From Nitrososphaerota archaeon (lineage in GTDB: Archaea; Thermoproteota; Nitrososphaeria; Nitrososphaerales; JACPRH01): a stretch of 64,000 bases of DNA. The DNA lies in assembly GCA_016190055.1 (NCBI GenBank), contig JACPRH010000041.1, positions 1 to 64,000 on the forward strand, read 5' to 3'. Of the stretch, positions 1 through 64,000 are shown piece after piece. Position 1 is the first letter of the stretch. Each line of letters starts with the position of its first letter. The notes beneath the pieces were generated by a model that saw only the letters and a program-made list of their open reading frames with translations, was not told the origin of the DNA and searched no databases. The position numbers and the translations under genes were made by a program.

Positions 1-382
1 GTATTCTTTGTGTTTGCCAACCCCTTTAGTTAAAAAGAAGTATTTCGGGATCGGTCCCATACGCAGAGCAAGGCGCGAGCCGCTTATTAATCTTCGAAGC
101 ACCGTTTACGTCGCTCAAAAGTTCATTCATCTTTCATCCAACCTATTCAAATATGATTGATCAGCTGTTGCACTTTTCTTTCTTAAGAAGTATTGAACGC
201 TTCAAAACTGCGTTTGAACGTGCGTTTAGAGACTGCTCTTCTAATCCTTCCAAGCTAACTGATATCTTTATAATCACCGATAAACGCAGATTCTTACTTG
301 AAACAGTTGAGTCGCAGAAAACGTAGCGAGAAGAGCTACTCATCTCGTTAAAATTACAAAAGTTAGCGAAGGTGATAATGAG

Positions 383-1879
383 ATGAATTATAGGCTTCAG
401 GACGACACACTCGATCACATAATGGACGCAGTAATCGCTATTGATAATGGATCTAACATTACCTATCTGAACCACGCGGCTGCGAAACAATACAATGTAG
501 ATGTGAATAACATCTTGGGATCAAAGCTAACGGATCTATACGAGATTACTTGGCTCAGACCAGAAGATGAGCAGAATCTGCGTGGTTCGCTGGAAAAGAT
601 TGGTTACTGGCACGGTGAGAGCATTCACCGCAGGAGAGGCTCAGGTGAAATACATGTTGAGTCAACAGTTACTGTGTTAAAGAGCACTTCAGGGCAAAAA
701 ATCGGGTTATTGACTATTCATCGCGACATAACCAGATGCAAGCTAGTTGAGGAGGAGTTACGAAAGAGCGAGACGCGTCTATCCATGATTCAACGGGCTG
801 CTGGCATCGGCGCATGGGATTGGAACATAGCGGAAGACACCGTTGTCTGGTCTCCCGAGACATACGTTATCTACGGACTGGATCCAAATATACCAGTAAG
901 CCATGAGCAGGTAATGTCTCTAGTTCACCCTGAGGATCGCAGCCGTATAACTGACCTTCAAAACGAGTTGCAGATGCGTCATGCAAAGATATGGAAAGTA
1001 GAGTATCGTATAGATCATCCATCACTTGGCATGCGTTGGCTGTTAAGCTGGGGTAAAGTAGTTTACAATTCAGAAGGCGATCTTATTCGTATCATTGGTG
1101 TTAGCTTTGATATTACGGAGCGTAAGAATGTAGAAGATAGCCTCAAGAATCGTATCGAAGATCTGCAGACATTGGTTGATGAGCGTACTGAACAACTCAG
1201 AGATGCTGAGCGATTAGCTGTCATCGGCGAAACAGCGGGGATGGTGGGTCACGACATGCGTAACCCGCTTCAATCCATAGTTATCGCGGTCTACTTAGCT
1301 GAGGAAGATCTGAGTTCTCTACCTGACTGTAAAGCCAAAACCAATCTAAAGCAGTTTCTTGAGACAATAGATGAACAGGTAAAGTACATCAACAAAATCG
1401 TTTCAGACCTCCAAGATTACGCTGAACCCTTGGTTTTACGCAGCGAGGAGACTGATTTAAAACAGACCATCAATGACTCAATTCGAGCCATTGCTTTACC
1501 TGAATATATCCAATCCTCGGTGTTAATCGAAGATAATTTTCCGAAGATGACGATAGATCCTTTCCTCATTAAACGGGTGTTCATTAATCTAATCACAAAT
1601 GCTGTTCAAGCTATGCCGAAAGGAGGAAAACTGACGATAAGCGCGTCAAGAAAAAATGGTGATGTGCTTGTCAATGTTGAAGATACCGGCGTAGGTATAC
1701 CCGATGAACACAAGCCTCACATTTTTAAACCACTCTTCACGACTAAGTCTAAGGGACAGGGATTCGGGCTGGCCGCCTCCAGACGCATCGTAGAATCTTA
1801 CAACGGCTCAATTACCGTTGAAAGCGAAGTCGGTAAAGGCACCAAGTTCACAATCAACCTGCCTCTGGTGAAAAGGTAA
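383..1879 (+). CDS. PAS-domain sensor histidine kinase
   Basis: PAS motifs (MDAVIAIDNGSNITYLNHAA; GIGAWDW), H-box VGHDMRNPLQSI, N-box NLITNAVQAM, G-box DTGVGIP/GQGFGLA. Confidence 0.93.
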   Translation: MNYRLQDDTLDHIMDAVIAIDNGSNITYLNHAAAKQYNVDVNNILGSKLTDLYEITWLRPEDEQNLRGSLEKIGYWHGESIHRRRGSGEIHVESTVTVLKSTSGQKIGLLTIHRDITRCKLVEEELRKSETRLSMIQRAAGIGAWDWNIAEDTVVWSPETYVIYGLDPNIPVSHEQVMSLVHPEDRSRITDLQNELQMRHAKIWKVEYRIDHPSLGMRWLLSWGKVVYNSEGDLIRIIGVSFDITERKNVEDSLKNRIEDLQTLVDERTEQLRDAERLAVIGETAGMVGHDMRNPLQSIVIAVYLAEEDLSSLPDCKAKTNLKQFLETIDEQVKYINKIVSDLQDYAEPLVLRSEETDLKQTINDSIRAIALPEYIQSSVLIEDNFPKMTIDPFLIKRVFINLITNAVQAMPKGGKLTISASRKNGDVLVNVEDTGVGIPDEHKPHIFKPLFTTKSKGQGFGLAASRRIVESYNGSITVESEVGKGTKFTINLPLVKR

Positions 1880-1888
1880 AGAAGCAAC

Positions 1889-2263
1889 ATGCAGGTGAAC
1901 GGATCACGCATTCTCATAGTGGATGATGATAAAATCATACTGTCGATTCTCACAAAATTCCTGCAAAAAGCAGGGTACCAAACCGATGTAGCTGAGACCA
2001 GCCGCGAAGCATTGGAGAAGGTCAAAAACCAGTATTACGACGTAGCCATAATGGACATCAAGCTGCCAGACATGGAGGGCACAGATCTACTGCTAATAAT
2101 GAACAGAACCTCACCGCGGACGACAAAAATAATGATGACCGGCTTCGCATCAAAAGAAAACCGTGACAGATCCATAAACCGCGGAGCCGACGCCTACCTC
2201 ATTAAACCTATAGCGCCGCAACAGCTACTTAGCACAATCAAGGAAAAGCTAAGTGCAAAGTAA
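1889..2263 (+). CDS. Response regulator receiver protein
   Basis: RILIVDDDK...VAIMDIKLPDMEG...KPI; directly downstream of the histidine kinase. Confidence 0.93.
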   Translation: MQVNGSRILIVDDDKIILSILTKFLQKAGYQTDVAETSREALEKVKNQYYDVAIMDIKLPDMEGTDLLLIMNRTSPRTTKIMMTGFASKENRDRSINRGADAYLIKPIAPQQLLSTIKEKLSAK

Positions 2264-2314
2264 GGTCAAAACAAGCTAGACTGTAATCGGGCAAGTTACT
2301 GGCTTGCCGCCTAG

Positions 2315-3976
2315 TTATATCCATTTGATTGTTGCTCCGTTAATCTTCAATGATAAAGCGGTGAATGCTACTCCTGCGCCTTCATAGAACTTTGTGAACC
2401 ACTCGTATAGGTGAAGCCTTAGATCCTGGATGTAAACAATCAAACCCTCTATAGCCATCACCCCAATGTTCCCGAATACTACTAGCGGCAGACCTGCTAC
2501 TCCTATTCCCCATGCCCGGTTGAGAAGATCCATAAGGAGCAGGTGCACAATCAGCAGAATACCGAGACGAGTATAGCTCAAGGTGTTAGCCAAGAGCTCA
2601 ATAGGCCTTATGATCATATCCACTATTCCATCAGTTAACGACGACCTAGGATCTACACCGAGCCTAGGTGAAATTAAGGCGCCTACAGCCCTTCCAAACG
2701 CGATTACTAGCAGCGAGCCTACGACTAAAGGTATTGTAATGAATGCGACTGTCGCAATAGGTACTCTGACGCCTAGGTAATCCGACAAAATGGGCGTGGC
2801 CTCCTCACTTTTCAAGATATCCTGAGGGTCAAGACCCACCCCGATTAACGCCATCGAGAGCGGTATCGCTGAAGAGTAGAGCAGCAGAGTGGGAAAAATG
2901 TTTAGCGATGCTTCAAACATATCTCGGGAGTTAATCCGATTCACTAGGGCTATGACATAGCCTGATGCAAGATGGAAAGTACCGATGATTATCGCCAGCG
3001 TAAGAAGAGCTATGACGCTTTCAGTTCCGAATGTCTGCGGCCGCAAAACCGGTATGAGCGGAAACGGTCTCCCTAACGCGAACCCGAAGAAGTCTCCGGT
3101 GAGAAAACCGCTCACAGAGGCTGCGACGCCGAAAATAGCTAGTATGGAACCCCAGTAGCGAAAATTACTCTCCTTCCTTCTTGTCAGAAACAGGCCTAGC
3201 AAAAACATAAGCACGCCTTGACCTAAATCTGAAAACATCATCCCATAGAAGATCGGGAAGAAGAACGCGATAATGGGTGTAGGATCAACCTCAGAGTACT
3301 TTGGTGAGCCAAGTGATAGAGTCACATGTTCAAACAACTTGATTGTCCTAGGATTCTTAAGCAGAGTAGGCACGTAAGGTGGAGCCCCAAGTTTTGCAAC
3401 CGGTGAGGCGAAGAGCAACACATCTTTGAAGCTCTCCCGGAACCTAGATAGCTCGTTTTCCGGGATGTACCCCTCGATCTCGGCGAACCAGCGGAGATCA
3501 ACTCGTCCCTTGATTCTCCTCAGAACTGAAAAGATTCTGAGAGCTAATTCTCTGTATACTTCTAAGCGTCGTACACTGTCCTTGGTCAACGTGGTCTCAG
3601 CGCGGCGAACCCTATACACCGCTACTTCATTCTCTATCTTACCTAGCAGATCGTCTAATCCGTTAGCCTTCAGCACCACCTCTTCCTCTTTCTCCTCCTT
3701 CGCTGCTGGCTCAGGCGCCTCTAATCTGCGGTGGGCTGCCTGTTGCTGTTGCCACTCCTCAGCTTTAGGCTCACTAATGATCTGGTTGATGTTACTGTAT
3801 AGCTCATGGGCTTTAGACTTTAGTAGTGTGAGGTCGTAGAACTCGGTTAGCTCTGGATCATCGGAAGGATGGAATTTGCCGAAGATGCAGAGTCGCACAA
3901 CGATGTTGTTAAGATCTGAGCGCGGGATGATCAGTGTGACCTTCACCAGTTTGTAGACAGCCACTCGCTTAATCAC
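2315..3976 (-). CDS. atpI: A/V-type ATP synthase subunit I
   Basis: C-terminal multi-TM region with FFPIFYGMMFSDLGQGVLMFLLG and NTLSYTRLGILL motifs typical of subunit I/a. Confidence 0.88.
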   Translation of the reverse strand: MIKRVAVYKLVKVTLIIPRSDLNNIVVRLCIFGKFHPSDDPELTEFYDLTLLKSKAHELYSNINQIISEPKAEEWQQQQAAHRRLEAPEPAAKEEKEEEVVLKANGLDDLLGKIENEVAVYRVRRAETTLTKDSVRRLEVYRELALRIFSVLRRIKGRVDLRWFAEIEGYIPENELSRFRESFKDVLLFASPVAKLGAPPYVPTLLKNPRTIKLFEHVTLSLGSPKYSEVDPTPIIAFFFPIFYGMMFSDLGQGVLMFLLGLFLTRRKESNFRYWGSILAIFGVAASVSGFLTGDFFGFALGRPFPLIPVLRPQTFGTESVIALLTLAIIIGTFHLASGYVIALVNRINSRDMFEASLNIFPTLLLYSSAIPLSMALIGVGLDPQDILKSEEATPILSDYLGVRVPIATVAFITIPLVVGSLLVIAFGRAVGALISPRLGVDPRSSLTDGIVDMIIRPIELLANTLSYTRLGILLIVHLLLMDLLNRAWGIGVAGLPLVVFGNIGVMAIEGLIVYIQDLRLHLYEWFTKFYEGAGVAFTALSLKINGATIKWI

Positions 3977-4005
3977 CTACGCCTAAGCTGAAAGGCATCT
4001 ATGGG

Positions 4006-4515
4006 CTATCTGACAACCAAGACTGCGCAATGAGCATGGGTGACTACTCCATTTGCCACACTTCCCATTAGAATCCTCTTTGAGTTAGATCTGCCTTTAG
4101 TTCCAGTCACGATCAGGTCTACGTTATTCATCTCTGCGAAGGTCGTTATGGATTCAACTATTGAAGTAGCATCGACGAGAACCTCAACCTTTGCTTTAAC
4201 TCCTGCCTTTCGAGCCAGATACTCAACCTCACCTAGCCACCTCTGAGACTGCTTTCTCGCTCTTTCATAGTAACTGGCCACCAGTCTATCTTCATCATCA
4301 GAGATCTGTGATGATAAGCTGTACGGCGGCTTCGGAATCACATGGATAGCCAATACCTCAGACTGCTCTGACTTGGCTATCCTCAAAGCATGTCCAAGTG
4401 CCTTGAAGGACACTTCAGACCCGTCAACTGCCACGAGAATTTTCCGCGCAAAAATCTCGCTCAACGCCCTTTCTCCGCTTCGAGCAAGATCCGCGGAGTC
4501 CTTCAACATAGTCAT
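4006..4515 (-). CDS. Universal stress protein (UspA family)
   Basis: ILVAVDGSEVSFKALGHALRIA...DLIVTGTKGRSNSKRILMGSVANGVVTHAHCAVLVVR. Confidence 0.94.
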   Translation of the reverse strand: MTMLKDSADLARSGERALSEIFARKILVAVDGSEVSFKALGHALRIAKSEQSEVLAIHVIPKPPYSLSSQISDDEDRLVASYYERARKQSQRWLGEVEYLARKAGVKAKVEVLVDATSIVESITTFAEMNNVDLIVTGTKGRSNSKRILMGSVANGVVTHAHCAVLVVR

Positions 4516-4604
4516 TCGCGATAGAAACAGGCGGCCATTAACTTAAGTGTTGAGTTCCCCAATTAATAATCGCTCGCAGCTAAAACGCATTTAGAGGAGA
4601 CACC

Positions 4605-6476
4605 GTGCTAGAGGCTGGCGTGGAACGCGTTTACTGGTGCTTCAAACTCTTTAACAGCGTTAAGGAGAAGCATGAGGTTGACTTCGCGGATCTTGAGCTC
4701 TCCAGCCTCTTCGGTGAAGTGAAACGGATCAGGAACTTCTACGACACTTTATCGCAAACACCCTTCAACAACTTCACCAAGAAGACAAGGATCCAAGACT
4801 ACTTGGCGCATGAGCTTCCGTACGGCGAGTGTGTTGGCTTCTTCGCTGAAACCAACAAGTGGCTTAACGTCGATAGACTTGTGCGGCGCCTCGCTTATAC
4901 CCGTGAATTCTTTGTCGCAGTCGAACAGGACGATGCTGAAAACGTCTTGAAACAGGCTTTTCCAAACGGCGAGATCGGTAAGAACGTTCAGATCTTCAAG
5001 GAAGGCAGGATGACGCTTCTCCGCTTCACCACAAACCAGTATTTTCTGGAAAAAACGCACTACATCTCGAAGCTGAGTAGAGATGAGCAGGAGGTTGACA
5101 GCAACGTCGAGACCCTCCTCACCTTCCTGACTAAGCAGATTAACCGCATCCCCGCATCCTCAACTATGCAGGTTGGGAAACGACTCGAAGACTATTTCGC
5201 TACGAGAGAGGAGCCTTCACTTCACCTAACACACTACATGCACCCGTACAAGGGAAAGTTCCATCCCAAAATGGTTCGCGCCCTCCTCAACCACATCCAC
5301 CCTGAGGATAAAGGAGTCGTGATGGACAACTTCGCTGGCTGCGGCACTCTTCTCGTGGAAGCAACTTGGATGGGGCTGGACAGCAGAGGCGTCGAAATTA
5401 ACCCCCTTTCCGCATTAATGTCAAACGTAAAATGCGACTCCCTAAACCTTGATCCAGCAGCACTGAAAAAGGAAATCCACGCGCTTCTCCAAACTCTGCG
5501 AAACATCAATCCGGCAGACGATGAATTAGCCTCCGGTAGGAAACTGCCCGTCGTAGCGAAGTACGATGCTAGGATGCTTAGACACAGACGAGATGAGATT
5601 CCAAAGAAGGTCTTGAAGATGTTCTCTGACCCTGAGGTCATCAACAGCTTCCTTTTGGCGAGACAGCTAATTGAGCGAATCGAAGATCAAGATACGCGCA
5701 ACTTCCTGATCATAGGGCTAAGCGGCACCATCTCAGACATGCTTCGCCGCCGGAATAGCGACTTCCTCACTGTCTTAGAGGATAGGCTGAACGATCTCTA
5801 CCTCCGCATCTACCTCTTCCACAGGCTAAACGAGGCGCTTAAGATTAATCTCGGTAGCTCCGAGACCTTCATAGGTGATACTCGGGACATAAGCGGGAGC
5901 TGCCGTAGGCTGAACGGGGCCTCTGTTAAGATTGGTGATGGTCAGATCAGGGCTATTGTCAACTCGCCTCCTTACAGCACCGCACTTGACTATATTCGGA
6001 ATGATTATCCACAACTCACAATTCTTGGGCTCGCTGATATTGAGCAGTTAGAGCAGAAGATGATGGGCAACCCGAATGCCCGCGTGTATCCAAACAATCT
6101 CTTACAGGAAATCCAGCGTGGAGACTCGGATTATCAAATGCTTCCGGAGAACGCTAAGAGCATTGTTAACGTGCTTCTGGAGGCTGAGCGGAAGAAAGAG
6201 GCTCTCCGCACCTACCGCTTCTTCAAAGATATGCGCAAAACCCTTCAAGAGATGCATAGAGTGCTCGAAACCGGTTGCAAAGCGGTCATCATCATCGGAA
6301 ACAACCACTACAAGCTTAACGGCAAATATGTTGAGGTGAGAAACGACGAAGTCATCAAGCAAATGGGCATCCAGATTGGATTTAGAGAGGACAAGCTAAT
6401 CAGAAGAGAGCTAGAGAAATCAATGGCCGGAATGATCCGTTACGAATCCATTCTGATACTCCAGAAACCTGCCTAA
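4605..6476 (+). CDS. SAM-dependent amino-methyltransferase (DNA methyltransferase-like, SPPY motif)
   Basis: DNFAGCGTLLVEATWMGLDSRGVEINP (SAM-binding) and VNSPPYSTALDYIRND catalytic motif; large N-terminal domain of unknown role. Confidence 0.75.
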   Translation: MLEAGVERVYWCFKLFNSVKEKHEVDFADLELSSLFGEVKRIRNFYDTLSQTPFNNFTKKTRIQDYLAHELPYGECVGFFAETNKWLNVDRLVRRLAYTREFFVAVEQDDAENVLKQAFPNGEIGKNVQIFKEGRMTLLRFTTNQYFLEKTHYISKLSRDEQEVDSNVETLLTFLTKQINRIPASSTMQVGKRLEDYFATREEPSLHLTHYMHPYKGKFHPKMVRALLNHIHPEDKGVVMDNFAGCGTLLVEATWMGLDSRGVEINPLSALMSNVKCDSLNLDPAALKKEIHALLQTLRNINPADDELASGRKLPVVAKYDARMLRHRRDEIPKKVLKMFSDPEVINSFLLARQLIERIEDQDTRNFLIIGLSGTISDMLRRRNSDFLTVLEDRLNDLYLRIYLFHRLNEALKINLGSSETFIGDTRDISGSCRRLNGASVKIGDGQIRAIVNSPPYSTALDYIRNDYPQLTILGLADIEQLEQKMMGNPNARVYPNNLLQEIQRGDSDYQMLPENAKSIVNVLLEAERKKEALRTYRFFKDMRKTLQEMHRVLETGCKAVIIIGNNHYKLNGKYVEVRNDEVIKQMGIQIGFREDKLIRRELEKSMAGMIRYESILILQKPA

Positions 6477-6605
6477 CAACCCCGTCACCATCAATAACGC
6501 GTCAAAACCAATGCGGCTGATGCGTAACTGAGCGGTGTGATACGAGAAAAACAAAAGTTCCAGCGCGAAACCAAGCTATCAGACAAGCGGAGTAGGGTTA
6601 ATATA

Positions 6606-6779
6606 ATGCCCAACGCACTGGCTAAACATATGTCCGAAATTATTCAACTTAAAACGGAGCAGAATCTTCTTTGCGACGATTGCTCTCACCCCATTCCTTC
6701 TGGTCCCGTCTGGTTCTGCCCTTATTGCCTCGCTAACCTCTGCGACGAATGTAATGAAACGCACGATTGTGATAAGTAA
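6606..6779 (+). CDS. Small zinc-finger (B-box/ZZ-like) protein
   Basis: CDDCSHPIPSGPVWFCPYCLANLCDECNETHDC; start taken as internal ATG of the tracked ORF. Confidence 0.5.
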   Translation: MPNALAKHMSEIIQLKTEQNLLCDDCSHPIPSGPVWFCPYCLANLCDECNETHDCDK

Positions 6780-6900
6780 AATAGGCTTCTAAACCCGCTA
6801 AATTTAGATTAACGGCACTGCATTCGTCTCGCTTAATCACCAATCAGTACCTTAACGGATTCGTGCCGAATCTTTGTATTTGCTCGATTTTTTTGGTCTT

Positions 6901-8196
6901 TTACTGTCCTGCTAAGGCCTTTATCCCTAGATACTTGGCTGAGCTGCCGAGGTTCTCCTCGATCCTTAGGAGTTGGTTGTATTTCGCTGTTCTTTCGGCG
7001 CGAGCAGGTGCTCCGGTCTTGATCTGCCCGGTTCCAAGCGCTACCGCAAGATCGGCGATGGTTGTGTCCTCGGTTTCGCCGGAGCGGTGGCTCACAACGA
7101 CACGGTAGTTGTTTCGGAAGCATAGTTCAGCTGCCTCTATCGCTTCGGTGAGGGTTCCAATCTGATTCACCTTTAGGAGCAATGCGTTAGCGGCGCCCTG
7201 GTCAATGCCGCGCTGAAGTCTCTTAACGTTGGTTACGAAGATATCGTCTCCAACTATCTGCACAGTTTTTCCAATCTCCTTAGTTATAGCGGCGAGACCG
7301 GCGAAATCCTCTTCCTGCAGAGGATCTTCGATTGACTTGACTGGATACTCTTCAACTAACTTTTTGTACAGCACGATAAGTTTCCCTGAGTCAAGCCTGT
7401 CACCGTCGATCCTGTATGTCTTACTTTTCTCGTCGAAGAACTCTGAGGCTGCGGCATCCATAGCAAGCACCACGTCGACGCCTAACTCGTAGCCTGCCAT
7501 GTCCACTGCCTTTGAGAGCGCTTCAAGCGCCTCTCTTACCGTCTTCATCGGAGGTGCAAATCCACCTTCATCTCCGACGTTAATCGCTCCTCGACCGTAC
7601 TTCTCGGTGAGAAACTTTTTCAGGTTTTGATAAACCTCCGCCCCGATTCTCAACGCTTCGCTGAACCGGTCGGCTCCCACCGGCAAAATCATGAACTCTT
7701 GGATGCTCAGTTCGCTTCCAGCGTGCTTCCCGCCGTTAATCACGTTCATCATTGGCACCGGCAGAATTCGAGCGCCCCCTCCTCCTAGGTATTTGTAAAG
7801 CGGTTCACCCAACCCGTTTGCAGCTGCCTTTGCGGCGGCAAGCGATACTCCGAGGATCGCGTTTGCTCCGAGGTTAGTCTTGTTAGGTGTCCCGTCAAGC
7901 TTAATCATTAATCTATCAATTTCTTGCTGTTTCGTCGCATCGAGTCCTATTACCTTCGGTCCAATTACTTCAGAGACGTTTCGAACAGCCTTCAAAACGC
8001 CCTTTCCATTGTACCTTGCTTTATCACCGTCTCTAATCTCTAGAGCTTCGTGAGTACCGGTCGAGGCGCCTGAAGGAACATCAGCTCTACCGCTGCTTTT
8101 CGCAGTTTGAAGATCAACCTCGACGGTTGGGTTGCCTCTGGAATCTAGGATTTCCCTAGCAAAGACTTTTCTTATCCTTAGATCAGCAGATGACAT
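6901..8196 (-). CDS. eno: Phosphopyruvate hydratase (enolase)
   Basis: [65 protein letters not shown]. Confidence 0.98.
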
Positions 8197-8464
8197 TACG
8201 ATCCTCCTCTACATCAAGTTCATAGGATTTAAAGTAAACTCAAACAAATATTTCACAATCTGTCAGACTTACCATCGGCATTCTGTCTCGTTAGATTTCT
8301 AGCCGTTTGCGGTGCTTCTGTTGTTGATACTCGTTATGAAATTTGACTACGGTTGGAACTGTAGATGCATTACTGTGTGCTATACTACTCTATGAAGAGT
8401 TGAAAAATAAAAAAGGGTGCGTCTGGTGAAGCGGATGTCTCTGTAATGCTTGTTGTCTTTTCTT

Positions 8465-8794
8465 TTAGATAGTAGGTTCGATCTCTACTTCAAGGTCTTC
8501 CTCTTTTGTTACGTACTCCCTGTAATCTTCCTCTATTCGCTCGCGGCCTGATACCGCCTGTGTCTCCTCCACTATCTCTTTCACTTCTCTAGTTGTTGGT
8601 TCCTGTGCAAGTACTTCTTTAGCCCGCTTCAACAGGGCTATTGGTCTGTTCGCCCAGACGCCGTAGAGCTTTCCGCATGTGGAGCATCTGACCCCTCGGT
8701 CTGTGTAATAGAGCACTTCGCCTCCACATGAGCAGGGTCCAAACACTCCCTTGCTATGGATGCTCTCGATGATGCGAATAGTCTTTGGTCGCAT
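8465..8794 (-). CDS. Small zinc-ribbon protein of unknown function
   Basis: CSCGG...CSTCGK Cys pairs; acidic C-terminus. Confidence 0.55.
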   Translation of the reverse strand: MRPKTIRIIESIHSKGVFGPCSCGGEVLYYTDRGVRCSTCGKLYGVWANRPIALLKRAKEVLAQEPTTREVKEIVEETQAVSGRERIEEDYREYVTKEEDLEVEIEPTI

Positions 8795-8849
8795 TTACTC
8801 TCATGCTAAGATAACATACGTTATATTTAACTATTTGTAAAGATGCGAT

Positions 8850-9578
8850 GGGTGATGTTACCTTAAGGTGATCACCTCTTTGAGGTGTTGATTGTTTGTT
8901 GATATTCTGGTTGTTTGTGTAGGTGGAAGAGTTTGATTCAGCTCCAGATATGCTGTTGCCTGCAGCCTCTCTTTCTGCAGGGGAAGTAGTCGTCGAAACC
9001 CTCCGTCCTGTCCTTGACAGTCTGCACTGCCCTCTCCATAATATCATACAGCCATTCGCCTTGAGCATAGACCTGATGCTTCAAACCCAGTCTCAAACAT
9101 GCTTCAGGATAGACGGTTGCTCCATCACTCCAGACTGAATGCTTCCCATACTTCCTGACCATCTACTTCAGAAACAGCTCGGCAGTCAGGCTGCTCCTAG
9201 TCAAGGAGAGAGAACCACAATCCGAGAAACCGCTTCTGAAACGGCTCGTAACATACACACCCAGATCCAAGCATCAGACCTCTTCACCCTAACCATCATC
9301 TCATCAATTAGAAACAACCTCGCCACCCCCTCTACGCCTAGTCTTGAACAAACCATCAAGAGGAGCCAACTCCTGCATCCACATACATCCAAACCGACTT
9401 GTGACTCCTCCTAGCAAAGGGACTCATCGCTCTGGAACAGGCCCTGAGGCTCAAACAAACCCTTCAAAGACCAAATATACCGCATACACAATAACAAGAA
9501 TGGGCGTTCTCTCTCGGACCAGCATATGCACCACATATGCATCTGAGAGCGAACATCTCCATTAAGGTAACACCACCC
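8850..9578 (-). mobile_element. Decayed IS6-like insertion sequence (relic A) with terminal inverted repeats
   Basis: TIR GGGTGaTGTTACCTTAA (8850-8866) vs reverse complement of TTAAGGTAACACCACCC (9562-9578), 16/17 match; minus-strand fragments VRKYGKHSVWSDGATVYPEACLRLGLKH...IMERAVQTVKDRTEGF and VARLFLIDEMMVRVKRSDAWIWV parallel the DDE transposase of relic B. Confidence 0.8.
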
Positions 9579-9772
9579 GGCCCATTCTTGTGAAGATTTA
9601 TATGGTTGTGGAATGCAGATTTATCCAATACTCTTGACAAGAATCATCTTAATGAAGAGCGAAGTGCATAGAGTTTCACGCGAAGAATTTTTGTTCACCG
9701 GCAAGTCCCTTGCCATGAACGCTAACAGCCTGCGTATTCCCCACGTTGAGTTGACGTTATCACTGTAAGGAA

Positions 9773-12700
9773 GTGACTAGAATGGTAAAGGAGACTAAGC
9801 GGAGTAAGAACGAGCAACTAGGCGCCGATGAAAGCAAAGAGATCGTGCCGAATTATTCAATGCTAGCTGCTATAGTGGAATCGTCTCAGGATGCGATTAT
9901 TGGGAAGGATCTGGATGGCATTATCACTAGTTGGAATAAAGGTGCAGAAAAAATCTATGGATATTCTGCGAAGGAGGCGATTGGCAAACCGATAAGCGTC
10001 CTTGTTCCACCTGGACGTCGAGACGAGTTACCTGAAATTATTCAGAAGATCAAGAAAGGCGAAATGATAGACCATTATGAAACGGTCAGAATGACGAAGG
10101 AGGGGAAGAAGATTTATGTCTCACTTACGATTTCTGCGATTAAAGATGCGTCTGGAGAAATTATAGGCGCCTCGACGATTGCTCGTGATATTACTGCGCG
10201 TAGAAAGGTGGATGAGGAGCGTCTCCGTCTAGCCGCCATAGTACAATCGTCACAGGATGCAATCGTCGGGAAGGATCTGAAGGGAATCATCACCAGCTGG
10301 AACCAAGGTGCAGAAAGAGTCTACGGGTATGCAGCGGAAGAAGCGGTTGACAAATCGATAAGCATCCTTCTTCCACCTGGACGTCGAGACGAGTTACCGG
10401 AAATCCTAAGTAAAATCAAGAAAGGCGAAACGATAGACCATTATGAAACGGTCAGAATGACGAAAGATGGGAAGAACATCCATGTCTCACTTACGATTTC
10501 TGCGATTAAAGATGCGTCTGGAGAAATTATAGGCGCCTCGACGATTGCTCGTGATATTACTGCGCGTAGAAAGGTGGATGAGGAGCGTCTCCGTCTAGCC
10601 GCGATCGTCGAATCCTCTGAAGACGCCATCCTCGGTTTGACTCTTGACGGAGTAATCACAAGCTGGAACCTCGGCGCCGAGAAGATGTTCGGCTTTCACG
10701 CTAGCGATGTTATCGGTCACTCCGTCCTCGGGATATATCCTGTCGACCGGCCGGATGAATTGCAGGATATAATCAAAAGAATAAAGAGCGGGCAGCGCAT
10801 CGATCACTTCGAGACGGAGAGGAAGAGGAAGAATGGCACTATCTTCGATGTCTCATTAAGTATTTCTGCAATAAGGGACTCGGTAGGCGACGTTATAGGC
10901 ATCTCCAAGATTATCCGCGATATTTCAGGCCAGAAGCAGGCTTCACAGTATGCTAGAAGCTTAATCGAAGCAAGTCTTGACCCGCTGGTCACCATCAGTA
11001 CTGAAGGCAAAATTACAGACGTTAACGAAGCGACGGTGCAGGTGACTGGTATGCCCCGCAAAAAACTGATCGACAGCGACTTCTCTAACTATTTCATTGA
11101 GCCAGAAAAAGCAAGAGAAGGGTACCGGCAAGTCTTATCAAAAGGTAAGGTGACTGATTACCCGCTTACCATCCAACATATCTCAGGAAAGACTGTGGAC
11201 GTGCTTTACAACGCTACAGTTTACAGGGATAAAAAAAGGAGACGTACTCGGTGTATTCGCTGCGGCTCGTGATATAACCGCACAAAAGCAGGCTTCACAG
11301 TATGCTAGAAGCTTAATCGAGGTAAGTCTTGACCCGCTGGTCACCATCAGTCCTGAAGGCAAAATTACAGACGTTAACGAAGCGACGGTGCAGGTGACTG
11401 GTATGCCCCGCAAAAAACTGATCGACAGCGATTTTTCAAGCTACTTTAGCGATCCAGAGGAAGCGAGGCTTGGATACGAGCAGGCGTTCAAGGAAGGATC
11501 CGTTAAAGACTATCCGTTAGCTATTCTTCATGTCTCGGGGGGTGTGACCCACGTGCTGTACAACGCAACGGTATACAGGGGTGCAGATGGAAAAGTCCTC
11601 GGTGTCTTTGCTGCTGCACGAGACGTCACCGAACGGAAGAAAGTCGAGGATCAGCTGCACGCTACCTCCGCGTATGCGCGCAGTCTTATCGAAGCAAGTC
11701 TTGACCCGCTGGTCACCATCAGTCCTGAAGGCAAAATTACAGACGTTAACCATTCAACTGAACTAATCACCGGTGTCTCCCGAGAGTGGCTGATTGGAAC
11801 TGACTTCTCAAACTACTTCATGGAGCCAAGGAAGGCTCGGGAGGGATACCGCAAGGCATTCAAGGAAGGATACGTGAAGGATTTCCCTCTTGCAATCCGC
11901 CATTCCTCCGGACGTATTACAGATGTACTTTACAACGCAACCGTATACCGCGATGCTGTTGGTAAGGTAAGAGGAGTCTTTGCTGCTGCGCGTGATGTAA
12001 CTGAAAGCAGGAAAGCATCTCAATATGCCAGAAGCTTGATAGAAGCAAGTCTTGACCCGCTGGTCACAATTAGCCCCGATGGAAAGATTACTGACGTTAA
12101 TGAGGCGACGGTGCGGGTGACCGGGGTACCTAGGCAACAACTCATAGGTGCTGACTTCTCGAACTATTTCTCTGAACCAGAAAAGGCTCGCGAGGGATAC
12201 CAGCGCGTCTTTAAGGAAGGCTTCGTCAAGGACTATCCGCTCAGCATTAGGTCAACTGGTGGAACCCTGACCGACGTATTATACAACGCATCCGTATACA
12301 GAGACGATAAAGGAAACGTGCTTGGCGTATTCGCCGCGGCACGTGACGTTAACGTCCAGAGGAAGGCATCCCAACAGCTGGAGGCTTCTAACAAGGAATT
12401 GGAGGCTTTCACATATTCAGTATCACACGATCTCCGCACTCCGCTGCGAGCGATCGATAGCTTCTCGAAGATACTCGTAGATGAAAACTCGGAAAATCTT
12501 GACAATGAGGGCAAACGGATAATTTCGATCATCCGGAAGAACGCACAGCAAATGGGAAAACTAATCGACGATCTGCTGGCTCTATCTCGTCTGGGGCGCA
12601 CAGAGATGAAGATCCAAGATATTGAAATGGAGGATATGATAAACGACGTATACAAAGAATTAAAGCAAAACAGCTCAGGGCGAGAGGTAAAGTTCACAGT

Positions 12701-13070
12701 CCATAAGTTACCCAGCGTGAGGGTGGATCCTAATTTATTCCGACAGGTTTGGACAAATCTCTTATCCAACGCCTTGAAATTCACATCGAAAAAAGACCAC
12801 GCAAGGATCGAAGTTGGATCCATCCGCGATAAAGGTCAAAATGTCTTCTACGTTAAAGACAACGGAGTTGGCTTCAGCATGGAGTATGCGAATAAGCTGT
12901 TCCAAGTCTTTGAAAGGTTACACATAGATGAGGAATATGAAGGCAGCGGAGTTGGTCTTGCGATTGTTCACCGGATCGTCACGCGACACGGAGGAAAAGT
13001 ATGGGCTGAAGCGAAGATTGACGAGGGCGCGACCTTTTACTTTGAGTTACCGCCTGAGAGGAACTCTTAA
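9773..13070 (+). pseudogene. Multi-PAS sensor histidine kinase split by a +1 nt run of A (or sequencing indel)
   Basis: ORFs 9773-11272 and 11388-13070; homology runs through 11238-11388 in the shifted frame (GDVLGVFAAARDITAQKQASQYARSLIE). C-terminal HK: VSHDLRTPLRAIDSF, NLLSNALKFT, GSGVGLAI. Confidence 0.85.
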
Positions 13071-13083
13071 GATGTAATGAGCG

Positions 13084-13524
13084 TTGACAGGTATGGCCGC
13101 TGAACTTCTTCTAGTCGAAGACAATCGGAACGATATGGAACTAACACTGCGCGCGCTGAAAAGTGTCAACATAGTCAACCAAGTGCATGCAGTAAGAGAT
13201 GGCAAGGAAGCACTGGATTATCTCTTCAACATAGATGACCATGGAGATGAATGTGTTAAGAACTGCCCTAAGGTAATAATGCTCGATTTGAAGATTCCAA
13301 GAATCAGCGGTATTGATGTGCTAAAAAAAATAAAATCAAATGTACGGACAAAGAGCATTCCGATCGTGATCGTTACATCCTCTAATCAGACCGACGACGT
13401 CAATCAGTGCTACGCAATAGGTGCGAACAGTTACATTGTGAAGCCTCTTAATCTAGAAGATTTCATGTCGTCAATTTCTAAAGCAGGTGCATACTGGCTT
13501 TTTATCAATCATCTATCCGGATAA
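13084..13524 (+). CDS. Response regulator (Rcp1-like receiver)
   Basis: LLVEDNRNDMELTLRAL...VIMLDLKIPRISGIDVL...IVTSS...KPL. Confidence 0.92.
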   Translation: MTGMAAELLLVEDNRNDMELTLRALKSVNIVNQVHAVRDGKEALDYLFNIDDHGDECVKNCPKVIMLDLKIPRISGIDVLKKIKSNVRTKSIPIVIVTSSNQTDDVNQCYAIGANSYIVKPLNLEDFMSSISKAGAYWLFINHLSG

Positions 13525-13547
13525 AATGCTGAAAAGGGCTGTCTGAG

Positions 13548-16500
13548 ATGACCCAATTTAAGGTGCTGATTCTCGAAGACAGCCCTGAAGATTTTGAGCT
13601 ACTTCAGCGTAGATTAGGCAAAACCGGCTTGGATCTGAACCTGAAGCAGGTGGTCACCAAAGCGGAATATATCGACAGCCTCCAAAATTTTGCCCCAGAT
13701 ATCATTATTTCTGATTATAAATTGCCTGAGATTGATGGGCTTTCAGCTCTGTCTCTTGCAAAAAAATATAATCCAAATATTCCGTTCATTATGGTCTCTG
13801 GAGTAATCGACGATAGCTTTGCGTCAGAAACGCTCAAAGCAGGAGTATCGGACTATATCCTCAAGGACAGACCTGAGCGTCTTGGATCCGCGGTGCAACG
13901 TATGTTGCTCGAGCCTGAGCGTATTGCCCGCGAAGCGTCAAAGAAGGGTAAAGCCGAAACCTCAATGCTACTTGAGGCCACCCAATCAGTCTTAAGGTAT
14001 CAGGAATTCGCGGATACCGCCAGATCCATAAATGATTCCTGCCGGAAATTAATTGGAGCCACGGGGGGATACGTTGCTCTGTTAAGTGAGGACGAAACCC
14101 GAGATAAAATTCTCTTCTTGGACACTGGTGGACTACCCAACAAGCCTGATTCTTCAGGCTCAACTCCCATAAGGGGGCTGCACGCGGAAGCATATCGTAC
14201 CGGTAAAACAGTGTATCATAATGAGTCGTCCAAAAGCGGATCGACAAAATTGCTGCTTGGAAGAGACGGCGGCTTTGCCAATATCCTATTCGCCCCGCTT
14301 AAAATTGATGGAAAAGCTGTCGGGTTACTCAGCCTTGTTAACAAGCCAAGCGGTTTCACCGATGAAGATGCTCGAATAGCTTCCGCCTTCGCTGAGATTG
14401 CGGCGGTCGCTCTTCGCAACAGCGAGCTATTGAAATCGGCGAAGGAGAACGAACAGAAATTCCTCGCAATTTTTAACAATAAACTACACGGATTGGTGCT
14501 TGGCAGAGTAGTCACTGATGAAAAAAATCAGCCTATTGATTATATTCTTCTTGAAGTCAATGACGCTTTCGAGAAAATCACAGGCCTAAGAAAAGAGAAC
14601 ATTATATGCAAGACTGCTACGGAGGCGATACCAGGATTCGGCAAGGCCATTCTAAAGATTTATGGCAGCGCAGTGATGAAAGGGGAAGAGACCAGTTTTG
14701 AGCATTTCGAACCAACGTCGAAGCGTTGGTATTCAGTCAACCTATATAGCAATGAGAAATACGATTTCATCTCGATCTTTTCAGACATCACTAAGCGCAA
14801 GCGAGCAGAACAACAATTAACGCTCCAAGCGAATATTATATCTCAGGCGAGTGATGCTATCCTAGGCTTTGACAATAACCACCTAATAACCTACTTTAAC
14901 GAATCTGCAGAAAGGCTGTTTGAAATCAAGGCGAGCGAAGTTCTAGGGCGGCTCCTGACAGAAGCGCACGTATACCTCTGGAAAAAAGCAGCAGCAGCAG
15001 AAGAAGAAGAAGAAGAAGAAGAAGCCTTCAAGAACTATCTGGCGCGAGCGGGCCTGTGGCGTGGAAGGAATACTTATGTCAAGAGAAGCGGCGAGATAAT
15101 GCATGTTGAGACGTCTATCTCTGTAGTCAAGGACGCCGCTGGGGATCGTGCGGGTTATGTTGCCGCCATCCGCGATATTACCGATCAAGTGAACGCGGAA
15201 GACGAACGTAAGCAGGTTGAGGAAGCTTTGCGCAAAGCGCGCGATGAGTTAGAGATACGTGTTCAGGAGCGAACTGCAGAACTAACGAAGGTCAATAAGG
15301 CACTCAGGGCAGAGATCGTCGAGCGTAGGCGGATGGAGAAGTCTCTGAGGGAGAGTGAGGAACAGTATCGTAGACTCATTGACACGGCTCAGGAGGGCGT
15401 ATGGGTGGTTGACACGGAAGCAAAGACCACGTATGTGAATCAGAGGATGGCTGAGATGCTCGGTTATACCCGAGAAGAGCTTGTTGGCCGCTCCTCCATC
15501 GATATGCTTGATTCTTCTGATAGGGCAGGGGCGAAGAGACGGTGGAGAAAAGGTAAAGAAGATCTCAAAGTTGTTTCCGATATCCACTATCGCCGGAAAG
15601 ATGGTTCTGACCTCTGGGCGATTGTATCTACCAGCCAGCTCTTAGACGAGAAAGGCAACTTCATCGGCATATTAGGTATGTTTACAGACATCACAGAACG
15701 TAAACAGGCTGAAGAGAAGATACGGGAGCAGGCAGCACTGCTCGATAAATCTCATGACGCTGTTCTTGTTCGGGACTTGGAAAACCGTATTCTATACTGG
15801 AACAGGGGCGCCGAACATCAGTACGGTTGGAACGCAAACGAAGCTGTAGGCATAAATGCAGACCATCTCATATACAAAAAACCATCTGTATCCAGCGAGG
15901 CTAGAAAGAGTGTTTTGGAGATAGGAGAGTGGAACGGTGAACTGCACCAAGTAACCCGAGATGGGCAAGAAATTATCGTGGAGAGCCGCTGGACACTTGT
16001 ACGCGATGATGAGGGCAAGCCAAAATCGATACTTATCATCAATACGGACATCACCGAGAAGAAGAAGCTTGAAGCGCGGCTACTTCGTTCTCAAAGACTG
16101 GAAAGTGTAGGTATGCTTGCCAATGGTATAGCTCACGACCTCAACAACGTTCTCTCACCCATAATGATTTCACTGGAACTACTCCGGGACGAGGTGAAGG
16201 CAGATGGTGAAGGGCAGAAAACGATTGACCTGCTCGAGAAGAGCAGTGAGAGAGCGGCCAACCTCGTAAAGCAGATCCAGTCATTCACACTGGGTGCTGA
16301 GGGTGAACACGAAGCCCTGCAAATATCACATATAATTTCTGAAGTGGGACAAATAATGCGAGAAACATTTCCTCGAAACATTGAGATCAAGACTGACGCA
16401 GCAAAGAAGCCCTCAACCATCCTAGGAGACTCGACGCAGCTGCACCAAGTCTTGATGAACCTATGTGTGAATGCGCGAGACGCAATGATGCCTGACGGAG

Positions 16501-17255
16501 GCATCCTGAGCATCTCCGCTGAAAACTTCAACGTCGACGAGAACTATGCTAGAGCGAATATCGAAGCTAAAGTCGGACAATATGTAGTGATCACCGTCTC
16601 CGACACTGGAACAGGCATCCCCCAAGAGATACAGGAAAGGATGTTCGAGCCCTTCTTCACCACCAAACAGTTCGGGAAAGGCACCGGCCTCGGCCTCTCA
16701 ACAGCCCTCTCAATAGTAAAGGGTCACGGCGGCTTCATGAATGCGTACAGCGAAGTCGGGAACGGATCGTCATTCAAAGTCTACCTGCCCGCAATTGAGA
16801 CCGGTAAAACACAAGAGACAACGGAGGAACTAAAGATACCTTCAGGAAATAATGAAACAGTCTTAGTTGTAGAGGATGAAACCTCAATCCGTGAAATAAC
16901 AAAATCAACACTGCAAAAATATGGGTACAACGTACTCACAGCTAGCGACGGAGTAGAAGCAGTAGCCACGTACACGAAGAATAGAGGCAAAATCAACGTC
17001 GTACTCATGGATCTAATGATGCCATCAATGGATGGAGAGGCCAGCATCAAAGCACTGCGCAAGATGAATCCAAAAGTAAAGATCATCGCAGTCAGCGGAC
17101 TGGTGGAGAAGGATAGAAACGCATACGTCAGAGACACTGTGCAAGCATTGCTACCAAAACCGTATACAGCCGAGAAACTGCTCAGGACACTACACGAAGC
17201 AATGAACAAAGAACAATCGAAGCATCTTGAAGCGGCTCGGGTTCTGCCCAAATAG
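13548..17255 (+). CDS. Hybrid receiver-GAF-multi-PAS histidine kinase with C-terminal receiver
   Basis: N-terminal [12 protein letters not shown] receiver; several [22 protein letters not shown]-terminal [13 protein letters not shown]...[12 protein letters not shown] receiver. Confidence 0.92.
14984..15023 (+). repeat. In-frame trinucleotide microsatellite (GCA)n(GAA)n coding [11 protein letters not shown]
   Basis: agcagcagcagcagaagaagaagaagaagaagaag within the hybrid kinase gene. Confidence 0.85.
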
Positions 17256-17639
17256 ATAAGCAGAGGATATCCCATATTCTTCTCAAACTTGTCGCACTCG
17301 TTACGTAAGCCTATGATGATAGTTTACTTTCAATTACTGAAACGCTTTCGTGTAGAAGGTGGCGCGGTCCCTTTTTCTCAAAATAATATGTGGGTACGTG
17401 CAGAACTTGATATTGATGAAGAAGACCTGAAACAACCAGAATCGGCTACATAGGCTTCGCGGCCAAATTAAGGTGCAACCAAACATTAGTCTCGACAAAC
17501 TTATCACCAAGACACTGAACAGACAGACAAAGCCACCAGTTGGAATATACTGAACTCATATCGCAATACTTTTTCTGGCGCTGTAAACTTAACGTGGTTT
17601 TGTCTGTAGTGTAGAGTGTCTTTTCTTCTGCTGTGTATA

Positions 17640-18310
17640 TCGAACGGGACGGTGTTCTCCCTCCTTGTTATGTTGAGATTCGAAGGGGGAGGACATCCAC
17701 CGTCCCAAGCTGTATTGTACGGTCTCTGCCTAATTTTTTGGGTTTGAGTTTCAGAGGCGTATCGTATGCGCTGGATCCGTTCGTCAGGAGGAGCCTTATG
17801 GCTGTATGTGTGGAAGTGGGTTCAGTGGTGTGAGCCTCACAGGGTATTCGATGTGGGGAGGGTGCAGGTCTTTCTGGTGGATGAGACGTACGTGAAGATA
17901 GGCGCATCTGAAGCGTGGGTATGGGTTGCTGTCGAGCCTGTGCACAGGTACATTTTGGGCGTCTATCTCTCAAGGCATCAGAACATCCTCGTTGCAGAGC
18001 TCTTCCTGAAGAGTTTGGTGGAGAAGTATGGTAAGCATCCAGTCTACTCGGGTGAAGGCACATGGTATCCTGAGGCTTGCAGGACGCTGGAATTGGGCAT
18101 CGATTACATTCTGATTATTCGAAGAGCCTGATGGAACGAGCTAACCAGTACCTCTAGGACAGGATAGAGGAGTTCGACGATTACTAACTATCCCTGCATG
18201 AAGAACGAGTGCGACCTGGCCCATGTCAAAAACTGGCTCAACCTCTTCCTCGACATCCACTACACAAGGAGGAAACACCTGAGGTTTGGAGAACTGACTA
18301 AATTCTAGGA
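17640..18310 (+). mobile_element. Decayed IS6-like transposase (relic B)
   Basis: VQVFLVDETYVKIGASEAWVWVAVEPVHRYILGVYLSRHQN...WYPEACRTLELGIDY then, after disruptions, NWLNLFLDIHYTRRKHLRFGELTKF. Confidence 0.75.
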
Positions 18311-18406
18311 GGTGATACCGCTAAAGTTTACAGCGCCGACGCGATACCTAACCCGTAAGGGAAACTCTTTCAAACACCCACACGCCCAAACAAAGCGAGC
18401 AGATAC

Positions 18407-19459
18407 ATGGCAGAGCCCACAACGACCGACAGTACCGCTACTAGTACCGCCGTCTGTATATCTCACAGAAAAGATGTGGATGGCTTATCATCAGCCGCCC
18501 TAGTCAAGATGGCTACTGGTGCAGAAATCATCTTAGCCGACTACGGCGACCTCGTGAAGACGCTGAGCGAAGTAAACGGCTGCGGTCATCTCTATATTTG
18601 CGATCTAGGCATGAACGAGCATCTTGCAGCGCCCTTTGTTAAAGAGCTCGAACGAATCCGCACGTTCGCAACTATACACTACATCGATCACCATCCGCTC
18701 GACCCTAAAGTGAAAGACACGCTTACAAGTCTAGGCGTCGACCTGACCCACTCACAGGAAGAATGCACCTCTGTCCTAACCTACACCAAATTCAAGGATC
18801 AACTGAAACGCGGAGCCGCCATCATCGCCGCCTACGGCGCCATTACCGACTACGCGGATGATCAGCCGACCGCCAAGAAAATTATAGCGCTTTACGACCG
18901 GCAGTTCGTCCTACTTGAAGCCACTATGCTAACCTATGCCCTAATCGGCGCGGCCGCTGTCACTGACGAGTATGATTTTCGAAACCGGATTGTCATAGAT
19001 CTCTCCGAAACCAAGTTTCCGCATCAGATTAACGGAGTGACTGAGGCTATGCGGAATGGACTTGAAGCCACGGCCAATCTTATGCTTGAAGTAGCTGAGA
19101 AGGGAGTGAAAGGCAATAAGACCGCCCACATGGAGGTAACAGAAGGATCAACAGGGACCGTTGCTAACCTCTTAGTCGGAACATTTGAGGTTCCAGTAGG
19201 TATTGCATATCGATACATGAAGGACGAAGACGTGTACGAAGTATCGCTTAGAGGCTCATATGATGCACCGTATGATCTTGGTAAAATTGTGTCTCAGGTT
19301 ACGGGAATGATAGGTGGCTCAGGTGGAGGACACAAAAAAGCTTCAGGCGCCAGAATACCCTCCGGTCTTCTAAAGGACTTTCTTGACCTAGTCGAATTCG
19401 AGATTGACAAAGTCACTGCGCCAGATCACCGTGGCTTCGCTCGACTATCAACACCCTAG
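18407..19459 (+). CDS. DHH/DHHA1 family phosphoesterase
   Basis: ISHRKDVDGLSSAAL, IHYIDHHPLD, C-terminal GSGGGHKKASGARI. Confidence 0.9.
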   Translation: MAEPTTTDSTATSTAVCISHRKDVDGLSSAALVKMATGAEIILADYGDLVKTLSEVNGCGHLYICDLGMNEHLAAPFVKELERIRTFATIHYIDHHPLDPKVKDTLTSLGVDLTHSQEECTSVLTYTKFKDQLKRGAAIIAAYGAITDYADDQPTAKKIIALYDRQFVLLEATMLTYALIGAAAVTDEYDFRNRIVIDLSETKFPHQINGVTEAMRNGLEATANLMLEVAEKGVKGNKTAHMEVTEGSTGTVANLLVGTFEVPVGIAYRYMKDEDVYEVSLRGSYDAPYDLGKIVSQVTGMIGGSGGGHKKASGARIPSGLLKDFLDLVEFEIDKVTAPDHRGFARLSTP

Positions 19460-19529
19460 GCATAACTGACTCACTAAGCCTTATGCTCCTTATCCGCACT
19501 CTAGTTGCTTCTAGATACCTAACGATTAG

Positions 19530-20864
19530 CTAATCCTTCGGTGGAGGCGGTATCAGTTTTTTATCCATCAGAGCGTGAGTTGTATCTCTAGCATTCTTGA
19601 TGGTGCTGCGGCTCATGTCTTCAAGCTCGGCGCGGCTTCTCTTGACTCTGGCGACTCCTTGCTCCATAGCTTTCAGCCCGACTACAACTGCTTCTCGAAT
19701 GAAGACTTCCCATTCATCCATCTTAGGGATGATATAGTTGGTGCTTAATCCCTTGTCTTCAGCTACCTTTGCCAGTTCAAATGCTGCTGCGAGACACATT
19801 TCATTTGTGATCTTTGTGGCTCTAACATCTAAGACGCCGCGGAATATGGCTGGGAACCCAAGCGAGTTATTGACTTGGTTGGGAAAATCTGAGCGCCCGG
19901 TCGCCACGATTTTTGCTCCTGCTTCAGTCGCCTCCCACGGCCAAATCTCTGGCAACGGGTTTGCGCAGGCGAAGACGATCGCATTGTTCTGCATTGTGCG
20001 GATCCACTCCTTCTTGATTGTTCCGGGGACAGGTGTAGACATCCCTATAACTACATCTGCACCTTTAATTGCCTCTGCGGCACCTCCCTGTCGTCCTTCA
20101 GCGTTAGTTTCAAGACAGATCTGCCACTTTTTCTGATCGTCCTTGACGTCTTCTCTGTGTCGGTTGAGAATACCTTTGCTATCTACCATGATAATCTTCT
20201 TCGGGTTAACACCAGCTGCTATCAGCATTTCTGCGATTGTTATGTTCGCCGCTCCGCTCCCTATCATGGCGATGTTGACTTGGTTGATCTTCTTTCCCAC
20301 AACCTTCAACGCGTTGACAAGCCCTGTGGTCACGACCGTGGCGGTTCCACTTCTGTCATCATGCCAGATGGGAATATCGAGCTCCTTCTCCAAACGATCT
20401 AGGATGTAGAAACATTTTGGCTTCTCGATATCTTCAAGGTTAATGCCGCCGAAGGAGGGCTGTATCCACTTGACTACGTTGATTATATCCTCTGCGTTTT
20501 GAGTGTTGAGTGATATTGGGAATGCGTCGACTCCTCCTAGGTACTTGAATAGAAGGGCCTTTCCCTCCATCACTGGCAGACCAGCTTCTGGACCTATGTT
20601 GCCTAATCCCAATACTCTTGTTCCATCATTCACAATAGCAACTGTGTTGCCGCGGTTAGTGTAGTCAAAGACCTTTTCAGGATTCTTCCGAATGGCCTTG
20701 CAAGCCTCGGCTACACCTGGAGTATACCAGATGGCAAAGTCATCGAATGATCTGACAGCGCACTTGGGGACAGTCTGCATCTTTCCCTGATAGAACTCAT
20801 GGTATTTGTTGGCGACACGGTTAGGTGCATCAGCCTTTCTCAGAAGCTCTTCTTCTTGGGTCAA
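19530..20864 (-). CDS. NAD(P)-dependent malic enzyme
   Basis: YTPGVAEACKAI, VAIVNDGTRVLGLGNIGPEAGLPVMEGKALLFK, IWHDDRSGTATVVTTGL. Confidence 0.96.
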   Translation of the reverse strand: MTQEEELLRKADAPNRVANKYHEFYQGKMQTVPKCAVRSFDDFAIWYTPGVAEACKAIRKNPEKVFDYTNRGNTVAIVNDGTRVLGLGNIGPEAGLPVMEGKALLFKYLGGVDAFPISLNTQNAEDIINVVKWIQPSFGGINLEDIEKPKCFYILDRLEKELDIPIWHDDRSGTATVVTTGLVNALKVVGKKINQVNIAMIGSGAANITIAEMLIAAGVNPKKIIMVDSKGILNRHREDVKDDQKKWQICLETNAEGRQGGAAEAIKGADVVIGMSTPVPGTIKKEWIRTMQNNAIVFACANPLPEIWPWEATEAGAKIVATGRSDFPNQVNNSLGFPAIFRGVLDVRATKITNEMCLAAAFELAKVAEDKGLSTNYIIPKMDEWEVFIREAVVVGLKAMEQGVARVKRSRAELEDMSRSTIKNARDTTHALMDKKLIPPPPKD

Positions 20865-20934
20865 GCAGTTAAACCTCGGTGAGCATTACTCCAGTTACTA
20901 TTCATTGAAATACTTTTAAAAGCCAGCGCCAGTA

Positions 20935-21162
20935 ATGTTGCGTATGACTTCACCCTACGAAGTTGAGTTGAAGCGTCTCATAAGTGAACGAGAATCCAAG
21001 ATTCAACAGCTAACAAAGCTGGAAAGCAACCACAGTAAGGAGATACGAGCGCTTCAATACGATATCAACCTCTTAGAGGCTGAGCTTAAGAGTTTCCAGA
21101 AGGCGATGGAGCGTTACCGAAACAGAACCGTTACCACCCAGTCTGCTCCACCCGCGCCATAG
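20935..21162 (+). CDS. Small coiled-coil protein
   Basis: heptad-rich RLISERESKIQQLTKLESNHSKEIRALQYDINLLEAELKSFQKAMERYRNR. Confidence 0.5.
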   Translation: MLRMTSPYEVELKRLISERESKIQQLTKLESNHSKEIRALQYDINLLEAELKSFQKAMERYRNRTVTTQSAPPAP

Positions 21163-21430
21163 ACTGATTTTTCCAAAGGCTGCTTAACTCATCATGTAGA
21201 TGGATTCTCTCTTGCATCGCTATGCAGAAGATAGATATATTGGGCCGTTATACAGTTTGGTACAGTGATGATAATGAGGGATATTCTTCATAAAGGGTGG
21301 AGTTATTCATCATCTCTATCATCGATTCTCGCTTAAGGCCTGTTCAGTTTTCCGTGTCCAGTTTGGTAAAGGCTTTTACACTAAACAGTTGTGGCGTTGC
21401 CATACAAGACGCAGGTAGAAGTGGTTACAG

Positions 21431-22414
21431 ATGGCTATAATCAAATTCGCAATACCAAAAGGCTCCCTAGAGGAGGCTACCTATCAATTCCTATCCCAAG
21501 CCGGGTACGTTATCTCAGGCGGCGGAAGATCCTATCGGCCTCAAATTAACGACAAGGACATTGCTCTAAAGCTGCTCAGGCCGCAGGAGATCCCTACTTA
21601 CGTCTCCGAAGGCATTGAGGATATAGCTATCACCGGCGAAGACTGGATATCAGAAACTAAATCGGATGTACAGATATTATGCAACCTTGAGTATGGGCGT
21701 GTGAAGCTTGTAGCTGGAGTCCCGAAGGATTTGCCGGTCGACTCGCTTACAACTCTACTAGACTACCTGTTATCTAGAAACCAGCCTATCCGAATCTCAA
21801 CTGAGTACCTGAAGATTTGCTCAGACTGGGTAAAGTCAAACCAGGTGTACCGTGAAAAGTTCGGAGATCAGGATCCGATGATAGTAACACCTTGGTGGAG
21901 AATCGGTCAGAATCCCAGTGTCAGCATCTTCCTCTCATTCGGCGCAACCGAGGCTAAACCTCCTGAGGTGGCCGACCTCATCATGGATGTAACTGAGACA
22001 GGATCAACTTTCTCAGCCAACAACATAAAGATCATTGAAACAGTAATGGAGTCGCATGCGGTGCTGATAGCCAACAAAGCTGCCTTAGCCGATCCGATTA
22101 AACGCGAGAAGATTTACGATGTATTAGCGCTCTTCCGTGGAGTCGTCAGCGGCCGAAAGAACCTACACATCTTCGTGAACGTGAAGAAGGAGAACCTGAA
22201 GCAGCTGCTCGCTGAGCTACCGGCCCTTAAGCGGCCGACGGTCACCCCACTCTCCGACGAAGGCTGGCTCTCAGTCAACACGGTCGTAGAGAAGCAGCAG
22301 TTCCTACAGCTCCTACCTGTCCTTAGGAAGCTCGCTCAAGGCTTAGTCGTACATGAACCTCGGCAAATCCTTCCACTAGACGAGATTCCTAAGGGTGTCG
22401 AAGGTGAAGCGTAA
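21431..22414 (+). CDS. hisG: ATP phosphoribosyltransferase
   Basis: FAIPKGSLEEATYQFLSQAGY, EGIEDIAITGEDWI, DLIMDVTETGSTFSANNIKII; first gene of his operon. Confidence 0.95.
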   Translation: MAIIKFAIPKGSLEEATYQFLSQAGYVISGGGRSYRPQINDKDIALKLLRPQEIPTYVSEGIEDIAITGEDWISETKSDVQILCNLEYGRVKLVAGVPKDLPVDSLTTLLDYLLSRNQPIRISTEYLKICSDWVKSNQVYREKFGDQDPMIVTPWWRIGQNPSVSIFLSFGATEAKPPEVADLIMDVTETGSTFSANNIKIIETVMESHAVLIANKAALADPIKREKIYDVLALFRGVVSGRKNLHIFVNVKKENLKQLLAELPALKRPTVTPLSDEGWLSVNTVVEKQQFLQLLPVLRKLAQGLVVHEPRQILPLDEIPKGVEGEA

Positions 22415-23723
22415 AGGCCCGATGCAAACAATCGACCTACGAAGCTCAGATACTGCTACAGCAGTCTCCAAGCTTCGCTCCAAACAACCTATTCCTCTGA
22501 AGGTAACCAGAATAGTTCAACGCATCCTAAAAGAGGTTGAAGCACAAGGCGACGCGGCACTGCTAAGCTACACCAGCAAACTCGACGGAGCAGAACTTAC
22601 CTCAGGCACATTAAAAGTAACTCCCCAAGAGATTAGCGTAGCGTACCTCAAAGTCTCCAAGGAACAGGTCTCGGCAATTCGATTCGCAAAGCAACGAGTA
22701 GAACAGTTTGAACGGGCCGTGATGGACAGTGTGAAACCTCCGCAGATAAACGAGGATGGAGTAAAAATCAAGCAGAAGATAGTCCCGATCGACAGCGTAG
22801 GCTGCTACGTTCCAGGCGGCCGCGCATCATACCCAAGCTCCCTCCTCATGACCGTTATACCTGCGAAAGTAGCTGGTGTCAAACGGATCGTCGTCACTTC
22901 ACCCCCGACCAAAGACGGCGCAATACCTCCTCTACTCCTAGTGGCTGCTGATATTTGCGGGGTCAATGAGTTCTACAAGGCCGGTGGAGCGCAGGCAATA
23001 GCTGCCTTAGCCTACGGCACCGACACTGTGAAGTCTGTAGAGAAAATAGTGGGGCCGGGAAACATCTACGTTACGGCTGCAAAACAACTGGTCTCCAGCG
23101 TAGTTGCAACTGATCTACCAGCAGGTCCAAGCGAGATCCTGATACTGGCTGACTCCTCGGCTAATCCAGACTTTGTGGTTCGAGACCTGCTCTCGCAGGC
23201 TGAGCATGGACCGGACAGCATCTGTGGCGTAGCGACCGAGTCACCAGATATAGCCCTAAAAGTCTCTGATTTGCTGAGCAAACTGCTCAACAAGGTTGAG
23301 CGTCAAGAAATAGTCGATGCCTCTCTAAGCAAAGGTGGTTTCATCGCTCTCTGCAAGAACATGAATCAGGTTGTGGAGTTCGCTAATCTGTTTGCTCCTG
23401 AGCACCTTGAAGTTATGACCGCAGAACCGGCAAGAACTGCTGAACAAATCACCTCCGCGGGACTGGTACTACTGGGACAATACACGCCTGTTGCCGCTAG
23501 CGATTACTGTGTAGGTACGAATCACGTTCTTCCTACCGGCGGCTCGGCTCGCCGGAGCTCCGGCCTCTCATCACTGGACTTCGTTAGACGAATGGATATT
23601 GTGGACTGCTCGAAACAGGGTCTTGAGGCTTTGCGCGGCGCAGCTTCTCTTTTAGCCTCGTCCGAAGGGCTTTCAAACCACGCTTCAGCAATCAATGAAC
23701 GGTTCAAAGGCGAATCAACCTAA
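22395..23723 (+). CDS. hisD: Histidinol dehydrogenase
   Basis: SVGCYVPGGRASYPSSLLMTVIPAKVAGV, VEKIVGPGNIYVTAAKQLV, LPAGPSEILI, NHVLPTGGSAR. Confidence 0.97.
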   Translation: MSKVKRKGPMQTIDLRSSDTATAVSKLRSKQPIPLKVTRIVQRILKEVEAQGDAALLSYTSKLDGAELTSGTLKVTPQEISVAYLKVSKEQVSAIRFAKQRVEQFERAVMDSVKPPQINEDGVKIKQKIVPIDSVGCYVPGGRASYPSSLLMTVIPAKVAGVKRIVVTSPPTKDGAIPPLLLVAADICGVNEFYKAGGAQAIAALAYGTDTVKSVEKIVGPGNIYVTAAKQLVSSVVATDLPAGPSEILILADSSANPDFVVRDLLSQAEHGPDSICGVATESPDIALKVSDLLSKLLNKVERQEIVDASLSKGGFIALCKNMNQVVEFANLFAPEHLEVMTAEPARTAEQITSAGLVLLGQYTPVAASDYCVGTNHVLPTGGSARRSSGLSSLDFVRRMDIVDCSKQGLEALRGAASLLASSEGLSNHASAINERFKGEST

Positions 23724-24922
23724 TGCTCAGTGACAACTATCTAGCCGTCAACATGGATGGGCGGAAAGCCTACGTTCGCCGGGGCGCCATAGCCCCAATA
23801 AAAGAGGTCTCCACACTAATCTTCGACTGCGACGGCGTACTCATCGATGCGCGGAACTCCTACAACCGATCTATCAGTCGAACCGTCTCATACCTATCCC
23901 AGAACCTGCTCAAGATGCCTATACCTGAACAAGCGATCTCAGAACAGGTAATCTACTCGTTCCGAAAAAGCGGTGGCTTCAACAACGACTGGGACGCTAC
24001 TTGCGCTATCCTCCTTTATCTCTACACAAAGCTTCCTCAACAGGCCTTGAACAACATCCAAACACTAGCCGAATCACAAGTCGATGGAAGCAGCTTGGTT
24101 GCTGACGCGTTCGAACGGACATCTGAGATTCGTCGTAGCCTTCAACCTATAGATGCTGCGTCTGTGGACGATGCTGGCATTGAGAAGGATCTCCTGATGT
24201 TGGCGGAGAAGGCGGACAGCCGAGGTTTAGTCTCAATCGAGGAATCTCTCTCTAAGACAATCTCTACTGATGCGTTGAAGAGTTTCTCATGGATAATGTC
24301 GCACCCCGCCGCTGTTGGAGTAAGTTTAGTCACAACCGTATTCGAAGAGTTGTTTCTTGGCCCTGATCTCTTTCGTCGAAAATACGGTCTTCAGCCCCGC
24401 TTTATCACGGAAGGTGTCGGGCTTGTTGCTGACGAGAAGCCTGTGGTAAGCGAAGAAACTCTGCAGCTTCTGACGGAGCGGTTCGGCAAGTTAGCCTTAG
24501 GCATAGTGTCAGGGCGTTCTCAGCTGACCGCCGAGTACACTTTGGGCACACGGTTGAAACGCTTCAACTCTGACCTAGTTGTCTTTGTCGAGGATGACAT
24601 CTCGATCGCATTGAAAAACGGGGAGCTGGAGCAGGCTAAAGATTTCGGGAAGCCAAGTCCCTACGGGCTGTTGAAGGCTGAGAAGGCTGCTTCTAAATCA
24701 GGTCTGATTCTATACGTCGGGGATTCGAAGGAGGATATGCTTATGGTTGAGCGGGCGAACCGGGTATCTAACAGGTTCATCTCGAGCGGAGTTTATGGTT
24801 GCGCGAACTCTCCAACGGATCTGATAGACCTATTCATGGATAATGATGTATATTTAGTAGCTGAATCGGTGAATGATCTATATAGACTCTTCAAGATGAT
24901 TGGTGAGGGCGAAGTAAGGTAA
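23723..24922 (+). CDS. HAD-superfamily hydrolase embedded in the his operon (TIGR01548-like)
   Basis: LIFDCDGVLIDARNSYNRSISRT and ILYVGDSKEDMLMVERA; TAATG overlap with hisD. Confidence 0.85.
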   Translation: MLSDNYLAVNMDGRKAYVRRGAIAPIKEVSTLIFDCDGVLIDARNSYNRSISRTVSYLSQNLLKMPIPEQAISEQVIYSFRKSGGFNNDWDATCAILLYLYTKLPQQALNNIQTLAESQVDGSSLVADAFERTSEIRRSLQPIDAASVDDAGIEKDLLMLAEKADSRGLVSIEESLSKTISTDALKSFSWIMSHPAAVGVSLVTTVFEELFLGPDLFRRKYGLQPRFITEGVGLVADEKPVVSEETLQLLTERFGKLALGIVSGRSQLTAEYTLGTRLKRFNSDLVVFVEDDISIALKNGELEQAKDFGKPSPYGLLKAEKAASKSGLILYVGDSKEDMLMVERANRVSNRFISSGVYGCANSPTDLIDLFMDNDVYLVAESVNDLYRLFKMIGEGEVR

Positions 24923-24923
24923 G

Positions 24924-25499
24924 TTGAGAACCGCCAAAACAAAGCGGAAGACCTTGGAAACATCGATAACCGTAGAGGTGAACCTTGACGGTGAAGGAAG
25001 GAACCTATGCGAGACCGGAATCAAATACCTAGACCACATGCTGACCACCCTCTCCAAACACAGCCTAATCGACCTAACCGTAAAGGCCACTGGAGATTTA
25101 CGGCACCACGTAGTCGAAGACGTAGCAATCACCCTCGGAGAGACTATCTCTAAAGCACTTGAGGACAGAGCAGGCATAGTAAGATTCGGCTTCGCCTCTG
25201 TTCCAATGGATGATGCACTCGCAGCTGTAAGCCTCGACTTGGTTAAACGACCCTACAGCGTAATCGATTTGAAACTGCAGCACGAAAGCATCGAAGATAT
25301 GTTGAATGACGATATACAGCACTTCCTGCAATCCTTCACGCAATCATTAGAAGCCACCCTACACATACGAGCCGAGTACGGAGAAGACGATCACCACAAG
25401 GTCGAAGCTGCCTTCAAAACCCTCGCCCTATCCCTTCGACAGGCCATCACCGTTGATCCGCGAAGAAAAACCCCGCCAAGCGCAAAAGGCGTGATGTAA
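24924..25499 (+). CDS. hisB: Imidazoleglycerol-phosphate dehydratase
   Basis: GIKYLDHMLTTLSKHS, DLRHHVVEDVAITLGE, DDHHKVEAAFKTLALSLRQAI. Confidence 0.97.
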   Translation: MRTAKTKRKTLETSITVEVNLDGEGRNLCETGIKYLDHMLTTLSKHSLIDLTVKATGDLRHHVVEDVAITLGETISKALEDRAGIVRFGFASVPMDDALAAVSLDLVKRPYSVIDLKLQHESIEDMLNDDIQHFLQSFTQSLEATLHIRAEYGEDDHHKVEAAFKTLALSLRQAITVDPRRKTPPSAKGVM

Positions 25500-25503
25500 C
25501 CCC

Positions 25504-26109
25504 GTGACTAGAGTCGGTATAATCGATTATGGCGCAGGGAACCTCTTCAGCCTGAAAACAAGTCTGGAGCGACGCGGCGTAGTCGTAGAGATAACCGACC
25601 AATTCTCAAAACAGATGAACTTCGACGGCGTAATTCTCCCCGGAGTAGGAAACTTCGGCGCCGCAACCAAGACACTAGAACCCTCAAAGGAAGAACTGGT
25701 TTCAGCAGTCAAGTCAGGGCTCCCCTTCCTCGGAATCTGTCTAGGCGCGCAGCTAATCTTCAAGAGAAGCGAAGAGGACGAGGGCGAAGGATTAGCTTTT
25801 CTCGACGGCGAGGTGGTGCGGCTTCCCAAATCCGTCAAGGTTCCCCACATGGGCTGGAACAACTTAGAGATCGCTAAGCGCGGCGAGCTTCTGAAGGACG
25901 TCGAGGATAACTCATGGGTGTACTTCGTTCACTCTTACTATCCAAAGACCACCGACAATGCAGCAGTAGCCGCGATCTCCGACTATGGAGTCAAGTTTCC
26001 AGCAGTAATAGCTAAGAAGAACATCTTCGGAACCCAGTTTCACCCCGAAAAGTCAGGACCAGTAGGCGCCGTAATCCTGAACAACTTCATCGAAATCTGC
26101 AGAAGCTGA
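25504..26109 (+). CDS. hisH: Imidazole glycerol phosphate synthase, glutamine amidotransferase subunit
   Basis: IIDYGAGNLFSL, LPFLGICLGAQLIF, FGTQFHPEKSG. Confidence 0.97.
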   Translation: MTRVGIIDYGAGNLFSLKTSLERRGVVVEITDQFSKQMNFDGVILPGVGNFGAATKTLEPSKEELVSAVKSGLPFLGICLGAQLIFKRSEEDEGEGLAFLDGEVVRLPKSVKVPHMGWNNLEIAKRGELLKDVEDNSWVYFVHSYYPKTTDNAAVAAISDYGVKFPAVIAKKNIFGTQFHPEKSGPVGAVILNNFIEICRS

Positions 26110-26117
26110 TGATGTGA

Positions 26118-26837
26118 ATGGAGATTATTCCCTCTATCGATCTATACGGAGGCAAAGTTGTCCGTTTCGTAAAAGGCGATCCGAAGACCGCTACAATCTA
26201 CAGCGACGATCCGGTGAAGACCGCTGAAAAATGGGCACAGGAAGGAGCACACGCTATACATGTCGTGGATCTAGACTCTGCGCTGGGGACTGGAACCAAT
26301 AACCGGGAATACATTTCGAAGATAACTGAAGCTGTCACCATACCTATTCAGGTAGGTGGCGGAATCCGGGACTTCCAATACGCCTCCTCGCTCTTGAAAC
26401 AAGGCGTCTCGCGAATAGTAGTAGGCACCCTCGCCTTCAAGGACCCTGCCGTAGTGAAGAAGATGACGGACTCCTTTGGGCACGAAAAAGTAGCAGTAGC
26501 CCTAGACTATGTTGGTGATAATGTAGTCGTCCGAGGCTGGACAACCTCTACAGGTATCTCAATTCAAGATGCAGTAACAAAGTTTCAGAACCTAGGCGCC
26601 AACATCTTCCTGATGACCTCGGTGGAACGCGACGGAACCCTAATCGGGCCAGACTACCACACACTCAGAAACGTACTGAACACTTCGCCGGTAAAAATCA
26701 TCGCAAGCGGCGGCATCAGCAGCCTACATGATCTGGTTCACCTCAAAGAGATAGGCGTTTACGGAGCCATAATCGGCAAAGCTCTATACGAAAAGAAACT
26801 CACACTGAAAGACGCTGTTCGGGCAACCAACAAATGA
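26118..26837 (+). CDS. hisA: ProFAR isomerase
   Basis: IIPSIDLYGGKVVRFVKGD, IPIQVGGGIRD, SVERDGTLIGPDY, IASGGISS. Confidence 0.96.
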   Translation: MEIIPSIDLYGGKVVRFVKGDPKTATIYSDDPVKTAEKWAQEGAHAIHVVDLDSALGTGTNNREYISKITEAVTIPIQVGGGIRDFQYASSLLKQGVSRIVVGTLAFKDPAVVKKMTDSFGHEKVAVALDYVGDNVVVRGWTTSTGISIQDAVTKFQNLGANIFLMTSVERDGTLIGPDYHTLRNVLNTSPVKIIASGGISSLHDLVHLKEIGVYGAIIGKALYEKKLTLKDAVRATNK

Positions 26838-26887
26838 TAGACAAGCAAATAGGTATGAATCAAGAAAGGTAGGTAGGTAGTTAGAAG

Positions 26888-27691
26888 TTGCCTCTGGCGA
26901 AACGAATCATTCCCTGTCTTGATGTAAATCACGGAAAGGTTGTGAAAGGTATTCACTTCCAGAACCTGCGGGATGCAGGCGACCCCGCCCCATTAGCAAA
27001 GAGATACTGTGATGAAGGCGCTGATGAACTGGTCTTCCTCGACATCACTGCTTCTCCGGAGAAACGCAAGATCCTTGAGAAAATGGTCAAGAAGGTTGCG
27101 ATGGTTCTAGATATACCGTTCACAGTCGGCGGCGGCATCAGCAGCCTTGAAGATGCTCGACTTGTGCTTCAAAACGGTGCTGACAAGGTTTCCGTAAACA
27201 CAGCAGCAGTCAAAGATCCCGAACTTGTAACACGGCTGTCAGATAAGTTCGGAGGGCAATGCGTCGTAGTCGCGGTGGATGCGAAACGGCGGTTTGACTC
27301 GCTTCAAGATCGCATCACCACCGAAGAGGACGGGTCAAGCTTCTGGTTCGAAGTCCATACATACGGTGGTTCCCGCCCGACGGGGCTGGATGCGGTGGCT
27401 TGGGCTAAGCAGGCTGAAAAGATGGGTGCAGGCGAGATTCTTCTCACATCGATAGATAAGGATGGAACTGAGAGCGGTTACGATCTGCCGTTAACTCGCT
27501 TGGTCTCGGAGAAAGTGTCTATCCCGGTGATCGCGAGTGGCGGATGCGGGACTGCTGAGCATATATTGGATGTTTTTCAGAAGGGTGGCGCTGATGCAGC
27601 TTTGGCCGCCTCAATATTCCACTACGAAACCTATTCAGTTACAGATGTCAAAAAATATCTTAGAAGTAGAGCGGTGACTGTGAGACTTTGA
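26888..27691 (+). CDS. hisF: Imidazole glycerol phosphate synthase, cyclase subunit
   Basis: [57 protein letters not shown]. Confidence 0.97.
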
Positions 27692-28020
27692 AGGAACTCA
27701 AAATCGACTCTATAGACTTCAAGAAAGGCGACGGCCTAGTACCTGTAGTGGTGCAGGACGCTGAGAAACAGGATGTGCTGATGGTCGCATACGCTAATCG
27801 AGAAGCAATCGAGCTGACTATGAAAACAGGTTATGCGCACTACTGGAGCCGCTCACGCCAATCACTGTGGAAGAAAGGCGAAACCTCAGGTCATCTGCAG
27901 AAGGTGCGCGAAGTCCTGATAGACTGCGACCAAGATACTGTACTCTACGTCATAGATCAAACCGGTGTAGCATGCCACACCGGAGAAAGAAGCTGCTTCC
28001 ACAACAAGCTAGTACAGTAG
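27688..28020 (+). CDS. hisI: Phosphoribosyl-AMP cyclohydrolase
   Basis: [66 protein letters not shown]. Confidence 0.97.
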
Positions 28021-28074
28021 TAGCTTACTTGGTTGCTTTACTTTTGTCGTAGGCGAGAAGCCTATTCGCTAAGC

Positions 28075-28365
28075 TTACTCTGTTACTTCGATTGTACCGT
28101 ATCGCCCGACGTTCAGCCGGACTTCTCCACGGTAGCTGTTCGTGTATCCGTTAGCGATCTTTACTCTTGAGCCGACCTTGACTTGATCAATTTGATCGTC
28201 CCAGAGTGAGACCTTGATTGAGCCTGTTCCGTCGTTCAGCATGGCATCAGCGACTCTAGCCTTGCCTCCAGTTCGAAGAGTAACTTCCCTAGTGTCAGAT
28301 ATCTCAGTAATTTCACCTTCGACATCTACACGGCGCATGCCGTCTCTCAATTCACTAACCTTCAA
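28075..28365 (-). CDS. OB-fold nucleic-acid binding protein (RPA-like)
   Basis: MKVSELRDGMRRVDVEGEITEISDTREV...VADAMLNDGTGSIKVSLWDDQIDQVKVGSRVKIANGYTN. Confidence 0.8.
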   Translation of the reverse strand: MKVSELRDGMRRVDVEGEITEISDTREVTLRTGGKARVADAMLNDGTGSIKVSLWDDQIDQVKVGSRVKIANGYTNSYRGEVRLNVGRYGTIEVTE

Positions 28366-28598
28366 ACCTTAACATTCCTCAAACCCAGAGTTTAAACAAT
28401 GGGATATATAACTATACAGTCTCTGAGTTATGTTAACTTTGCGGTTTAAGAACAAAGTTGCGGGACAAAAATTACATAAATCAAAACAGGTTGATCCAAC
28501 AAAACCGCAAGCATAGTTAGCCTGCTCAGACGCTGCTAGCCATAAAGATGGAGAGAAAGGATGATTAGCAACTGTGTTCCAGCTGATTCAGAGCTGGC

Positions 28599-28832
28599 AT
28601 GGCTAAACGCAGAGAAGTTATTCAGCTAATAGGGATAGACTGCTATGTTTGCAAGATCCCAATCGAAAAGACTATTGGAACGATGAAAGGAGTAATTGGG
28701 ATACACATCAACCCTCTAACATCCAAAGCACTTGTCGAATATGACACAGACATAATAGATCTGCCAGCCATTAAGAAGGCGATTCTCAAAGCAGGCTACA
28801 AAGTCATGGGAACACCTGAAAATATGATGTAG
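28599..28832 (+). CDS. Heavy-metal-associated (HMA) domain protein
   Basis: IGIDCYVCKIPIEKTIGTMKGVIGIHINPLTSKALVEYD. Confidence 0.75.
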   Translation: MAKRREVIQLIGIDCYVCKIPIEKTIGTMKGVIGIHINPLTSKALVEYDTDIIDLPAIKKAILKAGYKVMGTPENMM

Positions 28833-28898
28833 ACTTTTAGATTCACCTCTGCACATCTTTAAGAATTAATACTCCGCAAAATCTACCTCGCACAGACG

Positions 28899-29900
28899 AT
28901 GCTCCCGATTAACCTGACCATAGTGGCTCTTCTTTCCTTCGCAATCCCGTTTATTGCGACGCTCATACTTACCCCTCTCTTAATCAAAACCTTAACCAAA
29001 CGCGGCGGACTCGTCCAAGACTATCACAAAGCGAACAAACCCTTAGTTCCTAAACCGGGGGGTCCAGCTATCATCATATCGCTTCTCCTCGGTGAAGCGG
29101 TTGTTTACCTTGCAACCGGGAGCACAGGCGTCTTGGCGCTACTTCTAGTAACCGGCATCGCAGGCGCAATCGGTCTCATAGACGATATTTACACGTTAAG
29201 CGGAGCCTTGAAGCCTGCGCTTCTCATCTTAGGATCGCTCCCAATTCTCCTTCTAGACGCCTACAGCTTCCACCCGGAGTTTCCGCTCTTCGGAGCGGTA
29301 AGACTCTCAATCATCTACCCACTCATACTGCTAATCGCTATCCCGGTTACTTCAAACACCGTTAACACAATCGATGTTCTGAACGGAGTAGTCAGCGGCT
29401 TCATCATAATCATCTCTATACCTCTGATGTTCGCAATGCTTCTCAAAGGCGAGACTACCATCGCCTTGGCCACGCTACCCATTATAGCTTCCTCACTTGC
29501 CTTCTATGTCTTCCACCGCTTCCCCTCCAAGATATTTCCAGGCGACTCGGGGAGTCTCACTCTCGGAGCCCTCTACGGCGGCTTAGCTATCGTTGGCGGA
29601 GTCGAAGTAGTAGGGATAGTTGCTCTGCTCCCCGCTATACTAAACTCGTTTTTCTTCCTGTCAAGCGTCAGACGGTTTGTGGAGCATCGAAAAATCAAGC
29701 AGCGTCCAACCAAACTCCTTGAAGGAGACAGGTTAGCTGCTTCGAGGAACGGCTCAGCTCCTGTAACTTTGGTGCGTATGCTTCTTGCCGATGGACCGTT
29801 GACGGAGCAACAGGTCGCACGAGAAATCTTTAAGCTAGCTGCCTTCTCCTCGCTTCTAGCCGTTATCACTGCTATTCTAACATGGGGTGTACCGCTTTGA
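28899..29900 (+). CDS. Glycosyl-phospho-transferase, MraY/GPT family (AglH-like)
   Basis: Multi-TM; GGLVQDYHKANKPLVPKPGGPAIIISLLLGE, GLIDDIYTLSG, NTIDVLNGV, FPGDSGSLTLG. Confidence 0.85.
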   Translation: MLPINLTIVALLSFAIPFIATLILTPLLIKTLTKRGGLVQDYHKANKPLVPKPGGPAIIISLLLGEAVVYLATGSTGVLALLLVTGIAGAIGLIDDIYTLSGALKPALLILGSLPILLLDAYSFHPEFPLFGAVRLSIIYPLILLIAIPVTSNTVNTIDVLNGVVSGFIIIISIPLMFAMLLKGETTIALATLPIIASSLAFYVFHRFPSKIFPGDSGSLTLGALYGGLAIVGGVEVVGIVALLPAILNSFFFLSSVRRFVEHRKIKQRPTKLLEGDRLAASRNGSAPVTLVRMLLADGPLTEQQVAREIFKLAAFSSLLAVITAILTWGVPL

Positions 29901-30151
29901 GCTTACGCACATTCCCGCTACTGGTGTTGATCACTGCGACATGGCTACTGATATTTGTAGGCTCCTATGTGATATTCAAGATCATTGTGCCGCTCCCAGA
30001 GATATATCCCGGTTTCTTAGGTCAAATTCTGACTGAGATAATCAAGGTCGCATTATCCGGGGTAATGACCTTCCTGTGGCTCTACGCGATGTGGAAGCTC
30101 CGAAACTTCTATGTTCACAGACGCCTTCTCTCACGTAGCGAAGACGAGTAA
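29882..30151 (+). CDS. Small membrane protein
   Basis: Overlaps the GPT gene end; two predicted hydrophobic segments. Confidence 0.55.
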   Translation: MGCTALSLRTFPLLVLITATWLLIFVGSYVIFKIIVPLPEIYPGFLGQILTEIIKVALSGVMTFLWLYAMWKLRNFYVHRRLLSRSEDE

Positions 30152-30203
30152 ATTAACTTCAAACAAGAAAGACTCTTCTGCTTAGTTGCTCTTCTTGTCG
30201 CTG

Positions 30204-30704
30204 TTACTCTAAGTGTTTCTCCCATTCGTTCTTCTTTCTGTCATACTCTGCACGGTTGTAGGCTGGTTTGGCGGGAACCCCCATTACCACTGTCTCTGGA
30301 GGTACGTCTTTCGTCACCACCGACCCCATTGCGACTACTGCTCTTCTCCCGATCTTTACGCCGCTGACAATCACCGATCTGGCGCCTATCACGGCTTCAT
30401 CCTCAACTGTTACTCCTTCAAGCCGGCTGCTCATTGGATACCGGTCGTTGGTTAAGACTGCCGCAGGGCCGATGAAGACGTTTCGACCGATAACTGACAG
30501 CGGCGGAATGTACGCCATACCCGCTATGCGGGTGCCGCTTCCGACAACAGTCTTGTAATCAACGTGGGCAAGTGAGCCGATAGACACGTTATCACCGATA
30601 TCAGCGCCGTCACCAACATAGGCGAAGTGCCAGATCTTCACATCTCTACCGAGCTTCACATTTTTCCCTAAATGGTAGAATATTCCGTCCTTCTCTTGAG
30701 GCAT
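30204..30704 (-). CDS. Hexapeptide-repeat acyl/acetyltransferase (WbpD-like)
   Basis: Left-handed beta-helix repeats: VKLGRDVKIWHFAYVGDGADIGDNVSIGSLAHVDY...VVTKDVPPETVVMGVPAKP. Confidence 0.88.
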   Translation of the reverse strand: MPQEKDGIFYHLGKNVKLGRDVKIWHFAYVGDGADIGDNVSIGSLAHVDYKTVVGSGTRIAGMAYIPPLSVIGRNVFIGPAAVLTNDRYPMSSRLEGVTVEDEAVIGARSVIVSGVKIGRRAVVAMGSVVTKDVPPETVVMGVPAKPAYNRAEYDRKKNEWEKHLE

Positions 30705-30755
30705 AACTGACTACTGGATGTAGCGTTATTTTAATGCTACCGCGCGTCTGGCTGG

Positions 30756-31691
30756 CTAAATGTCTAGGTAGATTGGAGAACCTGATTGACTGGAAACTAG
30801 CGCGGCCTCAGCGATCTTTGTTGTGTTCACTGCGTCTTGACCTGTTACGAGCGGCTGTCGATCCTTATCTATGCATTCGATGAAGCTCTGCAGCTCTTTC
30901 TTTAATGGCTCCTGCACCTCGTGCCGCGGGCTCCTTGAACCTTCAGCATCATCTATTACTATGCTTTGAGCCACGAAGTCGACTGTGGCGACACCGCCTG
31001 TGCAGACTGTTACTAGTTGCCGCATCCGTTTAGGAGTCACCCAGTTAGATGTTATGAACGCTGTCTTCTGCTTGTCGAAGCCAAGGATTATGGTTGCGAA
31101 ATCCTCATGGTTGCTCAGAACTTGACCGGTTCTGGCGAACACCATCTTAGGCTCAGACTCGAAGACCCAGCGTGCAGTATCAATATCGTGGACCGATGTA
31201 TCCAGTACGATGCCTACATCCTGGATTCTTCCAGACCACTTGTTCTCTCGATGGAACTCTAGGAGCAGAGGCTCACCGATGGAGCCACCTTTCAACACAT
31301 TCTTTAGCTCGGTCACCGCCGGGTTGAAACGCTCGATATATCCTGAAGTTAACTTTACTTTATGCTTAGCCGCCAGCGCAACCAGCTTCTCGCCTTCGCT
31401 GGATGAAGCGGTCAACGGTTTTTCGACGAAGGTGTTTACTCCTTTGCTGATTGTTTTCTCAGCCACCGCGTAGTGGGTTGACGTAGGGGTGCAGATATCG
31501 ACTCCGTCGAGACGTTCGCTGTTGAGAAGAGCATCAGGCGAATTGTAGCCTTTCACTCCGTACTTCTTCTCATACTCCTCTACTCTTGCCTGATCGACAT
31601 CGCAGAATGCGACGAGAGCTCCAATCTCGTAGAGGACGCGTAGATGGTTCTTACCCCATCCGCCGGTTCCGATCACAGCCATTCTTGCCAT
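30756..31691 (-). CDS. Gfo/Idh/MocA family oxidoreductase
   Basis: MAVIGTGGWGKNHLRVLYEIGALVAFCDVD, GVDICTPTSTHYAVAEKTISKGVNTFVEKPLT. Confidence 0.92.
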   Translation of the reverse strand: MARMAVIGTGGWGKNHLRVLYEIGALVAFCDVDQARVEEYEKKYGVKGYNSPDALLNSERLDGVDICTPTSTHYAVAEKTISKGVNTFVEKPLTASSSEGEKLVALAAKHKVKLTSGYIERFNPAVTELKNVLKGGSIGEPLLLEFHRENKWSGRIQDVGIVLDTSVHDIDTARWVFESEPKMVFARTGQVLSNHEDFATIILGFDKQKTAFITSNWVTPKRMRQLVTVCTGGVATVDFVAQSIVIDDAEGSRSPRHEVQEPLKKELQSFIECIDKDRQPLVTGQDAVNTTKIAEAALVSSQSGSPIYLDI

Positions 31692-31699
31692 CTAATTCT

Positions 31700-32917
31700 T
31701 CACTCGCATCTATCGATGAACAGATCTGCCTTCAAGACGATAGTATCTGTCTGCTTGTCTTTAAGGTTGAATGACTTTATCGCATACTCATGATCCTGCT
31801 CCGAGCAGATGACTACCAGATCAATCTTGTTCACGTCAGTCATCATTCTACTGTAACCTCCGCTTGAGGACTGGTTGCCTTCGCTCCCGTTAAGAAAATT
31901 CACGTCACCAATATAGTCGCGTAGCCTATCCGCAATCCCTTCAAGCGCAGCTAGTCTCTCACCCCTCATTTCAAACCGGTCAACCGCCCAAGCTAACGTT
32001 ACCTTGGTTCTGCTAGCCTTCAGATCCTTTTCACGCATCACCTGCCGGATTTCATCAACCAAGTATTTCGCATAGCCTTCAACGCTCTTGAAAACCCCAG
32101 ACGCAAGGTACAGCGCCGGATCACCTGTATCCAATGTTCCTAAGGCGAACCGCAGATCGAAGAGGCTCTCCATCACCTGATCAATGTAAACATCCTTGTA
32201 CTGAAGCGCCTTCTTCATCTTCGACCGCTCAGCTCGATCCTCAACCTTCTTACAGACCTCTAGATCAAGCGCAACTGGGAGACAGCCCGCCAGCACCTCT
32301 CGGAAGCAGATGAGCTCCGCCGCATCGTATCCAGTAGCTTGAGGCGCTTTAATCCCCGCCTGCTTAAAGATGTCAAGCATCTTCTTGTCTGTCTTACCTT
32401 CGACCCCTAGCACATGCGGTGTCTTGGTTCTAGGTTTCAGAGGCGCGTAAACGTAGTGAAAATCTTCATCCGGGTTAAGCCCACTCATCTTCTCAATCAT
32501 TGAGATATTTCCACGACTCTCCTTGAAACCGACTGGGAGACAAAAGATGACCGTTGCGCCTTTAGATATACTCTTAGCAGTATCTCGGAACCTAGTAGCC
32601 ATCTCAGCCTTAGCCTCCTGATCTCTACGCCTAATCTTCGGAGTAAAGAAGACGTACTTTGCTCTATGAATCGCCGAATCCATCGGCTCCAGACTTACAA
32701 GAGTCTCACCCTCAAGCAGGCTGCCAACAGAACTATACGTAGCAACAATTTCAGGTGTAAGCCGCATACCCATCTGAAGATTCTCATCAACAATAATCGT
32801 CTCAACACCACTCTGGACAAGTCCAGACGCTATACTGTACCCTTCAGTGCTAAGGCCTACAACCGTGGCTAACTCAGATTCGCCACCAGAAACCAAAATA
32901 ATCCCTCGACGAAACAT
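31700..32917 (-). CDS. Divergent nucleotide-sugar dehydrogenase-like protein
   Basis: Rossmann-like N-terminus; FTPKIRRRD; KTPHVLGVEGKTDKKMLDIFK; AAELICFREVLAGCLPVALD; located in polysaccharide gene group. Confidence 0.5.
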   Translation of the reverse strand: MFRRGIILVSGGESELATVVGLSTEGYSIASGLVQSGVETIIVDENLQMGMRLTPEIVATYSSVGSLLEGETLVSLEPMDSAIHRAKYVFFTPKIRRRDQEAKAEMATRFRDTAKSISKGATVIFCLPVGFKESRGNISMIEKMSGLNPDEDFHYVYAPLKPRTKTPHVLGVEGKTDKKMLDIFKQAGIKAPQATGYDAAELICFREVLAGCLPVALDLEVCKKVEDRAERSKMKKALQYKDVYIDQVMESLFDLRFALGTLDTGDPALYLASGVFKSVEGYAKYLVDEIRQVMREKDLKASRTKVTLAWAVDRFEMRGERLAALEGIADRLRDYIGDVNFLNGSEGNQSSSGGYSRMMTDVNKIDLVVICSEQDHEYAIKSFNLKDKQTDTIVLKADLFIDRCE

Positions 32918-33200
32918 TCAGAACAAAGGGGTAGAAAACACTTTCCTTACCAAACCACTGTTCTGCAGATAGACAAGCTTCTTCTCCATTCTCGTTACGT
33001 CACTTTGGCCGAATCAAAACATAACAATTCACAACCAACGCACTCATCTCAACTAGTCCCAATTGAGCAGTCTCTACACCTATCCAGCCCTGCATAAACT
33101 CAACCAATCCAATACAGTAAACAAGGCTGCAGTCAACAACTTATACAAGCCTAACATAAAACCAGAAGAAAATATTGGGGGATAATCTTGTAGCCCGAAA

Positions 33201-33221
33201 CAACGCTTTTGGCAAGCGTTG
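33201..33221. repeat. Perfect 8-bp stem hairpin
   Basis: CAACGCTT-TTGGC-AAGCGTTG. Confidence 0.8.
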
Positions 33222-33283
33222 CAAGCCCAAAGCTTCCATCTAAGCAGATCGCTTAGAATAACGATTGGATTCTTATGCAGCTT

Positions 33284-33397
33284 GAGGGCTGTGAATAACT
33301 GTTTTAGAGCTAATCAATGAGACGATGATCAGCGTAGGAAAAGTAAGACGTTACTTACCAAATTCTGTGCTCCTCAGTCTAGTTATTCACAGCCCTC
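33284..33397. repeat. Inverted-repeat element, 17-bp perfect arms and 80-nt spacer (MITE-like or structured RNA)
   Basis: GAGGGCTGTGAATAACT (33284-33300) and AGTTATTCACAGCCCTC (33381-33397). Confidence 0.85.
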
Positions 33398-33692
33398 AGC
33401 TTTCAATAGAATATATACCCTCCCCCCTAGGTCGGCAGCAGGCGTGCGTGCATCTCGAAGCATTGCAAATCTATTCAAAACAGTTGGGTAACCACTTCTA
33501 TTTGTATAGTAACGTATTTTCAAATCTAAATATTCACAGCTTGTTCATAACTCCGAGCTAAATCTGCTGAGTAGGGTGTACATCTAATAACTATTAGAGG
33601 CAGGTTGAACAAGCTCCATCACCTTCTAATCATTCCTTCTTTCTACATCACTAGCTGTTCTGACATTGCTGCGTCTAATGTTTAGCAAGAGC

Positions 33693-33728
33693 GAGCAGGA
33701 AACCCATGCCCTTTAGGGGTGGGATGAG
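33693..33728 (+). repeat. Orphan IS200/IS605-type right-end-like hairpin
   Basis: gagcaggaaacccatgccctttaggggtgggatgag; matches the sequence at the tnpB 3' end (aagcaggaaacccacagccttaaggcgtagg). Confidence 0.6.
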
Positions 33729-33822
33729 AGCAAGCCAATCGGTTGAAAGAAGCAAAAGAATATCTATCTTCAACCTCCTGTTAGGCGTAATCGAATGGAG
33801 GTAAGGTGGGCAGGAACCGGTT

Positions 33823-35001
33823 ATGAACGATCTTCTTCATCTTACCTACCGGTTCAGGCTAGACCCCACCAAACAGCAAGAAAGAGTACTGCGTGACACA
33901 TTGGAAACTTGCAGGAGGCTTTACAACAACCTGCTGGACGAGCGGATTAACTCAGGCATAGGTTTCTATGAGCAGAAGCGGGAATTAACAAAACGGAGGA
34001 AGGAGGACAAGTACCTGAAAGTTGTTCACAGTCAGGTATTGCAGAACGTAGTGATGAGGCTAGATGAATCCTTCCAGCGATTCTTCACAGGGCTGGCAAG
34101 GTTTCCCAAGTTCAGGCGGCAGGGCAAATATAGCTCATTCACATATCCACAGCTCGGCGGATTCAAGGTTAACGGTAACCGGCTGAAGCTCTCCATGATA
34201 GGCGACATGAAGATCAGGCTACACAGGCCAATTGACGGAAGCATGAAGACCTGCACAATCATCAGGGACATAGATCAATGGTATGCCTGCATAACGGTGA
34301 AGACTGAAGATGACGCGGCCGCAATACCTTCGTCACCGATTAACAGTGAGAAACCAGCTGTTGTTGGTGTTGATGTCGGGGTCTCATGCCTTGCTGCGTT
34401 GAGTGATGGTATGATGTTACCTAATCCGAGGCGCCTGAACAAATCTGTAGAGCGGATTAGGCGGCTTCAAAGGGAGCTGTCGAGAAAGAAGAATGGTTCA
34501 AACAACAGGGTAAGGGCAAAGATGAGGCTTGAGAAGGCTTGGAGACAGGTGAGGAGACAGAGAGACGATACTGCGCACAAGGCTTCAAGGTATCTCGTAG
34601 ATAACTACGGGACAATAGTGTTCGAAGATCTTAGGATTAAGAATATGGTGAAGAATCATCGTTTGGCATCGGCAATACTGGATGCCACTTGGAGTAAGCT
34701 GCGCCGATTAACTGCCTACAAGGCAGAAAGGCGTGGCAATGGACGAGTAGTTCTCGTTGAGCCAAGGGGAACATCGCAGGAATGCTCAGGATGCCATAGA
34801 ACTGTCGAGAAAAGCCTCTCAGTGAGGACACATGTATGTCCTCACTGCGGGCTGATGCTTGACAGAGACGTGAATGCAGCCAGGAATATCTTGGCACGGG
34901 GTCTGGAGCAGGCCCATGCTGAGACAGAACCAATACCCATCATACGGATAGGCAAGTTCAGTCAAGGAAGCAGGAAACCCACAGCCTTAAGGCGTAGGTA
35001 G
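33823..35001 (+). CDS. tnpB: RNA-guided endonuclease TnpB (IS200/IS605 family), no TnpA partner in the window
   Basis: VVGVDVGVSCLAAL (Asp), IVFEDLRIKNM (Glu), CSGCHRTVEKSLSVRTHVCPHCGLMLDRDVNAARNIL (Zn finger and Asp). Confidence 0.95.
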   Translation: MNDLLHLTYRFRLDPTKQQERVLRDTLETCRRLYNNLLDERINSGIGFYEQKRELTKRRKEDKYLKVVHSQVLQNVVMRLDESFQRFFTGLARFPKFRRQGKYSSFTYPQLGGFKVNGNRLKLSMIGDMKIRLHRPIDGSMKTCTIIRDIDQWYACITVKTEDDAAAIPSSPINSEKPAVVGVDVGVSCLAALSDGMMLPNPRRLNKSVERIRRLQRELSRKKNGSNNRVRAKMRLEKAWRQVRRQRDDTAHKASRYLVDNYGTIVFEDLRIKNMVKNHRLASAILDATWSKLRRLTAYKAERRGNGRVVLVEPRGTSQECSGCHRTVEKSLSVRTHVCPHCGLMLDRDVNAARNILARGLEQAHAETEPIPIIRIGKFSQGSRKPTALRRR

Positions 35002-35026
35002 TTCACCATAAAGGATTAAAGGCTAA

Positions 35027-36118
35027 GTGAGAACGGCTTCAAGACTGCCGTTGAAGATCTGGGTCGATGTGTTGACTCCTAAGCAGATTCTCTTCTTCAC
35101 ACCTTTGATTCAGTATTTTGAGCATCAGGGTCATGAGGTTATTTCCACATCGAGGCGGTACCGCGAGGTGGATCTTCTCTCTGCGAAGAAGGGTTTGAAG
35201 ATTAGATTCGCAGGTCGGCACGGTGGGGCTTCGCTTCAGGAGAAGCTTAAGGCGAGCTGCGAGCGAACTGAAGAGCTAGCGGATATAGTTGGAGCGATGG
35301 GTCTTGACTGCGCTGTCTCTTTCTCCTCTCCTGAGTGCGCCCGAACCGCTTTTGGCCTCGGCGTAAAACATGTTTGCATAAGTGATTCTCCGCATGCTGA
35401 AAAGGTCTCACGGCTATCTATTCCTCTTTCAGATCTCCTGCTCACACCTTGGATTATCCCCTACTCAGCTTGGAGCCGATACGGCATGCAGGAAGAACAG
35501 ATAATCAGGTATCGGGCTCTTGATCCGGCTGTCTGGCTGAAGCGGCGGCAAAGCAAAGTTGTGCGCAAGGAAGATTTCGGGCTTAACCCTTCTAAGAAGA
35601 CGATTACGCTGCGTCTCGACGAGATTCAAGCTGCCTATCTACTCTCCTCAGATCGCTCCTTCTCTAGGAAGCTGCTGGACTCGCTGCTGCAGCAATTCAG
35701 TGACTGCGAAATCTTTGTGCTGGGCCGATACCAATCTCAGATAGAAGCGTTCAAAGAGACTTACGGCTCAAAGGCTAAGATTGCAGATGACGTTGTGGAA
35801 GGCGTTGATCTAATCTCAGTTTCAGATGTCTTCATAGGTCTAGGTGGAACAATGACAAGTGAAGCGGCGCTTCTCGGCGTACCTGCAATATCACTCTTCC
35901 AAGGAGGCTCACTATACACCGAGGAGTACCTTGTCAAGGAAGGACTGCTTGTGAGACCCGGAAACATCCAAGCGACCGTCAAAACTGTCAAAACCTTCCT
36001 GCAGGATCCTGACAGGCTCCGCAACCTGCAGAAGAAGGCGAGCGTAATACTAAACGGTATGGAGGACCCGATTACCGTAATCGCGGGAGCCATCGAGAAA
36101 AACGCTGCATCTCGGTAA
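35027..36118 (+). CDS. DUF354-family glycosyltransferase-like protein
   Basis: KIWVDVLTPKQILFFTPLIQYFEHQGHEVISTSRRY...GLGGTMTSEAALLGVPAISLF. Confidence 0.85.
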   Translation: MRTASRLPLKIWVDVLTPKQILFFTPLIQYFEHQGHEVISTSRRYREVDLLSAKKGLKIRFAGRHGGASLQEKLKASCERTEELADIVGAMGLDCAVSFSSPECARTAFGLGVKHVCISDSPHAEKVSRLSIPLSDLLLTPWIIPYSAWSRYGMQEEQIIRYRALDPAVWLKRRQSKVVRKEDFGLNPSKKTITLRLDEIQAAYLLSSDRSFSRKLLDSLLQQFSDCEIFVLGRYQSQIEAFKETYGSKAKIADDVVEGVDLISVSDVFIGLGGTMTSEAALLGVPAISLFQGGSLYTEEYLVKEGLLVRPGNIQATVKTVKTFLQDPDRLRNLQKKASVILNGMEDPITVIAGAIEKNAASR

Positions 36119-36149
36119 TCTGGTATATCTTCACTAACTAGCGGAACCG

Positions 36150-37367
36150 TTAACTTTCCAAGCGCCGCATCTCCGCCAGATCGTACTTTCGATCCTTCCA
36201 CACAACGCCGCCCGCCGCAACTACCTTAAGAAACGAAGTGATCATTATCAGGAGATAAACCGCTGAAGCAACCGGCGTCAGCAGAGTATACTTCACAGAG
36301 CCGCCTATGCGCTGGTAAAACACCGCCATTCTACTCAATACTACAACGCTACCCAAAGCTCCGTACACAAGTAACAACCGGTGAACCTCGCCGCCGCCCA
36401 ACATCCCTACAGCCAGCATCGTGAAAGGTAAAAGAAAAGCCGCGAACATAGCAAGCAACCCGCCTAGAAGCTTAGCGGGGTTGAAGTTAAAACCCGCATA
36501 CGTGTTCTTCACCCACCCGCCCCAAAGCTCCCTGAAACTTCTATACATCCGAGTCTCAAGCGCATCCAAGCCGTATACCACCCTGACTCGTGAACCACGC
36601 CTCTTGTACACCCCTGCCAAACTCACGTCTTCCACTATCTTACCTCGGACAGCAGTGTGCCCTCCAACCTTCTCATACGCATCTCTCCTAGTTAGAATAT
36701 ACTGGCCATTCGCCATATACCGACGGCTTGAATCATCATTCACCTTGTTTCCGCCACAGTAGATGAAAATCAGAAACGAGATGAGCGGCATCATCAACCG
36801 CTCCCCGAAGTCACGCATCACAAGATGCGGATAGATACTCACCAAATCCGCGCCACTGGAAACCAGGTACCCTACTGATCGACGAAGCGAGTCCGGACTA
36901 TGCTTCGTATCCCCATCGGTAAAGAGAAGCAGCTCGCCTCCAGCCTGAAGATACCCTTGGTGACAGGCCCAGTTCTTACCTATCCAGCCGTCAGGCAGCG
37001 CGCCTTCTTCAACCACAACCACTCCTTGCGTATACTTCTGCAGGATTTTCCTTGTTCCGTCTTTAGAGCCGCCGTCAACCACAATAATCTCCTTCGAGAC
37101 ATAGTCTAAAGCCTGAAGCGAGTCGAGGCAGAGTGCAATCGTATCCTCCTCATCCTTCACCGGCACAACAATCGAGACCTTCGGCCAGCTAGCCGAATCC
37201 ACATTTTTCGGGAGAGACGGAAACGCCTTGAACATGTAGAGCGAGTAAAGTGAGGTGGGCACAAGTATCACGGTATACGTCTGCAGAACTAGCTCTAAGT
37301 AAGGATCCGACGGCATCATCCCGCTCCGCTCATCTACCGCCGTAAGACTAGGCGTGGCAGCATCCAC
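36150..37367 (-). CDS. Family 2 glycosyltransferase, membrane-associated
   Basis: VSIVVPVKDEEDTIALCLDSLQALDYVSKEIIVVDGGSKDGT...FTDGDTKHSPDSL; C-terminal TM segments. Confidence 0.92.
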   Translation of the reverse strand: MDAATPSLTAVDERSGMMPSDPYLELVLQTYTVILVPTSLYSLYMFKAFPSLPKNVDSASWPKVSIVVPVKDEEDTIALCLDSLQALDYVSKEIIVVDGGSKDGTRKILQKYTQGVVVVEEGALPDGWIGKNWACHQGYLQAGGELLLFTDGDTKHSPDSLRRSVGYLVSSGADLVSIYPHLVMRDFGERLMMPLISFLIFIYCGGNKVNDDSSRRYMANGQYILTRRDAYEKVGGHTAVRGKIVEDVSLAGVYKRRGSRVRVVYGLDALETRMYRSFRELWGGWVKNTYAGFNFNPAKLLGGLLAMFAAFLLPFTMLAVGMLGGGEVHRLLLVYGALGSVVVLSRMAVFYQRIGGSVKYTLLTPVASAVYLLIMITSFLKVVAAGGVVWKDRKYDLAEMRRLES

Positions 37368-38311
37368 AGATAACTCCTAAATCTCTCCTTCTTGAACCGG
37401 CTGAACACATCATCGATTCTGCTGATTTCTTCCCGTGTAAGTTTCCAACCTACCGCTCCAACATTGTCCTCTACATGCTGCTCACGCTTCACACCAACAA
37501 TCGGGATAACATTGTCATCCTTTAGAAGCCAGTTAAGCGCAACCTGCGTCACAGTCTTTCCTCGCTCTGACGCAACGCTACTCATAATCTGCAAAAGCGG
37601 CTCCAGCCTGCTAACATTCTCGGGAGAAAATAGGATATTCATCATCTGGATATTGCTGCTCGGCTTCCTTTCCGCCAGTGCGCCTTGGGCTAAGGGGCTG
37701 TAAGCCAAGACACTGATGTTGTTCTCCTTTGAATATGGGAGAAGATCATCAACAACCTTTCTTTCTATCAAACTGTACTTAACTTGGTTCGAGACTATTT
37801 CGTTGGATTGAGCCGCCTCCTGCGCCTCCTTCAACTTTTTTACGCTGAAGTTGCTCACACCTATGTATCGTACCTTCCCGTCCTGAACAAGCTTCTCCAT
37901 TGCTCGAATCGTGCTTTTGATCGGCACCAAGGGGTTTGGAAAATGAATCTGGTAGAGATCTATTTCGGATACTCCGAGTCTTGTTCGGCTACGCTCCGCC
38001 GCCTTGATAACGCTCTCGTACCGAAGATGCCACGGCGCAACCTTACTGGCTATAACCACCTCGCTTCGTCGACCTTTAATGGCTTCACCCAAAATTGTCT
38101 CAGAGGCACCGCCACCATAGATCTCCGCTGTATCCACAAAGTTGACGCCTAAATCTAACGCGCGGTTCAACGCCCTTACTGCATCATCCTTGCCGTAACC
38201 TTTACCCCAACCCCACTCCCTGCTTCCCCACTGCCAAGTACCTAAACAGATCTTAGAGACTTTAAGGTCACTCTTGCCTAACTTAACATACTCCAAGCTA
38301 CCCCTCTCCAC
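37334..38311 (-). CDS. Aldo/keto reductase
   Basis: ALDLGVNFVDTAEIYGGGASETILGEAIKGRR, GVSEIDLYQIHFPNP, VRYIGVSNFS. Confidence 0.96.
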   Translation of the reverse strand: MERGSLEYVKLGKSDLKVSKICLGTWQWGSREWGWGKGYGKDDAVRALNRALDLGVNFVDTAEIYGGGASETILGEAIKGRRSEVVIASKVAPWHLRYESVIKAAERSRTRLGVSEIDLYQIHFPNPLVPIKSTIRAMEKLVQDGKVRYIGVSNFSVKKLKEAQEAAQSNEIVSNQVKYSLIERKVVDDLLPYSKENNISVLAYSPLAQGALAERKPSSNIQMMNILFSPENVSRLEPLLQIMSSVASERGKTVTQVALNWLLKDDNVIPIVGVKREQHVEDNVGAVGWKLTREEISRIDDVFSRFKKERFRSYLWMLPRLVLRR

Positions 38312-38551
38312 TTAATTCAATCTGTTAGCAGGCGGTGAATGATAAATTCTTCTAATCCATCTGTGCGAGGCGAGTTGAACCAAATGAAACTGATGAATCC
38401 TGCTTACGTGTTTGCAGCAGAATCTATAAAATACCGTATTAAGGTACAGTCAAAATTGGTATTAAGCAAATAACGCATTTTATTCATTCTATATACATCT
38501 ATAAATTGCTTATAAAAAACCCCTATAAGGAGCTCAACGCTACATACGTTA

Positions 38552-39253
38552 ATGATGGACACTCAAACTATGGTTGGGAAAGCGATGGGCAACTCCCTCA
38601 GGCTCCAGATTCTAGAAGAGCTTGTAAAGGGCCCACGAACGCTAGAGGAACTCTCGAATTGCACTAAATTAAAATCTGAATCAATTCTACACCACATTAG
38701 GATTTTACAGCAAGTAGGGCTCGTTGAAGAGTTCGAGCCTATCCGTAAAGGCGGCCCAGGCAGACCTTACTCCCGCTACAAGCTCACCGGCAAAATGGTC
38801 AACATTCAGTATCCTCAAAGAAATTATGCAATGCTATCTGAGATACTTCTACAACAACTCGCAGATCCTGCCAATAAAAAGGAAGTGAAAAGCAAATTCC
38901 GCCAGATCGGAGTGGCCACCGGGAATGCTTTTGCTAAGGACTTCTCAGCCAGATACGGAGATAAAAAGTGGGACATAGCGAATCTACGCAAATACTTTGT
39001 GGAAGAATACGTAAAGGAGTTTGGGTTACAACCAGAAGTAATCTACTCAGACGAATCGAAACTACAGTACCGTCAATATAACTGCCTCTTCCTAGAAGTA
39101 GCTAAGAAGTACCCAAGCGAGATATGCGCCATGAGCGAAGGCATATTGGATGGCTTCCTAGCCGGCATAAAGATGCCCAACGAATTCACCCAGACCAAAT
39201 GCCTAGCCTGCGGCGACGACTGCTGCGAATACATAATCAAAGCAAAATCCTAA
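38552..39253 (+). CDS. ArsR-like winged-helix regulator with C-terminal Cys-containing sensor domain
   Basis: N-terminal HTH (LRLQILEELVKGPRTLEELSNCTKLKSESILHHIRILQQVGLVEE); C-terminal TKCLACGDDCCEYII. Confidence 0.8.
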   Translation: MMDTQTMVGKAMGNSLRLQILEELVKGPRTLEELSNCTKLKSESILHHIRILQQVGLVEEFEPIRKGGPGRPYSRYKLTGKMVNIQYPQRNYAMLSEILLQQLADPANKKEVKSKFRQIGVATGNAFAKDFSARYGDKKWDIANLRKYFVEEYVKEFGLQPEVIYSDESKLQYRQYNCLFLEVAKKYPSEICAMSEGILDGFLAGIKMPNEFTQTKCLACGDDCCEYIIKAKS

Positions 39254-39497
39254 CTAGCAGACGCCGCACAAACTTCAAGCAACCCACCGCCGAAACGTGC
39301 ACCGCGCCGCATCAATCCTCACGCGGAAACGTTGAAATAACCAGTGTCCGTCATCGATCACATATGACCGACGAACATGTAGTCAAGGAGTTCAGACGAG
39401 CCGCCTCTCTGGTCATGACGAAAGGCCGCCGCCGAATCCGTAGACACGGCTGATAGATTCTTCTAACACCCACCCACAGTTTATCTGCGAAAATCTG

Positions 39498-40448
39498 TTA
39501 GATGTTCAGCGCAGCCTTCAGTCCCTTGTACCTGTTTCTTATAGTTACTTCTGTTACTGCGGCTGCTTCAGCTACGTCCTTCTGAGTCTTGTTCTCCCCT
39601 TCAAGCACACAAGCCACATACAGGGCAGCCGCAGCCAAACCCATAGGATCCTTACCTGCAGAGGTCCGAGTATCCTCAGCCATCTTCAGGATCTTGAAGG
39701 CTCTTCGACGGGTCCGCTCCGACAACCCAGCCGTACTCGCAATCCTCGCAATGCACCGCGTCGGATCAACCACCGGCATCTTAAGATCAAGCTGCCTCAG
39801 AAGCAACCGGTAACCTCTAGCAAGATCCTTCTTAGGGATATTACTCGTTTTAGCAATGTCCTTCAGAGTTCTGGGCGTAGATGTATCTCGGCAAGCCGCG
39901 TAAAGCGCCGCAGAGATCAAGCAGGAAATAGATCTTCCCCTAACCAAGCCACGCTCCAAAGCCTTACGGTAAATGTAAGCGGCCTTCTCGATAACAGCGT
40001 CACTGAGACTCAGCTTATCAGCAAGCCTATCCAGCTCGCTGAAGGCCTGTCTCAAATTGCGATCAGCAGGCTCGTGAACCTGGCTTCGACCGTCCCAAGT
40101 TCTGAGACGCTCAATAGCAGACTTCATTGATGAAGATAATGCTCTACCTGACGCGTCCCTGCCCTCAGCGCCGATAACTGTAGCCAGACCTTTATCGTGG
40201 ATAGCGAGCGACGAAGGTGCGCCGATTCTGCTCCTATCATCCTTCTCCTCCTTCGAGAAGGCCCGCCACTCCGGGCCAACCTCCTCTATCCTCTCTTTAA
40301 TCACAAAACCGCAGTTACTACAGGCGAGCTCGCCGCCGGAGGAGTCAATCACCATCGGGCCATGATTGCATCGAGGACACCTCTCATAATCCTTAGCAAT
40401 ACCTGCTAACCAAGAAGGATCGTGTCTCGAAACCAAACTTAACACCAC
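39498..40448 (-). CDS. tfb: Transcription initiation factor IIB
   Basis: CPRCNHGPMVIDSSGGELACSNCGFVIKERIEEVGPEWRAF; two cyclin-like repeats. Confidence 0.97.
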   Translation of the reverse strand: MVLSLVSRHDPSWLAGIAKDYERCPRCNHGPMVIDSSGGELACSNCGFVIKERIEEVGPEWRAFSKEEKDDRSRIGAPSSLAIHDKGLATVIGAEGRDASGRALSSSMKSAIERLRTWDGRSQVHEPADRNLRQAFSELDRLADKLSLSDAVIEKAAYIYRKALERGLVRGRSISCLISAALYAACRDTSTPRTLKDIAKTSNIPKKDLARGYRLLLRQLDLKMPVVDPTRCIARIASTAGLSERTRRRAFKILKMAEDTRTSAGKDPMGLAAAALYVACVLEGENKTQKDVAEAAAVTEVTIRNRYKGLKAALNI

Positions 40449-40618
40449 AAAATATATATCCGAAACACCCAGTTTAATATATAAGCTTTACGAGCTTCGT
40501 TTTCCTCACTCAGTATAACTGCGGTGGTTGCTTACGGTTATCGGGATAAATATGTCCACCTAAAAATTAGGTTAGAGAGTATTCCACTGTGAAGGAACTG
40601 CGATGCGGCTACAGGCAC

Positions 40619-40975
40619 CTAAGTTTTGATTTCACTATGTGCTGTCTGCCTCATTCTCGCTTCTAACTGCCTAAACGCAAGGTCACCCGGAGTTGCAGAT
40701 ACGGGGCTTTTAGCTACTATGAGTGCAACGAGTTCGGGACTTAAAATGGCGAAGCGATAGAGTGCATCGAACATCACGGGGATAGCTGCGCCGAACTCTT
40801 TCTTTGCACTATCTGTTTCATCAATAGATTTCAGCGCTCTCTTTATATTCCGACTGCGTGATTTCGTCTTGGCTTTATCGGTTTCATCAATGGCTCTCAG
40901 AACTCCTTTTACGTTTCTGGCATTTAACAAATCATGCATCCCATCTATTGATAGCGCTGCATTATTCTGCAACAA
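40619..40975 (-). CDS. Small hypothetical protein with internal repeat
   Basis: KGVLRAIDETDKAK / KRALKSIDETDSAK. Confidence 0.4.
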   Translation of the reverse strand: MLQNNAALSIDGMHDLLNARNVKGVLRAIDETDKAKTKSRSRNIKRALKSIDETDSAKKEFGAAIPVMFDALYRFAILSPELVALIVAKSPVSATPGDLAFRQLEARMRQTAHSEIKT

Positions 40976-41191
40976 TGTCTTATTCGCACAGAAAAACAGG
41001 ATAGTTACTATAGTGTCTTACTATTAATATATTATCAATTAGATAGTTAGAGCTTTTACGAGTTGCAGATAATACATCATAACTATTTCTGATAGAGAAA
41101 AATAGGGCGAAGATGGATTTTCAAAGTTGAATACCTCTGCTCCAAATAACACCGGTTAACAAGATTGCTACGTTCTTTGAGCATCCGCTCT

Positions 41192-41395
41192 AAGGAACCA
41201 GCTCCTGCAAACACGTCCAAATAGACTTATGACTCGTCACGAAAGGTTGTATCGCTCTCGAATAGGCTCCGGCTCAATTAAACCCTCAACGACCTGATAT
41301 GCAGCGTGCATATTGATAAGAAAGGGTTTTCTTTTGGAAAAGCGTATGTACCATACCTTTGCCTGGTAGAAAGTTCCCTTAAGGTAATAGAATCA
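41192..41395 (-). mobile_element. Fragment of IS6-like element end (relic C)
   Basis: aaccagctcctgcaaacacgtccaaatagacttatgactcgtc...ccttaaggtaat aligns with relic A right part (9361-9571) including the TTAAGGTAA end. Confidence 0.6.
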
Positions 41396-41443
41396 ATTTA
41401 GAATCCGATAGAACTAAATGTTCATGAGTGGAGTATTGCAGCA

Positions 41444-42229
41444 TTGCGCTGGAACAATATACTCGTATCATGCATTTCGATAACTCTGATGATTATGCTT
41501 CCCATAGGTTTGCTGCCGAGCGTTTTAGGTGCGGAACTATCATTCGCAGAACCTAAAGTAGTCTACGCCCTTTTAAATAAGGCTGATAAGCCCGTCCTGA
41601 TAGATTTTCAGGTTAACGGAACTGGGATGGCTGGGAAGCTGCAGCTCATCGCACATCCAGATATGCAGCTACTGATATCTATTCAGGGTACATATCCGCC
41701 ATCAGTATTCGACGCCGCCAGCGTCACTAGCATACCCGTCTCATTCTCAGTAGCACCGCTTCCCCCAGCCGAAACGATCGCGCCTTGGATCAAAATCAAC
41801 ACGCCACTTTTTATGAATGTAGTAAAGGGAGAAAACACATACACTAGTCTAATCATTACTGTGGGCAGTATAACGGAGGATTGGCAATATTCTGAATTCA
41901 TGTTACAAGTCCATTACATCGACCCGATGTCAGGCGAAAACATAACTAGTTCAATGACTATCGCAGTTACAACTCATATTGAAGAGACGGATCATCATGT
42001 AATTCCTCGACAAAACAGCACCAGCATCAATACCACATCCACCACCACAACAATAGCTGGCGCAGCGACAACCACAGTTACGGGGGGTGAAACCATAAGC
42101 AGATCCGAAGTAGCCACGGAAGATAACAATACAATTAGAGGTCTCAATTTGATCGCTGCTTCGGCCACGATTTTAGGCGTCTTCATACTGCTTCTGCTTT
42201 TTGCTTTAAGACGGCGAATGATTGTTTGA
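41444..42229 (+). CDS. Exported, C-terminally membrane-anchored protein
   Basis: Signal-like N-terminus, Ser/Thr-rich stalk (NSTSINTTSTTTTIAGAATTTVTGG), C-terminal TM and RRRM. Confidence 0.6.
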   Translation: MRWNNILVSCISITLMIMLPIGLLPSVLGAELSFAEPKVVYALLNKADKPVLIDFQVNGTGMAGKLQLIAHPDMQLLISIQGTYPPSVFDAASVTSIPVSFSVAPLPPAETIAPWIKINTPLFMNVVKGENTYTSLIITVGSITEDWQYSEFMLQVHYIDPMSGENITSSMTIAVTTHIEETDHHVIPRQNSTSINTTSTTTTIAGAATTTVTGGETISRSEVATEDNNTIRGLNLIAASATILGVFILLLLFALRRRMIV

Positions 42230-42353
42230 GCTGATGGGGATGGTTGTACCGATCGGTTGTTCATTTTTTCGTTGATCTGTAAGTACGGCGTACTAATCAG
42301 GTGCGGCTTTTCGTTCAGATCAGGTATCTAATTGACGCTTTACAAATGCAAAG

Positions 42354-42854
42354 ATGCGGATTTATAAGCATCTATTACGACGGTCTAAACAGAGTCGGCA
42401 ACTGCGTATGACTGAGGAAGCGATACAGCAACCGCCGCAAGAACCACAAAAGGAAGGACAGCGTTTCTGGAGAGTCATAGCGCTCATTATAGTGTTGACA
42501 GCCTCATTCGTGGTAGTGATAGCATTCTCAGCTAATAGTAATACACCATTACTAGGAGGTGACCCTACTCCTGTCAGGAGCGATAGTATCTTCATGGCCA
42601 AGCCGCTGCAGGAGTTTAAAGGCGGCTTTGAAGGATACATCTATGCGGATACTAACTGTGTGCCTGCTGACAACGATACGAAGCTCAACTGTATTGCTAT
42701 AATATCAAGAGATAATATGACTAAAGAAAAATACTTCTACAGCCATCCTATAGAAGTTCCCTGCTTGAACAGGGATGAACTGGTTAAGGTGGAAGGAACA
42801 CGAGCTGATCTGCGAATAATACGGCTCGTCAAACCAACTATGGAGCACGGATAG
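42354..42854 (+). CDS. Membrane-anchored hypothetical protein
   Basis: Single N-terminal TM (VIALIIVLTASFVVVIAF); small extracytoplasmic domain. Confidence 0.5.
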   Translation: MRIYKHLLRRSKQSRQLRMTEEAIQQPPQEPQKEGQRFWRVIALIIVLTASFVVVIAFSANSNTPLLGGDPTPVRSDSIFMAKPLQEFKGGFEGYIYADTNCVPADNDTKLNCIAIISRDNMTKEKYFYSHPIEVPCLNRDELVKVEGTRADLRIIRLVKPTMEHG

Positions 42855-43204
42855 CTCATCTTTGGCAAATATTATAACTAGCTGAAGAGCACTCGGGCTC
42901 TGAGGTTATTTCGTGAATAGATGTTGTAACGCTCGCGGTTCGCTCATTTACTCAGTTGCTTATAGTTCAAACATAGACTCAGTCCTCAAGATACAGGCTT
43001 GCTTTTTCCCCAATAATTTTTTGGTCTGAAGTTCAGTTCGACCGTTAAGAGATCTGTCGCCATATCTACAAATCACGATACTGACTAAAGAAACCTATGA
43101 GCAATAAGTACATCAGATGATACTACTTATTGCTATTAACTTATTTTATTCGTGTAATTGCGCTTTACAAATGAAAATAGGGAACTATATCATACTTGGC
43201 ATAA

Positions 43205-44371
43205 ATGCTAAGGAATCGAAGCAGTATGTTATATCCGAAGGAACGAAATTGCAGATCAAATATTCGTTCAAAAACCGCGTCCATTCTGTTGATATGCATC
43301 CTCGTAATCTCTTTTACCTCATTCTTGGGAGCAGCTTTCGCACAGCAGACTGGTCAGATAGATGTTTCAGTCCAAGGGTATGACGGCAGCTCCACAATGA
43401 CCGCCAGCCTTCTTGATGCGAAGGATCGTTATCTTGAAAATAAGACCGTAACCACTGCTTCATTCTCCTTTACCAACGTTTCGATAACCCAGCCTCACAG
43501 CATAATCCTGACCTACAAGGGAGTTCCTTACACAACAAATGTCAACGTCACAAAAGATTCACGTCAACAGGTCAACGTCAGAGTGTACGAGCTGGCGACG
43601 TCGGATGAAAATGTTACGATTTCGTTCCACCATATAGCTCTCAGTAAAGGTGATAACAGCGTAAACGTAACCGAATATATCGAATACGTTAACGTTGGAG
43701 ATAAGGTGCAGAACGGAACTGATCTGAAGATATTCATGCCTCAAGGCTTCACGAACCTTAGAAGCTCACACAGCTGCTGTATGACAAAGACCGATTTCGG
43801 TTTCTTCTTCAAAATACCCACACCGGTACTTCCCGGCGGAACGCAACCACTGGATCTCTCATATGAAATCAGCCCCGATACGGATCAATACAGATTCGAA
43901 GAGCGTATGTACTATGACACCGGCTTCGTAATCCTCACAATACCATCAGACACTGATTTCAAAGCTGTTCCAAACTCGAACGAATCTCTAAGAAGTGAAG
44001 GACCTGTTGAAATCCAACAGCAGACTTACGATGCTTACAGTGCTGACAGCGTCTTCGCGGGCCAAGGTTTTGCTCTAACAGTCACCGGTTACAAGTCACC
44101 CAGCATAAACGTGGTGTGGGCTGGGACTGGAATCTTGTTTGCTATAATATTCGGTGCCGTGGTATACGGCTTCCGGGGAACCAAGATTTCTGCAGACAAG
44201 CTTCAGACAGAATCTGAGGCGCTAACCTCAGTGATGGCGGAGCTAGAGAAGGACTTTGCTGAAGGCAAGGTAACAGAAGTGGAGTACCTTAAACTGAAAC
44301 TCAAGTATAAGACTCGCCTAGAGCTCGTTCAGTCTAAGCTTCAAGAAGCGGCGAGGGCGAAGGTGAAGTAG
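43205..44371 (+). CDS. Membrane protein upstream of ccm genes
   Basis: Signal peptide, beta-rich domain, TM, C-terminal coiled coil; directly precedes the ccmE-like gene. Confidence 0.65.
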   Translation: MLRNRSSMLYPKERNCRSNIRSKTASILLICILVISFTSFLGAAFAQQTGQIDVSVQGYDGSSTMTASLLDAKDRYLENKTVTTASFSFTNVSITQPHSIILTYKGVPYTTNVNVTKDSRQQVNVRVYELATSDENVTISFHHIALSKGDNSVNVTEYIEYVNVGDKVQNGTDLKIFMPQGFTNLRSSHSCCMTKTDFGFFFKIPTPVLPGGTQPLDLSYEISPDTDQYRFEERMYYDTGFVILTIPSDTDFKAVPNSNESLRSEGPVEIQQQTYDAYSADSVFAGQGFALTVTGYKSPSINVVWAGTGILFAIIFGAVVYGFRGTKISADKLQTESEALTSVMAELEKDFAEGKVTEVEYLKLKLKYKTRLELVQSKLQEAARAKVK

Positions 44372-44374
44372 ACC

Positions 44375-44758
44375 ATGAAAAAGGATAAGCTTCTGGTTAT
44401 CGTCGCGCTACCAACTATCTTTGTAGCACTTATCGCCGGAGTCTTCACTGCAAATGTCTCCCCCTATGTCAGCGTCACTCAACTCATTACGCAGAACATG
44501 ACTCAACGTAATATCCAAGTATATGGTCAAGTGATAGTCGATACTATCTACTTTGATAAGAACACAGGCATAGAAACATTCGTTCTAACCGACGGAAACA
44601 GCACGATAACTGTCAACTACCGCGGTATAGTCAACAATCTGTCGAACTCCACAGAAGTCGTGGCAATAGGCATATACGACGGAAAGATCATTAAGGCTGA
44701 GAGAGTTCTAGTCAAATGCCCCTCTAAATACGAGGCTGCTACAACAAAGGAGGCCTAA
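44375..44758 (+). CDS. ccmE: CcmE-like cytochrome c maturation (OB-fold heme chaperone) protein
   Basis: N-terminal TM, OB-fold NIQVYGQVIVDTIYFDKNTGIETFVLTDGNSTITVNYRGIV; adjacent to ccmF. Confidence 0.7.
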   Translation: MKKDKLLVIVALPTIFVALIAGVFTANVSPYVSVTQLITQNMTQRNIQVYGQVIVDTIYFDKNTGIETFVLTDGNSTITVNYRGIVNNLSNSTEVVAIGIYDGKIIKAERVLVKCPSKYEAATTKEA

Positions 44759-44761
44759 ACG

Positions 44762-46702
44762 TTGGACATCGGTTTCGTATTTATCGTGGTCTCACTCGTC
44801 GCATCCGCTATCGCATTCATCTCCTTTGCTAGATACATCAAGCAGCAGGACAACTCGATTTACAAATTCGCCAGAATCACACTGGTGATCGAGACTATTC
44901 TGATCACGGTCGCTATCTCCATCTTGACTTACTACTTCCTAACCCGGGACTTTAACGTGGAGTATGTTGCATCCTACTCGGACAGGAACCTCCCACTCAC
45001 TTACACTTTAAGCGCAATTTGGGGAGGCGCATCAGGCTCCCTCCTACTATGGGCATGGCTACTCTCTCTATTCATGACAGGTATCGCAATCAGGGAGCGG
45101 AAAGATAGGCTAACAGGCTACGCTCTATCGATTCTCCTCAGCGTTAACATGTTCTTTCTTCTAATGCTCGTCTTCATCAGTAACCCATTCGAGAGACTCT
45201 CATTCACACCGGTGGACGGCAACGGTCTTAACCCATTGCTTCAGAACCCCGGAATGCTCTTCCATCCCCCCACCCTCTTTGTAGGCTACGCGGGCCTAAC
45301 CGTACCGTTCGCCTTCGCTCTAGCAGGTCTACTCGCAGGAAGCGAGCTGTGGGTCTTCCGAGTAAGGAAGTGGACTCTATTCTCCTGGCTCTTCGTAGGA
45401 CTCGGAATATGGTTCGGCGGATGGTGGTCCTACAGCGTACTTGGATGGGGAGGTTACTGGGCATGGGATCCAGTTGAGAACTCCTCTCTGGTTCCATGGC
45501 TAATCGCAACCGCCCTGCTGCACAGCATAATGCTTCAAGAAAGCAGGCGCGGAATGAAACTCTGGAACATACTGCTCAGCATAGGCACATTCGAGACCGT
45601 GATCCTCGGCACCTTCCTGACACGCAGCGGCATCATCTCTTCAGTACACGCCTTCGGAGAGCAGGGAGTTGGCCCTGTATTCACTTCTTATCTGCTCATA
45701 ATGCTTGTAGCATCTTTAGGCATACTCTGGCACCGAATCGATCAAGTAAAGAGCATGAACGTAGTCACCTCTGCTACAGGTAAAGAGTCGTCCTTCCTCC
45801 TAAACAATCTTCTATTCGTCTTAATGGCTCTGACAGTGGTCTGGGGAACACTATTCCCAATGATCAACGAGGCTGTGACGCATACCAAGATGAGCGTTGG
45901 ACCCGGTTTCTATAATGTAATCTCGCCTTGGGTGCTCACTTTACTCTCAATTCTAATGGGCGTCTGCATTATCCTCAAATGGGGAACCACTAGTACAGAG
46001 GAGATAATTCGTAAGCTGAAGTATCCATTGACACCTGCGGTAGCTGCCATCCCAGCCATGTACTTCATGGGTATACGTGAGCCCGGTGCATTGGCCGGAT
46101 TTGCAATCTCAGCCTTCGTAATTGCAATCCACCTTGAGGACTATCTTATCGATGCCAAGGATTACGCTCAGAAGAAAGGTATAGAGATGCTGCGCTCCAT
46201 GGGTCACTTGTTCCTGGTCAGACGAAGACGTTACGGAGGATACATCGTCCACTTGAGTATGATCATACTCCTGATCGGAATAGTTGGAACAACCTTCTAC
46301 AAAACTACCTACAGCACCACACTCAAGCCTGGTGAACCCACAGAGATAGGTGACTACACCTTCACCTACGACAACCTATCAGTCTCGAACATAACAATGG
46401 GAACCGAATACAAGATAGATTTCCTCGTTAAAAATGGAAACTCCAATGAAAAGTTCACTGCGGGGATGACCCATGATGCGAAACTAGACTCAAACGTCGT
46501 TAACGTAGGCGTGTTGAGTTCGCTATACCAAGACATCTATGTAATACCTGAGGCAGTGGACAACGAATCTGTATCAGTAACTGTGAATTACAACCCGTTA
46601 ATCAGCTTCGTATGGTACGGCTTCGGAGTCACAGTCATCGGGGTTGTAGTAGGTCTGCTCCCGAAGCGACTCGGAGGAGGCGAGAAGCTTGAGCAAAGCT
46701 AA
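44762..46702 (+). CDS. ccmF: Heme lyase CcmF
   Basis: WGGASGSLLLWAWLL, LQNPGMLFHPPTLFVGYAGLTVPFAFA, GWGGYWAWDPVENSSLVPWLIATALLHS. Confidence 0.95.
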   Translation: MDIGFVFIVVSLVASAIAFISFARYIKQQDNSIYKFARITLVIETILITVAISILTYYFLTRDFNVEYVASYSDRNLPLTYTLSAIWGGASGSLLLWAWLLSLFMTGIAIRERKDRLTGYALSILLSVNMFFLLMLVFISNPFERLSFTPVDGNGLNPLLQNPGMLFHPPTLFVGYAGLTVPFAFALAGLLAGSELWVFRVRKWTLFSWLFVGLGIWFGGWWSYSVLGWGGYWAWDPVENSSLVPWLIATALLHSIMLQESRRGMKLWNILLSIGTFETVILGTFLTRSGIISSVHAFGEQGVGPVFTSYLLIMLVASLGILWHRIDQVKSMNVVTSATGKESSFLLNNLLFVLMALTVVWGTLFPMINEAVTHTKMSVGPGFYNVISPWVLTLLSILMGVCIILKWGTTSTEEIIRKLKYPLTPAVAAIPAMYFMGIREPGALAGFAISAFVIAIHLEDYLIDAKDYAQKKGIEMLRSMGHLFLVRRRRYGGYIVHLSMIILLIGIVGTTFYKTTYSTTLKPGEPTEIGDYTFTYDNLSVSNITMGTEYKIDFLVKNGNSNEKFTAGMTHDAKLDSNVVNVGVLSSLYQDIYVIPEAVDNESVSVTVNYNPLISFVWYGFGVTVIGVVVGLLPKRLGGGEKLEQS

Positions 46703-47369
46703 GAAGGCTACAATCATCCTCCTCATCGCTCTCATCGCTTTTCCGTTCCTCTCAGTCTACACTATGCCTTTAGCGCATGCTCAAGGAACATCGGAACTCG
46801 ACAGACTCTTGAAGGACTTTTTCTGCTCCTGCGGCTGCAACTATGTTCTCGCGACCTGTGAAACACAGATGGCCTGCGATGTAGCCACAAGCACAAAAGC
46901 AGAACTCCGGGGCCTGTTGGCCAAGGGCATGACACGTGATCAGATCATAGATGAGATGACCAGCAAATACGGCAACACTATCCTAGCTACACCAAGAACA
47001 ACCGGCTTCAACACGTTCCTATGGTGGTACCCCGTCCTAGGTGGACTCGTCGGCCTAGTTGCAGTTGCGATCCTAGTTCGGAGACGAAACAATGTCAAGT
47101 GGCGTGTCGACCCAGACGCAGTTCCAGCGCTAAGCGAAGAAGAACTGATACAGCAACTCGACATCGATCAGAGCACCGTCGAAACCTCAGTGGAGAAAAA
47201 ATACGACGATATCCTGAAAGAAAGACTCACCGGAAAGAAAACCGAGGACACCACAGAAGAAAAGACAAAGAAGCCCAAACAAAATGACGACCAGAAAAGA
47301 ACTGAGAAGAAGAAGGATTACGACGCTATCTTGAAAGAGAAAACTAGGACAAAGAAATCAAACAGTTAG
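46689..47369 (+). CDS. ccmH: CcmH-like protein with charged C-terminal tail
   Basis: FFCSCGCNYVLATCETQMACDVA...MTRDQIIDEMTSKYGNTILATP then TM. Confidence 0.75.
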   Translation: MSKAKKATIILLIALIAFPFLSVYTMPLAHAQGTSELDRLLKDFFCSCGCNYVLATCETQMACDVATSTKAELRGLLAKGMTRDQIIDEMTSKYGNTILATPRTTGFNTFLWWYPVLGGLVGLVAVAILVRRRNNVKWRVDPDAVPALSEEELIQQLDIDQSTVETSVEKKYDDILKERLTGKKTEDTTEEKTKKPKQNDDQKRTEKKKDYDAILKEKTRTKKSNS

Positions 47370-47656
47370 AGTAACCACTCTATCGACTAGACTACCAAGA
47401 CCCGTTCCTGACCACAAGCGTCAAAAATACTCCTAGTGAAAGCTCACACAAAACTCAAATCGGTTGAGCGGAAAAGATTTCATTGCCCAACCTGCTGCAA
47501 GCGATTGAGGGCTCTGAAAAGAGCGGACTTTCTCCTAAAACGAAACATTAGACTTTTTCAAGAACAGTCTACTGAACTAAACAAGCGAGAAAAAAGTGGG
47601 GAAGGATCCTAAGAAGGCACCGCTCGTTATTAGATACGTTGGAAACAGTCGGTTAG

Positions 47657-47664
47657 TATAAATA
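47657..47664 (+). promoter_or_regulatory. TATA box of tRNA-Val
   Basis: TATAAATA 27-34 nt upstream of tRNA position 1. Confidence 0.6.
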
Positions 47665-47690
47665 TCTCGCACCTCTCGGCTGAGAAATGC

Positions 47691-47779
47691 GGGCCAGTCG
47701 TCTAGTGGTTAGGACAACAGCAGTGCGCGGTCAAGCCCTTACACGGCGTAGGTCCCAGGTTCGAATCCTGGCTGGCCCA
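47691..47779 (+). tRNA. tRNA-Val(TAC) with a 16-nt non-canonical intron (47719-47734) between positions 28 and 29
   Basis: Acceptor GGGCCAG/CTGGCCC, D arm GTCT..GGAC, T arm CCAGG-TTCGAAT-CCTGG; removing agcagtgcgcggtcaa gives anticodon arm ACGCC-CTTACAC-GGCGT, fully paired; discriminator A, no encoded CCA. Confidence 0.9.
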
Positions 47780-47809
47780 CTTACGATGTTAAGTGCATAC
47801 TAGGGATAA

Positions 47810-48298
47810 TCAGGGCTCATCTAGTAGAGTCAGGTTGTTAGTCAATGACTCGCTGATCTTCTGTTCGGTGTAGAAGGTGCTGCCGTCCTTGATGTTCCGG
47901 ACCACCCGGTTTTGAATGATGTCGGTGAATGAGACCTGGATAGGCTTACCGATGGAGATGTCGCTTCGATGCTCATGGATCTGTACGGTTGAGATGTTTT
48001 TAGGCGCCGGTGGACTGAACCGGATGTATGTTTGGTTGTACAGTTCGCTTGATTGGTTGTAGAGAACCTGAATTGAGACGATGCGAGCCTGCCAACTATA
48101 GGTTACGTTCGACTCTGTGACCGTCTCATTGAAGAGATCTGTAGGTACGGCTCCCCACTTCCCGATAGATATAATTGGGTTAGGTTTCGCGGTTGAGTAG
48201 GAAGAATTAAGTAATATTCCAGCGGCCCCTAGAGCTGCGATTACTACAACTACACCGACAATCTTGAACATAGAATTGTCTTTCGGATGATCTGACAT
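47810..48298 (-). CDS. Exported/membrane-anchored hypothetical protein
   Basis: N-terminal TM (IVGVVVVIAALGAAGILL) and beta-rich ectodomain. Confidence 0.5.
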   Translation of the reverse strand: MSDHPKDNSMFKIVGVVVVIAALGAAGILLNSSYSTAKPNPIISIGKWGAVPTDLFNETVTESNVTYSWQARIVSIQVLYNQSSELYNQTYIRFSPPAPKNISTVQIHEHRSDISIGKPIQVSFTDIIQNRVVRNIKDGSTFYTEQKISESLTNNLTLLDEP

Positions 48299-48346
48299 TG
48301 TTTCGATTACCTACTATCAAAAACAGCTTTTCATTATCGACCTAGA

Positions 48347-48433
48347 ATGAGTAATGTTTTCGACGATGACCCAGATATAGACGACGACTCCTCAGAGCTT
48401 GACGATGGAACGGATAATGAGGACGACTGGTAA
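48347..48433 (+). CDS. 28-aa highly acidic micro-ORF (MSNVFDDDPDIDDDSSELDDGTDNEDDW)
   Basis: Manual translation; 12 Asp and 2 Glu in 28 residues; not in ORF track. Confidence 0.35.
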   Translation: MSNVFDDDPDIDDDSSELDDGTDNEDDW

Positions 48434-48457
48434 GCCGGTTCCGGTCTCCTTGAACTG

Positions 48458-48651
48458 TGTCCGCGAACCTACCAGAGCAGTATCTATCCGTCCTTGAATA
48501 TGTCCTAAACAAGCTGTTAGACTAACAGAAGTGTCCACGAATGTATCTAAACAGTCTGGATACTCTAAAGACGCATCCGCAGAGTAGTGAAGTGTCCTAA
48601 AAGTGTCTATGGGCATCGATGGAACCGTTACATTGTCTTCGTTGTGTGTCC
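48458..48651 (+). repeat. Cluster of TGTCC-type short repeats (left array)
   Basis: Exact TGTCC at 48458, 48501, 48532, 48593, 48647 plus near-variants (CGTCC, TGTCT, ATCCGC). Confidence 0.55.
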
Positions 48652-48799
48652 TTGGGGGCGAAACTGCATCACTGAACGTTGTGCTCTTGTGATTCTAAGA
48701 TATCCTCTTCTTCCTTGCTACTTGAGACGGCTACTAGTGTGCTGTTTCCTAACCTAAACCGCAGAAAGAGCACCGAAGTCAAACGTGTTCAGATTAGAC

Positions 48800-49567
48800 T
48801 CACGTATCTGGTAATTCAACTATCTTTACCTCAAGATGCCCGAATCCTTCGTGAGATAGTATCTTGTCCAGCTTATGCACCTCTTTCTCAAAATGTTTTA
48901 TGAGCACTTTGGCGAGTGATTTTTTTTCACAAGCAAGAATTATATCCGTCCCTACAAAAGCTACATCTATCACACTCCTATGTGCTTCCCAGTGCGGTAG
49001 ATTTGATTCGCTCAGTAATCCGTTGTCTCGGAGTATTTCAAACAACACAGGGTTAGCTCTAGCATATGATATATCGCATTCATCTAATAGTCGAAAAATA
49101 ACGCAAACTTTTCTTAGATTCACATTATTACATATCTGTTCATTTGGTAGTTCTTCTAAATCGTAGTGGCTTGAGTGTGATTTAATGACATACTTCAGGC
49201 AATGCAGTTTATCCTTCCCTATCATGGATTCTAAGAAATTAAATCGTGGATGTTCAAGTAACTTCACGGAAGATTGGGCGTGATCTTTCCTATCAATAAG
49301 ACATCCAATATCGTGTAGCCAAATTGCAAGGCAGAGAACAAATTTTTCGTCGCTACTAACCGCACTAGTTCCAAAGTTTTCAATAAATCTCACTAAGAGA
49401 TTTAAAAGATTTCTTGAATGTATTACGCCGTGGTCAGTGTAGCCTGGAATTCCTCTTGGAAGATATGCCAGTAGTGGCTCAACTAACGCCATTACTTGTC
49501 TTAATGAAATCTCTGAGGGGGGATCTAACCCGACTATACGTAAATTGTTCTCTATATAGTAGGACAT
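48800..49567 (-). CDS. HD-domain phosphohydrolase-like protein (HD-CE-like)
   Basis: YTDHGVIHSRNLLNLLVRFIENF...LAIWLHDIGCLIDRKDHAQSS; HD metal motif. Confidence 0.8.
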   Translation of the reverse strand: MSYYIENNLRIVGLDPPSEISLRQVMALVEPLLAYLPRGIPGYTDHGVIHSRNLLNLLVRFIENFGTSAVSSDEKFVLCLAIWLHDIGCLIDRKDHAQSSVKLLEHPRFNFLESMIGKDKLHCLKYVIKSHSSHYDLEELPNEQICNNVNLRKVCVIFRLLDECDISYARANPVLFEILRDNGLLSESNLPHWEAHRSVIDVAFVGTDIILACEKKSLAKVLIKHFEKEVHKLDKILSHEGFGHLEVKIVELPDT

Positions 49568-49918
49568 CTATACGTGTCGATTCTTCCAGAACTTTTCGTA
49601 AATCATCTTTATGGTTTCAGTCGATTCTCCAGATATGTATAGTAGCTTTCCAGCTCTACCTTTTTCAGTTTCACCATATTCTGCCTTGGTGATGCCCCAA
49701 TCCTTAAGGGTAGAAAGTGCGTTCATCAGTGTTGTATGACTCATTTCATTCTTAAGATTAGTTGCTAGCAAGTTGAACCATATCTTTTTACCTTGCGAAT
49801 TGAATTTGTAAATTTCAGCCGCAACCTTGAATTCATTAGAAAGAAGATCGGATGGGTTTCGGTTGTTTAATTTATTTTTTGGCAATTCTGTCATAACCTT
49901 ATTAATTAGTGCCCGCAC
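49568..49918 (-). CDS. Winged-helix DNA-binding protein, abutting the HD gene
   Basis: KVAAEIYKFNSQGKKIWFNLLATNLKNEMSHTTLMNALSTLKDWGITKAEYGETEKGRAGKLLYIS; stop adjacent to HD start. Confidence 0.7.
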   Translation of the reverse strand: MRALINKVMTELPKNKLNNRNPSDLLSNEFKVAAEIYKFNSQGKKIWFNLLATNLKNEMSHTTLMNALSTLKDWGITKAEYGETEKGRAGKLLYISGESTETIKMIYEKFWKNRHV

Positions 49919-50056
49919 TCTAGAGTGTATTTATTAGTAATAAGGATTATGTTTCAACATTATTACATCTGAATGCATGTTAATGTTGCTCATTAATCAT
50001 TAACTCCATCTTATAGACCAGACGCTTTATTATACACCTTAAAAAAAGATGCGGTA

Positions 50057-51187
50057 TTGTTAGATAATATTCCTACTTCTGTTGAGGAACATTATGCAAA
50101 TCTAGACCCAACAAAGGTAATTTCACAGATACAATCCGAAGTGCAGCAATTTGTAAAAACAATACTATCTAACAATTCCTTTGAATCACTACTTATTGTA
50201 GGAAGAAAGTCAAAACTGCTTTATTCTCCGTTTATAGATAATAATCAAAAGCGATACCAAGTTAGATATCTGCAGCTTCGTAGGCCGATCACTAGACATC
50301 ATCTGGTTTGGGAGGGGTCCAGTGTAACTGGTAGAGCCGCCATCCTTGTTGATTCCATAAACACTGGTGAGGAGGTATCTCAGGTAATGTCGATTCTCAA
50401 GGAAGGGGGGGTCAAGATTGTTGACATTTACTGCTATTTGCTAAACCAGACAGGCACCAAACCCCTTGGGCATAAACCGATTACCATACATAACGTAAAA
50501 ACCAAGCGAGACTACCATGAAGTATCTAAGAAATTACAACTATTTTACTACAGTCGTCCTCGTCCAATTGAAGATGAGGTTATGTTTGATGCCCTACGAA
50601 TTCAAGGAGTGCCCCCCGACTGGCACAAACGCATACTTGCAGCTAGCGAAGCTGTTTTTGAGCGCCCGCTAAAACTCGAGACTGTGCGTCCTCAATTATC
50701 TTCAAAACAAGCTGCTTACCGGATCAATGTTATTACACCGTCTGAAGACCCAGTACCTTTCGATAACTGGCGTTTCTTGGGACAATTAGAAGATTATCAT
50801 TTGACTAAACGTCTTATAGACATCGAAAATATCCAACTTGGATTTAAAGCGATAAACAACGGAGACTCTTTGGACTTAGCCGTGAGCGCTACTTGTGAGA
50901 TTATATTACATACTGGCGAACTGCATTCCGGAAGAGATTGCCAGTTTAAGTCGAAGTCACTCTCTCGTTGTGCCATTAAACATGTAAGAGCGGGATCCCC
51001 AAGCAAAACAAGTAAAGAATTGGGTACAAAAATTAAAGCTATCAGAGAGGCTACATGTTACCAATGCGTCGAGAATTGCTTCTCAGGAAGAATTCTGGAT
51101 CAGCTCAGTTACCAACTTGGAAGGGGCCTAAGAACAGACGGTTATACACTCGAAGTTTTGGAATCGTCTTCCCGGCCAACTAAGTAA
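50057..51187 (+). CDS. Phosphoribosyltransferase-like protein (PRTase-CE-like), divergent to HD/wHTH pair
   Basis: PRPP-loop-like AAILVDSINTGEEVSQVMSILKEGGVKIVDIYCYL; Cys-rich C-terminal segment CYQCVENC. Confidence 0.7.
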   Translation: MLDNIPTSVEEHYANLDPTKVISQIQSEVQQFVKTILSNNSFESLLIVGRKSKLLYSPFIDNNQKRYQVRYLQLRRPITRHHLVWEGSSVTGRAAILVDSINTGEEVSQVMSILKEGGVKIVDIYCYLLNQTGTKPLGHKPITIHNVKTKRDYHEVSKKLQLFYYSRPRPIEDEVMFDALRIQGVPPDWHKRILAASEAVFERPLKLETVRPQLSSKQAAYRINVITPSEDPVPFDNWRFLGQLEDYHLTKRLIDIENIQLGFKAINNGDSLDLAVSATCEIILHTGELHSGRDCQFKSKSLSRCAIKHVRAGSPSKTSKELGTKIKAIREATCYQCVENCFSGRILDQLSYQLGRGLRTDGYTLEVLESSSRPTK

Positions 51188-51210
51188 AGGGAAAACATGT
51201 GCTTGTGTAG

Positions 51211-51912
51211 TTACCGCATTAAGCCTAGCCGGTGAACCAGTCCGTACACCGCTGTCTTAGGCGCTCCGATTTCCTCCGCGATGCGAACCGGCTTATACCC
51301 AGCCTCGAAGAGCTCCGTTACTTCATTGATAATCTCAGGTATCGGGATCAGTACCTTGGTCTTCGGATCAATCGTGTAGCCTAGCGGTGGCCTGCCTTGG
51401 TGTCTCCCAAGCTTCTTACCTGTCCGCTTACCGCTTCGAGATCTGATGCTGAGTGTCCGCTTCTCATTCTCCGCATACATCCCGGACATCGTGAGCATTG
51501 ATTTACCCAGAGGGGTGGTGTAGTCTACTAACCCAACGTTCATGAACCAGATATCGATTCCCTTGTTCTTCAGCATCCTTTGAATGTAGAGTGTCTGTTC
51601 AGCATCCCTTGAGATCCGGTCGGTGTGGGTCACTATCACAGCCTCAACGCTTCCCTTCTGAAGTGCGAGTATCCTAGTCAACCCTTCCCGTTTACCTAAG
51701 TCGTTCATGAACTCTGCAGGGTGCCCGACATCACCTTCCTCAAACGCGAGTAGAACCCAGCCCCTCTCATCGGCCCATTCCTGCAACGCTTCACGTTGAG
51801 TCTGCGGGCTCAATCCCTTCCGTTTTTGTTCATCACTCGACACCCGGATATACCCGATCACCCTGTAGGGTTTCGTCTCTTCCGGTTGTTGAGGCTGATT
51901 TCGTCTCTCCAA
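51211..51912 (-). CDS. Serine recombinase/resolvase
   Basis: VIGYIRVSSDEQKRKGLSPQTQREAL, VIVTHTDRISRDAEQTL, C-terminal HTH RIAEEIGAPKTAVYGLVHRLG. Confidence 0.94.
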   Translation of the reverse strand: MERRNQPQQPEETKPYRVIGYIRVSSDEQKRKGLSPQTQREALQEWADERGWVLLAFEEGDVGHPAEFMNDLGKREGLTRILALQKGSVEAVIVTHTDRISRDAEQTLYIQRMLKNKGIDIWFMNVGLVDYTTPLGKSMLTMSGMYAENEKRTLSIRSRSGKRTGKKLGRHQGRPPLGYTIDPKTKVLIPIPEIINEVTELFEAGYKPVRIAEEIGAPKTAVYGLVHRLGLMR

Positions 51913-51990
51913 TATCTTTTATTCCCCATAAAGAAAAAACTTCCTTAAAGTTAAAACTAAAAGGAATCTACGAATGAATTTATATTCACT

Positions 51991-52017
51991 CGCGCGTACG
52001 CGCGCGCGATTCGCGCG
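51991..52017. repeat. CpG-alternating double palindrome
   Basis: CGCGCGTACGCGCG (14-bp palindrome, 51991-52004) overlapping CGCGCGA-T-TCGCGCG (52003-52017). Confidence 0.85.
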
Positions 52018-52220
52018 TGTGTATTAATTTAATTTAAAGCTGTCTAGAAAAAAAAGAATTTGTTTCGTGCCTGTACTGTAATAGGGAAGAGGGTTCTGTT
52101 TGTGCGTAGCGAGCCTAGTGTCAAGCGTGGAATCCCGCTTCCCTCAACCGAAAAGGGGTTTGTCGCACGTGCGAAGATAGTTTAGTGGGTGGATCCTCAT
52201 CTAATCCTTGTGATTACACC

Positions 52221-52531
52221 CCGGAGCGTAGTTCAGAGGTATCGCGGAGTCTCGCGGACACTTCTAACGGAGTATTAGGACTCTTTTCGATGTGTCTGCG
52301 GAGTGATGAACAGTACCGCGGACTCATATGCGGACAATTAGCGGAGTCGCGGACGTTTTTCTAGTTTGTTCACGGACTAACTAGGGATAAACGGACTGTA
52401 TTCGGACATTCAACATGACGGTAAGACGGTCTTAAGGTATTAGGATGTTAGTTCGCGGACAGCTCCGTTAGAGTTCGCGGAGTGTTGTAAAACTAGGGGA
52501 GAGGCCCAGGCTACTCCGCGGAGTCCGCGGA
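52221..52531 (+). repeat. Iteron-like array of GCGGA(C/G) direct repeats (right array)
   Basis: Eleven GCGGA (52244, 52254, 52298, 52318, 52330, 52341, 52349, 52455, 52477, 52518, 52527) plus five other NCGGA, nearly all on the + strand. Confidence 0.75.
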
Positions 52532-52535
52532 TAGT

Positions 52536-53027
52536 CTAAGCATCGATTGGTTGCTTGGTTCGTTGAGCGGCCAAGTCTAATATTTTGCTTACTGCGTCGT
52601 CAGGACTCTTTATTCCGTACTCCTTCTGTACCGATTCGATTGTTGAATTGAACCGCTCTGCATGTTTGCCGGTCAAGGTGACTGGTTGCACAGCCTCACA
52701 GGATTCCGCGTCTTGTTTGATGGATGGTTCAGTGACTCGGTTAGCCTTACGACTCATCTCCTCGAAGGGTCTCGCTATCAGTGATATTGGGAAGGTCCGG
52801 CTCTCCTCTATCTGTATGTATTCGTCGAGGTCGTGATATGCTGTGTCGAGCATGCTTTGGATCTGGCCCTGTGTTAGCTGTACCTCGTCGTCACTCATCC
52901 TCATGAGCATGTCGTCTAGGTGCTGCAGGGCATCTCGCAGGCCATGAAGATACGCCAAGTCTTGCGCTCGGTGTAGCTTATCCGGGGGTTCGGGCAGGTC
53001 GGTTATTCCACGAAACATATCTATCAA
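52536..53027 (-). CDS. Hypothetical helical protein
   Basis: ORF only; next to iteron array. Confidence 0.5.
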   Translation of the reverse strand: MIDMFRGITDLPEPPDKLHRAQDLAYLHGLRDALQHLDDMLMRMSDDEVQLTQGQIQSMLDTAYHDLDEYIQIEESRTFPISLIARPFEEMSRKANRVTEPSIKQDAESCEAVQPVTLTGKHAERFNSTIESVQKEYGIKSPDDAVSKILDLAAQRTKQPIDA

Positions 53028-53106
53028 GTGTTGAGTATCAATAGCATTACTTAATAAACATTGTTGTGTAACAATAGGGTTAAATAATGTTCACTCGCAT
53101 ATAGAA

Positions 53107-53325
53107 ATGATGTCTCTCTCAAAAACGTCAAGTATGGATAAAACAGATGAGGCGATCATAAAGGCTCTATCCAGCGATCCAAAGACGCCTTTCGAACTCT
53201 CCAAGGAGCTGGGACTGCACCAGGCAACAGTACAGAAGAGACTCTTAGAACTGCACATAGAGAAACCCGGCCTAGTGGGGTATCGAAAGATTGGAAGATA
53301 CCATATGTTCTGGTTGAAGAAGTAA
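53107..53325 (+). CDS. Small winged-helix protein
   Basis: ALSSDPKTPFELSKELGLHQATVQKRLLELHIEKPGLVGYRKIGRYHMFW. Confidence 0.7.
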   Translation: MMSLSKTSSMDKTDEAIIKALSSDPKTPFELSKELGLHQATVQKRLLELHIEKPGLVGYRKIGRYHMFWLKK

Positions 53326-53402
53326 GCCTAAGTTACGTCATCATCCAAAGATTATAGTGACTCTTTACTCGTCCTCTTATTCAACAATGTCTTTTACCTA
53401 TC

Positions 53403-53624
53403 ATGATAGATGTATCTAATACGCCTATTAGAGATAGAGTTCTAGAAGTGCTTGGTAGTTGCGATAAACCAGCTACCGTCGATTACGTTCGATACAACGC
53501 GAAGATATGTTGGAGCTCGGCGAAAACGGCTCTGCTTGAGTTATCACTTGAGGGTAAGGTAGAAGCTACCAGAACGACGGCTGGATGGCTCTTTCAACTC
53601 AAATCGAAGGAGGGATCAGTATGA
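53403..53624 (+). CDS. Small winged-helix protein
   Basis: RVLEVLGSCDKPATVDYVRYNAKICWSSAKTALLELSLEGKVEATRTTAGWLFQL. Confidence 0.65.
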   Translation: MIDVSNTPIRDRVLEVLGSCDKPATVDYVRYNAKICWSSAKTALLELSLEGKVEATRTTAGWLFQLKSKEGSV

Positions 53625-54415
53625 CTAAGATGAAGGTCGATCTTGAGGATATTCTGCCGAGCCCGTATCAACTCCGTGTGGATTCCGGTGAAGTTGATGC
53701 AGAGTTCATCCAGCTTAAAGCAAGTATAGCGGCCAATGGTGGTTTCCTTCAACTCCCCCGGGTACGTCTTCAGCCACCCGGGAAGTTTGAGATAGTGTAT
53801 GGTCACCGGCGCCTTCAAGCTGCCAGAGAGTTAGGCTGGACGACTGTTGAGGTTGAGGTGGTCGAGATCAGCGATAATGCGGCAGCGTTGGCTCTCGTTG
53901 ATGAGAATATGGGTCGAAAAAACCTGAATGACTTCGAGAAGGGGCGAGTCTTTAAGATGCTTCAGGAAAAATTTGGTCTCAGCCAGGATGCAATCGCGAA
54001 AAGATATGGTGTGGGTCAGCCGATGGTTTCTCGCTACATATCGCTCGCTAAGTTCGAGGATACCGTTATGCCACATGGCATAAACCCCGCTTCTGAAGCT
54101 GAGGTAAAGCAGATTGAAGGGAAGATTACTGAAGGCCATTTCCGGGTAATTTCGAAAGCTCCTCCAAATATGCAGGCTGATCTTGCTAGGAAGGTTGTTC
54201 AAGAGAATCTATCGGTGAAGGATCTTGAGGTTGAGGTCAAGCGTATCCGAGGCGAACAATCTGAAGCAAAGAATAAGGCGGCTACCGCAGAGACCAAGGT
54301 CTCTCATACACCGACTCCGGATAACGCGATCTGTCCTTCATGTGGTTCAAACCGCTACACAGTGAAGACTGTAAAATGTAATGGGTGTGGCACCGAGCGA
54401 CCAATGGATAAGTAA
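53621..54415 (+). CDS. ParB/Spo0J-like nuclease-fold/HTH protein with C-terminal zinc ribbon
   Basis: LEDILPSPYQLRVD...VYGHRRLQAARELGWTTVEVEV...LSQDAIAKRYGVGQPMVSRYI; C-terminal CPSCGSNRYTVKTVKCNGCG. Confidence 0.9.
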   Translation: MTKMKVDLEDILPSPYQLRVDSGEVDAEFIQLKASIAANGGFLQLPRVRLQPPGKFEIVYGHRRLQAARELGWTTVEVEVVEISDNAAALALVDENMGRKNLNDFEKGRVFKMLQEKFGLSQDAIAKRYGVGQPMVSRYISLAKFEDTVMPHGINPASEAEVKQIEGKITEGHFRVISKAPPNMQADLARKVVQENLSVKDLEVEVKRIRGEQSEAKNKAATAETKVSHTPTPDNAICPSCGSNRYTVKTVKCNGCGTERPMDK

Positions 54416-54469
54416 GGTGGATAGATCAGGGTTTAATAGATGTCGAGATTACCGGTATAGCGAAATAAT

Positions 54470-54604
54470 ATGGAGTCGGCTGATGAGTTTATTCTGGTTC
54501 CGCGGTCAGTGATTGCGGAGGCTAAGCAGATAGCTCTTGAAGGGATAGCTGAGTGTCGGGCGAAGATCCGAGAGTTAGAGGAGGCTGCTAACCATGGCTC
54601 CTAA
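54470..54604 (+). CDS. 44-aa coiled-coil micro-ORF
   Basis: MESADEFILVPRSVIAEAKQIALEGIAECRAKIRELEEAANHGS; manual translation. Confidence 0.45.
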   Translation: MESADEFILVPRSVIAEAKQIALEGIAECRAKIRELEEAANHGS

Positions 54605-54734
54605 ATCTACTGTTCTGATGGATAGGGATGTTTTGAACGCTAGGCTGGATGCGCTTGAGCTGAAGGCGCTTCGCATCCTGGCTAAAATCGACGAAATAAC
54701 TTCACATTCTCAGACGAAACAGGAGGTTGCTTAG
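54594..54734 (+). CDS. 46-aa coiled-coil micro-ORF
   Basis: MAPKSTVLMDRDVLNARLDALELKALRILAKIDEITSHSQTKQEVA; overlaps the previous ORF by 11 nt. Confidence 0.45.
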   Translation: MAPKSTVLMDRDVLNARLDALELKALRILAKIDEITSHSQTKQEVA

Positions 54735-54787
54735 ACTCGGCTCGGCAACCGGTTGTTGACGATTCAATTCTTCAAGAGCTTGCCGAG

Positions 54788-55042
54788 ATGCGAAGAATCG
54801 TGGTTGACGCTTACATTCGGCTTGACCGGATGGAGCGTGAGATTAACCAAGAATTGAAGACACATGCTTCAGTTACGAACACTTCAGCCGATGATGTTAT
54901 CTTAATTCGCCGCTCGGAGCTGGAGGCCATGCTTGCGAAGGGGGAGGCTGTGGAGAAAGGTCTCCATGAGCTTCGGCTAGATATTCACAACCTAGTAGTA
55001 GAGAAGTACCGTGGAATGGAGGTCACTAAGTCTCTTGCCTGA
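54788..55042 (+). CDS. 84-aa coiled-coil protein
   Basis: DDVILIRRSELEAMLAKGEAVEKGLHELRLDIHNLVVEKYR. Confidence 0.55.
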   Translation: MRRIVVDAYIRLDRMEREINQELKTHASVTNTSADDVILIRRSELEAMLAKGEAVEKGLHELRLDIHNLVVEKYRGMEVTKSLA

Positions 55043-55181
55043 TTCAGGCGATGTTATCCGTATTTCTCGCGCTGAGTTTCTTGAATTGCAGGCCATGATC
55101 GATGAGGCGTTGCATCGTAACGATGAGCTCAGACGCGACTTCCACACCCTATACGTCGATATATTTGATAAGACCCGATAA
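55035..55181 (+). CDS. 48-aa coiled-coil micro-ORF (TTG start)
   Basis: GDVIRISRAEFLELQAMIDEALHRNDELRRDFHTLYVDIFDKTR; overlaps previous ORF by 8 nt and resembles it. Confidence 0.4.
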   Translation: MPDSGDVIRISRAEFLELQAMIDEALHRNDELRRDFHTLYVDIFDKTR

Positions 55182-55189
55182 ACACCCTG

Positions 55190-56191
55190 TCAAGATGTTT
55201 CAGTTTCAAAGTCGTCTGTTAATAGTGTAACCGAACTGGTTGAACATCGGCTTTTCCGTTGGATCTTCACCATTTCGATGAACTGCTCCATTTCGGTGAG
55301 CCGATAATCTTTCGATGTCTTTGAGGTCTCATGGACGAATAGGGTTAGAACATCCGCGACAGCTTCGCTACCGAAGGTTTTCCTAGCGTACCGCTTGGCT
55401 ATCTTCGATAACCTCCTCGCCATTTCGTCGGTCGCGCCTTCGTCGTAGCTGAAAGCTTTTAGAAGGTTCAAAAATTGGCTCATACATTCATCGACGAACC
55501 TCCCCTTACGAGTTTTCTTCCGAGATATTACTGACGATAGCATGTATGGGCGGCTCACGATCAGATCTGCTCTGCGTAGCTCATACATATTCGGTTCCTC
55601 GCCTAACCCGTTCCCAGGAAGAAGATTGTTTACCAGTGAATGATCATCACCCCAAAACAGCTCGCGGGCTCCGTCTAGGTATCTTGGAACCTCGGCGCCA
55701 CATTTCGAGCAGGCTTGGTACTGCTGATCTACGTCCTGCAGAGTTGGGGCAAAGCAGTGAGGACAATACTTCGAAATCGGGTCCGTGTGATACCTATCTC
55801 TAATTTGTTTTCGCAGCCACCTGATAGTGTTCTCGCTCAGTTTGAGTTGTTCAGCGGCGCCTTTCGAGGATAATACGGGGTTCTCAGCCATCAACCGATA
55901 GTACCGGATCTGCAGCTTAGGCGCCTTGTGAGGCCGGACATAAGGAGAACCCCAACGTTTGCTTTTACCTAAAACCCCTCTAAAGTGCGGGGGGCGACGC
56001 TTGACACCACTGGATTTTTTACCCCCGACGGTCACTGTGGCAGTGAGAGATTGGGGTATCTCGGATTTTTCCTCATTCGTTTTACCTTGAGCAAATCCAC
56101 TCAATACTTTTTGTCGATGAGGAAGAGGAAGGGGTAAGGCCATTGACTCCCTTCCTTTCCTTGGGTCACTTGTTGGAGCGTTATAGGTCAA
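55190..56191 (-). CDS. HTH plus zinc-ribbon protein of unknown function
   Basis: AAEQLKLSENTIRWLRKQI then CPHC...CSKCG and helical C-terminus. Confidence 0.6.
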   Translation of the reverse strand: MTYNAPTSDPRKGRESMALPLPLPHRQKVLSGFAQGKTNEEKSEIPQSLTATVTVGGKKSSGVKRRPPHFRGVLGKSKRWGSPYVRPHKAPKLQIRYYRLMAENPVLSSKGAAEQLKLSENTIRWLRKQIRDRYHTDPISKYCPHCFAPTLQDVDQQYQACSKCGAEVPRYLDGARELFWGDDHSLVNNLLPGNGLGEEPNMYELRRADLIVSRPYMLSSVISRKKTRKGRFVDECMSQFLNLLKAFSYDEGATDEMARRLSKIAKRYARKTFGSEAVADVLTLFVHETSKTSKDYRLTEMEQFIEMVKIQRKSRCSTSSVTLLTDDFETETS

Positions 56192-56502
56192 GACGTGTCT
56201 CCTCTAAGCCGTCTAGCTTCCCGGTGCCGGTGAAGCGCGGTAAGCTGCTTCTCTATCCTGCGTAGCTCTTCAATATCGCGAAGTATCTCAGCGATACGGT
56301 CAACCTTATCTGACAGTTCAAACGTGTCCTCCTTTGCTACGCAGAAGTGAATGTCGAGTTCTCTTCTAATTGAAGCCGGGTCGAAATACATCTGGTACGC
56401 TGGACATTCAGGGTTCATGCAGATGCTTCCCTGATGATCTCGGTTGCTCGTTATTGGAGGCTTGAGCTTCTCCATTCTTCGCCAGCAAAACCTACACTGC
56501 AT
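56188..56502 (-). CDS. Zinc-finger hypothetical protein
   Basis: CRFCWRRM...CMNPECPAY; ATGA-type overlap with next gene. Confidence 0.55.
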   Translation of the reverse strand: MQCRFCWRRMEKLKPPITSNRDHQGSICMNPECPAYQMYFDPASIRRELDIHFCVAKEDTFELSDKVDRIAEILRDIEELRRIEKQLTALHRHREARRLRGDTS

Positions 56503-56503
56503 C

Positions 56504-56839
56504 TCAACGAGCCTCCTTGTTGCAGTATCGGCATTGATTATTCTCGATGTGGAGTGTGATGTGGTCTAAATGATGTTCTGACGGGTTAGCTACCTCGGCG
56601 TATCGTTTATCGACGCCGCGTTGTAACCAGTCCTTGAGCTTGCTGATCTCTGTTTCTTCACACTTGATGAATTCAGGGTAAGTTCCCTCTATGATGTTCT
56701 CAATGAACTGGTGGCAGGTTGAGCAGTACTGACCCTCCTCTGTTTCACTGGCCCGTTTGAACCTTGTTTCTCCCTTGCATTTGGGGCAAGTTAGCTTCAG
56801 GTTCTTAAGAGGAAAAATCACAGAAACCAAACTTAACAA
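56504..56839 (-). CDS. Zinc-ribbon hypothetical protein
   Basis: CPKCKG...CSTCHQ...CRYCNK. Confidence 0.55.
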   Translation of the reverse strand: MLSLVSVIFPLKNLKLTCPKCKGETRFKRASETEEGQYCSTCHQFIENIIEGTYPEFIKCEETEISKLKDWLQRGVDKRYAEVANPSEHHLDHITLHIENNQCRYCNKEAR

Positions 56840-57132
56840 GCCTCCTTCACTAGAAGCTGCGAGCCCTGAGCCTCAACCTCTGTCTTATGCAGGCAGCAGG
56901 GCCCGACTCCGCGCTCAATCGACTCCGGATCAGTCAGCTTAGCACCGCACCGCTTACACCAGCCTCGCTCGTAGATTCGGTGTGGATGCTTGCAGGCACG
57001 ATTAGCCCAGAACTTATCATGGTCTGTGTATCTCTCCTGCCGAAAAGGACGTCTACCGTCTTGACGAGTCACGATAACCTCTTCACTCCCACAGTCGGGA
57101 CATGACCATACTCGCTCAGTTTGAGAGGCCAA
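56833..57132 (-). CDS. Multi-zinc-finger hypothetical protein
   Basis: CPDCGSEEVIVTRQDGR...CKRCGAKLTDPESIERGVGPCC. Confidence 0.55.
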   Translation of the reverse strand: MASQTERVWSCPDCGSEEVIVTRQDGRRPFRQERYTDHDKFWANRACKHPHRIYERGWCKRCGAKLTDPESIERGVGPCCLHKTEVEAQGSQLLVKEAC

Positions 57133-58674
57133 TCAAACCGTCTCCGGTTTTTTCTTTCTAAGAAAGATCTTACCGTTGCATCTTTTTCCGTCTATCTGTT
57201 CGCTACATCTGATCTGATAGTGGCTGTACTGCTTGCCGCATTGATCGCAGGTATAGGATTCTTCTGTGTTTTTTACAGGTGGTTGATTGTCTCCTAGTTT
57301 CTTCTGCGCTGGATCTTCGGTTGGTTTAGGTTCAGTTACTTCATACTCTGGATGTCCCTTTATTTTTACTCCGATATAGCAGGTTGCCCGTTTATCGACT
57401 CCTACACTCGGCCTTCCGGTTGTTATTTTCTTGAACTCTGGTATCTTCTTGAAGAATGTGGCCGCTGTTAGTACTGGTAGATGGCTCTCGCGGCAGTAAA
57501 ATGCGAAGGCATCGAACATGTTTTGCTTGGTTATCTCGGTTGATTTCTTAATGTCAGTTGGATCGTCTTCAACCCATTCCATAATGAAAGCTTGAACAGG
57601 TGAGGATTTTTTGATGTACTCTTCCCTTACATTCTCGGTGCTCTTGGAGTTTGAGAATACCCAGTTGTTTTCTCTGAGTCGCTTTAAACCCTCTAGTGAC
57701 CATGCGAAGAATCCACTTATCTCCTCTGGTGATTTCAACTCATTCAGAAGGTTCTTGTTTTCTTTCGGTCCCTCGAATTTGGTCGGGAATGTGAGGATTA
57801 TCCAGCGTCTGAAGAACGCTGTAGTATCGTCTTTCGCTTCGGGCAGTTTGTTGGCTGAAAAGATTAATTTGGCGTAGTTTATGAATGGAAAACCATTCTT
57901 GAACTTCTTCTCCGCTGTTACTGGATCTCCACCAGTCAACATTTTAAATTGTCCAGTGGTTTCAAGCGCAGTATCTGATAAGTCGGGGTATAGGTTGGCT
58001 AGTTTTCCGTAGATATCAGCTTTAGCGAATCTGTTGTACTCTAATTCCTGTAGGCTGCGAGTCGAAATGTTTTCGAGTCCGAGCGTGGTTTTGATTAGAT
58101 TGATGAATGTGGATTTACCGTTGGCGCCTTCACCTACTAGCATGAGAGCTTTCTGCGTTTCGTAATTTCTCCATAAACAGTATCCGGTGAACTCTTGCGC
58201 GGTTGCCATGTCTTCTGGGTAAAAAACCTCATTGAGAAATTTCTGTATCTTCGGGCCTAAAGTCTCCTTCCCAGTGTAGGTAACAGGTATCTTCACACGG
58301 GATAAGTAGTTCGGATCGTGTTCTTTAACCTCGAAGGTGTCTAGGTTGATTATTCCATTGTTAATTACTAGCCTCTTCGGATCAGTGTCAAATACGTTTC
58401 TTGGTATGTAGGTTCTACGGACGATATGGTTTATTGTCTCTTCTACATCATGCGTGGTTAACTGGTCATCCTCTTTCTCTACGAATGATTTTATCTCTGA
58501 TTCTCCGCCTTCAACGTAGACGCCGCCTTCATAATACAACACCTCATCGTTGTCCTTCAATGTGACAATGTGGATATTCTCCATAACGCACTTGGCCATT
58601 TCAGGCGGTGAAAGTGACTTCTTACTGTCTGGATCTGCTGCGTTTGTTACCCCTTTCACTAAGTCACTCGCCAT
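57133..58674 (-). CDS. D5/P4-family SF3 helicase with C-terminal zinc ribbon
   Basis: Walker A LMLVGEGANGKSTFINLIKTTLG; LTGGDPVTAEKKFKNGFPFINYAKLIFSANKLPEAKDDTTAFFRRWIILTFP; CDQCGKQYSHYQIRCSE. Confidence 0.93.
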   Translation of the reverse strand: MASDLVKGVTNAADPDSKKSLSPPEMAKCVMENIHIVTLKDNDEVLYYEGGVYVEGGESEIKSFVEKEDDQLTTHDVEETINHIVRRTYIPRNVFDTDPKRLVINNGIINLDTFEVKEHDPNYLSRVKIPVTYTGKETLGPKIQKFLNEVFYPEDMATAQEFTGYCLWRNYETQKALMLVGEGANGKSTFINLIKTTLGLENISTRSLQELEYNRFAKADIYGKLANLYPDLSDTALETTGQFKMLTGGDPVTAEKKFKNGFPFINYAKLIFSANKLPEAKDDTTAFFRRWIILTFPTKFEGPKENKNLLNELKSPEEISGFFAWSLEGLKRLRENNWVFSNSKSTENVREEYIKKSSPVQAFIMEWVEDDPTDIKKSTEITKQNMFDAFAFYCRESHLPVLTAATFFKKIPEFKKITTGRPSVGVDKRATCYIGVKIKGHPEYEVTEPKPTEDPAQKKLGDNQPPVKNTEESYTCDQCGKQYSHYQIRCSEQIDGKRCNGKIFLRKKKPETV

Positions 58675-58676
58675 GT

Positions 58677-59786
58677 CTAATCACCGTTCGATGTCAGGGA
58701 TGTCAAGGCTGTCAGGGGTTTTTCCCTTTTAATACCTAACATACTCTCTTCTTTTTCGATAGTGTGTGTAGGTGTATAGCTTGCAATCCTCATGGGTTGT
58801 GGCGTATTAAGTATAGAAAACCCCTGACTTCCTTGACATGTCTGACGGGGCTGATGCTTCTGGGTCTCTGCGATTTTACGGATACCAGACCAGCCCTGCA
58901 GTTTAGCTATGTCTTGCTCCTGTAGATTGTAGTGATAATCCACCTGTGCGTAACGGCTGAACTTCTCAGTGTCCTGTGCTGCTTCTACGATGAGTTTGAT
59001 TATGTCTTTGCTGTCTTCCTTTCTAACTCCTTCTTTCACCAAGTAGCCTAGTAGAGCGATACAGAGCTTATGCCTATACCCTTCTATCCAGAGGGGTTTT
59101 ATCGCGTTGACTATCTCCAGTTTCTCAGTGTTTGTTAATGGTTGTCGTGGTTGCCTCTGTCTAAAGATATGGGTTGGTGTTGCCTGTTGTGTTTCTTTAG
59201 GAATGTAGCCTAGTTGGATGGCCCGGCTGATTATCTTGTTCTTTGCATTGGACATCTCGGATATTGACCAGGTGCCGATAACAGTGTAAGGGATACCGGA
59301 CGGGTGAATACTAGGTGGTAGGATGGAGTAATGGTCTAGTGCCAGGAGCTCCATGTCAAGAGCTGGGCGAAAATCTATTCCCGTGAAGTCGTTATCTCGA
59401 TCGTTCTTTAAAATTACCTTATGTCCTCGCTTGGTAGTGCATGTTAAGGTGTGAGATGCGATGATCTTGGTGTCACCGAAGAATTTTTCGATTAGGTTTG
59501 GATCGTCGAAGTCTATCTGCATCAACCTAGTGTCATGGACGCATGCTAGGTTGAGTGTCGGGTCGTTTTGCAGTATCTCGAACAGGTGTGCGTAAGGTAT
59601 CGGTATTTTCCATGAAGGCGTGTTCTTAACTGGATCTATTGAGAGGTATTTCGAGGCCGGGTGTTTAGTGCATCTGTTGATCGGGATTAGATTGAGACCC
59701 ATTCCTAAACCGAATAGACGTGCTGCTCGGTGTATGTCCAGTTGAAGACTAGACTGAGATTTGGGCGTCGACATGATTGTGTCCAT
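58677..59786 (-). CDS. Primase-polymerase (PrimPol/AEP-like) protein
   Basis: LMQIDFDDPNLIEKFFGDTKIIASHTLTCTTKRGHKVIL, LDMELLALDHYSILPPSIHPSGIPYTV; adjacent to D5 helicase. Confidence 0.85.
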   Translation of the reverse strand: MDTIMSTPKSQSSLQLDIHRAARLFGLGMGLNLIPINRCTKHPASKYLSIDPVKNTPSWKIPIPYAHLFEILQNDPTLNLACVHDTRLMQIDFDDPNLIEKFFGDTKIIASHTLTCTTKRGHKVILKNDRDNDFTGIDFRPALDMELLALDHYSILPPSIHPSGIPYTVIGTWSISEMSNAKNKIISRAIQLGYIPKETQQATPTHIFRQRQPRQPLTNTEKLEIVNAIKPLWIEGYRHKLCIALLGYLVKEGVRKEDSKDIIKLIVEAAQDTEKFSRYAQVDYHYNLQEQDIAKLQGWSGIRKIAETQKHQPRQTCQGSQGFSILNTPQPMRIASYTPTHTIEKEESMLGIKREKPLTALTSLTSNGD

Positions 59787-59795
59787 TCTTCATGC

Positions 59796-60263
59796 CTACT
59801 TGCTTGGATACCGGTTGAGGAATAGGGTGCTTCCTTTTCCGTGGCTCAGTTTGTACACGTGGCTGCCGATATTCGCTTCCGAATTTTTCTCCAGGTATTG
59901 AACCAGTGGAACTAAGTCGCGTTTAATTGAGCCGTCGCGCTCAGAGCCGAACACCCATTCACCTTTACTGTTTGTCTGCCAAGGTAGCTTATCGAGAATA
60001 GCCTGTGATATGATGTCTGTCTGTGTTGGCGTCGGTTTCGGTGCCTGTGTGGGTTTCGATGTATCTGGTTTAACTGCTTGAGCATTCTCCTTAGCGGCTA
60101 GGAGTAGTTGACGGACGCGCTCGGTAAGATAAACCTCTAACCCCTCAGTCTCACTCTTGATCTGTGGATCTGAAGAGGTTGCCGCGACAGCGCGAGCAAC
60201 GGCCATAATGAGCTTAAGATCGTGGACTGCCTCGGTGTCAGGCACTCTAACTAACGCCTCCAT
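59796..60263 (-). CDS. Hypothetical protein
   Basis: ORF in replication operon, 155 aa. Confidence 0.5.
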   Translation of the reverse strand: MEALVRVPDTEAVHDLKLIMAVARAVAATSSDPQIKSETEGLEVYLTERVRQLLLAAKENAQAVKPDTSKPTQAPKPTPTQTDIISQAILDKLPWQTNSKGEWVFGSERDGSIKRDLVPLVQYLEKNSEANIGSHVYKLSHGKGSTLFLNRYPSK

Positions 60264-60429
60264 TTGACCGGAGTGTTCGCATCCATCCCCGGACTTTAGC
60301 CGCGTACTCTTCCGGCGTCAGCTCAGTATCCTCATACTGCATTGAGAGGCGGAATGGATGATTCGGCGGAAGCTTCTGCGCCATCTCCTTCAGCTTCGAA
60401 ATGTTGATAGTTCGAGTAGCTGATATCAT
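60247..60429 (-). CDS. 60-aa protein, tandem paralog 1
   Basis: NISKLKEMAQKLPPNHPFRLSMQYEDTELTPEEYAAKVRGWMR. Confidence 0.6.
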   Translation of the reverse strand: MISATRTINISKLKEMAQKLPPNHPFRLSMQYEDTELTPEEYAAKVRGWMRTLRSNGGVS

Positions 60430-60608
60430 GCTTTGGCCCCCAGGTCTAAGAGCCGTAACCAGCTTTTTCCCTTCGCAGCGTATTCCTCCAGAGTTATCTC
60501 GGTGTCCTCGACTTCAAGCGTGAGTCTGAACGGATGATTCGCTGGGAGCTTCGCAGCTAAAGCCTTCAGCTTAGAAATGTTAACGCGGTTCTGCGAGGCT
60601 TGCATCAA
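60426..60608 (-). CDS. 60-aa protein, tandem paralog 2
   Basis: NISKLKALAAKLPANHPFRLTLEVEDTEITLEEYAAKGKSWLR; overlaps paralog 1 by 4 nt. Confidence 0.6.
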   Translation of the reverse strand: MMQASQNRVNISKLKALAAKLPANHPFRLTLEVEDTEITLEEYAAKGKSWLRLLDLGAKA

Positions 60609-60751
60609 AATTTAGCCCCCTTATTCGGGCAGCAGTCGAGACAAAGACCATGGCATGTGCAGGCCATTTCTACGGGAGTATTATCGCCGCAGGCCCTACA
60701 GCGAAAGTAGCCTCCTTCGACAGAGTTTTGCTTTTGTATATTGAGACTCAT
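60605..60751 (-). CDS. Small Cys-rich zinc-binding protein
   Basis: CRACGDNTPVEMACTCHGLCLDCC; start taken at internal Met (MSLNIQKQ...). Confidence 0.5.
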   Translation of the reverse strand: MSLNIQKQNSVEGGYFRCRACGDNTPVEMACTCHGLCLDCCPNKGAKF

Positions 60752-60764
60752 CCACTCTCCCCTA

Positions 60765-61013
60765 CTATGGATGCCGCGGTGCCTGCCCAGGCACCGCAAC
60801 CTCTTTTTCTGGCGGCGATCCTTCACTTCCTAAGACTTTCTTCGGAAATACTCTCAAACAATCCTCTGAGAGAAGAATCTCAACCTCATCACCGGCGTGG
60901 ATACCGACCGCGTTGGCCCAGATAGATGGCAAGGTCATAAGAAGCGAAGCTTTACTGTGTCCGCCAGCGAATACTTTCCGCGTTATCTTAAACAGCATAA
61001 CATAAGTATGCAA
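60765..61013 (-). CDS. AbrB/SpoVT-like antitoxin-type DNA-binding protein
   Basis: FKITRKVFAGGHSKASLLMTLPSIWANAVGIHAGDEVEILLSEDCLRVFPK. Confidence 0.75.
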   Translation of the reverse strand: MHTYVMLFKITRKVFAGGHSKASLLMTLPSIWANAVGIHAGDEVEILLSEDCLRVFPKKVLGSEGSPPEKEVAVPGQAPRHP

Positions 61014-61077
61014 ATGGTTAAATAACTACGTTGCACTGCGGTACTTGGGTACGTAGCTTTGTGGGAGAGTAAGTCGC

Positions 61078-62235
61078 ATGATAGACCGAAATGATCGTCT
61101 TGGACGCTACTGGACGATATTAAAGATAGTAGCAGAAGCCGGTAAGAATGGTTTCTTGAAAAATGAATTGGACACCATTGTCGTCAAAGAAAGGAGCGTA
61201 GTCTCATCCAAAACACTAACAGGTGTTCTTGAGACGTTAAATAAAGACGGGTTAATCACTTATCCACCAAAGATACAGAATGGTGAGCAGAGCAAAGTTA
61301 AGTGGCGTAACGGTCAACCCAGAAGAGCGACAATAACCGATGCGGGAATACAGGGCATTAAGGATCACGATTTGGACGTTTCATTGAACCGGACTAGGCC
61401 ATTGGTTCTAAAGGAAATTACTTTACCCGAAGATGCCATTAAACGAGTCAAAGGTGAAGAACTAGGTAAAGAATCTGAGGAAATTACTTTACCCGAAGAT
61501 GCCATTAAACGAGTCAAAGGTGAAGAACTAGGTAAAGAATCTGAGGAAATTACTTTACCCGAAGATGCCATTAAACGAGTCAAAGGTGAAGAACATGAGA
61601 AAATCAGACAAATGTTCCCAAAACATCGAACCATGCGTGAACAGTTGCACCTATCTCTCAGTGGGGAAGAAAGGGCGAAAAAGGAGTTTTTCGAACAGGC
61701 ATCTGATGAAGAGTATGTGAACGACTGGGCTTCTTCGTACAGATTGATTGTTGGCTCCTCTCCTGACGACCCTATTGTGTTTTCTGACCGGCTCCAAGAA
61801 GAATTCATTGAATCTGCACTAAACACAGTGGGTTTGGCCCAAAGAGCCCAGCTTAGAAACAAAAAGGCCGACGTAAAGATATGGGAGTTACCTTGTAGAG
61901 TAATAATTGATTATACGCCTAAGCCTAAAAGAAATTTGGATGAAATCAAGAAAAAACGACGTACGCAATTTATGAAACAATTCCACCCAGATGCTTCGAA
62001 GCATGAGGTTGTTGTAGTATCTGCGGGGTTAGATGTGTTGAGTAGATATGAGAAGTGGAAAATTAAGACTGAGATGGAGAAGGTAAAGTCATATTATAAA
62101 CCCAATGACGAATACGCGAGGGATCTTCAGAAACTACAATTAGAGAAAATAGAGGAAGTCAGGAAAAGAGTCCAACAGCTACGGATGTACTATTATGAAT
62201 TTGAACGGGCTTTCATTCACTACTTCTTCTCATAG
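61078..62235 (+). CDS. Winged-helix protein with internal 22-aa tandem repeats
   Basis: N-terminal wHTH; three EITLPEDAIKRVKGEE(LGKESE) units; HPD-containing C-terminal region. Confidence 0.7.
   Translation: MIDRNDRLGRYWTILKIVAEAGKNGFLKNELDTIVVKERSVVSSKTLTGVLETLNKDGLITYPPKIQNGEQSKVKWRNGQPRRATITDAGIQGIKDHDLDVSLNRTRPLVLKEITLPEDAIKRVKGEELGKESEEITLPEDAIKRVKGEELGKESEEITLPEDAIKRVKGEEHEKIRQMFPKHRTMREQLHLSLSGEERAKKEFFEQASDEEYVNDWASSYRLIVGSSPDDPIVFSDRLQEEFIESALNTVGLAQRAQLRNKKADVKIWELPCRVIIDYTPKPKRNLDEIKKKRRTQFMKQFHPDASKHEVVVVSAGLDVLSRYEKWKIKTEMEKVKSYYKPNDEYARDLQKLQLEKIEEVRKRVQQLRMYYYEFERAFIHYFFS
61413..61592 (+). repeat. 66-bp in-frame tandem repeat, about 2.7 copies
   Basis: ggaaattactttacccgaagatgccattaaacgagtcaaaggtgaagaactaggtaaagaatctga starting at 61413, 61479, 61545. 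Confidence 0.95.
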
Positions 62236-62380
62236 CGCAAGAAATCAACAAACTGGGCTAAACGGATCTTTCTAGCCTCCCCCTCGGAAGCGCCGAATCA
62301 CACATTTTTGTTTTACTTATTAGGGGAAGAGAGATGGATCGTAATAGTTTCGATACTTCAGTAAAGAGGGTGTTCGAACA

Positions 62381-63226
62381 GTGAAGTCCAGTGGACTCAT
62401 TGTTATCGTGGCCGTCGTGGTTGCCGTGCTGGTTGCAGCGATGGCTCAGAGCTCGGGGTTTCGCGCTGCCGCCAGTGACTCAAGTTACGTTGGTCCCGAC
62501 GTGTATTCCGGGGGGCAGCTTGTGGTGACGACCGCGACGGTTCAGGGCTCAGTTGTGACTACGACTACAGTGGTTAATCAGGTGGTGGTTCAGCCTGCTC
62601 AGACAGGCATTGTTCCTCGCTTGGTTCTGCAGGATAGTTACGGGGTGAATCATACGCTTGCATCTTCGGCGGTGCCTTTGTCGGTTGCAGGTGCGCCGAC
62701 TATTCCGGCGTCACGAGGCAAACTGTATCTCTCCCTACAAGGATACTTCGAGGTTGACGAGGCGCTGATTGAGAAGTATGGGGTTTTGACGCGTTGGACA
62801 ATTAGTGGACAAGTTACGCCGATTGTATGTCAAACGTTTGGTGGCACCTGTGCAGGTGTATCCTCATTGCAGTTTTCCGCAGAGGGTCAAGGGGTTCCGA
62901 CAGATTCATTCAGCATTTATGTGACTAACCAGGGTATTTTTCCAGTCAGCAGCATCATAAGCACTTTGGATATGAGCAAACTTCGAAACGGTATTTACCG
63001 GCTTGGGATGGTACATGATCGTGTCGCGCTTCAGATGTACTTTGCATCTGGTGATAGTTCGGGGTCGCGAATAGAGCGTAGTTCCTTCTCATCTCTAAAT
63101 TTCGAGTATCGAGACGGTCAAATCATATTCTTTGACTCTGCGGAGATTAATCGCGCAACATCAGTAGGTATTGGTTTGTCAATAATTGATGCTTGGTTGC
63201 CTGATGCTTCGAAGGTGAGATTTTGA
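62381..63226 (+). CDS. Exported/membrane-anchored surface or virion-like protein
   Basis: N-terminal TM (LIVIVAVVVAVLVAAMA) and beta/Thr-Val-rich ectodomain. Confidence 0.55.
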   Translation: MKSSGLIVIVAVVVAVLVAAMAQSSGFRAAASDSSYVGPDVYSGGQLVVTTATVQGSVVTTTTVVNQVVVQPAQTGIVPRLVLQDSYGVNHTLASSAVPLSVAGAPTIPASRGKLYLSLQGYFEVDEALIEKYGVLTRWTISGQVTPIVCQTFGGTCAGVSSLQFSAEGQGVPTDSFSIYVTNQGIFPVSSIISTLDMSKLRNGIYRLGMVHDRVALQMYFASGDSSGSRIERSSFSSLNFEYRDGQIIFFDSAEINRATSVGIGLSIIDAWLPDASKVRF

Positions 63227-63303
63227 TAGAAAAACATCAAAATTATAATATCCCGCGAGAACATGAGGATATCTCTTGTTCCGTGAAAGGTGTGTAACAA
63301 CAG

Positions 63304-64000
63304 ATGAATCGGTCTGAAAAAATAGTTGCGAGCGTCAGTGTGGTTGCCTTGTTGTTATCGGCGATGCTGATCTATTCAGCATATGCCGGTTATACGGAGA
63401 AGAAAAGTAACAATGCCGTTGGGGTGGATTTAGGTGCGCCACTTAAACGTGACTTGAATAAGTTGTCGCCTATCTTGGAGGTGAAAGCTTATGATTCGAA
63501 CGGCAATTTGAAACAGAGTGTTGTTAAGGACGACGATCTTATCGTGAATAATTTTCTAGCTTTCTTGAAAGCAATGTTGACGAATCACGGTGGATCCACC
63601 GTCTTCCTCTCAATGAATGATACATCCGGAGCTAGTCAATCGTTGTATTTTTGGTCGGCCACTCATGGTAATTCAATGTGGGATACGGGGTCAGGTGCTA
63701 AGCATAGTTATATTCAGATAGGGACAGGTAATACTGCGCCAACGCGGAACGATAAGTCAATCCAGACAAGCGCGGAGACAGCGGTTGAAATAAGTGCCCC
63801 GTCTTACAGTTCAGGAAACATTTCTTTCTCAGCTTCGATTGCAATCACAGGAACGAAGGATATCACTGAATCAGTAATGTACAGCACCTATGAAGAATGG
63901 GTGGGGAACACAAACAAAGCTTTCGTGATGTTCCGAGATACTTTTTCCCCTATCAGTGTGGTAAACGGTGATAGTGTGACCGTGACCTACTACCTATCCT
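63304..64000 (+). CDS. Membrane-anchored structural-type protein, truncated by window end
   Basis: MNRSEKIVASVSVVALLLSAMLIYSAYAGYTEKK...SYIQIGTGNTAPTRNDKSIQTSAETAVEISAPSYSSGNISFSASIAITGTKDITE; open to 64000, absent from ORF track. Confidence 0.6.
   Translation, partial: MNRSEKIVASVSVVALLLSAMLIYSAYAGYTEKKSNNAVGVDLGAPLKRDLNKLSPILEVKAYDSNGNLKQSVVKDDDLIVNNFLAFLKAMLTNHGGSTVFLSMNDTSGASQSLYFWSATHGNSMWDTGSGAKHSYIQIGTGNTAPTRNDKSIQTSAETAVEISAPSYSSGNISFSASIAITGTKDITESVMYSTYEEWVGNTNKAFVMFRDTFSPISVVNGDSVTVTYYLS

Follow-up and report, generated by a model that had tools for sequence, protein, structure and literature searches.

A conserved PRTase, winged-helix and HD-domain cassette on an archaeal integrative element: a candidate mobile conflict module of Thermoproteota

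Introduction

Phosphoribosyltransferases (PRTases) have been described as effectors of type III retrons (PMC12548924) and as the partner of DprA in a phage-defence system (PMC9122126). In the latter pair, ShosTA/RqlHI, the PRTase is proposed to act as an effector that is restrained or triggered by its partner (PMC9122126). Retron type III-A pairs a PRTase-fold protein with a winged-helix protein (PMC12548924), as does the cassette analyzed here, and in both types of system, as in the cassette, the PRTase works with a small partner that is DNA-binding or otherwise related to DNA (PMC12548924, PMC9122126). In contrast to retron type III-A, the cassette adds an HD protein, and unlike the DprA-PRTase pair it is archaeal, has no DprA, and its PRTase is accompanied by a winged-helix (wHTH) and an HD protein. 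Two Pfam families named for predicted conflict systems are also related to the cassette: PRTase-CE (PF24390), with which it has the PRTase fold in common, and HD-CE (PF24391), to which its HD protein belongs by Pfam score.

Results

The window, i.e., the whole stretch of 64,000 nucleotides that was analyzed, carries the HD, wHTH, and PRTase-like open reading frames at 48800-51187, exactly where the earlier note had placed them, and their coordinates agree with the abutting wHTH-HD pair on the minus strand and the divergent PRTase-like gene that it had described (Table 1). An alternative in-frame ATG at 49894 would give a wHTH protein of 108 aa. With a GC content of 39.1% compared to 47.8% for the rest, the cassette is the lowest of any equal-length stretch in the window, as expected from the AT-richness that had been noticed by inspection, and the serine recombinase suspected next to it was recovered by Pfam. 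This recombinase is part of the same mobile element, while its membership of the module is only a candidate one.

Table 1. Features of the cassette and of the element around it (positions above 64,000 lie on contig C30, beyond the window)
Feature	Coordinates	Strand	Remarks
tRNA-His	47691..47780	+	ARAGORN, Rfam
Direct repeat (14 bp), first copy	47768..47781		CTGGCTGGCCCACT; 3' end of tRNA-His
HD-CE domain hydrolase	48800..49567	-	255 aa; Pfam HD-CE PF24391
Winged-helix (wHTH) protein	49568..49918	-	116 aa from GTG; stop codon abuts HD ATG
Palindrome (12 bp)	49916..49927		CACTCTAGAGTG; perfect
Divergent intergenic region	49919..50056	.	138 bp, 29% GC
Inverted repeats	49931 and 49980
TATA-like element	about 50026..50033		TTTATTAT
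PRTase-like protein	50057..51187	+	376 aa, TTG start
Small serine recombinase	51211..51912	-	Pfam Resolvase 5.1e-27; adjoins cassette, same element
Large Ser/Thr-rich proteins	63298..67308		repeat-like segments
IetS-like subtilase with next ORF	68374..71207		subtilase L038:4375-6564; next ORF L038:6498-7208
Tyrosine integrase-like ORF (by eye)	72592..73884		431 aa; by the far repeat
Direct repeat (14 bp), second copy	73933..73946		CTGGCTGGCCCACT

The proposal of the earlier note had been staked on the co-occurrence of the three families elsewhere. They were found together at five loci with varied gene order: in the window, in the Nitrososphaerota MAG Jx357_bin35 (G540 C68, locus L052), in the genomes G541 (L083) and G413 (L084), and in Candidatus Bathycorpusculum grumuli (G232 C61, L037), where the PRTase is frameshifted. 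The divergent layout of the window recurs in L052, and the other three loci carry PRTase, wHTH, and HD in this order and in one direction. A sixth locus, G232 C144, is decayed and only its wHTH is whole. The loci of G541 and G413 are 99% identical to each other and therefore represent one evolutionary sample. The proteins of L052 are 28% (PRTase), 35% (HD), and 53% (wHTH) identical to those of the window and the proteins of L083 are 19, 26, and 25% identical, respectively, while over all loci identities to the window range from 19 to 28% for the PRTase, 26 to 36% for the HD, and 25 to 55% for the wHTH protein. This low identity, together with the varied gene order, indicates that the linkage has outlasted rearrangement. 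We are highly confident that the three genes form a genuine module that has been conserved as a whole.

The PRTase alone as a query against relatives, phages, plasmids, and IMG/VR yielded nothing beyond the decayed copy G232 C144 and two weak matches. Because this search remained nearly empty, the wHTH alignment was taken as bait, which recovered the other loci; weak wHTH matches of about E 1e-4 were left out of the locus set. Weak PRTase matches at L003 and L004 were also set aside, as was a PRTase motif at L044, which by eye belongs to an HTH-PRTase-like protein among purine-type genes. Strong family matches of the PRTase and the HD were confined to cassette loci in the genomes tested, five of which were searched for the HD. 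The PRTase was not found in G182, G214, and G336, which belong to the same genus as G232, and neither PRTase nor HD was found in G001, which belongs to the genus of the window. Surveys of 398 genomes of the phylum and 257 genomes of the class of G232 gave no further strong loci, and all relatives found fall into one other genus and the window's own genome. Two orphan wHTHs occur in G232 (C64 and C3), the first of which (L051:8157-10294) is of the cassette family and lies downstream of an AAA-type ATPase gene.

Comparison with the described systems separated the cassette from both retrons and PRTase-CE. Identity with a retron was rejected since no reverse transcriptase (RVT_1) was found in the window genome (G000, 87.5% complete) and no retron RNA was detected at the locus with Rfam; the PADLOC profile PRTase_III-A matched only L083 and weakly so (E 0.008). 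Identity with PRTase-CE was rejected as well, as the window protein had no match to PF24390 and its relatives reached 13.1-13.7 bits compared to a cut-off of 27. Over 14 genomes, this profile gave sub-cut-off matches only, and control genomes gave the same.

The HD protein of the window, in contrast, is a member of HD-CE (E 6.6e-17, 62.5 bits compared to a cut-off of 27), and the relatives in L052, L037, and L083 scored 50.1, 84.1, and 83.6 bits, respectively. The likeness to both HD-CE and PRTase-CE put forward previously is therefore retained for the HD and dropped for the PRTase. While most other HD-CE matches above the cut-off in the phylum sit in larger ORFs, the window HD is a stand-alone protein of about 250 aa that is linked to a PRTase and a wHTH. 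Residues H46, H50, H85-D86, H96, H131, D162, D165, H192, and H196 are invariant among four aligned sequences, so that H85-D86 and the other metal-binding His/Asp residues are kept in all four, and the protein is best read as an intact phosphohydrolase. A weak PADLOC match to RT_UG24 occurred via the HD domain. HD proteins on the viral contigs L054 and L102 were set aside as different and larger. At a separate locus of G232 (L036, C69:3688-4785), an HD-CE protein lies between genes that appear by eye to encode a DNA methyltransferase-like protein and a P-loop ATPase-like protein, with a TIR-like protein nearby, forming another candidate conflict locus.

For the PRTase-like protein of the window itself, neither Pfam nor PADLOC nor PHROG gave a significant family match, whereas its intact relatives in G541 and G413 matched Pfam Pribosyltran with 37-38 bits, above the cut-off. 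In an AlphaFold model built with four aligned sequences, residues ~13-167 form a block with pLDDT values of mostly 51-89 and a lower dip at about 70-90, while the C-terminal half was modeled without good confidence; the model of the L083 PRTase was of low confidence and was left out of the fold comparison. Foldseek matched this block to HGPRT, OPRT, and PyrR folds (E ~1e-7, probability 1.00), and the N-terminal domain of about 150 residues thus models as a type-I phosphoribosyltransferase fold. R50-K51 is invariant in the four aligned sequences, as are C280, C295-Q296, and C334-x-x-C337 in the C-terminal region, where C280, C295, C334, and C337 may form a metal site.

The motif ILVDSINTGEE had been proposed as the PRPP loop. 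This loop is degenerate: of the two acidic residues of canonical loops, the first is replaced by V. In an ungapped alignment, the window (LVDSINTG) and L052 (LTDSINKG) deviate from the two acidic residues and T-G of type-I PRPP loops, while L083 and L084 (LDDSARTG, within ILILDDSARTG) are canonical. Catalysis by the window copy is therefore uncertain, and it is doubtful in its clade. A degenerate loop next to invariant catalytic HD residues would suit a reversed polarity, in which the PRTase-fold protein senses a ligand or PRPP or makes a nucleotide activator, the HD is the effector acting on (d)NTPs or another phosphoester, and the wHTH represses. However, the canonical loop DDSARTG in G541 and G413 suggests active PRTases, and the PRTase is the proposed effector in other described systems (PMC12548924, PMC9122126), so that we regard this main rival as rather unlikely.

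Decayed copies bear on the same question. G232 C61 has a PRTase that is broken up over several frames next to a whole HD (84% to L083) and a whole wHTH (83%). The PRTase of G232 C144 is shortened and carries a frameshift and a stop, and the HD match ends after about 37 residues, while the wHTH is whole (92% to L052). As these breaks come from metagenome assembly, they may be assembly errors. If they are not, a broken PRTase beside a whole HD and wHTH argues against the HD as a toxin for which the PRTase would have to serve as antitoxin. The reversed polarity also tolerates the loss of the PRTase with the HD intact in G232 C61, and the decay pattern fits the PRTase as an effector and equally as a signal-maker for an HD effector; it therefore favors neither the lead model nor this rival.

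Searches of Pfam, PADLOC, and PHROG returned nothing significant for the wHTH of the window. Its family profile weakly resembles Lrs14/PadR-type regulators, with an Lrs14-like protein as the best PDB match (E 0.004), and relatives that are 55% (L035) and 53% (L052) identical to it each adjoin the same PRTase family. The TATA-like element is positioned for a leaderless PRTase mRNA, and judging from these intergenic elements the PRTase promoter appears leaderless, with the palindrome and inverted repeats as putative operator. Within ~200 bp, a palindrome of 12 bp is only weakly improbable by chance (~5% by our own estimate). A search for inverted repeats in the intergenic region of L052 came up empty, leaving the operator unconfirmed by that comparison.

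The cassette lies in an element of ~26.2 kb at tRNA-His, which extends from 47768 to 73946 and is bounded by the 14-bp repeat. Blast of the window contig against G001 showed synteny up to the tRNA-His (47781) and again from ~74013, with an uninterrupted site in G001. Together with the repeat, this makes the cassette a cargo near the tRNA end of the element, opposite the integrase-like gene, for which neither Pfam nor PADLOC gave a match. The element also encodes ParB, Prim-Pol, and a D5_N/DUF5906 protein. Towards its far end lie an IetS-like subtilase (PADLOC IetS, 4.6e-33) and, following it, a PDDEXK-like, nuclease-like protein with weak matches to Cas4/Csx1. Among the listed ORFs adjacent to the subtilase, none appeared to be an IetA-type ATPase. 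The large Ser/Thr-rich proteins of the element are possibly surface or virion structural proteins. In G540, the cassette neighbors AbiEi (2.6e-96) and a YhcG/PDC-S02 nuclease (2.7e-81), and in G541 it neighbors a TBP gene and a cytosine methyltransferase that is truncated where the contig ends.

From its position inside the element, beside a recombinase and with the integrase-like gene at the other end, the cassette could be read as lifecycle genes of the element itself, serving counter-defence or superinfection exclusion and not host defence. We consider this improbable, as relatives of the PRTase or wHTH were absent from IMG/VR and from phage and plasmid records searched by tblastn, and one homologous locus adjoins the AbiEi and YhcG genes.

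GfcR-like HTH-PRTase regulators exist in archaea, and the fold of the PRTase matches PyrR as well as HGPRT and OPRT. A PyrR/GfcR-like nucleotide-responsive regulator formed by PRTase and wHTH, with the HD as a salvage or housekeeping nucleotidase, is nevertheless very unlikely, since no metabolic genes adjoin the cassette, which is cargo of an integrative element, and its presence is patchy and accompanied by decay. The window genome also encodes five other PRTases above the Pfam cut-off; the cassette PRTase is not the metabolic PRTase of the genome.

Discussion

The candidate conflict or defence cassette of the earlier note is strengthened by co-occurrence, HD-CE membership, and a mobile, partly defence-island context, while the absence of a PRTase-CE match and the degenerate loop weaken it. 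The module is likely to be a conflict system, probably one for defence or of a toxin–antitoxin-like kind that has not been described before.

In our lead reading, to which we assign a probability of roughly 0.5, it is a mobile conflict module of Thermoproteota, either of the antiviral abortive-infection type or toxin-antitoxin-like, with the PRTase as effector or signal-maker, the wHTH as repressor or restraint, and the HD as limiter. Its gene content, linkage, changes in gene order, families or folds, mobility, and decay were observed, and its defence role, polarity, order of steps, substrates, and repression are inferred. The wHTH would bind the promoter region, whereby the module would be kept low and/or the enzymes held inactive. 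Upon a trigger, the PRTase-fold protein, being an effector or the maker of an effector signal from PRPP or a nucleotide, would act on nucleotide metabolism, and its variable Cys-bearing C-terminal region may be the sensor or target-binding part. The HD phosphohydrolase would then cleave the resulting phosphoester and thereby limit or reset the response. A more specific version, an archaea-specific build-and-break circuit without reverse transcriptase, in which the PRTase uses PRPP to produce a ribosyl-nucleotide signal or a toxic product, the HD hydrolyzes it, and the wHTH exerts control, appears improbable.

Several defence systems use PRTases as effectors or presumed effectors whose mode of action is unknown (PMC9122126). 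A compact archaeal module of PRTase and HD makes the question of how defence PRTases act directly testable, with broken and orphan copies as well as canonical and degenerate PRPP loops as usable natural variants.
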